The notes under the pieces: generated by a model
Databases searched by the model: none
Told to the model about the DNA's origin: nothing
What the model saw: only the letters and a program-made list of their open reading frames with translations
Position numbers and translations under genes: made by a program
Part shown: in pieces, positions 1 through 64,000 of the stretch
How positions within the stretch are numbered: position 1 is the first letter of the stretch
How the letters are laid out: each line of letters opens with the position of its first letter
From: Volvox africanus
Taxonomy: Eukaryota > Chlorophyta > Chlorophyceae > Chlamydomonadales > Volvocaceae
DNA: 64,000 bases
Assembly (NCBI GenBank): GCA_030268105.1
Contig: BSDZ01000013.1
Coordinates: 2,337,001 to 2,401,000, forward strand
Direction of reading: 5' to 3'

Positions 1-1334
1 GTTGTCCCACGGGACGCACAAATGGTCCGCAGCCGCTTTCGATATTGGGCCCTAAAGACACGCGGCGTGGCTCCGAAACCCGGCCACCAACGCACCCGGC
101 CAACTTGACGGGGCTCGGAAAGCACAAGAATAAGGTTGCAGTTGACCTCCTTTCGACTCTCGTTCCCTGAGGACGCGATCCCCACCCCTCCAAGCTGGCC
201 AGGCTGCACACGCCTTCCGCACCATCTACGCCGTCCTGCTGCCCCTTGGCCACCTATTCTGTGAGGCAGCTGCGAGGTGTAGTAAAACTGACACTACCTT
301 TCTTCCCATGTTGCAACGAGGCTGAATACAGCGTCTACAGCCCCACAGCCACATCCGTTTACAGCCACAACCTGACACGTGCTCGCTTTCGCGCGGAGGG
401 CTTACTTTCTCTCTCAGCAAGCTCCGCCCGCTTTTGTGCTGCCAACTTATCGAGGCCTGGAAAAGTGGAATTCGCGGGGAAATAGGGCAGCTGAGGGCTC
501 AGGGCTGGGTTGAAACCCACATGAAGGTGGAGAGCGGTTTAAGCGGACAATTCTCGCGCATAGCGCTCCGCCGGCAACACATGCTTCTGACTGAGGCCGC
601 AAGGTAGACTGCAACACGGCATGCTAGGAACTGCAACACTGGAGAACAACTGCCGTATGTATGCCAAAGCCGACAGGACGACTGTTTCTGGTAGCGGGAG
701 CAACAAAGCCCGAGAGCTCGCGCACCCAGCATGGAAGTCCTCGGCGGGGGCGCTTTGAAGACCGGGCGCTCGGGCCGGACGAGCAGCCCACCCGTCTCCT
801 CTGTTAACGGGTCCATCCTAGCGTGCGGTAGGAGAACCCGAGTAAGATACCCGGTCCTTCAGGCGCACGCCGGACCTCGTAGCTCTGAAAGTTTCTCAGG
901 ATACAGTGTACCGTAGACTGAGTTTGAAGGCCCCCGGAGTGTTAACTTATGCCGAACCTCGAAACATCCCAGGTAAGAAAAACTTAAGGTATGTAAGTAT
1001 GTTTTGTGCCAAACAGATATGTTCTTATGTTGGGAAAAAACTTCATTGAATTGAGTTCAGCAGATTCTGAAGCGCAGTTTCTGCACTCAAACGATTACAA
1101 AAGCATAACATATACAAGGTAACCCTTGTGTAATGCATATTGGTAAAGGTTGCAAAGGTTAGCCATGAGCTGATCTACCTGTTCATGTGCCGTGCGTCGG
1201 ACTCAGTCGAGACGACGGCCATACAATGGCAATTGGTTTCACATTTTTGCGACAGGTAGAACAATCATTCAGCAAAGGAATATGGAATAACGGAATTTTA
1301 GTTTCGGCAGGGATTTAGATTGCGACTTGTCATC
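1..1334. other. No gene recognised
   Basis: Open frames here are short and overlapping on both strands, with no recognisable domain and no convincing splice-linked exon chain. The AT-rich stretch from about 960 to 1300, just before the uS10 gene, may hold its promoter and 5' UTR, but no specific element can be named. Confidence 0.4.
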
Positions 1335-3260
1335 ATGCAATCGTCGGCGCTGCGGGCTGCTTGGGCCCTGCAGAACGCACGCGGATTGTTACCGGCAACG
1401 TTGCAACATGTCCTTTCAATTCTAGTGAATGAACCTTTTCCGACTGACACCGCCCCGTCATCAAAGTCATGCTTGAAACAAGCCCTGCATTTAACATGCC
1501 ATGCGGTACCAGACTTAAGATCGAGACCCACTGGTTTTCAAGCTCAAACTTTTACAGCTTGGGCTCGGCGCCACACAAGCACGATGTCAGCCGTGTCCGC
1601 GGCGTCCGTACCCGGCGCGTACACGCTAGAAATTGCAGTTCAGGGCTTTGAAAAGCGCTACGTTGACATGGCGTGTAACACCATCGACGACCTTCTAATG
1701 CTTGCCTTCGCGCCAAAGAGCTTCGCTGCTCTGCCCGTCGGATCGCCTTCCGACGTTGACGCGCCCGTCAACCTCGCCTTTGGCGCTATCCGGCGCCGCG
1801 ACGTGCGCCTCCCGTGGCGTCGCACGCGCTTCACTCTCTTACGCAGCCCGCATATTGACAAGCAGGGCATGGAGCAATTTGAGCGGCGCGAGTACAAGAC
1901 CGTGCTCACAGCAGCCACCAACAGCGACGTGGAGCTGCGGCGCCTACTGGAGGCTCTTAAGATTTATCAATTTACTGGGGTACGAATCCGCGTCGACATT
2001 ACCAGTGCGCAGCGGGTAGAGCTGCCGCAGGATGTACAGCAGCTCCTGGCTGGGGCTGGGGCTGGGGCGGCGGCAGCATCGGTGCAGCAAGCCCCATCAC
2101 CAGCAGCAGGCAGCGGCGGAGGCCAGACAGTGATTGGTTTGCCGACGGTCACACTGCCGGCGCCAAGAAACCCAGTGGCAATGTTCCAGGAAGAGCTCAC
2201 TGCCGTCCTGCGCGTGCTGCGACCGTTGATCTTGACTGGGTTGCAAGGGCGGCGGCGCGCGCTAGATGCAGTGCCAGAGTTTTCGTCGTGGAGTCAGCAA
2301 CAACCGAGGCAGCAGCAGGCAGAGCTCCCGCCGGCGCCAGTCACGAACGCGATGCTGACGGACAGTGATGCCGTTGCCATGGATGTGGATGTGGATGTGG
2401 ATGCAGCGGGCGGCGAGGACACCTATGGGAGGCTGATGCGGCAAAGGATGCGGCAGCAGATAGAGCTTTTGAAGGCACACTCAGCGGCGGCAGAGCAACC
2501 GGCAGCGGCGGCTTCTTACGGCCTCGATCCCGCCGTTGCGGCGGAGCTCCTGGCGCGTATTGATGCGGATCTGCTTAACACGCGTGAGGCAGCGCTTCAG
2601 GGCGCTCCGCCGCCATTGCCGTTAGGTGAGGGCGCTGCGAACACCGACGTGGCGGCAGCTGCCCCCGAGGTGGCTTCGGTGGTCACACCGCCATCTCTCG
2701 ACGACAGCAAGATGTCACCCGCTGAGTACGCGTACGCTGTACTCAAGTACGTGCAGTATGTGGATGCCTTATGTGAGGCCGCACCGGCGGAGGAGGTGCA
2801 GCGTCAGGCGGACGCGGCGCTGCAGCTGGCTGCACCGGGCCTGGCGCTGCGCTTGTTACAGCTGTGGTCTGCTGCCACCAGCGCCGAGTTCAAACAGCGC
2901 TTGGGCCTTCCACCGGCAGACGTTGAGAAGCGGATTCTGGAGGAACGGCTTCGCCGGGAAGAGATGGCGCGTGCAGCAGCAGCATTAACAAAGCCAGGCG
3001 GCGGCAGCAGTAGCGGCAGTGGCAGCGGCGCACAGTCAGATGCAGCTCCGGGAAACAGGGCGGCAGATCGGAAGAAGACGACGGTGATGGACGAATCGGG
3101 CGCGGTGCAGGCACAGTCACAGGGCCGGGGTCAGCGGCTGAGCGGCCGGGAGGGGCAGCGTATTCGAGAAGGACAGGAGGGGCGGGACAGGGCTGATGGA
3201 TCCCGACGCGGCGGCCAGCACCAGCAGCCGCGCCGCGGGCCCGGGCAGGGTCCTCGATAA
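1335..3260 (+). CDS. Mitochondrial small-subunit ribosomal protein uS10 with long C-terminal extension
   Basis: Single open frame of 641 residues from the first ATG (1335) to TAA (3258-3260). Residues about 1-90 are basic, Ala/Arg/Ser-rich and lack an acidic start, consistent with a mitochondrial presequence. Residues about 96-222 match the uS10 fold: YTLEIAVQGFEKRYVD at the start, then the mitochondrial-type core LRSPHIDKQGMEQFERREYK, and VRIRVDI at the end. Bacterial uS10 is only about 100 residues, so roughly 420 residues follow the fold. This tail is rich in Ala, Gln, Pro and Gly, includes a predicted helical stretch near residues 455-560 and ends in a Gly/Arg/Gln-rich basic segment. The tail continues in the same frame without a stop and keeps strong GC3 codon use, so it looks translated. 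uS10 sits in the head of the small subunit. Identification is from motif recognition; the role of the tail is unknown. Confidence 0.82.
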   Translation: MQSSALRAAWALQNARGLLPATLQHVLSILVNEPFPTDTAPSSKSCLKQALHLTCHAVPDLRSRPTGFQAQTFTAWARRHTSTMSAVSAASVPGAYTLEIAVQGFEKRYVDMACNTIDDLLMLAFAPKSFAALPVGSPSDVDAPVNLAFGAIRRRDVRLPWRRTRFTLLRSPHIDKQGMEQFERREYKTVLTAATNSDVELRRLLEALKIYQFTGVRIRVDITSAQRVELPQDVQQLLAGAGAGAAAASVQQAPSPAAGSGGGQTVIGLPTVTLPAPRNPVAMFQEELTAVLRVLRPLILTGLQGRRRALDAVPEFSSWSQQQPRQQQAELPPAPVTNAMLTDSDAVAMDVDVDVDAAGGEDTYGRLMRQRMRQQIELLKAHSAAAEQPAAAASYGLDPAVAAELLARIDADLLNTREAALQGAPPPLPLGEGAANTDVAAAAPEVASVVTPPSLDDSKMSPAEYAYAVLKYVQYVDALCEAAPAEEVQRQADAALQLAAPGLALRLLQLWSAATSAEFKQRLGLPPADVEKRILEERLRREEMARAAAALTKPGGGSSSGSGSGAQSDAAPGNRAADRKKTTVMDESGAVQAQSQGRGQRLSGREGQRIREGQEGRDRADGSRRGGQHQQPRRGPGQGPR

Positions 3261-5440
3261 AGAGCGTAGCCGGGGTCTAGGGTCTCTAGAGGAACTCAGA
3301 TGCAGGGATCGGGGAAATTAGGAGCGGCTTGAAAACAGAGGATTCGGTGTGGCGGGATATGTAACCCCCCCGTGGAGAAACGCTGCTGAGTTGGAGCTCA
3401 ACCAAGGCTCATGCATGAGGCAGCGAGTCCGATGCGGTGTCCCCGGCCTGGATAGGCGGACACGATTCAAGTGTCCGGCGCGATGCAGGGAAGTTGGGGA
3501 CAGCCAGCAAAGAGTTGGAACTTGACACGGAAAGGCCACATTCGGTGGACACGAATGAAGGCGCACGAACTCAACCCCCCCATGGGACCGTTATGCCCAG
3601 GGTGCGGTTGGCTGGTGCGGAAAGGCGGTTTTGTTAAGTGCCGCACCGCAGCCAGTGGTGTGTCGGGGGCACGGCAGCAGTCCTCTCGAAAGGAGAGGCA
3701 GGTGAGGCAGGAGGGCGAACTGATCCACCGGAGGCGCGCAGCTTTTGTGCAGGTGCTAGGAAGCGGGGTATAAACAGCGACTATTTAGTTCTGTGGCCTC
3801 ACTTCAGTTCGTGTAATGAGTTACGTAAGCTGTGGCTGACGGGCGGAAAGCTCACTCACCTTACCGCAGCTCCGTGCACGCACGTGGGGAGAGACAGAGA
3901 GAGAGACAGAGAGAGACAGAGACTTGTGTGTTTGTGTCCTTGTGGTTTACACGGCACTGATGGTACCCATGGCCCCGGTGCTACCAAAGCACGCAAACAA
4001 ATTAAGTGCGATACCAGTCCCGTTCGTCGTTAGCCCTGTCCAAGGGTGACCCGGTACCACCACCTTGTCGGAAGCGGCACCCGCCTTTCGAAGTCATTAC
4101 AGGCCTCGTAGAAACTCGCGCCAGATGATTTTTAGGATGACGCGTAGGAACACTCAATTACGGTAGCTCGCGCCTGACTGCTGTCAGGACAGGACACGCT
4201 GCGTGAGTGATTGATCCAGAAATGGCTTCTAAGGCCACCATCTGTCATGACGCACACTTTTGCTACACAGAAATAATGTATAAAACCCTCCTAAACCAGC
4301 ATGCAACGTCAGCCTTTTCTATGGGTACAAACCAAATTCATGCGATACTGTACAACTGTTGCAATGTGTGCACTCTCGTCCGACTCCGATTCCACAAATA
4401 TCAGGTGGCGGCAGGCCGGATGCGTGCGCGGCTTGTAAGGCCTCTAACTCAGCCCACCTGTGTATGGAGGAGGGGTACAGAGATGGTTGGGTCCTCAGGA
4501 GGGCTGCTGCATGTGACCGCCTGCGTGCGAATACAGCCCTTGCCTCCTGCCACCCCCTCCGGCAGGCCACATCCCAAACTCACGCAACGCAGCCTCCCAA
4601 TCCAGCCATACCCATCCGTTGCAGGCATTCAACACCCGCCTTCCGCACCATCTCAGGCCACCATGTATCCTTCAACGCACAAACGACGTATTTCCACGGG
4701 TCATGCTCATTTGGATTGGGAACCTGGGCTCGTTCATATACGAACGAGCAGCATGCCGGACTGCAAACACGACCAAAAATTGCATTGGACACCCAAAATA
4801 ACAACAAAATCGGAAACTGCAAAATCCCGACATTCTGCATTCCAATCCAGTTCAGTCTAATCCAAGGAAGGTTTCCGGATTAGATGCTGCGGTGCGCACC
4901 TCGAAGTCGTGGAGGCCTAAGCTAAAAGTACAATAATAGCATGAAAAAGTTGAAACCAGGGATTCTCAAACCAGTAATATGATGCACACTTCAAAACACA
5001 TACGCACACACACATCCACACGTACGTTCTTTGTGAGGGTGAAAAAAATTCTTGCCCACAACACGATCTAAAACTATGTCCGTACTCTGAAACATTGGAT
5101 TCGAGTATACATTGGATTTTCTTCTCCATGGGAAAACATTTTACCGCCCCAACAACCCTTCAGCCCAACATACCACATGGCCGCAGACCGAAGATCCTGG
5201 CCTCGCCTCTGTCCCCACCTCATGCCCCGGGAGGATTGCTCACTACACGGCGTACGACCGCAGCCTGGCGGAATATTCAACCCAAGCCGTACATCGGTCG
5301 CCCGAGCTATGGTGGGTCTCCACAGCCTCCGAACTGTTTGGCATACCGGTGGGCGAGCTGTATCTATACGTACTTGAGAAATTGGCAGTACAGGACAGGG
5401 AACTGTTAAATGTGAGGCTACCTTATGGGTCGTATTATGC
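3261..5440. other. Intergenic, no gene recognised
   Basis: There is a GA-rich microsatellite at about 3892-3923. The plus-strand open frame at 4207-4860 has no recognisable motif and is not trusted. The plus-strand frame at 5112-5498 has a protein-like composition (for example VGELYLYVLEKLAV), but no start, partner exon or family could be found for it. Confidence 0.3.
3360..3364 (+). promoter_or_regulatory. Possible TGTAA polyadenylation signal
   Basis: TGTAA is the usual poly(A) signal of Chlamydomonas-type algae. This copy lies about 100 bases after the uS10 stop codon, a plausible distance. A five-base motif is weak evidence by itself. Confidence 0.25.
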
Positions 5441-5543
5441 TTGGCGAGTTCGCTTCGGCATACAGACGACTGTAGTGTACAATGTGGCTGCGATGTAGGC
5501 ACGCACAAACATAACCTTTTCCAGGTGCCGCATCAGGCTCCGC

Positions 5544-6415
5544 AGGATGAGCTCCCTGCCAGCGCCTCTGCGAGCCGTGTCAGCGTTGAAAACAAATAGC
5601 AGAGTTTCCAATACGTCACGTACAATGTTGTACAGTCGTTGTACACGGCCCAGATCTGCGGTGTCGGGACGGGTTCCGGGACGAGCAAAGGGCAGCAAGG
5701 GCGACATAGCCGAAGAAAGCATGTTCACCGCAGAGACCTCAAGGGGTCCAGTCGATGTCGAGGGCCTACCAAGGATGAGGTGAAGGAGGCGCCCCTCCGA
5801 GCAGGCGCAATATCCCTGTGAGTGCATGTCTTCTGGGCGCATGGCCTGAATGCATCCTCACACAGCTTAAACAACTAAGGGATTTGCCTAGCAGGGCCTC
5901 GCTTTGTCTGGACAAGCGTGCCAACCAACACACACGCAAAGCCCCTATCTGTAATACGGGCCATGATTTCATGAATAAGCCCTAGCCAGAATTGTTGAAA
6001 GTTGGTTTGGTCCCGCCTAGCAGCAACCTGGCAGCGATATAGCGAGGCCGGGTACATGGCCGCCTCCACCATGCTGCGGGGGAGGGGCCATGTGCTACAG
6101 GTTGCCAACTAGCCCTACACCGGCCTGACCGATGCACAAGAAGCAGCTGTTGCGCTGCAGCATGAGAAACCAGTACTCGTTTTCATCTCCTAGCCCACAT
6201 CCCCGCATACCTTGTAGCCAAAGTCCTTCTTGATGTGTTTTTGCAGCTTCCACGCGGTGTACGCCACGGCATCATCATATCGCTCGCAACCCCTGCGGTG
6301 CTCCATCAGCCGCTTTCCATCGCGAAAACGGAAGGATGGGTGTGTGGTGGCCATGTGTGTGGTACCACGAGGAAGAAAGTTATGTTCGGTGGCAAAGACC
6401 AACACACCACTGTTG
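5544..6415 (-). CDS. Unidentified coding-like exons, minus strand
   Basis: Two minus-strand stretches read like real exons. The first runs from about 6415 to 6211. It encodes YVNSGVLVFATEHN, then HPSFRFRDGKRLMEHRRG and ends DFGYK before a GTATGC donor. The second, about 5775-5544, encodes SSAMSPLLPF, then GRVQRLYNIVRDVLETLL and RELILRSLMRHLEK before a GTTATG donor. Between them, a stretch near 6070-5890 has the frame EAAMYPASLYRCQ, but its splice phase does not join cleanly to the first exon. I do not recognise a family. The pieces may belong to one gene, to a decayed gene, or to an undescribed mobile-element protein. Confidence 0.28.
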
Positions 6416-6699
6416 ACGTACTCCAGTCAAAACCCTAGTTAGGCTTCCGTGGAAGGCTAATAAGGGCCAAGTTGATTTCAAAAGACATTTTTAACTTAGC
6501 GCAAATTAACAGTTTTGAGAAAAACTACAAAGGTTGCGTGAGCCTAGACTCCCTGTCGATAAGTTGCACGCGAAATTTGGAATCCTACAAAGTTTGGATA
6601 AACGTGTATTGATATTATAATATACTATAATAAGCAAACTTATGCAGAATCTACCTCTGCATGTGCCACCGTTGCATGGTGAAGAACTTGACTTGAAAA

Positions 6700-7101
6700 A
6701 TGCCCACTGCTGCCAACGAACGCGGGCATAGGTAGGACGAATGTAGGACCGAACAATATCATTGTTATTGTGATATCTCTTCTTGTTGAATCCGACTGCA
6801 AAGACAAGGGTTTTGAGTTACACGAGTGCGGGAAAGATTTCGGTCCGGATTAAGGCATCGTACTCTCGGTACGGCCCTCGAAAAGTTGCGTTTCAGAGCT
6901 GTAAGGTGCAATTTGTTAGGTTATGAACAATGCCTACATTCGAAACACAGTTATCAAATCTTTCTATTCTGTTTTAGCCTTGATCTCGAAGCAAGGAAAG
7001 CGGAACAGACCGTCAACCCGATAAAGATCTTATCTTCGGCAGCTATTGCAGCCCTGGGATATCGAATATATCAATATTCAACTGCCAAACGGCATAAATA
7101 A
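6700..7101 (+). CDS. Possible small single-span membrane protein, two exons
   Basis: Exon 1 is 6700-6731 (ATG to a GTAGGA donor, phase 2) and exon 2 is 6978-7101, after the acceptor TTCTGTTTTAG. Together they give 51 residues ending at TAA. The second exon carries a short hydrophobic helix (ILSSAAIAALGYRIYQY) and a basic tail (STAKRHK). This looks like a small inner-membrane or tail-anchored subunit, but I recognise no family. It lies directly upstream of UVR8 on the same strand. The phase agreement supports it; the small size and unknown family keep confidence low. Confidence 0.33.
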
Positions 7102-7185
7102 GATCCTTGCGGGGGCCAGGGCCCCCTGCGGACAAAGCGGCCGCCCTTTCAGGATTATCAGTCATATGCTTTGAATGACATAGGT

Positions 7186-10100
7186 ATGGAGGAGATTGTC
7201 CCCAGAAGCAGCGAGGAGGAGCCCTCCGTAACGGCTGTCTCTTGCGGCTCGTCTCATTCTATAGCGCTGCTCAGTGAGTTGGAGGGTATCCGAACGGGCT
7301 GTTCTATTGTGTAGATCAAGTTTTTTAGTGTTTCGTTTTGATGCAATAAGGAATTTACTTGTCATTTAATGCACGACTGGGTTGTAACGTCTGCGGCACG
7401 CATGGCGTACGCTGCACGGTGTCCGCACATGGCGCGTGCAGGCTGCGGGATTGTCACCTCCTGGGGTCGTGGTGAGGATGGACAGCTTGGTCATGGCCAA
7501 GCGGATGAATGCCTAACGCCGAAAGCCATCAGCGCATTAACGGACGCTGGGGTTGAAAACGTCGTATGCGGAGCGGAGTATACAATTGCGGTGGCGCCAT
7601 CGCGGGGGCTAATTTATAGCTGGGGATGGTAAGAAACTGGTGTTTGCCGGTGACGCGCTCACTCAGAACTGGCAATAGTCTCGGGTTTCAACTTGCACAC
7701 ATTGGGTTTCACCTAGAAGAGATCTCCACGCGACGACATTTCACATCGCCACCATTACGGGACAGATTTAATTATCCCATCACCGACTTCTATAATCGTG
7801 CCACCCGCTTACCTCCCACCCAGACATGCTGTGTCTCTTTGGGGGTTTTCCTATGCCACCCTATGCGCGTATGTCAAACCAGCCAAATGCAGGCCTTGGA
7901 CCGCCTATTTCTAAATAACCCATTGACCGCATGTCATTACACACACAACTCTTCCGGGTCGCCGCTCCACTGCTCCACTTCTCCACTTCACAGGGGTGAC
8001 TTCGGCCGCCTGGGACACGGGGATTGCAGTGATCTGTTCGTTCCGCGGCCGATTGAGTTCTTCTCGGGTCGCCCCGTGAGCCACGTGGCTTGCGGTGACA
8101 CGCACACACTGGTGGTGGCCGGGGATGGGGAGCTGTTCACTTTTGGGCGCAACCAGAACGGCCAACTGGGTCTGGGGCACACAAACGACTGTCTGTCACC
8201 GCAGCGGGTGGTGGCACTACAGGTGATGCAGGGAATGCAGCGGTGGTGATGATGGCGTATGACGTTGAGGTTGAAGGGTAGAGCTGGTGATAAGAAAACA
8301 ATAGTCCCGAGGAACCCAAACCCAAGGGGGGGGGAGTAGGGCCCTGCGCGATTATCAGAGAGTGCGTTGTGGAGTCGTGTCTGCACACACCACCCGTATC
8401 TGCAACCATTCATGAGCAAGTAGTGAGATCGCACTGCATGTTATCCGTTCGCGGGTTACATCATTTGAGGAGATTTGCCACTGCATGGGCCGGAGATGCG
8501 GAACGGGGTGTTGCTGGTTTGATTCTCTGCCCATGTTCTCGCCTTCGGAAGGAAAGGCATGAGTGGCTGTGGAAGGCAGGAGATCGGGTCTTAAGCGGAG
8601 GCACGAGTACAGCCGGTACAGCCAGAGCCCGGAGGGCAGGTTGGGTGGTCGGGACGCAAGGAAGTCGCTGACGGAGGGCAGGATGGGTGGTGGAGTAGGG
8701 CGCTGAGATGCAGGCGATGGTCGGCATGGGGGGGAACGTCGGACTGCGGGCTGTGGGAGGGATCAGTGGATTCGTTGGATTGGGCCTTCCGGTGGCCTAA
8801 GTGGTTACGTGGGGCGCCTGGTCACTGGGTGATGGGGACGCAAGGAATGGGAAGGAACGAAAGGATCTGTGAACGGGGAAGGCAATGGAGGGGGCAGTGG
8901 GGTTTGGCTGGTTTGCAAATGCGGGGAACATAAACGTGTAGCATCCGAACAGCATGTCAAGGGTTGCGGTTGAAGATATTGGATTGATCCACGCAGGTGT
9001 AATGGTAAAAGTAAAGCCGGGGTTGTCATGTCCACGGCCCCACTATCATATGTGATATGCCTGACATTACCACCTCAGGGAGAGAAGATCCTCAGCGTGG
9101 CGTGCGGCTCTGAACACTCTCTCGCGGCAACGGAGAAGGGCACGGTGAGAGGGGGCGGCCTGGCGTATTCAAATTGTCATTCAGGCATGCATTAGTGGCT
9201 TCTGATTGATATAGAGTTCAAAGCTTTGGGACGGAGTTGAATGCTGGTTGGAGCACTTAGGGTTTGCTATCTCTCTGCCCTTGGTATAATGACCTTTGGG
9301 TGCTGATAGGGGAGGACATCCTTCGGGCAGCGGGAGATATAGCCTGTTCCTATGCCTTTTCGCCAGTGGCCCCTTATTCCGCCACCTGATATGCTCTGCC
9401 CAACTTGGTGTTTGCGAAGAATGTCATTTGCTTCTTTCTCAAAGGGCCCAAAGGCTCCACCGGCCCTTTCCTGGTGTAGGTGGTCTCGTGGGGCTGGGGG
9501 CGGTACGGTAACCTAGGTGACGGCGAGTCTCAGGACAGGTGAGGTGGGGCCAACTTCAGCAGTCTGAGTGCGGGTGGGATAAGGTGTTGGGAAAAATGAG
9601 GCAGTGGGAAAAGTGAGGCAGTGGGGAGGAGACTGAGCCATTGTGTTGCATGAGGTGACAGGGAATCGAACAACAACACGACGATGATCGCGGCGACGAA
9701 ATGAAAGACGCACATGGCTAAGCCCTGTGCCACTCTGCAAGGGCTGCAGTAAACGTCTCCCCTCTGCCTTGTGGCCAGCAGCGGAGCAACGTGACCCCTC
9801 CACACCTATCCCCTGACCGTCCTCAGGTACCTCCCAACCCGCGTCGTGGGCCTTGAGGGCGTGCGTATGGTGTTGGCAAAGTGTGGCTGGCGACACAGCG
9901 CCGTGGTTTCGGAGGACGGCCGCGTGTTCACGTTCGGGTGGAGCAAGTACGGCCAACTGGGACACGGAGACCACGTGTAAGCTGCCTAGTTGTGAGGGCT
10001 GGGCTTTGCTGCATCCACATACAGGTGCAGCACTTTGTGTGTATAAGCTCGGATGGATGGGTTGACTGCTCAATGCCGCCCACATTGGATTTCGCTGTTC

Positions 10101-12706
10101 CGAAAGGGGTTAGGGTTAGTTTGCGGGTGTTCGATGACGTTGTCGGCGAAGAGTTGCACAGCTGCGTGTTGTCATTCGCGATCAGTTCAATCAGGACGAA
10201 AGCGCCTGGGCCAAACTGATCGCAAGAGTGGGTTTGACCACTTGGCCCGCTCGTGACCCACTTGGCCCGCGGTCGCTCGGGTTTACGGCACGAAAAGACC
10301 CATCCCACAGGTGTATCGGACTCCAGCTTGGGCCAGCGGGCATAGCTGTCAGGAAGAAGCACTGGCATCACCTCATCCTTCAGCCCTCATCATGAAGGAC
10401 GTGTTGAGGAGGAATCCCGTGCTGTGCTGTGCTGTGCTGTGTTTTTGAGCTCCGTTTTTGAGCTCTCAGGTTCGCACCGCGTAAAGCTCCCTCAGCTCGG
10501 GGCGTGCCGCGGAGTAAGCGGGGCTTTTCGCGTGTTGGAACGTACCGTGTGCCCGTGCACCCGTGATCCGTACCCTAGCTGTACTCTAAGGGTTCCTTCC
10601 TCCGTTGCCCGCACTGTCCGCGTACGTCTGCCGCAGTGACCACACTCGGCCCAGCCAGGTGGCGGCCCTGCAGCACACGCGCATCGTCACTGTGGCAGGG
10701 GGTTGGCGGCACACCGTGGCTGCGGACAGCTGCGGGAACCTGTACGCGTGGGGCTGGAACAAGGCAAGCGGGGAGATGCGAAAACAGAGGAGGCAAGGGG
10801 AATGGGAACGGGAGCAGATACGGACATGGGGGCTTGTGAAGTAGATGTTGGAACAGAATTTTGAAATACTAGATAACATCATAATCGCAATAATTTTGTG
10901 TCATCGTAAACTTTTTCTACAATCATCATCTTCGTCTTCTTCATCAATAATCATCATCATCTCAACCTGTTGCACGCAATGGTGAGCGGTATCCCATTGG
11001 ATGTCGCGGTTTGAACACCAGGATTGCATCTTCGGACCGAACCTCACCTTTGTTTAATTAGTTGCCATTGGGGCCATCAGAAACGCACCCGGGTTCATCG
11101 GCGCGAAAGAAATGCAAGAAAGGACCTGCTGCTACATCCGCCCGGCCCTCTTCCCCCCCTCCCATGCGCAACTACATCGATGTGGCTACCCACTCGCCTT
11201 ACGAGCAGTTTGGGCAGCTGGGTCTAGGTGATACGGAGGACCGGTTGGCGCCCGTGCTGGTGGGTGGGGAGCTGGCGGGCCAGCAGGTAGCGCTGCTGGC
11301 GTGCGGTTGGCGCCACACCGTGTGCGTCACGACCACTGGGCGAGTTTATAGCTGGGGTCGGGGCGTCAACGGGCAGCTTGGACACGGCCTGGAGCAGGAC
11401 CTGTGAGTGCGCGTGCGTATGTGTATACATATATGTATAATATATAATACATGTAATATATAATATTACATATAATGGTCATATGGTGGTGCTTTGATGG
11501 CGCGAGAGGAGCGTACAGAGCAGCTGGGTGGGATGAGATCAGCGAGGAGAGGATGCTGCATAGAACTGCAGGACGTGGGGTTGTGAAACGCCCAGCGGCG
11601 AAGGCGGGAGGGTAACGAGCAGCATGTGGCGGGATGGAGGCAGAAAGGGGCTGGTGATGATGGGGGAACGGAAGGAAGGGATGCTGCTGCGCCCGGGGCG
11701 ACTGCTCTGGGAGGATGGAGAGGATCGGCTTGCAGATGAGAGGACCTCCAGCCTGGTACGGCATACATCCTGCACGCGTTGCAGAAATCAATTCTTGACG
11801 GTCCCTGTGTCCCGCTGGCCCTCCTGGCTCCCACCTTCCCGCTGCCTGGCTGTCCGTCTGCATGGGCGGACTCGTACCGGTGCAGGTACGAGCCGACGTT
11901 GCTGTCCTGTCTGAGCCGCGGACAGCTGCGGCGGGACACCATGCTGGCCACAGCAAGCCAGGACGTGGACGCGGGGCTCTACGTGTCACCAGCCGATAGG
12001 TGTGAACGATGTGACCCCTCTGGGTGACGGGATTGCGTGCGGGTGACAGTTTTAGCAGCCATTTAAATAGCCGTACAAGCAGCTGTATAAACAGCCGGAA
12101 TTGAGAGCTTTTATGTGTGCGTGGTGTGTATATATGTGACGAGGGTCAGGGCGAGACTAGCCGGGTGTCCTGAGAGATTTGGATTACCAAATCTTCCGGG
12201 TTTCATATTGTTGCTGCACCGTAGTTGGAAATATTTGTATATTTTGAAGAGAGGTGGTATACGGGCGTGTGACGGTCCGAAGCGCGCACACCGCGTGGGG
12301 GAAAGTACACACGTAGGTGGGGAAAAGTCACAGCGAGGGGGGTGCTATGGGCCAGCATCGGCCGGGGACGCATATCTCCATATTTTCCACCCATCCTCAT
12401 GATTGTATCAGTGACTGAGACTCGCCGTGGCCGCTGTCCTCCGCATCCGTACTCCTGAACAGGTATGCAGTCGTGCCCGGCGGCGACGAGTCGTACGGAA
12501 ACGGCTCTGCTGTTGTCGGCGCTGTGCCCAGCATGTCGCTGCTGGTGCATGAGGGTGTGTCCGTAACTGCAGCGGCGCCGGCGCACCAGCAGCAACAACA
12601 GCAGCAACATCCTGAGGAATCCTCAGTCGAGGCGGAGTTGGACGGGGAGAGGCGGCTGCCGAAGAAGGCGCGCACCAGCGCTGAGGTTCCGCTTCCACAG
12701 CACTAG
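7186..12706 (+). CDS. UVR8: UVR8 UV-B photoreceptor (RCC1-repeat beta-propeller), 10 exons
   Basis: Exons: 7186-7273, 7442-7628, 7994-8222, 9079-9144, 9480-9538, 9827-9976, 10637-10763, 11209-11402, 11886-11999, 12463-12706; all phases agree and give 485 residues (land-plant UVR8 about 440). RCC1 repeats include SWGRGEDGQLGHG, YSWGWGDFGRLGHG, WGWGRYGNLG and WGRGVNGQLGHG. The UV-B-sensing tryptophan triad is intact: GWRHS at W231, GWRHT at W283 and GWRHT at W336, matching Arabidopsis W233, W285 and W337, each followed by the Arg used in the dimer salt bridges. The C-tail has YAVVP at 406-410, the Val-Pro motif that binds COP1, then a Gln run and a basic PKKART stretch. UVR8 is a cytosolic dimer that monomerises under UV-B and acts through COP1 in the nucleus. 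An upstream acceptor (CTTTCAG before 7151) leaves open an extra 5' exon, but the ATG at 7186 fits the family length. Confidence 0.93.
10764..11208 (+). other. GC-AG intron of UVR8
   Basis: The intron between UVR8 exons 7 and 8 starts AAG|GCAAGC and ends GAGCAG. The neighbouring exons join in phase 0 to give GWNK-FGQLGLG, matching the conserved UVR8 sequence, so the non-canonical GC donor is well supported. Confidence 0.8.
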
Positions 12707-14581
12707 CCTTTTGAGGCATGTTGTGTCAGGTTATGCTGCTGTTATGTGTTGTGATGGAGCTGGACTTTCGGGATTGGAGGGGTACCAGTCCGCAGCTCTA
12801 TGAACCCATATATGGACGCGACGTCTTTTGAGACGTGAACGCTGCTCGGGACTTTTACCCCCTCCCACATGCTCGTGCTGCGCGCCGATCTGTCTGTCTC
12901 GCCCTCCCTCTCTCATCGGGGCCTCCTCGGGCAGGCGATAGCGGGGCCTAGCGGGGCCTTATCGGCCTTATGATAGCAAATGAACATGACTGATGCGATT
13001 GGAAAGCGGGACAAGGCCGCAATTCGACCTCGAAGATCCCATTTGGTTCGCTGACCACCGGGGTTGTGGTGGTGATGGGTTTGGGGCTTATTGCTTACGC
13101 TACAGGTCCTATGCCCCCATGGAGGCAAGGCTGTTGGGGCTATCTGGTGTTGTTTCGGGAACCAGGCGGCGATTTAGGGGGGCCGCGGATTGTGTGCCGG
13201 TGGTATTGGCGTGGCGCCGGTGGCCCGGTGCGCTTCCTCCCTCTTTCTTTCCCGCCACCGCGTTGTTATTCTATTTCTCTGTCCTGCTCATCAGCTGAAC
13301 GGACAGATGCAGAGGTTTGCGTGTCCCCTGAGCAGGCGGCGTGTGCGTTCACGGTGTGTTGACTGGGGCGTGTCGAGGAGCTAAGTACACGGAAGGTTGG
13401 CAAGCATCGCATGCGGTTTGGGTTTGGGTTCCAAACAAGGCTTGGAATTCGTGTTGGCGTTTTTTGTATATTCGCGCCGTGTCAATAGCCATGTCAAGAT
13501 GTGAGCATGCACTGAGGAGTCTGCCAGTCGTAACAAAGCTTTAAGGTCCTACTCCATCCGTGCAAACCGGGTGGAGGGGGGGCATTAGTTGGAAAGAATA
13601 ACCCACCTCAACGAATGATCCACCTTGCGCCTCCAGTATACGAGCACAAGATGCGCGCGCCAGGTTATACCGGCTATACCACGTAGTTAACGGAGCACTG
13701 TGCACCCTTACGGCACTGCAGCTGTATGGTGTGCCCCTCCAGCCAAACTGGTGCTGCGCAGCTCAGTATCCACCTCCTACAAGTGTTGAGACAGACGCCC
13801 CTCTTCACAAATCCCAGCATGTATATCTCCCCTTCAAAGTCATTCATTCGTCGCTAGGTGCCCCTCACCCTCACTCTGATTCCCCTACCATCTAAGTGAC
13901 CTCTACCCGACCCCCCACTGGATCATCAGCACATACAGAAAGAGCCCCAACCAACCGGGGTTGCAGGCGGTCCTGTTATCCCCCAGATAACCAACACAAA
14001 TGCATGTAACTGTGTATAATGTGCGCTGCGTCCAGCTCACAGTATACACAGTTGCCCTGCCTGGCTATTATGCTGCGCTGCGAGCAGACCCCCTGCCCAC
14101 GCGTCATCTCAACTGCCATATATATGTGTCACGTCTCCCTATCATCTGCCGATTGAGAGGACGATGTCCCGTGATTCCACCGGCCGCCACATCACCCATT
14201 CCTGTTTACAGGCGCACGTTTGAAGGCCCGAATCCAACGCAAGCACACCATTGTAACTCCCCTCCCTCCTGCCCGCAGAGCACCCAAACCTCTCGGCAAT
14301 CCAACACGTCAAGAACCCTCTTGACTTCTCCGAGAGTGCACAGGATGCCACAAAATTAATCACCCCAGCCCTTCCTCCTCCTGCGTCGCTCCTGCAAAGC
14401 GCCCCTCGAGTTACGGCTTCACTGCCCTCTACCTGAAAGCCAAACTTCCTATGTTCCTCTTGGCAGTTAACATGATTATGCGACATTCCACCTGGCACCC
14501 CCAAACATGCCCCGCAGCACAGGCTCTCCCCTCCCTCACCTAAGTGACAACAGAAAGAGGCTCCACCCCACGGCACGGCCT
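12707..14581. other. Convergent intergenic region between UVR8 and ArsA1
   Basis: This holds the 3' ends of two genes that face each other. No open frame has recognisable motifs. The ArsA1 transcript probably extends into it; the nearest minus-strand TGTAA lies near 14205, about 375 bases after that stop, so it may or may not be the signal used. Confidence 0.45.
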
Positions 14582-24447
<9,866 letters not shown>

Positions 24448-24930
24448 GTAAGGCCAGAAATGGAGCCACGAATGTGCCTCTGTTGGGATGTTATATTCTG
24501 GGTTTAAGGTGACACAATAGCGTCGTTGGTAGCGAGGTTGGATTACATCATTAACCAGCGATATGGGTGGCGTCCGGTTGCTCCTTATCGCTCAACCCCT
24601 GCCTGCATGCAGTGACTATCCAGACCTGCTTTCCCGCCTCCAAAAGCTGCTGAGATCATCACAAAGTACCATGGAAGCGAGACTGCTGAACGTAGCTTCC
24701 CAAAATAAATTCCAGAAAACGGGAAGGTGGTGATGGTGGACGACGTCGGAGCCTCTAGCACATGCGCGATACGACGAAGCGGCTGCAAACCTTGGTGATT
24801 TAAAAAACTCTTTCCCAACCTTGGCAAATACAGCTGTTCGATTGCCTCCAATGTCCGACTTGGGAATGCTTCTGATTATACTTCGTGCCCAGAATACCCA
24901 TCCAGATCCAATCGTGCGCCTTCCACTCAC

Positions 24931-25101
24931 TTGCGTTCTTTGTTCGGATGCAAACCCATCAGATTTATGTTTGATGGCCAATTCACCTAATCGGTAAGAG
25001 GCCTGAGCAGCAACGTAGCGTTCGGCAGCGCAGTCGAAAGGGCGACCAGTCGTCCGGCTTTGACATGCTGTACCGAAGCGGGAATGCAAATTTAACGCCA
25101 T
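24931..25101 (-). CDS. Possible alternative first exon of ArsA1
   Basis: It begins with ATG at 25101 and runs 57 codons to a good GTGAGT donor, phase 0. The composition is Arg/Ser/Ala-rich with few acidic residues at the start (MALNLHSRFGTACQSRTTG), like an organelle transit peptide. It could splice to an in-phase acceptor before 24375 and replace the ATG at 24447. It could equally be an unrelated short frame. Confidence 0.3.
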
Positions 25102-26074
25102 TTAATAGTCGTTTTTGCAAGTTATCACTATATAATTTCCTTTCCCGTTCGGCTTGTAAGGAAATACGGGAGCGCAAACCAAACGTCACAGGACACTAGT
25201 AAATGGCAGCAACAATAATTATTCAGGTAGTGATATGTATGGAGAAGCTAGGCTTGTGTTCAAGTCGGCGGATTAGTAAGAAATAATTTCGCTGGGGGCT
25301 TCAAGCTCTATTGATACCGGTATGTACCGGTAATTAGATCCAGGGCACTGGATCGTTCGGGAAAGATAAGCTAGCTCGCCTCCATCCTTGTAACCCTTTG
25401 TAGTCTTAACGATCTTTGTTGTACATGTGCGGAGTGAAAACTGTTAGTATACCTACCCTACCTTTGTCGTTTAAGCTTTGATTTTGCTTTATTCACTGGC
25501 AGTAGTTCGACGATTCCCCAGGGCCGACATACTTCTCTCCATACCGCTGCTGGCCCTAACAAGGATTTTTAGTTTAGTAGGAAGTGTACGGCGTGAGCTC
25601 TACCGTAACCACAGCATGCAGAAAAATTTATTACAAATGCTGCTCTTGAGCACAGCAAGGCATGCTTTATCTCGTGACCAGGGCAACAAAGAAAAATGAA
25701 ACCTTGGCCATCTTTCAAATCCAAGCACGAAACCCTAAAATATTGAATGCATTTGAGTTAACATCCTCCTGCCCCTACCTCCCGTAATGGCCTGCCAATT
25801 TGGGCAACGCCTCAAATAGAATCATAAACGACATCACCCGCAGAAAACCAGTGCGCTTAATTACGCATACTGTAATTGCTGCGAGCCTAACTCTCGGGTT
25901 CATACCCCTCTCTCTCTCAATCACGCACTCTCGCTCTCGTCCCTTAGCATTTCATTCAAACACATGCAGCCCATGGGGGTCACTCCTCCCACAATCATCC
26001 TTCGACCTGGCTCTAATATAAGCTGAAGATCACATGATATATACCAGCAACACAGTGCCGACGCTGAAAGCTCC
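25102..26074. other. Intergenic, no gene recognised
   Basis: AT-richer sequence between ArsA1 and the rubredoxin gene. It contains a CTCTCT/CGCTCT run near 25908-25945 and no open frame with recognisable motifs. It should contain the ArsA1 promoter and the rubredoxin 3' UTR. Confidence 0.4.
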
Positions 26075-27466
26075 TTACTGCTGCGTCAGGTATGCCAGCA
26101 GGCCCAGCGTAACAACGATGGCAGCGCTAGTAGCGATCAGGAACTCGTTCTGGCCCCTGATTATGCGGCGCATCGAAATAATGTCCGGGTTAGCAACGGA
26201 TAAATGAGCTGAAGTATGCACTAGGGTAGCTATAAAAATATGTGCATCACCACAATCTCCGTGGCAGAGTCTTGTGAGGAACGGGAGATCAACAATAGTG
26301 TTTCAACTAGACGCAGGTGTTGTAGTTCCTGATCTGGGGCCGCACTTGGAAGATTCTAGGAACCCTAGAAAGTGAAAAGCGACAACCGGCTAGCGGCTTG
26401 CAACAAGCCGCTACAATTGCCCTGCATTAAGCCCCGCAATGAAAGCCTTTCGAATGGCCACCACCACTTACTCGTCAGGGTTGCCACCCTCTGCGGCGAT
26501 TTGCTCACGGAGCTTCTCCTTCCGCGCCACCATGGACTTCGGGTCGTTGTTGCGCAGGGAATTGCCCCTCAGCTCCTTGAACCTGCACGAGGACCGCGTG
26601 AAATAAAGGATTATGATGCAGTGAAAGAGAGAGAGCGGATCTGCACAGATATTTGACCATCCTTCGAACTACACCATTCACGGGGATGGCACGCTGTTGC
26701 CATCCTACAGTGGGAAACAATATGCGCTAAAGGGTTGGTGCATGTATACGTACTCCCTGGTGTTCACCCTTTGAAGGTAGCAGGGAGGTATATCCGAAGC
26801 CACTATGCAGCAATTTCAGTTCCTCTCCGTAAAAGTGGTTTTAGCCAATGAGCTCACCGCCGCTTGGGAGCACCGCAGACAGGGCAGGAGTAACTCTTGA
26901 CCTGCTCGAATGGGGTCGGCTCATCGTAAAGGTACCCGCAGTCCAAGCACACGTATGCCACTTTGGAGGAAACCTTGTTCTTAGTAAAAACAGCGTTCAC
27001 TGACACGCGACTCTGCCGCGACACAGAGCCGCGCACCGACGACTGCGGATATGGTTGGGCGAGGGAACACCGCCGTGTTAGTCAGGAGCATCCCGGTACT
27101 AGAACATCATACATAAAGCTTAATGTATGCATTATTGTTGGATGTACGAAAGGGTCACCGCATCGATAACTGATCCGCACTTCTGCCAGCATACAACCTG
27201 ATCGCAGACGCGCATACCAATGCAAAAATACTCCAATACATGAGCGCATACGAACGCGACCAATGTACATACCCGCGCCACTACTATGCCCCAAGGCCAA
27301 TCACGTCGTCCTTTGATTCAAACACTCTTAGTTCAGGCCTTCAGGCCGTAGAGCAAAACCAGCGAACGGCCATACAGGTTGTAACCGTTCAGATGCATCA
27401 GCCAGAGAAACCCACCTTGAAGGCCGCGCGGTTGCCCAGGAAAGAAGTGGTCTGCATAGCGGCCAT
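26075..27466 (-). CDS. Plastid rubredoxin with C-terminal membrane anchor
   Basis: Exons 27466-27416, 27042-26858, 26582-26472 and 26156-26075 join in phase and give 142 residues. Residues 1-46 are rich in Ser, Arg, Val and Ala with one acidic residue or none, like a chloroplast transit peptide. The iron site is YVCLDCGY (Cys49, Cys52) and YSCPVCGAPKRRF (Cys70, Cys73). The spacing between the two Cys pairs is 17 residues, shorter than in classical rubredoxin. A linker (ELRGNSLRNNDPKSMVARKE) leads to one hydrophobic helix at about 121-139 and the C-terminus TQQ. This layout resembles the thylakoid rubredoxins RBD1 of plants and RubA of cyanobacteria, which assist photosystem assembly. The role is inferred from that likeness; electron transfer to an unknown partner is the general function. 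Confidence 0.85.
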
Positions 27467-27837
27467 TTTGTTCGCGTGAATAATATACGAAATATGAACA
27501 GAAACTTTCAATGTGTAAAACAGAAAGAATAGTGCACAAGCAGAAAGTCGTCCTTACCCTTAAGGAACTTTCTGAAGTACGACGCACTTTAAAGTGTGTG
27601 GCAGCGACCGGATTGCAGTACAGGCCGCATCCAGCTGGGCCTGCGCTACATGTTAGTCCGCGTAAACTTTATCTTGAAAGGAAATTTCGAAGGTTACTAG
27701 TTTAGGTTCACAATGCCATTTTGAAGGGAGTCGATTTGCCGAAGGGGGCGATGTTCTCCTAATTGAAAGATGATTCGGGCAAATAGTAATAGGCCGGGCT
27801 ATTACATTACATATCGGTATTATAGCAATCGTGGTTC
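27467..27837. other. Upstream region of the rubredoxin gene
   Basis: This short gap separates the rubredoxin start codon from the retrotransposon remnant. It should hold the rubredoxin promoter; no specific element was recognised. Confidence 0.4.
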
Positions 27838-28091
27838 TGTGTTGCTTGGCGTGGCAATGGGGAGGTGGGTCTATGGGTTTCTACTTTCTGCGGCGAAAGG
27901 GGACTCTTCTTTTGCAGCAATGCAATAGGAGGGCGCTAATCGTTTCTGTTGATCTTTCCCTAAATACCGGGGACAAGAGGGCCGAGAGGATATCTATATA
28001 TCTGTTACAGAACAGCAGCGAGATGAGGGAAACTGTCTTAGGGACTGCGGCGCAGATCCGGAACCCAGACGTTCTGGTTGTTAGGTTGACA
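27838..28091 (-). repeat. Probable 3' LTR of the Ty1/copia remnant
   Basis: On the minus strand, the end of the pol frame is followed by a purine-rich tract (GCGGGGGAG) and then TGTCAACC, the usual polypurine tract and TG start of a long terminal repeat. The distal end near 27838 (plus-strand TGTGTTGC, giving CA on the minus strand) is a guess. No 5' LTR was found in the window, so target-site duplication cannot be tested. Confidence 0.45.
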
Positions 28092-28130
28092 CTCCCCCGC
28101 GAACAGATCATCACCGGAATTCAAATCCTC

Positions 28131-28964
28131 TCAGCGAACGCCCATGCCCAAACGGAACTTCTCAAACTCTGCCTGCGGCAGCGGCTTGGTCAGCAAGTCT
28201 GCGACCATGTCCTCCGTGCGGCAGTACTCGAAAATCACGTATTCGTGATTTTCCTTCTCCCGAACGAAGTGGTGCATCACGTTGATGTGCTTGCTCCGAT
28301 CAGACGTAATGGGATTCCGAATCAGGCTAATCGCGCCCTGGTTGTCATCCCAGATGCGCACCGCCTCGGTTGGCTGCGCCAGATTTGCCATCAGCTTGCG
28401 CAGCCACATCCCCTCCCCTGTTGCTGACGCGGCCATGTACTCCGCCTCCACCATCGACGCGGCCGTAGTCGGCTGCAGTCGGCTCTTCCAGCTGATTGCT
28501 CCTCCGTTCATCAGGAACACGTAGCTAGTGGGCGAGCGACGGTCATCCCTATCACTCGCCCAGTCGGCATCCGCATAGCCATGCGACTCGTCATCGCGGC
28601 CATACATGATTCCGTACGCCGCCGTACCCTTCACATACCACAGAACCGACTTCACGGCTTCCCCGTGCGCCTGCACCGATTTGGACATATACCGCGCCAG
28701 CCGATACACTGACTGTGAGATGTCCAGCCTACTAACTACCGCCAGATACATCAAAGTGCCCACCAGCGCGCGATATCTGTGGCATCCTCGAACGGATCCT
28801 GAACGACATTGCTGATCCCCGTCACCGTCAGCTGCACCAGATTGGGCTGCATAGGAATCGGCAATGTCGTTCACATCCCCAAGGTACCACCCGGCTTCCA
28901 ACGCAAATGCACAGTGAATAGGGTCATGCTTGTGAGGATGCGGCTCCTTGACGATTGACAGCAA
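28131..28964 (-). mobile_element. Ty1/copia retrotransposon, 3' end of pol (end of reverse transcriptase plus RNase H)
   Basis: The open frame shows the copia-specific end of the reverse transcriptase region (YRALVGTLMYLAVVSRLDIS, then YVKGTAAYGI) followed by the copia RNase H. RNase H acidic residues are present at DADWAS, AEYMA and DNQGA, and the frame ends with the typical LLTKPLP block. The remaining pol, integrase and gag are missing upstream, where sequence beyond 28964 shows no further match. This is a 5'-truncated and presumably inactive copy on the same strand as its flanking genes. Confidence 0.88.
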
Positions 28965-31106
28965 GACGATATACAGGCTTGCGTGGTAAGGACCACAGAC
29001 CTTGGCCTTACGATACCCCCGGGCAGGCCCCGAACCAGCGACTTACTCAAGGAGATATGAAAATTCAAACAATTTCTAGCCCCTAACCAGTATAAAAATT
29101 ATATTTTTTTCTTTTTCTAGCTGTTGGACGGCCTCTGGTGCTTACAACTCTTACATGGCGGGTTTTATACCCCGTTCTCGCGACAGTTCCCAAATAAGGC
29201 TTTTGAGCACCGCATTACAAGGGCGATGACAATAAGGCACCACTAGCAGCTGCTAGATAACCAGGTTATTTCCCTCTGGTTATGGGCACACCGGCCCGTC
29301 TCACTGCTCTCTCTCTCTACAGTGGGTGGCGACACCTTCACACAATTGCAGCGGCACCATGTACGTGGTCCCTTATGAGGTCTTTCATAACGAAAGGGTC
29401 GGCCCCACTCAAACTGTACCAGCTCAACACAAGCTCCAAGTGGGCGGTAGGCGCCTTCAAAACAAAACCACAAGTTGTACCATGCCCATATCCTCCAAGC
29501 AACTAGTAAAAGTCCGTTGCATACAAACCTGGATCTCGACCCCAAGCACAAGCACATTTGCAATCAAGGAGACCTCCTTTTAAACATTGTCTTGACCTGG
29601 CTGAGTATCATAAGATTCCAATGCGATTGCGCGGACGAGACACAGAACAGTTAAGCACGATAACGAGACACCCTACAAATTGGGATGAGATAGCAGGATG
29701 ACAAATGGAATCCTTTGGATTGACTGCCTTGACATGGGAAGGGCTTTGACATCCAGCCGTCCCCCTATGCATCGTGGTCCCCACAAAGCTGTGAGTCCGT
29801 GTGGCTTGTCATGAGCCGAAGGAATACGGTCATGTAGAAGGTATGGTTTCCAGATCTGACAAATACAAACCTTGTTTTGCCTATGCAACATGGATTCTGA
29901 CCAATACACACCTACAACTGCCCGGCTGGCTATTGCCGGGGCATATGCCCATACAATACAGTGCCCTTGAAATGTTCAGAAGCAACACGACCTGCCTGCA
30001 TGTCAAATTTTCAATGTGTTCGTTCGGATGTTTGACCATCCTCTACCTTCACCTTCTCCATAAACTTAAACATATTCCGACCACCTTCATGCTAAAAGAT
30101 GTTCCATTATTTTGTATTGGATTTAAACTGGGCCGTGCCGGCGCTCGTGCCAAGGCAAAACCACCGCTGCCGCCGCCGTCTTGTGGGCATCGGGTCGGCC
30201 CCGGGTCACCATCTGCCCCCGGCAGAACCTTCCTGTGGGTCAGCCGCTCTTGAGTGGGCTTCCTGCCGGCGGCTTGACACCTCCTCATCGCCATCCGAGT
30301 CGGCGGACGCCACTGTGTAGGCACCGAAATGGATATCACGTGGGGGTACTCAGCCATTAGGATCGGACGAAAGGGCAATGAGGCCCCAAAACGAACCCAG
30401 GCACCCTGCCGGAAATGTCACACCAGAGAGCAAGCCATTAACTGATGAAAACGATAAATTTGAGACGATGTAAGTGGCCCACATCACGTACCCAACCCAC
30501 ACCAGAGCGTCAGGTCCCCAAATGTCCTAAGACTGTCAGCCAACCCGCTCCATTCACGTACCAGCAGCCCAACTCGACCGGATTGAGACCGAAATCGTCC
30601 GCCTAATCCGTCGCGCCATCTCCGAAACTTGGTGCAAGACCTCTCCGCTAACTGATGGCAACTCCCCAGGCGGCTGGGCCCGTCGCAGGGCGCTTGGCCG
30701 CCTTGCAGCTTCCACTGCCGATGGGGCAGTTTCAGCACCACCATCATCACCTGCAGTCATCTGCCGGGCCCGTCTGCCGGCCCCGTGGTGGCGGACAACT
30801 TGATCCTCTTGCAGATCTTCCAGCCTTATTACTATGCCTCTTCCAGCTCTCCGCGAGCGCATTGCGGCTGCTGGGCCACTGGCACTGGGGCCTGCAACGC
30901 AGCAACCTCCCTCATCGCCGCAGCCTGCAGTTGCAGTTTCAGTACAGGTACAGCAAATGCGCTTAGTGGCGTCCTACGTGCAGAGGCAGAAGTCGCACAC
31001 GAAGGTGGAAGTGCAAATGAAGGAGCTTGACATCCCAGCGGCACCCAGAAGAAGGGCCCTCATGGGCAAGAGAATCCCCTTCTAAGACCTAAACACAGTG
31101 CCACTC
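28965..31106. other. Intergenic; possible unidentified plus-strand exons
   Basis: Most of the stretch shows no recognisable gene. Plus-strand pieces near 30561-30631 (frame DRIETEIVRLIRRAISETW) and 30951-31085 (frame MRLVASYVQRQK, then PRRRALMGKRIPF and stop) read like coding exons of a gene converging on the RING ligase. I could not join them in phase or name a family. Confidence 0.25.
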
Positions 31107-34100
31107 TTATGACTGAAGCTGCAGCATTAATAAGCCAACCGCTCGACAGCTGACCCTCAGCATATCCCATGGTGATCGCTGGGCGAACAGGCTTATCTTT
31201 CCACTCCCTCCATTCTCCCCATGCCATAAACCCGCAGCTCGCAGCATTACCTTACCTGTTCCCCGCAAGCCGCGCCGTGCACGCACCGCAGTCGCACCAC
31301 CTATGTCCGCATCCACATCAAAGTCATCAGGATTGAGATCGTTGTTCCTACGGGTACTTCTGCGGTTATTCCGGTGAGCATTGCGCGGCATGCCGTCCGG
31401 CCCTTCGGAGTTGGCAGTCACTCGCGCGTCAAAATTGTCAAACTCCTCGGCTTCCTCATGAGTCGTCTTCTGTTCGGTTTCAAGATCGGATGAGTCATCA
31501 TCATCGGTGCGGCTACGACCGCGACTGATGTGTCTTGATGATGGCCCCGGAGTCTCACCAAAGCCTTCTCCCACAGATGCCGGCTGTGCCCTTTGCGCCC
31601 GGCGGCGGACTTGCGCTCTACCACCCAGCCAGACCGTGATGCTGCACGGCGACGAGAAAGTTATACTAGGTGTCGGTGCCGGACTTAGGGTTTTACCAAT
31701 TCGAAGAGGTTTGGCTTATCAGGTTGGCATAATGATGGCAAAGAAAGGAGGCGCATTTATAAAAGTGAATCAACGCACGCGGGACACAAGATTTGGCCAT
31801 GTTTATAAACTTGGAAACGCAGAACACGGAACGGCCCGCCGCTAAGAATGTTGAATGGCCTCAGAAATGAGAGAGGTAATGCGGCATTTCTCGAGTGGTT
31901 ATGACAACGGGGCGCTTTTCTCTCACCAGCAAAGGATGATGCGATATAGAGGCTTCCCCGCCATGGCGGCGGGAGCACTCCGACGACGGCCATACACAAT
32001 TACTGAGTACAGCACGTGCGAGAATGTGCAATCCGGTAAATAGAAACCATATGATGGAAGTCAGGGGGTCAATGTTTGCATCCTGATCCCCATCCACACA
32101 GAGCGCTAAAAAGCCGAGCCAACGATATCCTATTAACCATGCTCCATGGCATACAGGATTGTCTGTGTGCCTTACTTGATGAGCAGCATCAGCAGCAGCG
32201 GCTCCACCACCAGCGTAAGCCACATGCCCAGACGCTCCCAAAGCCGTACGATCCACCAGTCCGGCTGCGGGAAGGTGGCGATACCGCCGTCCGTGATGAT
32301 GGGCTGGCGGCAGTTCGGACAGGTAAAGTTCTCGGAACCGCTTTGCTGAAGCCAGGCGCGCAGGCAAGACAGATGAAACACGTGGCCACATGGAAGCTGT
32401 TTCGCCACGTGTGCGATCTCGTCCAAACAGATGGAGCAGTCGATTGCTGTGCCGTCGCTGGGGCGCACGTCGCGGAAAGTAGTATCAAGGTGCTTCGTCG
32501 CTGCGCGGTACGACAGATGGCCGTTAAGCCGCCGTACCAGTGATAGCATCACACCGCGCATCTCCAGGAACAGCACAAAGTCCATCAGCTACGGATGGCA
32601 GCAGCAGTTCGGAACGCAATGGGATAAGTTGTATACACCGTAAAGAGAAGCATAAAATGCAGCCTGCGCTAATATTCTGTAATTTGACGGATGGAGCACA
32701 CAGTCACTATAGAAGGCAACCAGCGAGAACAACCGGGCAGGTCGCATAAACTTCTGCCAGATCATCGTGCCACCCGTTTTTCACCTGTGCATCCTTACAT
32801 GGAAGCGGAAGCCGTGAAGCGCCCACACGTGGCCATAGTGCACCAGAGTCACGGCGTGTATCAACACGTCTGCCACAAGCTCAGCGTGATATTGAAAGCT
32901 ACCCTTGCCAGACCAGCCCAAATCCCAGCCGCCGTCGGCATGAGCAGCCGTGGGGGCGGCTGTACCACCCGGCAGGTCGGCGTCCTGTGCCGTCCTGGTG
33001 GGCGGAGCTGAAGGGTCCACACCGCCCAGGTTCGAGTACCGATCCACCATGTTTACAGCTGTGTGATAAAGTTGCAGGTGAGTACAAAGATCGTACATAT
33101 TCGAATATATAGCAGTTATGTAAGGGCAGCGTACCAGTCGAAGTCTGAACTGTCGGGCGCTCTGAAATTATTGATCAAGGATTACACACCACATCAGATG
33201 GACGTCCTGAGGTGAGACTCATCATGGGGTGCACGTTGAGAGACATTGAACGAATTCCCCTTGAGCAACGACCACAGAATAGAGAACGAGACATGTCTTG
33301 AAGCAGTTGAAAATGGCGCTAAAACAACCTAGGATCAGCGGTTATAATCTCGGGGTTATAGTCTTGGGGAGGGCACGTTTCAACCACCAGTTGCCGCACG
33401 CATGCGGCTCCCAGCGGACGCGCCGTACGCACCACACCATACCACACACCGCAGCATACGCAATACATCACCGGTCGCACCGTATCGGAGCATGATCCTG
33501 AGACCCTCGATGGCGACCACGGCCGTGTCAAAGGCACACAGCAGAATTCGCGCGATGGAAGAGGCCCACATCATCCGCATCACCTGCGTGAAGTCAATGC
33601 CGCGCATGACAGCGACACAGGACGGACGAAGGATGGCGACAGTCGCCAGGGTTCATGAGGCACACGGGTCACACGTGACACGAGACATAAGCGCCAATGC
33701 AGGCTGTGTGTTCAAAGCCGTGCAGTCACGCGGAAAACGCTGTTGCGATGAAATTTGGGTTATGCGCGGGTGCAATGACAGGTAGCCGGCATAATCCCAT
33801 AGATACATGTCAAAATACCAGCTCCGCAACCTGGGGTCCATTGTCCACGTCCCCACTACCCAAGCCCCGCATGTGCCGATGGCGCTTTATGGTGGTACAA
33901 GCCCCACCATAAATGCCGCCGCATTGCAAATCATCATCAGGAGCAATAAGCATACCCCGCGGGCGTGACGACCCGGTTGGCCCCCTGCACGGGAGGTTGA
34001 GCGCACAATGAGGACCCATTGGGCCGCGCAGAGAGCATTCGAATGTCAGTAAGGGGCTGCAGAGGAATTCTCACCTTCGGAAATCAGAAAACAAATCGGC

Positions 34101-35482
34101 AGGTAGAGATCTGGGTCAGAAATCTGATGTCGGGAAGCGAGGCATTGTTGACCACAACCTCCCCAACTGGATTTTCAATTCAAACCTTTTGTAATTTATG
34201 TGGTCCATTGGGACAATGGTAAATGTGACATTTCTCTTAAAGAGCAAATGCCAACTAGTACTGGCCAAAAGGCTACTGGCTCGCTAACATGTTTTGCCCC
34301 TCCCTGCACCCACCCGGCATGGAGGTCAGGGACTCCAGTCGGTCCTTGGCCGCCCCCACGAACCCGCGCAAGTATGCGACCACTGCAAGCCTGACGAACC
34401 ACATAACATTGACGGCATTGGGACGCGCACGCGTGGGAATTTCAAGAGCAGGACGTCGTACGTGAGGATTTAGTGCAGAGAAGTAGGCATCAGGACTGCA
34501 TATAGCTGAAAGAGAGAGATTGCGAATAGGTTGGTTTCAAAGAGTTCGGGGTCTCAAGTGAAAAGTCCATGACTCTCCGACTTATGAACCTACCCTTTTG
34601 GAGGGATGACCTAAATTGGCCATACTCAGACGCTGGATTCAGGCGCTGGGAGAGAATGCAACTTTGTTCCCATATATCTCTGGCCACCTCAGGGTTCGGC
34701 GGATTTCGCCTGAAACGCCTGAAAACGTGCGATTGTGATTTATATGCCCTCCCCATAACTGCGCCCCGTAAACCCCACCACCAGCTCTGTAAGCGGACAA
34801 TGGCTTTCAGGTGAGCGAATGGCCACCGGCACGTGCTCACCACGCAAGCCACCCAGCCATGTCTCTTACGTCGGGCTGAATAACCACTCTAACGATAACA
34901 ATTTTGTGCATTATGCACTTGAACAGACGCTGTTGAAGCCGATGCGTCTCAAGGGCGGAGAGCCGCCCGAGGAACAGGGTCTGAGGAAGGTGGTTTGAAA
35001 GGGAAGGGGGTTGCCTACGGTAAGGAAGCCAAGGACCTGAAATGCCGTCCGGTTTTTCGGGCGCCTAAATAGCCGTGGAAAAGATCCTTACCGACGTGCA
35101 GAGTGCTATCAAGCCAAACACACTACAGCAGAAGTTGAGCAGTACACATACAGTCAGCTCGTCGGCCAGCAGGGCTTCAGCATCTTGAACAAGAGCACCC
35201 CACGTCCTGGAATATCAGCATGTTTACGATGTCCGAGGTGCGCGGAGACGGGGTCGGTCAGGATTTGCGAAAGAAATCGGCCTATTCTCGGCCATAATAA
35301 CAGCAACAGTTCTTAGAGGTCCTCTTTAGTAAAATTGATAAGGCTGGAGGCTCCCACCTTTCCCGTGGCGACGTTATGTTGCGCAGAGACCATGCCGTTG
35401 ATACACACGCCGTTCCAAAGTGAATCCCAAAAAGCTGAGGCCAGGTGCTGCGCTGATGATGGTGCTGATCTTGTTGCGGCAT
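31107..35482 (-). CDS. RIN2/AMFR-like multi-span membrane RING-H2 E3 ubiquitin ligase
   Basis: Exons: 35482-35358, 35206-35092, 34980-34841, 34390-34314, 33984-33908, 33583-33481, 33058-32799, 32588-32176, 31641-31107; all phases agree, giving about 614 residues. Several hydrophobic helices precede the RING, for example ADELTVCVLLNFCCSVFGLI, AWLAVVAYLRGF and GVCLLLLMMICNAAAFM. Blocks shared with plant RIN2/RIN3 and animal AMFR (gp78) include AAKDRLESL, HGFRFHLMDFVLFLEMRG and RAATKHLDTTF. The RING-H2 at about 350-392 has C-x2-C, CGH-x2-H-x2-C and CPNC. A further hydrophobic helix follows it (LGMWLTLVVEPLLLMLLI). The tail is acidic, Asp/Glu-rich and disordered. Relatives work in ER-associated degradation and, in plants, in immune signalling. 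I saw no CUE domain. The exon ending at 33908 could end at 33899 instead, and the last exon could lose its end through a GTAAGG donor at 31255. Confidence 0.8.
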
Positions 35483-38474
35483 CGTTTGTGACTTTGTCTA
35501 GTATGCTTGAGCGAACGTTGACGCACTCACATAGGTGTACCAACTGCCAGGGTAAACATCGGATGCATGTTTCAGGCTGCGCACAAGTGTAAGGGATTTA
35601 TTAAGGGTTTGTGCAAGAAACCATGGATTCCGCGCGTGCGGCCGGTGTAATTGCCGCCAGGTAGGTGCCACATGTCCTTGATCTCAAGGAAAAGGCAGGG
35701 ATGTCGCCCTTCAAACTGCACTAATGCCTGACACAGTGCCAGTCTAAAAGAATGGACAAGACTAAAATGCTCGGCCTGCCGTACCAGATAACTGAAGAAG
35801 AGTCATAATCTCATAAACTCATAATCCAGACTGCTAACTCACTCATTTTACAAATTAAAAGATACATATTGCGAGAGACAACAAGGATGTATCTGGGACG
35901 AGCCGCACGAAGTTCCCATGCACTTGCTGCAGCTGGGGCCGTGTGTGTTGGGATTGGAAGGGCGCCGCCGATTCAAAGCACCAACTCGGTTTCAGCCTTA
36001 TAATTCAAACCAACCATTCCAAGGTAAACCTAAACAGCTACTCAAACCGTCCCCGCTTTCCCTGAACCCCAACATGGCGAGTGGCATCAGAGGAACGGCC
36101 AAGATCCGCGGAGCTACGGATCTGACCCAGCACCGATGTAAACTCATCGAATCCCTACCGGGCAGCTGCGTAGAGAGCTCCACGGTGGAACCTGTGGTTC
36201 ATCTCCCCGTCATAGAATCCCGTCCAGCGCCACCTGTGAGCCGCTGGACCTAGGCCCAGGGTGCAGAGCTGCTCAGCGGCTCTTCCTTAAACGCCGAAAG
36301 ATTAGGTTAAAGGGAACGGAAGAGATGATTACGGGCCTGGAAATCCTCTACGTCCGGCTGACTAGCCCGCCGTGTGTAGAGGGCCAGAGTGCGGGGAAAA
36401 CTCTGAGCAGCACATGTAGAATTGCTTTCAAGTTAGACAGCAGGGGCGCGCTGGACACGTGATGTCTTAGTGCCCCGCTCACAGAAACAGAGGCACTAAA
36501 GACCCTGAGTCTGCTCCCAGGGTGGCGGCAGGGGAAGCCTCCAGTCTGCCTTGTCAAGGGAGTCAGGATGGCAAAAATTGTCTAGGGACGGATTTTTCAC
36601 GTCCTACCCCCGATAGTTGCTGGGGAACATAAACTGAACACACAGCAAATCCCGGAGGTCAGAAGACTACCTGCCACACCAGTCAAGGATGTGGCCTGGT
36701 CCAGCTGATACTGGCACAGGTGGCCATACTTGTCCTCTGACATGGGCACTGCTGATACCTATTCATAGCCACCCACCATCTGGAGGCGGGTGTATTCCGT
36801 ACGGTAGCCATAGACTCATCCACTTGTTTCCACAGGGGTTGCCGCTTCAGTTGCCCAGTCCGATGGGCCAACACGACCGGCACGTGAGAACCACCCACTT
36901 AATGCATTTCAGCACGCCTTTCACTGTCTGGGTTCCAGCCGCTTCCTGCTTACGGCCAGGGTGGTTAGGCAACCACTTACAGGTCTTCTGGGCTAGCTTC
37001 GCGCAAGGTGCCCTATCCTCGGTGCACGAAAGCCACGACTGCAGTTCAAAGCAGTAGCTGCATCCTGCCGCTCCTGGGTATTGTCTGCGAGGGCCTGGTC
37101 CATCACAACTTGGGCCCGGAAGTGACAGCCACGCCATTGTATTTTGATTCCTGATAACAAATCCAATCATATCATCATTAAACGCATTGGAGAGGATGAA
37201 ACGGTCAGAATCCAGTGGGCGATGGACACGCACCCAACCACACACCCAGGAGAGCACAGTAGGAAAAACTGGAGCGTAACGATAAGAAACCTGGGATAAC
37301 TCGCTGGCCGTGTGGGGGCCCCTTTAGGTCGTTCACTTTGACCACTCACCCTCCCGTCGGGGTCTAGATAGGTGGAACGTGGGTACGGGTTAGCCAAGCG
37401 CTAATGGGCGCATACCCAAACTCACTATAGCCTGAGTAGGGCAGAGAGTTTAAGCTTTAGGAACGAGTGCTCATGTTGTGTCGTAGCGTACGCCTCCCAT
37501 GCGGCAGTGAAGGCTCGTGAACCGTTCCAGTGTTTCTCCTTATGTTAACATCAAACCCGGGTGAACCGGTTATCCAAATTGAAGTGCCATGATGGAAAGT
37601 GCCCAAAGGAACGGTTGACCAGTATTAACAGCAGGCCAGGCGAAAGTCAACCTCTCAACACCCTCCTGGTTGGACGCACAGTCCCTCGTGAGGCCTGGAC
37701 GTGAGGTGGAAGCTACTTTGCGCTGCAGGACTCCCCGTCCCGCTGGGCTTAAGGGGCACACTAACTTTGCACCACTTCACGCGATATCGTTTCTGCCAAA
37801 GTGGTAGAATTTTTCGACGTCTGGTTTATGGACCATTCTTTGTCCCGACCTTCGCTATACTGACTTACTCCTGGGCGAATACGTTTCCTGCAAACTTTTG
37901 CATTAAGGGAATATTAGGGCAATTGGAATCGACCGTTAGGACAGTTGGGCCATGTTGACGTAGGACTTACACCCACCCGGACACATTCCAAGGTGAACGT
38001 GCATCAAGAATGGCCAAGTCAACCCCGGGATCTAACGTTCTTCATACATGGCTGATCCATAGCTTCCGCAGACCCGGCACAGTGGTGCATCTCGGTCCCA
38101 AGGACTGTGTGGTCAATTCACAGCTAGCGGGAACACACATGCGCGCGCACACATACATCCTTAAGCGCGTTAGGGTCACATGGTGCCTTACCCAGGTCTT
38201 CACAGAGCAAAATTTGTCGGTCGCCAATGTGAGATGCAGTGCCACTGAACAAACACCACCTAGGAACCACACACATTGCCTGTGCTGAGCCATATCCAAG
38301 AATCTGAGAAGTGCCTCATCCAACCGGCCCGACGGCGACACGGCGACACGGCCTCCAACTAGATAGTCCCGAAAGAGTTCCGAAAGAAAGCATTGCACAC
38401 ATACCGGCCACAGAATGCAACTGGGTGCGTAGCTGCTCATCCCGCGTCCTCTCATTCTGCCTGCCCCTTATCTC
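35483..38474. other. Intergenic, about 3 kb, no gene recognised
   Basis: No exon chain with recognisable motifs on either strand. A minus-strand frame near 37257-36850 (with FNDDMIGFVIRNQN and then a Cys-rich run) is mildly protein-like but has no partner exons or family; it may be a mobile-element remnant. Promoter sequence for the RING ligase should lie just above 35482. Confidence 0.35.
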
Positions 38475-47352
<8,878 letters not shown>

Positions 47353-49276
47353 GTCCACGTTAGCTCGCCACCTATATGGTAATCTGAACCTCTGGAGTAC
47401 AAACTTTGGAAACCCTTAAAAGGACTTCCTTTGATGATCTCGCTTTGACTCCCGACATCTAATCTAGCTTGGGTAGCGGTGAAAGGGGGGTCGTCTCCCT
47501 ACCGCAATAGGGATCTCTTACTGTTCTGTAAACGAATGTTGTCGTCTACAGAACGGTGCGTCCGCACAAAAAGGCACTTCGCGTCCGGCCCAAAAAGGAT
47601 AGGTGCGCCTATAACACTAACCTTGTTACGTCATCTTCAGCTACTCAATATAATATAATTAGACAAGAGGTTTGAAACTATGAAAGCGTACTCTTTTGCG
47701 CCATGAGACCTCGCCGATATTGCCAACCTAGAAACCTCCCCCTGCTTGACGAGCGACCCTGAAATGCTTTGGAAGGATTCCACATCCGAATACATAGAAT
47801 TACTCCTAAAAGAACTTCCACGCGTCGGGCCCCTTAACGCTGGCCAGCTTGATGGCAACAATTAACTTCTTGCAGCCCGTCTTGGTGAATTCCAAGGGCC
47901 GTGAGTAAAGGGGTTAATCTTGGCAAAAGTTCTCCGGCGGCGTGATGCCTTGCTGATTGTATTTACACCAGATGCTGCCAGCAACAACAGCAACCATCTC
48001 CTCCAGGCGCCCCAGATCGGATCGCAGCAGATAACCACTCCGCATCATAGGTAACAACGAGCTCAGCCTTTTCCTCGAGTGCGTGCTGTAGAAACAAGCA
48101 CTGCTCGGACTGCGTTGCAAACAGCTCCAGCTGGACTTGTGCGTAGTGCGTAGCCGGCAGCTGCTCCGAGACACGCTCACAAGGTGCGTACACGTCGTGC
48201 CCATCAGGGACGTTCTCCTTGCCGTGGGGTTTCGCGTACGGGAATTGCGACATGAATTCCAGCACCACCCGTGCTGGTGTCTCATTCGCTGCTTGTACTA
48301 GCAGCAGTCCTTCTGGTGAGGCGCTAAGGGCTGGCCAGTTGGGTAACCGGCCACTTATTTTGCCGTCAGGAAGGACGATAGCTTCCTACAGTGCCGAACA
48401 GCAGGCAGAAACTGCGCTGGGATGGTTTTGTGGTGCTTTGGCACCCTCGGTGATAGGTGACAGCTCCTGACGGTCTGCCTCAAGTTTGTGGCGGTCAGGG
48501 TTTCCTGCATCTCCCTGCCAAGTACTGGCTGGGCTGATTAAGTCTGGTTGGTTAGTCAGGCCTAATTAGGTTTAATTAGCCCTTTATTAGCCCAGCAATT
48601 GTTGGCATGGTCTCTAGGGGCCTCTGGTTGGGATTGGGGAGCCTCTCATCAACCTTGTTCTGGTTTGATTGTAGGAAGTTTTCACCCCTGTGCGAAGAGT
48701 GAAGTACAAATACTTTGCGGGTTTTGGAATGGGATTGTATTTTCCTACTTTGCCTAACCTGTCACGAAGTTTCTCAACGAGAGCTTGCAGCTCCACACAT
48801 GAGATATGACATCGGTCACGTCGAAAGAACGCTTCAACTTCGCGCTGCGACGTGACTCAGTCGGCAACTTAAGTCCTCAATGCTTATAGTTCTTAGGGCC
48901 TCTGTATTGAGCCTTTGTAGGCGGATACAACAGAGATACAACAAAAGGAAGATGAATGACAGTAACATTACAGGGAGCATAATTATTCAAATGACAAATT
49001 TTCTTTGAGACAAGACTGCAGGATGGCGGCGGCATTTAGGTGACGAAAAGGTCGAGGGGGGTCAGGGTTGGACATAAACCGTACATATGTACGGAGAGGC
49101 ACACAGCGGACATCCTGGACTTCATTCAGCCCAGGGTAGGTTGTTTATTGTACCATCCTATTGCGCTGGATGTGTTGGCACATCCCTGCATCGCTGTCTT
49201 CTCGGGATTGCACGAGAGCATTCACTGCCCTGCACTCTTTAATCACGCATGTCGGCTCACGTAGTCGACTCGTCGG
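47353..49276. other. Intergenic between AFG2 and the HET-like gene
   Basis: It should hold the AFG2 promoter and the 3' UTR of the HET-like gene. Apart from the possible exonuclease remnant at 47963-48268, no recognisable gene was seen. A stretch near 48520-48600 is rich in TTAATTAG/TAGCCC words. Confidence 0.4.
47963..48268 (-). pseudogene. Possible YqaJ-like exonuclease remnant
   Basis: The minus-strand frame contains HYAQVQLELFATQSEQCLF, which resembles the motif III region of YqaJ/lambda-type exonucleases (a His/Tyr-x-x-Gln-Val-Gln core with the conserved Gln, then a hydrophobic strand). The upstream piece YAKPHGKENVPDGHDVYAP is compatible with the substrate-binding part. The fragment has no start, no catalytic Asp/Glu-x-Lys segment in view and no partner exons. 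In algae such fragments usually derive from mobile elements or integrated DNA viruses. This is only a resemblance. Confidence 0.27.
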
Positions 49277-52200
49277 TTACTCTGACGGGGTTACGAAGCC
49301 CTTGCTGACTGCACGGATAGGCGTCGTTAAAGTTTGCCTCCCAATGTTCCTCAAGTTGGACAGCAGTGACGACAGCGCGCTTTTGTTCACATCCACCACC
49401 ATCATGACCTGCAAGGCGGGGGGCGCAAGGTGTTGTGAAAGAAACACGCAATTTCCAGCCAGGAAAAAGTGTAGCCGTCGCACTTCGGACGCGAGATTAA
49501 GTATCCGTCCACCAGCATATACATACCAAAAACTGAACAAGACAGGTGACTGGCGTAATAGAGGGCACGGAACGGGGCCGTGCATCAGGCGCATAAATAC
49601 CCAACACATGCAACGGGTTGTGTGGTCAGCAGTGCCAGCCCCAAGGTTGCGTTCGACCCAGTCGGTGACCACGCACAGCCCTCATATACCCTAACCCCAA
49701 ATCGCATAACGGCGGCTTCCTGACCTGGCCAGTGGTGGGTACCGACTGATTGCGGGGGATGCCCAGAATGATCATGGCGGGGTTTTGCAGACCTCCGCCT
49801 GATACGACCACTACGGCTGCGCCCTCGGGGTCCAACCCGAGGTCTGTGGAAGATAGGGGGGGGGGGTTGCAGTTGGGAGGGGTGCAACTGGACGGAGTGC
49901 ATTGGGGCGTGCGGGTGCATTTGATACGATGCCATGCATACGCCAGGAGGTCAGATACAACAGGTTCCGCATGATGCGAAGAGTCAAGCAAAGCAATAAC
50001 CGAAAAGAGCAGTCAAGAGTAAGCAAGGATATTGTTATGGCTCTAATGGCTCTGGTCCAGCAGTACATATGGGGCGCCAAGAGTACCTTGCCCTCCCATG
50101 TAATCCTTGGATTGAATCCGAGGATTGGATTACAGGAAACCACTTACTTGGGTTCCTCCAGCTTTCCAGGCCCCATTGCACCGACAGGCGGAACACCTCA
50201 TCGGTACCAATCGCGTCGCGGATTGATTTCCAGGGGCCCTCGCCCCAGTACTTAGGCTGACCCGGGTGTGGCGCCACCACCGACAACTCCACCTTCATGT
50301 CCCGGGACGAACCCGACGAGAAGAGGCTGCCCCAGGAGGACTTCAGGAAGCTGTTGATAACGTTGTCGGGGTGGGATGGGGGGGCGGTGAGGTGCAGGGT
50401 ACCACCAGTACCAGGAATCTGCGGGGAAGAGACAGGCGACACATCGCAGCACAGCGTTATAAAGCAGTGGCCGCATCGATCGACACATTGTCACACACAC
50501 TCAATGTACTGACACCGCATGCTCACACGTGGCACCCACACACTCACACAAATACACACACAAGCACGCATTGTTTCGCTCTCTCCATCACTACATGTTC
50601 CAAACTTCGTTTCTTTCCGAGTTCTGAGTTCTAACAGGCGAACCCCTGATCCCCTGGTGCTTAGGCCTCATCAGGGTGTTTATCGAAGACGCACCAAAAC
50701 CCACCTCCACAGAGTAGTTGGGGGTGGCCCCGTGCATGGCCTTGCTATCCTTCAAGTTGCGGCGGGGTTCCAGGAGATCCAAACCCCGGGCCTCGCTGCT
50801 GGGGCTGTTGTAGATTCGGACGGACCATCTGCAGGGTGGAGGGCATAGGTCCCCAGGTATGGACCGGAGGAGGAGAGGAAGTTCAATGCGGAGTATGAAG
50901 GCGGTGCTGTTGGTCTTTAAATGGTTGCTGCCGGCGGTCCGGACCCGCACAGACGGACATACGCAGATGGACATGCGCCACTAGGCCTGTGTGGTTCGCA
51001 ATACATCCGTTGCCTGTGAAGCGACCTTATCTTGAGGCAGGGACGATCTTGAAACGTCATTCGTATCGTACCCTTTCTTCCATGATCACAGCGAAGTGTA
51101 ACTGTCTTCCAAGGCAGCGGCATCCATATAAGCGACGCAGCTCGCCAGCAGCTCTGGAACATCACTCTATTTCATCACACACTCACACACACACCGCCCT
51201 CTGCCTTACACCGCCGCCCCAGCTAACTGGATCTTTTTTGATGGCCCGAACCCTGTCATCCTCGTTTCGCCATCCGTCTCAATCCTCCGATAGGGCTCAG
51301 GTGCCTACTTCACCGCCGTACTTACCTCCAGCTGCTCTGCGACTCCAGCAAGCTGTACGCCCAGGCCACCGAGGCTTGCACAAGATGGCGGGCCTGCACA
51401 CCCTGAGTGGCCTGCTTCCAGCCGTTGTAATCGATAAGAGGCACCAGCGCCAGCACACGATCTTCCGGCAGGAAGGAGCGAGCGCTCTGAATCTGTGGTT
51501 GAACCGAACGGCAATGGGCGGGAGGGGAAGAGGGGATGACACCAAACACTGCGGATGTGCGTATCAGAGAAGGGATAGCGATAGCGTAAAAAAATGAATA
51601 AAAACGTGAAGCTAGCGGAGCATTGGGCAGGGAGGGCTACATGTGCACAGCTGGACGCCGCACATCTTCATGTACGGACGTCGCTTGCCGTACGTGTGAG
51701 AACACTAGCCAGCGCTACAGGCAGGGTAGAAGACCCCAGGAGAAAGAAAAGGAAAATGACTTATATGTATATGCTTTTCCATCTCATTCTTTGCGGGCAA
51801 TCGTAACATAACCTGACAACAACTGCTACCCATAGCATTTAATGTGAATCAATCAAGCGCTGCGTGTCGCCCAAACCCACATCCATCCACTTGAAGACAG
51901 CCAATCATGACTCCATTTTCCGGGATGGATATGGTCCCCTACCGGCCTCATGCATCGACAGACGACATAGAGTGCCGCATGTGACCTGCATAGAGTCGTC
52001 ACCGGCATCCAGCTATCCCGCGCGTTCTTTTGTTAGTAGTATTCTGTTCATCCATTTGCCGTACACAAACCTGGTGGTTGTTGAGCACCACAAAGGCCTT
52101 TGCCGCGCCGCCGCTCGCCTTCTTGATGTCGTTGACGAGGCCGTTGCGGTCCATGGTGATCCACATCAGGTCCTTGGAGATCACGGCCAGGTAAGCGATG

Positions 52201-55200
52201 CCATCGGAGGGGTGCTCGCGAAGGACCCTTCGGGAGGATGGGGAGCAAACCACGAAACGTTCGGTCCCTTAAGAAGAGAGTGAAAGGGAGCGGTGTCGCA
52301 AAGAGACTCTAAATAACTCATTAACTCACTAACCTGGGGGGATCGGGTGACATCGTGGGTTCAGTGCTGCATTGCCACAACTAAGAACAGGGTATCCCGT
52401 CAGTCCTCACCGCTTTTTAAGCCCTGGAACTTAGGGTTAACTTACTTTAATTTGTTCTTTACGAACCACTGGTTTCATTTCCACATCGGGGGGCTAGGTC
52501 TGCTCGGCAGGCATACTGTTGACTCACCTAACCTCCCACTGAACCCGTCGTGGGCAACAGAGCCCCATCCTGCTTCAACTACATCTCTACCTGCCCATCC
52601 AAACCTTCCCTGTCCCCAGCCCTCATCCTCGAGTATGTCGTTTCCATGACGCACCTCAGCAGATTCGTGTATTTGCCCTCATAGTAGCCATTGAGCGCCG
52701 GGTCTGCGAACTTGAGGTACAAGGCATCCAGCGCCGGGTGGCCGTTCCAAGCGTTGAACTCGGGCCAGTCCATCACGCTTAGCGGCTGATAGGAGTTGAC
52801 TTCGCCTGGCCGGGACGGGATTCAACAACGGGGGATTGTTAGGAGGGTTGGTCAAGATGGGGCCGCGTACAAGAGCTTCAGGGCTTGTTCATGTATGACT
52901 GCAAAAGCTTGTGAAGATCGACAAGGGGAGTAGCGGGTAGGACCGACGGAGGAGAGAGGAGAGAGGAGTGAGGAGAGAGGAGAGAGGAGAGAGGAGAGAG
53001 GAGAGAGGAGAGAGGAGAGAGGAGAGAGGAGAGAGGAGAGAGGAGAGAGGAGAGAGGAAGGGAAAGAATGCGGATTCGTTTGTCACGCATACAGTCGTCA
53101 TCCAAGTGGATGGGCGATGCCTGCACCTTGCTGGTTACCCCGCCCGGCAGCAGCCGGCAACTAGCTGTACCCGCTCCCCTTGGAAAGGGTCCTACCTTCG
53201 CCCTTGATTGGCCACACTGACAGCCCTTTCGCCGCCACCGCCTCCTGAATCGTCCACACGCGCCGCATGTACGAGTGGTTCACCAGCAGGGCCTTGATAG
53301 CGGAGCGGCTCAGGAATGACGGACCCCCTGCAACAACACCAAGCGCGTCCCAGAGGCGCCACGGTGGTTCGATCGAAGTGAGAGATGAAGGCTTTGAGAT
53401 GATGAGACAGCATTATAGTCGCGGAATAAGGTGGTAATCGGCGGGGTTTTAGGGTTTAGGGTTTATATATTATAGGGTTTTTATTCCCTTAAGAGGAAGG
53501 AACGGCGCACGACGACAGCGAACAAACCCATGGGGTGCGATAACGTGGATTGCAGAACTTACTGCTGAAATTCATCTCGCTGTTGTACTGCTGTACGATG
53601 GCCTCAGCATCCTGCGGGAAAGAATCGAATATGAATGGTGAGATCCATGTTGTGGCTGCACGAAACGCTGTATGCGTGTCAGGCGTTGAGGAGGGTGGAT
53701 TTGATAGGTTGGCAGACGACAATCAATACGTAGCCCGATAAACGCAATCCAATGTCAGGAGTAAATAGTGTCCACCGACACCATAAGTGCGTTTACGTCT
53801 AAGGGCGGCAACGACCTAATTCCCGAAACACACACCGATGGTGGGTCGAAACACGGTAACCAACGGTGAATATAATGTACTCATCCTTTCAACGCACACT
53901 TCCGCCTCATCATTCGGAATCACGGGCTACAGACATCCTGGCAGGTCGGTTCGGTAATTAATGCGGTAATGCATTATACAGAAATGTCAGTGAGCGTTGC
54001 AAACCGCTGCGGGACATCATGGCCAGCTTCACATGATGCCACGCTAGGTCCCCGTCTGTGGGCCCTGATGCCAACATGCTTGCTATCAAGTGCCGCACCC
54101 TCTTGCTCATGATGGTGCCCGTCGCATCATCCACCACGGGGGCAAGCATCAAGTAAACCTGCGGTCCCGGGGCGGAATCCATGTGGGCGATAGGGGACCT
54201 TGATTTAAGGGCGAACTTTGGGGAGGTAGAAAAACCCGTGCATTTTGAAGCTTTTGGATAGGATATCTCAAGAGGAGATCGAAGGGGGGGGAGGGTAAGA
54301 CTTATCCTTTTCATTCACTCTTTTACACTATTTAGCTGGACAGCCGTCATGCGGTAGCGCACGTGACGTGAATTGACAGTACAACACGCGCTCAAGGCCC
54401 GACAACAACATGATCGTAAACCGCCAGACCTCCTCAGCCCCCCTCCTACGCTCAACAATCCTAAGTTCACAACCCTAAGTTCAAGGCAGAATGACCATGA
54501 GTGGCACCCAGCCAGCTCAAAAAGTCCGTGCAAAAGCAGTTCGTGCAGGCGGAGCTTACGTTGCCAGCTGTGTAGATGGCGGGGCTGTCCTTGATGTGAC
54601 CCATCTTCGTTTCTTCGTCCGCGTCCTGAAGCGACAGCATGAATCATAGACATGGGTGACGCGGCAGTCAGGTTTTTACAGTAGCCGATGTTATCGGGTG
54701 GTATGTACACAGCTGTGTAACACTTACGCGCGCGTACTCTCATCAACATCACATCACTACAGGCGCGTGGTGCTTCGAGCCGCTTCGGAAGCTTGCAGCC
54801 CCGTTCTCTACGTGTCCGCCCTCGAATCGTGTAAGGTTTTGGACCCCTTCGAATGGACCAGATCTAGGCGTGAAGGCCTAAGATGCGCTGTGGGCTGTGG
54901 TGGGGTGTGGTGGGGTGTGGTGGGGTGTGGTGGGGTGTGGTGGGGTGTGGTGGGGTGTGGTGGGGTGTGGTGGGGTGTGGTGGGGTGTGGTGGGGTGTGG
55001 TGGGGTGTGGTGGGGTGTGGTGGGGTGGGGTGTGGTGGGGTGTGGTGGGGTGGGGTGGGGTGTGGTGGGGTGGGGTGGGGTGGGGTGGGGTGTGGTGGGG
55101 TGGGGTGTCGTAACCCTTGCAATCAAATCCTCACGATCAGTCCGGCTGTGCACCAAATCGACACACCTGCGGGACACACATTTGGTCCACCCAGGCGTAG

Positions 55201-56086
55201 TCCGCCTTCTTGTTGGTGTAGAGCCACAACAGCCACGCAGCCACCTGGGGATGGGCAACGGGGCATGATGCAGCAACATCGGCAATAGCACTATCGCGAG
55301 CTGTAGTTGTAGCTGTAGCTGTAGCTGTAGTGAAAGCGACAGATACACGACCAGTCAGGTCAGTGGCAGCACGCAATATTTTCGTACAGGTGACGGGTGC
55401 ACGTTGGCAGCGAGAGTTAATCTTTTCGAGGCCAGATGAGGGCGACATTATTATCCTTTTGCTTCGGAACCAATGAGCACCGACCTCGATCTGCAGGGAG
55501 TTGCCATCCGCCAGCGACCAGTCCACAGGCCGTGCACCGTCGTTTAGGTTTTGGATACCGTAGCCCACAGAGCCGCAGTCGGACAACCACCTTTTGAAGT
55601 CCTGAATGTTCTCATTACTAGCTCGGCTGCGCCACCGGTAGGACAGCACAGCGGCGCCCTGCGTACATGATGAGCAAGGATTTGGTATGTGTATGGGAGG
55701 GATATGGATCTGTTGAGTCAGGCAGTGTCAGTGTAGCTGGCCTCCGGAACGAATGTGCGCACGACTGAGAACGACCGAAAACACAAAATAGAGCATAGTT
55801 GCTTCGAACGTTAGCAGTACAATTGCTATTAAGTTATTGTTGTGGACGGTGACTGTGCTAGCGGACGAGGCCGAAACCGGGCAGGAGCTCAAGGGCGCAA
55901 CAGCGAAAGAACGGAAGTCGCTTGCGATAGCTTCCATTCGCGAAACCGTACCTGTAATGGTTGATCAGTTATCTTGCAGTTTTCAAGCTGCCATTTGTCC
56001 AGCTGGTATTGCGTTGAGGCACTTCCACTTCGTTTCAGGTTTGACAGCAACGCCGGAATGTTGTCAATAGGTAGATACCGTGGCAT
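49277..56086 (-). CDS. HET-domain-like protein with unrecognised C-terminal region, 14 exons
   Basis: Exons: 56086-55952, 55658-55485, 55244-55167, 54625-54560, 54158-54033, 53611-53563, 53327-53196, 52805-52655, 52227-52071, 51492-51326, 50828-50705, 50418-50148, 49843-49743, 49408-49277. All junctions agree in phase and give 620 residues from ATG to TAA. The N-terminal part matches the block order of the fungal HET domain: VLSYRWR at about 49-55, YAWVDQMCVPQDADEETKMG at about 119-138, SPAIYTAGN at about 143-151, and RRVWTIQEA at about 231-239. In fungi, HET proteins trigger cell death after non-self contact, and the fold is distantly related to TIR domains. Residues about 254-620 have no motif I know; they contain FPEDRVLALVPL-like and VAPHPGQPKYW stretches and a Gly-rich VVVVSGGGL strand. 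No signal peptide or membrane helix is evident, so a cytosolic location is likely. The family call is from motifs only. Confidence 0.75.
52949..53059. repeat. (GAGAGGA)n heptanucleotide repeat
   Basis: Around fifteen GAGAGGA units, almost perfect, in the intron between HET-like exons 7 and 8. The array is purine-only on the plus strand, so the pre-mRNA of this minus-strand gene has a long pyrimidine tract just inside the intron. Confidence 0.92.
53446..53482. repeat. Interstitial telomere-like tract
   Basis: The sequence reads TTTTAGGG, TTTAGGG, TTTA and, after a short AT break, TAGGGTTTTT. TTTAGGG and TTTTAGGG are the telomere units of Volvox-type and Chlamydomonas-type algae. It lies in the intron between HET-like exons 6 and 7. 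Two to three units is short and could arise by chance. Confidence 0.4.
54897..55108. repeat. (TGTGGTGGGG)n decanucleotide satellite
   Basis: About 210 bases of a ten-base unit with later five-base GGGGT variants, inside the HET-like intron between exons 3 and 4. On the plus strand the G-runs of four repeat every few bases, so G-quadruplex formation is possible; the transcribed strand carries the C-rich complement (CCCCACCACA). Confidence 0.93.
55300..55332. repeat. (GTAGCT)n microsatellite
   Basis: Five or so GTAGCT/GTAGTT units in the intron between HET-like exons 2 and 3. Confidence 0.8.
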
Positions 56087-59000
56087 CTTGCTTCGCTTCA
56101 GGTAGTAAGCGGCTTACGTTCAACAAAAAAGCATTCTCTTTGTTTAAGTGTCCTTTATAACCCACGGGTGCCCGCCTTTACTATTCAACGTTCGTTGCCG
56201 TACATGACCTGTATTCCGAAAACCTTTTCCGACACAAGGCGAACCGACTTGTGAGACTCCGGAATGAAAAATCATTCTGAGATTATTTATATATAATACA
56301 GAAACGCAAATGGTGGTTGCTCATATCATGAATAAGACGGGTCGACAGCATCTGTACGAACCATACAGATGCCCGCCCTTGAAGACGAAGCACAACATTT
56401 GACATAGGATAATGAAATTTTCACATTTGATAAATGAGTTCGTACAGTTTTATGCGGAACGCGCGCCTAACTTGTGGGCTTTGTCGATATGGAGGACGAC
56501 AAGTATTTAGACGCGTAAGCTGCAAAGATATCAATCAATCATATGAGATTAATCTTATCATTTTACAGTAGCTCTAAATCAGTTCTATCTTCCTTGTGAG
56601 CAGTCAACGTCACGCTCACGTCTGCGAACAGAGGCATTTAAGCTCTTGAGACATACGGCTAAATATGAATTAAAAACATAATGATGTTTAAATATGTTTT
56701 ATTCGAAAGTGGAGTTACAGATCGGGGCTGCAGAGCACGCCAACCGTCTTAGGCATGACCGTGGAAACGCCATGTAGGAGTGCTTACCATGCTGTGGGTC
56801 AACATGATATTTTAATATTTAGTTTTGATATTCCATATGCATTTGTGATCATAGAGTCCGAATCGGCTGTCGGCGTTTCTCGTAGGTTGCGTCAGTCTTG
56901 GTCAACAGATAAGTGATTCGGGGTTGGTCCAAGGCTGAAATGGAGCCCAAACTGACATGGATTCAGGAGGCCTATATGGGCTGACTTGAGCTATGAGCGA
57001 CCCCCATACGCCTAATCTCCCCCCTCCCCCAGCTATCCCCGATGAGGAGGTCCTTACGCAACGCTTCCTCCACGCATGGGGCCCCACACCCAGCCCTACT
57101 CAGGATTCTGACGATTACGGCAGAAAATAAGCTTGGAGTAGTGCCAAAATATTTCTTTCTAGATAATTTACAATCGGCAACCTTCGCGTGAGCACCGCGC
57201 AGTAACCCCGTTCCACCCCATTAACCCATTTCCTACCATTCCTTACCTACATTTTCAAGCGAAGAGAGCGGCCCTTTCATTATAATAGCACAAAGATAAA
57301 AACGGGAAAATATATATCTATATATAGATTTATAGATATGTATCATTCTAAATGGACTGCAACAGCTGAGCCCAACTACCCGGTTACGTTCGCAGCTTGG
57401 AAGGCCGGCGATTACCGAGCGCAACTTGTAAGGCTGTTTAGATTAATTGCATTTATAATGTTCCATATGTAGGTTTTTATATGGCATATTTTAACGCGTT
57501 GTTCTCTGGTTAGCTCTTCCGAGATCCTGTCTAGGGCGGGGTGCGGGGCCCCATGCGTGGAGGAAGCGCCCGGGAAGGGCCCTGACAGGGCCCCATAAGG
57601 GGGAATTCGGCGTGTTGAACCCCTGAATTTCAATTTTTTATCATACAGACATTCTTATAATATAATTATAGAAATACTTGGAAACGCTCTGCATTTCTGT
57701 GGCCGACAAATGAGAGAAAGCCCACATGCCGACTTTGGGTTTTCATTTGCATGTGCACAGAACTCAGGTGATGAATCTACCAATCTATATAGTATGGATA
57801 TTCATTTTTACATATATATTCAGTGAATAAAGTCTTGCATCCGTAATTTCCACTTTCCATGCTGCGAATCGCATCTAAACACGATTCGTAAAAACGACTT
57901 TCAACAATACTTACATACATAAATTTGAACTCATATTCTAATCACGCTTATATATAGGTGAATCGTGGACCGCGTTTCTGTCTTACTTTTGTTTTCAGGC
58001 CAAAAAGATTTCCTCGGCGTCGGTACGACGCGACTTCCTACGCCTGCAGAAACAGGCCGGATGTGCAGGGCGAATCGGCTCCGACTCGGGATAGGCTGCC
58101 TTCGGATTGGCTCAGTCTCCTCACACATGAAGCCTTTTTGTTTAAATCAAGATATACGTGGTATCATCTTGTTCATTCATGGCTGACACATAAATCAATG
58201 CGCACAATTTCGCACGGAGTAAACCACTCCTGATGACTTCTGTCATGTTTGTACAATCCAGGGGATAATATCAATCACGAGAGCGAAACAAAATTAAAGC
58301 ATGACCAGGTAACCTTCACCTCCCTTGGGTATCGGGAGGGACTAGGGAATATTTGTGGCGCATCTGCCAAAAAACATGAACATGACAAGCAAAGTTAAAT
58401 ACATTTCAAAAAAAATACCCTACACTTTCGAGCACTCCACTGGCCTATGCTCGCCATTTAAAGTACGAGCGAGCGGCGAACCGCCATGACAGGAACACAT
58501 TAAGCATTCAGCACCCAAGTCTTAATGCACTTCATGCGGATGAGCATTTTTTTAAGAAGTCGAGGCGGCAAAATTTCGGAGAAATGAATTGCAAATGATG
58601 CTATCGACATATCATGGGAAAGATATGCGAAGTTCAAATGCCCTCGTACGTATGCTTCTCGTAAACGAACAAAGCTCCAAGCGCAGTCATGGTGTTGGGA
58701 GTGCCGCAGTGCCCCCACCAGCCCAACCGCCCAGATAGAGCAGGCCCGAGCACTGTGTCAGCCAGGTGCTGATCCACTCTTCCGTCGCGGAGTTCATGGT
58801 TACGGAGCCGAACCTATATCCTCAGAGGTCATCGTTAAGGAGGAATCAATGCACATTGGCAACAACAGTGCAGATAGGCGCTTTGAAGGTTGGAATCCCG
58901 TACGCAGAGTTAAGGGTTCAGAATGGGGTGGGTAACTGGGTAGGAGCACCAAAGCATACAGACCTGAATAAATTTTGTTGAGTAGTTATCTACCTGGTCA

Positions 59001-60469
59001 GTCAATATACGAGAAATATCCCGCCAAGAGTAAGAAAGACTACGTATTGCAATCTGCCGCTGATCTCGCTCGCCCAGCAGCAGGGTGCCCGAGGAGGGTA
59101 TCAATGGGCCTCAGATGTGGCTAAGCACCTGGCTATGAATATCGTTTTTCTCATATCTAAATATTCCCAAGGGGGCCGTGTCGGTATCTAAATGGCATGA
59201 TTTCGTATTTAGATGCGGTTAAAGGGAAAGCCTGGATATTTAGATGCGGCTTACCAGATATCTAGATGCGGCTACCGGGGTTGCACGCGCACCACTGGTG
59301 CGCGAGGTCCACTCACACAGATCGTTCACCTTAATCAACGATTTTATATGTTTAGTGATTGGCTATACACATGTACACATATTTTCCACAACTGCAGTGT
59401 TCAGTGCTAGTAGTGCTAGTCATGGGTTTCGGGGCACACATTTTCGCTACATGAACACGCATCAAATACCACATACAATTATATACATTTTTACATCCTC
59501 AGCAATCCATACACAATTAGGGTAGAGGTGTTTAGGGGCACATTAGGCGGCTAGAAAAGTATCTAGATGCGGGTAAGGAGGGGTGTTCTTAAGTATCTAG
59601 ATGCCGCTGCAAGCTAGATGCCAGCCAAATATCCCCTTTCCACATGCAAGATGCGGCAGGTTTGTGATACCCTTCGGCGCCCGTGACAACCTCCTGCTCG
59701 ATCATGCCAAACGAATTGCGGAGCAATTTGAGTGGGCGACCAGGTTGATAGCGAGTTTACTAGCTGAGGTACCACTCTCATTCATTAAACTTCTCACATG
59801 GTCCGATAAGAGATGTATCTGCATCTAGTGTGGGCGCCGCTAGTAGAATAAAATGTTTAAAACGTATAGTAGCTCAACATGTATATGAATTTGTAAATCG
59901 TGAAACTGCTCTTCCCGGCATGATGCGAACCTCGATCGACGCGTTTTGTACAAGGGTAGCCCTGTACAATGCGGGCCACGAAAATATTCAAACATTTGCG
60001 AATAGTTTCATTGAACATAATATAGTATTATTAATAATAAATCAACAACCTCTTTTATGCAGGTAGCACGTGTGAAGCTGCCATCGCGAAGGGCAATTAC
60101 CTGGCACTTTATTTCGTACATACAGGAGTGACAAACGATGCGGACTCCTTGAAACCTATAAAGAGGGTCCGGTTATATATACTTCATGAAATGTATAGCT
60201 AAACCTTGCTGGTCTTTCCTCGATTCCTCTCCTGGTTGATTGGTCAGTTTCTCGGTTACAAACTTGTTAAAGCCCGTAAGGCCCGGACGAGACAAGAAGC
60301 TCAAGGGGCCGCAATTTCGATAGAAAAAAAATTGAAGAAAATAAAACAAATAACCCAAATAATTTTTGTCTTACTGTTTGCTTCACCTCATACGACCATT
60401 TGGGGCTGCGGGGTACGGTACCCTTCGTTTCGAAGGGCTTGTTGGAACCAATAACTCTATATTAAGACA
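56087..60469. other. AT-rich intergenic region, about 4.4 kb
   Basis: No exon chain with recognisable motifs was found. The base composition is visibly more AT-rich than the gene-bearing parts (for example 56280-56720 and 57270-57960). A palindrome-like AT stretch (TATATCTATATATAGAT) lies near 57309-57325. The stretch 59150-59830 holds copies of a short repeated motif described separately. Confidence 0.45.
59150..59830. repeat. Dispersed copies of a TATCTAGATGCGGCTA-like motif
   Basis: Direct copies or near copies occur at about 59156, 59186, 59203, 59236, 59258, 59559, 59594 and 59616. The core is TATCTAGATGCGG, with T/A and C/T changes (TATTTAGATGCGG, TATCTAAATGGC). A related palindromic version, TATCTGCATCTAG, sits at about 59815. 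The spacing is irregular, unlike a simple satellite. Confidence 0.6.
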
Positions 60470-63400
60470 ATGCTTACATTCGTGCAAAAATTGGCCGCGA
60501 TGGTCATGCTGCTAGCTTTGCCGTCCAGCATGTCGGCTCCTAGCCAAACGCAGTCTCCACCCCCCTCCAACGTCTACGACCTAATCATAATTGGCTCTGG
60601 CATGTCTGGACTTGGTGCGGCTAAGCGTGCCAAGGAACTGGGCGTGGCGAAGATACTGATTCTCGAGGCACGCGACCGCTTTGGTGGTCGCACCATCACT
60701 CAGCCGCTCAACATTACACTGCCGCCAAACGCTCCCGCACCAGCTGCCATCGATTTGGGAGCGGCTTGGATTCATCGCATTTCGGGCGCCCGGGGCTTCA
60801 ATCCCATGGTGAGTGTTGGAAGCATTGTGCAAGTTACGTGTTGTTTGTTGTGTCGTGACGTACGCGCTTCAACCACTCCCCATAAGGGGTTTACGCCCCG
60901 GACTATCCAACCCGTTAATGGAATAGTTCGTATACTATTGGGTTCAGAGTGCGGAGATTCGAAATGAGGCGGGATTTGGTTAAGTGTCTCCGGCATGACG
61001 TCTTCTATTGTACGAACACCACTGCGCGCAGCTGAATTCTGGCAATTTACGCCAGAACGTACGGAACGTACGGAACCATGTTAAAACCTTGGAAATTGTC
61101 AGCATAGGCGGAGCACCAGGCAGATGCGGGTACAAGCAAGCTCTTAAAGGCTCCATCGGCAAGCCGGACCGGCCCCTTTATATGATATGTTTCTTCCCTT
61201 TTCCCCCCGAATACATATTAGAAATGCGCTCTCGCTCGCACCTGCCTGCCCCTATCAATTTCTCCTACAACTCCCCCGCAGGTGTATCCCTCCTGCTCCC
61301 ATTATTACTTTGCTGCAGGCGTAGTTTTGCGCCCATGCTGCCATCGCTCACGCTTCCGACCAACCCCCTACTCAGTTTGTTCTCGCTGACCCACCCACAC
61401 GTCCACCCAGGCTAAGGTCGCGAACGAGTCCGGGTCTGGCTACGTGACGACGTCGGAGGCGGGGTTGAGCTTTGATCCTAAGGTGAGAGGGGAGGAGTGG
61501 AGGATAAACGAGGTGTGCTGGGAAAATGTAAGAAATGTAGGGCCCACGACGCAGTCTTGATGGTAAACGACGACCGCAAAACACACATACACACACATGC
61601 AGACCGGCCAGAGGTTACGGATCGCCGCCCACCCAATCAATGCTCTCTCGTCATCCCCATGGAATTGATTTCCAGGGCGTCGAGGACACCGACCTATGGG
61701 ACAGCACACTTCAAGATATGCTTGACCGATGGGAGGTGAGTACGGGGAGTACGGGAAGTACGGAACATCAGGGCCAACATGTACGTATCTACCAACCAAT
61801 TGAGAACGGGACATGGGGGGACATGGGGATTAAACCATAAGATTACATTGATGCGCATGGTATCTCTGAACGTGTGTGTTTTCGGGAGCTCCAGAGCTCT
61901 CTCCTCTTTGCGGCACCTCTGCACCTCTGCACCTCCAGATCTCTGCACCGTTCGTTGCCATGAGTGGTGTGTTTTCTTTGACACGTCCCATCTCGTAGCT
62001 CCCGCAGTCCACGCACACCTCCGCAACACCCATTAGACGAGACCCAGATCTCCCATATACGCGTGCTGTAGCTATTGCTCACATCTATATCCCCCTTCGG
62101 CTTCGGATTGCTATGGCGTTGGGCCGGTCCGCTTCGTTTTTCATGTTGTTGAAGACCACTTCATGGCGCATCTAAACAATCCGTTGGTATCCCCGCCCCC
62201 GTGTCCGTACGTTTTTTACGGAAACTGTATGTACGGCGGCACAGGTGTACTACGAGAAGTACCTCGATGGCAACCCCAAGGACTCTGACAGCCTCCTAAC
62301 TGTCTATAACCAGTGAGTCTTGATACCATCTGTCGACAGATATAATAAGTATCGTCATGTTTTAGGCGTGATAGTGCGTCAGTGAAATGAGTGGGGGGGA
62401 TTACATGGCATGGCGATTGGATTGGCGATGGCGAGCAAACGCCCGACCTCAACCCGCATTTTGCTTGCCCTCAACCCGGGTGGCTGCATACTTAGGGACG
62501 CGCTTTCTCTCCTACATCAACATCCCACAGGTTCATTCAGAGCGCGTCTTGGAGCACGCTGCAAAAGGCCGCCTTGCTGCAGGTACAGGGGAGGAGGGTG
62601 GTGGGTAAGGGGTTTGGTATGTGCTGCCGGCTCCACGAGCCGCATGCCAAAGCGGTGAATCGGAACAGGGTACCCAACAAGCCATGGGGCCGGGGGCCCG
62701 GGGATTGGGGCTGGCCGCGGTCCTTCCGGGTCTTTGCGTGTGTGTGTGTGTCTCTCTCTCTGTCTCTCTCTGTCTCTCTCTGTCTCTCTGTCTCTCTGTC
62801 TCTTGGTCTCTCGGTCTCTCGGTCTCTCGGTCTCTCGGTCTATCGGTCTCTCGGTCTCTCGGTCTCTCGGTCTCTCGGTCTCTCGGTCTCTCGGTCCCTC
62901 GGTCTCTCTGTCCCTCGGTCTCTCTGTCCCTCGGTCTCTCGGTCTCTCGGTCTCTCGGTCTCTCGGTCTCTCTGTCCCTCGGTCTCTCTGTCTCTCTGTC
63001 CCTCTGTCCCTCTGTCCCTCTGTCCCTCTGTCCCTCTGTCCCTCTGTCCCTCTGTCCCTCTGTCTCTCGGTCTCTCAGTCTGTGGCGGTTTCGGAGCGCA
63101 GGTTAAGTCAGGGGAGATGCGTCGCCCTGAACTTGTAGGGCGCCTTTGTCTTGCACATGCTTCTCGTGATGGTGATGGTGATGGTGATGCTCCTTACTTT
63201 TTCTGGTGCTGCACCTACCTGTCTCCACACATCCATTCCCGTAGGGATTGACGACGGAGATCGCAATGGACTACGCGGCCGACCTGAGCCAGCTGTCAGG
63301 TCCTTGGTCGCAGAGCGACCAAAACTGGGGTAATGGACCTGATGCTCTGCCCCTCCGCGGATACAGCGCCTTGATCTCGTACCTAGCCGCCAATAAGACC

Positions 63401-63553
63401 ATCTGGACCAACTACGTCGTAGATGTGATCGACTACAGCAATCCCGCCCTCGTCAACGTCAGCGGCCGCATCCTTAAGGGGCCAGGGACAGGGGCCAAGT
63501 TCACGCTGCAAGCCAAGGGCGTAATCAACACCATGCCGCTGGGCTATTTGCAA
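60470..63553 (+). CDS. Secreted FAD-dependent amine oxidase (polyamine oxidase-like), 3' end not in view
   Basis: Exons: 60470-60808, 61411-61482, 61676-61735, 62245-62312, 62531-62582, 63245-63553, joined in phase (299 residues visible). Residues 1-22 form a signal peptide (MLTFVQKLAAMVMLLALPSS, then Met-Ser-Ala). The FAD-binding fold follows: DLIIIGSGMSGLGAAKRAKE (GxGxxG at 42-47) and ILEARDRFGGRT, the amine-oxidase signature. DLGAAWIH lies further on. Later exons give GVEDTDLWDSTLQDMLDRWE, VYYEKYLDGNPKDSDSLLT and LRGYSALISYLAANKTI. NVSG offers an N-glycosylation site. Exon 6 ends with VINTMPLGYLQ, the middle of the family's substrate domain. About 200 residues including the final FAD-contacting block are still missing and probably lie beyond 64000. 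The enzyme oxidises amines or polyamines to aldehydes with release of hydrogen peroxide; the exact substrate cannot be told. Confidence 0.85.
62742..63082. repeat. TCTCTG/TCTCGG-type pyrimidine repeat in an amine oxidase intron
   Basis: A 340-base array of CTCTGT, CTCGGT and CCTCTGT units inside the intron between exons 5 and 6. It is pyrimidine-rich in the sense strand. Long Leu/Ser/Val open frames in three plus-strand phases come from this repeat and are not genes. Confidence 0.93.
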
Positions 63554-64000
63554 GTAGGCAGAAGAGGCAAAAAGGGGGAGAGAGGCGGGGTAGAAGGTAA
63601 AGAGAAGGGGAGAGGGAAGATATACTGCCGACCCCATGCCTACGGTACTCGACACCCACACACGGCGCATCAAAACATGTAGGACACATACATTAGACAG
63701 GGGGAGTATGTGTCCCCAGGATCTGTGAAGAATGTGTATATGGAGGAGTTTTCTCAAGGGGTCGCGCACTATGCTCTCGTGTCCTCTCGTACCCTGCCTG
63801 ACCCGTTACACGGAACAGCTCCAAAAACGTTCCTATGCCCGTCACGGTCCCAGCCCTGGTTAATCACATACACACATCTTCTTGCTTAAGAAGCAGCTCT
63901 TCATTCATGCCGCGCCGGGTTGTCAATCTCCCAGATTCGATGTTCCGACCAAATAATCAAACCAAAATGTGAGCAGCCAACAGCCATCTTCCGTTTCCCC
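63554..64000. other. Probably intron of the amine oxidase gene at the window edge
   Basis: The GTAGGC donor after 63553 opens it. I found no acceptor in the remaining 447 bases that restores the family sequence: the CAG before 63722 leads to a stop within three codons, and the one before 63812 gives no match. The next true exon is likely outside the window. Confidence 0.45.

What the first reader, a model, noticed from the sequence alone, without database searches (positions are those of the whole stretch)
49277..56086. HET-like domain in a green alga, fused to about 365 residues of unknown type
A complete, phase-consistent 14-exon model gives a 620-residue protein whose first ~240 residues carry the HET block order (SYRW, WVDQMC-Q-D-E, IY, RRVWTIQEA). 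HET proteins are best known as fungal allorecognition and cell-death switches. A plant-lineage version with its own large C-terminal region could be an algal self/non-self, stress or cell-death protein. The block match is seen in the sequence; the function is inference.
Basis: partly seen in the sequence, partly recalled or inferred. Interest (0 to 1): 0.78.

Follow-up and report, generated by a model that had tools for sequence, protein, structure and literature searches.

The report
Volvox HET-domain gene, soluble short form
A Volvox-type green alga carries a real, intact 14-exon gene for a protein that begins with the HET domain known from fungal cell-death switches; it belongs to a small, conserved algal family whose longer members end in a likely membrane-lipid anchor, so HET signalling could be tested outside fungi.

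Summary
On the minus strand, 56086 to 49277, 14 exons with GT-AG introns encode a HET-domain protein (Pfam PF06985, E 8.6e-11, residues 50-216). The exon 5 donor had to be corrected, giving 604 residues rather than about 620. Homologues are annotated in Volvox, Pleodorina, Gonium, Astrephomene, Edaphochlamys and Chlamydomonas schloesseri, several already named HET proteins. The C-terminal ~370 residues are not a private fusion: the family shares them, they match no Pfam family, and gave no confident structural match. The same genome has a longer member (793 aa) with identical lengths for 10 of 14 exons and identical phases. Of 17 proteins compared, 10 bear a conserved tail and 8 of these end CaaX-like; the window protein lacks it. 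So there are probably membrane-anchored and soluble forms. Two family members found and paralogue dN/dS 0.27 do not look like fungal-style allorecognition. Best reading: a TIR-like HET effector controlled by its own C-terminal region, biochemistry untested. HET domains in green algae are already in print (PMC4986451).

The parts
49277..56086 (-). whole gene (ATG to stop), 14 exons, 604 codons: short-form volvocine HET protein
   Evidence: homologues; paralogue
55952..56086 (-). exon 1, residues 1-45: leader MPRYL...
   Evidence: leader shared by several family members
55485..55658 (-). exon 2, residues 46-103: HET block 1 (AVLSYRW)
55167..55244 (-). exon 3, residues 104-129: HET block 2 (YAWVDQMCVPQ)
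54560..54625 (-). exon 4, residues 130-151: start of the helix that follows block 2, with the candidate TIR-position Glu134, and SPAIY
54099..54158 (-). exon 5, residues 152-171; donor corrected to GTGCGG before 54099
   Evidence: same 60-nt exon in paralogue
53563..53611 (-). exon 6, residues 172-187
53196..53327 (-). exon 7, residues 188-231: HET block 3 (YMRRVWTIQEA)
52655..52805 (-). exon 8, residues 232-281: start of mostly helical middle region
   Evidence: model of orthologue P0002
52071..52227 (-). exon 9, residues 282-334: helical middle region
   Evidence: model of orthologue P0002
51326..51492 (-). exon 10, residues 335-389: helical middle region
   Evidence: model of orthologue P0002
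50705..50828 (-). exon 11, residues 390-431: start of C-terminal beta-rich region, PRRN invariant in 16 aligned rows
50148..50418 (-). exon 12, residues 432-521: C-terminal beta-rich region, HPG and GPW invariant in 16 aligned rows
49725..49843 (-). exon 13, residues 522-561: C-terminal beta-rich region
49277..49408 (-). exon 14, residues 562-604 and TAA stop; ends GFVTPSE without the CaaX-like tail that the 717-nt last exon of the paralogue encodes

Best explanation
The locus is an intact, ordinary nuclear gene for the short, soluble member of a volvocine HET-protein family. SHOWN: gene structure, HET membership, conservation of the C-terminal region across the family, a long paralogue in the same genome, and absence of the CaaX-like tail in the short form. 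INFERRED: the HET domain (residues about 46-231) is a TIR-like alpha/beta effector that on activation (probably oligomerisation, possibly NAD+ or nucleotide cleavage using Glu134 at the start of the helix after block 2) sends a stress or cell-death signal. The helical middle (232-389) and beta-rich C-terminal region (390-604) hold it off and sense a ligand or partner. The long form does this at a membrane through prenylation of its C-terminal Cys; the short form does it in the cytosol or acts as partner of the long form. The confidence given is for this mechanism; that the gene is a genuine HET-family gene I put at 0.97.
For: HET profile E 8.6e-11, 42.8 bits against cut-off 22.5 on the 604-aa protein; 14 of 16 family members match HET at E<=10. 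AlphaFold2 model of the orthologue P0002 (604 aa; mean pLDDT 84.4, pTM 0.84; 18 sequences) gives alternating strands and helices in 48-226, helices 245-384 and a beta-rich 391-596. Glu134 lies at the N-terminal end of helix 133-149; of 17 rows it is Glu in 14, Asp in 1 (C. schloesseri), gap in 2. Plant TIR NADases need a Glu in helix alphaC, and HET is reported to share it (PMC9153377, passages). The HET domain suffices to kill fungal cells on overexpression (PMC12881547, passages). CaaX-like ends: 8 of 10 tail-bearing rows and 0 of 7 tail-less rows, of 17. A fungal parallel: P. anserina BH, 622 aa, has an N-terminal HET and a C-terminal beta-fold (lectin) domain that sets specificity (PMC10890737, passages).
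Confidence: 0.4

Rival explanations
1. The HET fold is kept here for a non-lethal, possibly housekeeping job: an adaptor or enzyme in nucleotide or lipid signalling, with no link to cell death.
For: The family is small and conserved; paralogue dN/dS is 0.27 overall, 0.27 HET, 0.26 middle, 0.29 C-terminal. Identity is highest in the helical middle, not the HET part, in 6 of 9 pairwise comparisons. Most fungal HET genes are not incompatibility genes (PMC10890737, PMC12881547, passages).
Against: The HET proteins with a known phenotype named in the passages I saw act in allorecognition cell death.
Confidence: 0.3
2. The short form is a tail-less decoy or regulator of the membrane-anchored long form, arisen by duplication and loss of the last-exon tail.
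For: Same exon lengths in 10 of 14 and same phases in 14 of 14; last exon 132 against 717 nt. Window, V. africanus and V. reticuliferus short forms make one clade (100/100) on a stem of 0.38 changes per column.
Against: The short form keeps the HET blocks and Glu134, so it need not be inactive. The tree backbone is unresolved, so the direction of change is not shown. No tail remnant was found after the stop with 4 tail queries at E<=1.
Confidence: 0.2
3. A fungal-style self/non-self (allorecognition) gene.
For: HET domain and a HET plus beta-rich C-terminal layout resembling P. anserina BH. The C-terminal region is the least conserved of the three large regions in 8 of 9 pairwise comparisons.
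Against: Two members of this family found in the genome, purifying-type dN/dS, orthologues 82-85% identical across species. In the ninth comparison, long form against V. africanus long form, the C-terminal region is the most conserved (93%). Colonies of Volvox are not known to fuse (recalled). No polymorphism data.
Confidence: 0.06
4. Recent horizontal transfer from a fungus, or contamination.
For: [quoted passage not shown]
Against: 13 introns, with the same phases in the paralogue; named homologues are volvocine algae and close unicellular relatives (grouping recalled); no fungal protein listed at E<=10 in a search with the HET part of P0011 among 1,946 candidates.
Confidence: 0.02
5. A decayed pseudogene.
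For: None beyond the missing tail.
Against: No stop in 604 codons, splice sites intact, orthologues of 605 and 604 aa.
Confidence: 0.02

Closest known systems
Volvox africanus Vafri_20018 (P0001) and V. reticuliferus Vretimale_10204 (P0002), database HET-domain hypothetical proteins
   Same: Likely orthologues: 605 and 604 aa, 85% and 82% identical, same short end
   Different: Nothing of substance seen at protein level; their gene structures were not available here
Long volvocine HET proteins (Vafri_15769, Agub_g12162, PLESTB_001330200, HYH02_013526, own C38 copy)
   Same: HET, middle and beta-rich regions; own copy has the same exon phases
   Different: Add a long tail with a conserved KG...GxEVAAG motif and a CaaX-like end
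Fungal HET-domain proteins (Pfam PF06985), e.g. Podospora anserina HET-E and BH
   Same: HET domain at the N-terminus; BH also has a beta-fold C-terminal domain
   Different: No NACHT/WD40 match; middle is helical in the model where BH has the beta-rich HAD; no lectin fold in the rows shown by searches that are inconclusive
TIR-domain NADases
   Same: Alternating strand/helix layout and a Glu in the helix after block 2 (comparison to TIR rests on PMC4986451 and PMC9153377, passages)
   Different: No TIR Pfam hit and no TIR among structural rows shown
Second HET family of the same genome (L001-L003)
   Same: HET over cut-off; profile match to this family over the HET part, probability 93.6%
   Different: Long single ORFs, different C-terminal part (sub-threshold ankyrin in L001), gap at the Glu134 column

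Membership tests
HET domain family, Pfam PF06985 | Profile match over the curated cut-off across the model | tested here: met
   42.8 bits, E 8.6e-11, model positions 4-146 of 146, cut-off 22.5
HET domain family, Pfam PF06985 | Three conserved blocks in order (block names recalled) | tested here: met
   AVLSYRW, YAWVDQMCVPQD, YMRRVWTIQEA in exons 2, 3-4 and 7
HET domain family, Pfam PF06985 | Induces regulated cell death when active | not testable with these tools
   known for fungal members (PMC12881547, passages)
Volvocine HET family (this C-terminal region) | Full-length similarity including the C-terminal ~370 residues | tested here: met
   P0001-P0005 cover 99-100% of the protein at 60-82% identity
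Volvocine HET family, long membrane-type form | CaaX-like C-terminus and GxEVAAG tail | tested here: not met
   window protein ends FVTPSE, no tail motif; no tail remnant after the stop at E<=1
TIR domain superfamily | TIR profile match | tested here: not met
   no TIR family among the 13 families matched by any of 16 members at E<=10 (the tool drops most matches above about 0.1)
TIR domain superfamily | TIR fold | tested here: inconclusive
TIR domain superfamily | Catalytic Glu in helix alphaC | tested here: inconclusive
   Glu134 at helix 133-149; Glu in 14, Asp in 1, gap in 2 of 17 rows; not shared with second HET family
Fungal HET-NLR (HET-NACHT-WD40 type) | NACHT/NB-ARC and C-terminal repeats | tested here: not met
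   window protein matched only HET and a sub-threshold LysM_RLK fragment
Fungal HET-lectin (BH type) | Beta-rich HAD then fruit-body-lectin fold | tested here: inconclusive
   middle is helical in the model; C-terminal part beta-rich but no confident match
Allorecognition (het) locus | Polymorphic incompatible alleles under balancing selection | not testable with these tools
   one genome only; paralogue dN/dS 0.27 gives no support

The most novel reading that the evidence does not exclude
Volvocine algae run a two-form HET switch of their own: a prenylated, membrane-bound HET protein and a soluble partner, with a C-terminal sensor domain not matched to any known family, using TIR-like NAD+ or nucleotide chemistry to trigger stress or cell death. 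This would be a HET-based immune or death pathway in the plant lineage, independent of fungal allorecognition.
Probability: 0.15. Interest if true: 0.8.

Novelty: new variant of a known kind. Interest (0 to 1): 0.42.

Why it matters
[quoted passage not shown] A small, conserved algal family, in a lineage where Gonium pectorale (PMC2720962, search listing only) and Volvox carteri (recalled) can be transformed, gives a simple setting to ask whether HET is a TIR-like enzyme. The paired long (likely lipid-anchored) and short forms give a direct localisation experiment.

Full report
Gene. The finding is real. Reading the minus strand from 56086 to 49277, 14 exons join without a stop and 13 of 13 introns are GT-AG. 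Third-position GC is 0.767 against 0.533 in introns, and the two other frames of the spliced CDS together contain 35 stops. My first join gave 626 residues; two full-length homologues showed that exon 5 ends earlier, at 54099, giving 604 residues. The HET score rose from 38.1 to 42.8 bits with that change.

Further support for the splice model. The same genome (140,993,249 bases, 126 contigs) has another member on contig C38 (stretch fetched). It also reads as 14 exons; exons 2 to 9, 11 and 13 have exactly the same lengths as in the window gene and the 14 entry phases agree. I placed its boundaries at splice sites with homologue P0003 as a guide, so it is not a blind test. That paralogue is 793 residues long. 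Nei-Gojobori dN/dS between the two is 0.27 overall, 0.18 in the 45-residue leader, 0.27 in HET, 0.26 in the middle and 0.29 in the C-terminal region; dS is 0.76, 0.70 and 1.12 in the last three and 2.18, near saturation, in the leader. The genes are thus under constraint, although a paralogue pair averages over different histories.

Family. A search of 5.8 billion clustered proteins gave 15 relatives at E<=0.01, and the alignment search gave 18 at E<=0.001, including 3 new fragments. In these two searches only the 7,996 and 7,997 candidates sharing most words were scored. Named ones are from Volvox africanus, V. reticuliferus, V. carteri, Astrephomene, Pleodorina, Edaphochlamys, Gonium and Chlamydomonas schloesseri; several carry the name Heterokaryon incompatibility domain protein. 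The window protein is 85% identical to the V. africanus and 82% to the V. reticuliferus short form, so the window comes from a Volvox or near relative (inference). Pfam HET matched 14 of 16 aligned members at E<=10; the window protein matched at E 8.6e-11 and no other family reached its cut-off in it. A third search with residues 1-245 of the C. schloesseri protein returned 14 proteins at E<=10 among 1,946 candidates, each already in the family.

Two forms. The 17 proteins compared are the window protein, the C38 paralogue and the 15 hits; the fragments P0016-P0018 were left out. Of these 17, 10 carry a conserved tail motif (G-x-E-V/T-A-A-G/A) and 8 of the 10 end with Cys at position -4 (CTMM, CVIC, CILN, CVVC, CTIS, CVIC, CVIS, CTMM). 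The two exceptions are V. carteri 105850, whose gene model may be wrong at the end (inference), and the metagenome protein P0014. None of the 7 without the tail motif has Cys there. This pattern is the CaaX prenylation signal by general knowledge; prenylation was not tested. The window protein and the V. africanus and V. reticuliferus short forms stop before the tail and form one clade (100/100), but the deeper branches are unresolved. Gonium, Pleodorina and V. carteri also have tail-less members outside that clade, so loss or gain may have happened more than once, or some gene models may be truncated.

Mechanism. HET has been linked to TIR by profile methods, and HET homologues were already noted in green algae and bryophytes in 2014 (PMC4986451, passages). 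Reviews state that HET suffices to kill fungal cells; its biochemistry is listed as not determined, or how it kills as unknown, while one later passage of PMC12881547 ascribes NAD+ hydrolase activity to the HET/TIR module, apparently from TIR work (PMC12881547, PMC10197012, PMC10890737, passages). In plant TIRs a Glu in helix alphaC is needed for NAD+ cleavage (PMC9153377, passages). Here Glu134 stands at the start of the helix after block 2 and is Glu in 14, Asp in 1 and gap in 2 of 17 rows; reading by eye, P0016 has Glu and P0017 Asp. Against this, the second HET family of the same genome (L001-L003) aligns with a gap at this place, and no TIR profile matched. I therefore hold TIR-like chemistry as the leading but unproven idea.

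Self/non-self. I found no positive support. Fungal HET genes form large, variable families (PMC10197012); here I found two members of this family plus three loci of a second HET family (the search scores only the best candidates and works exon by exon, so these are lower bounds). The layout does resemble P. anserina BH, where a C-terminal beta-fold domain decides specificity, and the C-terminal part is the least conserved of the three large regions in 8 of 9 pairwise comparisons; in the ninth, the long form against its V. africanus counterpart, it is the most conserved, at 93%. Population data would be needed.

Verdict. A sound observation of a known domain in an already annotated algal family, with one splice correction, a paralogue, and a long/short split with a likely lipid anchor as the new points.

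Noticed in passing
L001 (C43:60932-61354), L002 (C17:2463887-2464312), L003 (C15:3911286-3911717): A second HET family in the same genome, long single ORFs with HET over the Pfam cut-off and a different C-terminal part (sub-threshold ankyrin match in L001).
   Followed up: partly
window about 54895-55110 (intron 3) and about 52955-53060 (intron 7): Tandem repeats of TGTGGTGGGG-type and GAGAGGA-type units inside introns of the HET gene, read by eye from the raw sequence.
   Followed up: no
window 16660-19334 (-): Two exons of an ArsA/GET3-like ATPase (PF02374; GET3 name recalled).
   Followed up: partly
window 32175-32588 (-) and 40888-41154 (-): A RING-finger ORF (PF13639) and an AAA ATPase exon (PF00004).
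   Followed up: partly
window about 46430-46720: AT-rich simple repeat, inferred from ORFs that read as repeated YYIIL in three frames; the DNA there was not read.
   Followed up: no
P0006/P0007 (V. carteri 105853, 105850) and P0009/P0010/P0012 (Gonium 15g489, 488, 485): Neighbouring gene numbers and equal contig lengths suggest that family members lie in small clusters in V. carteri and Gonium, unlike the two copies on different contigs here.
   Followed up: no
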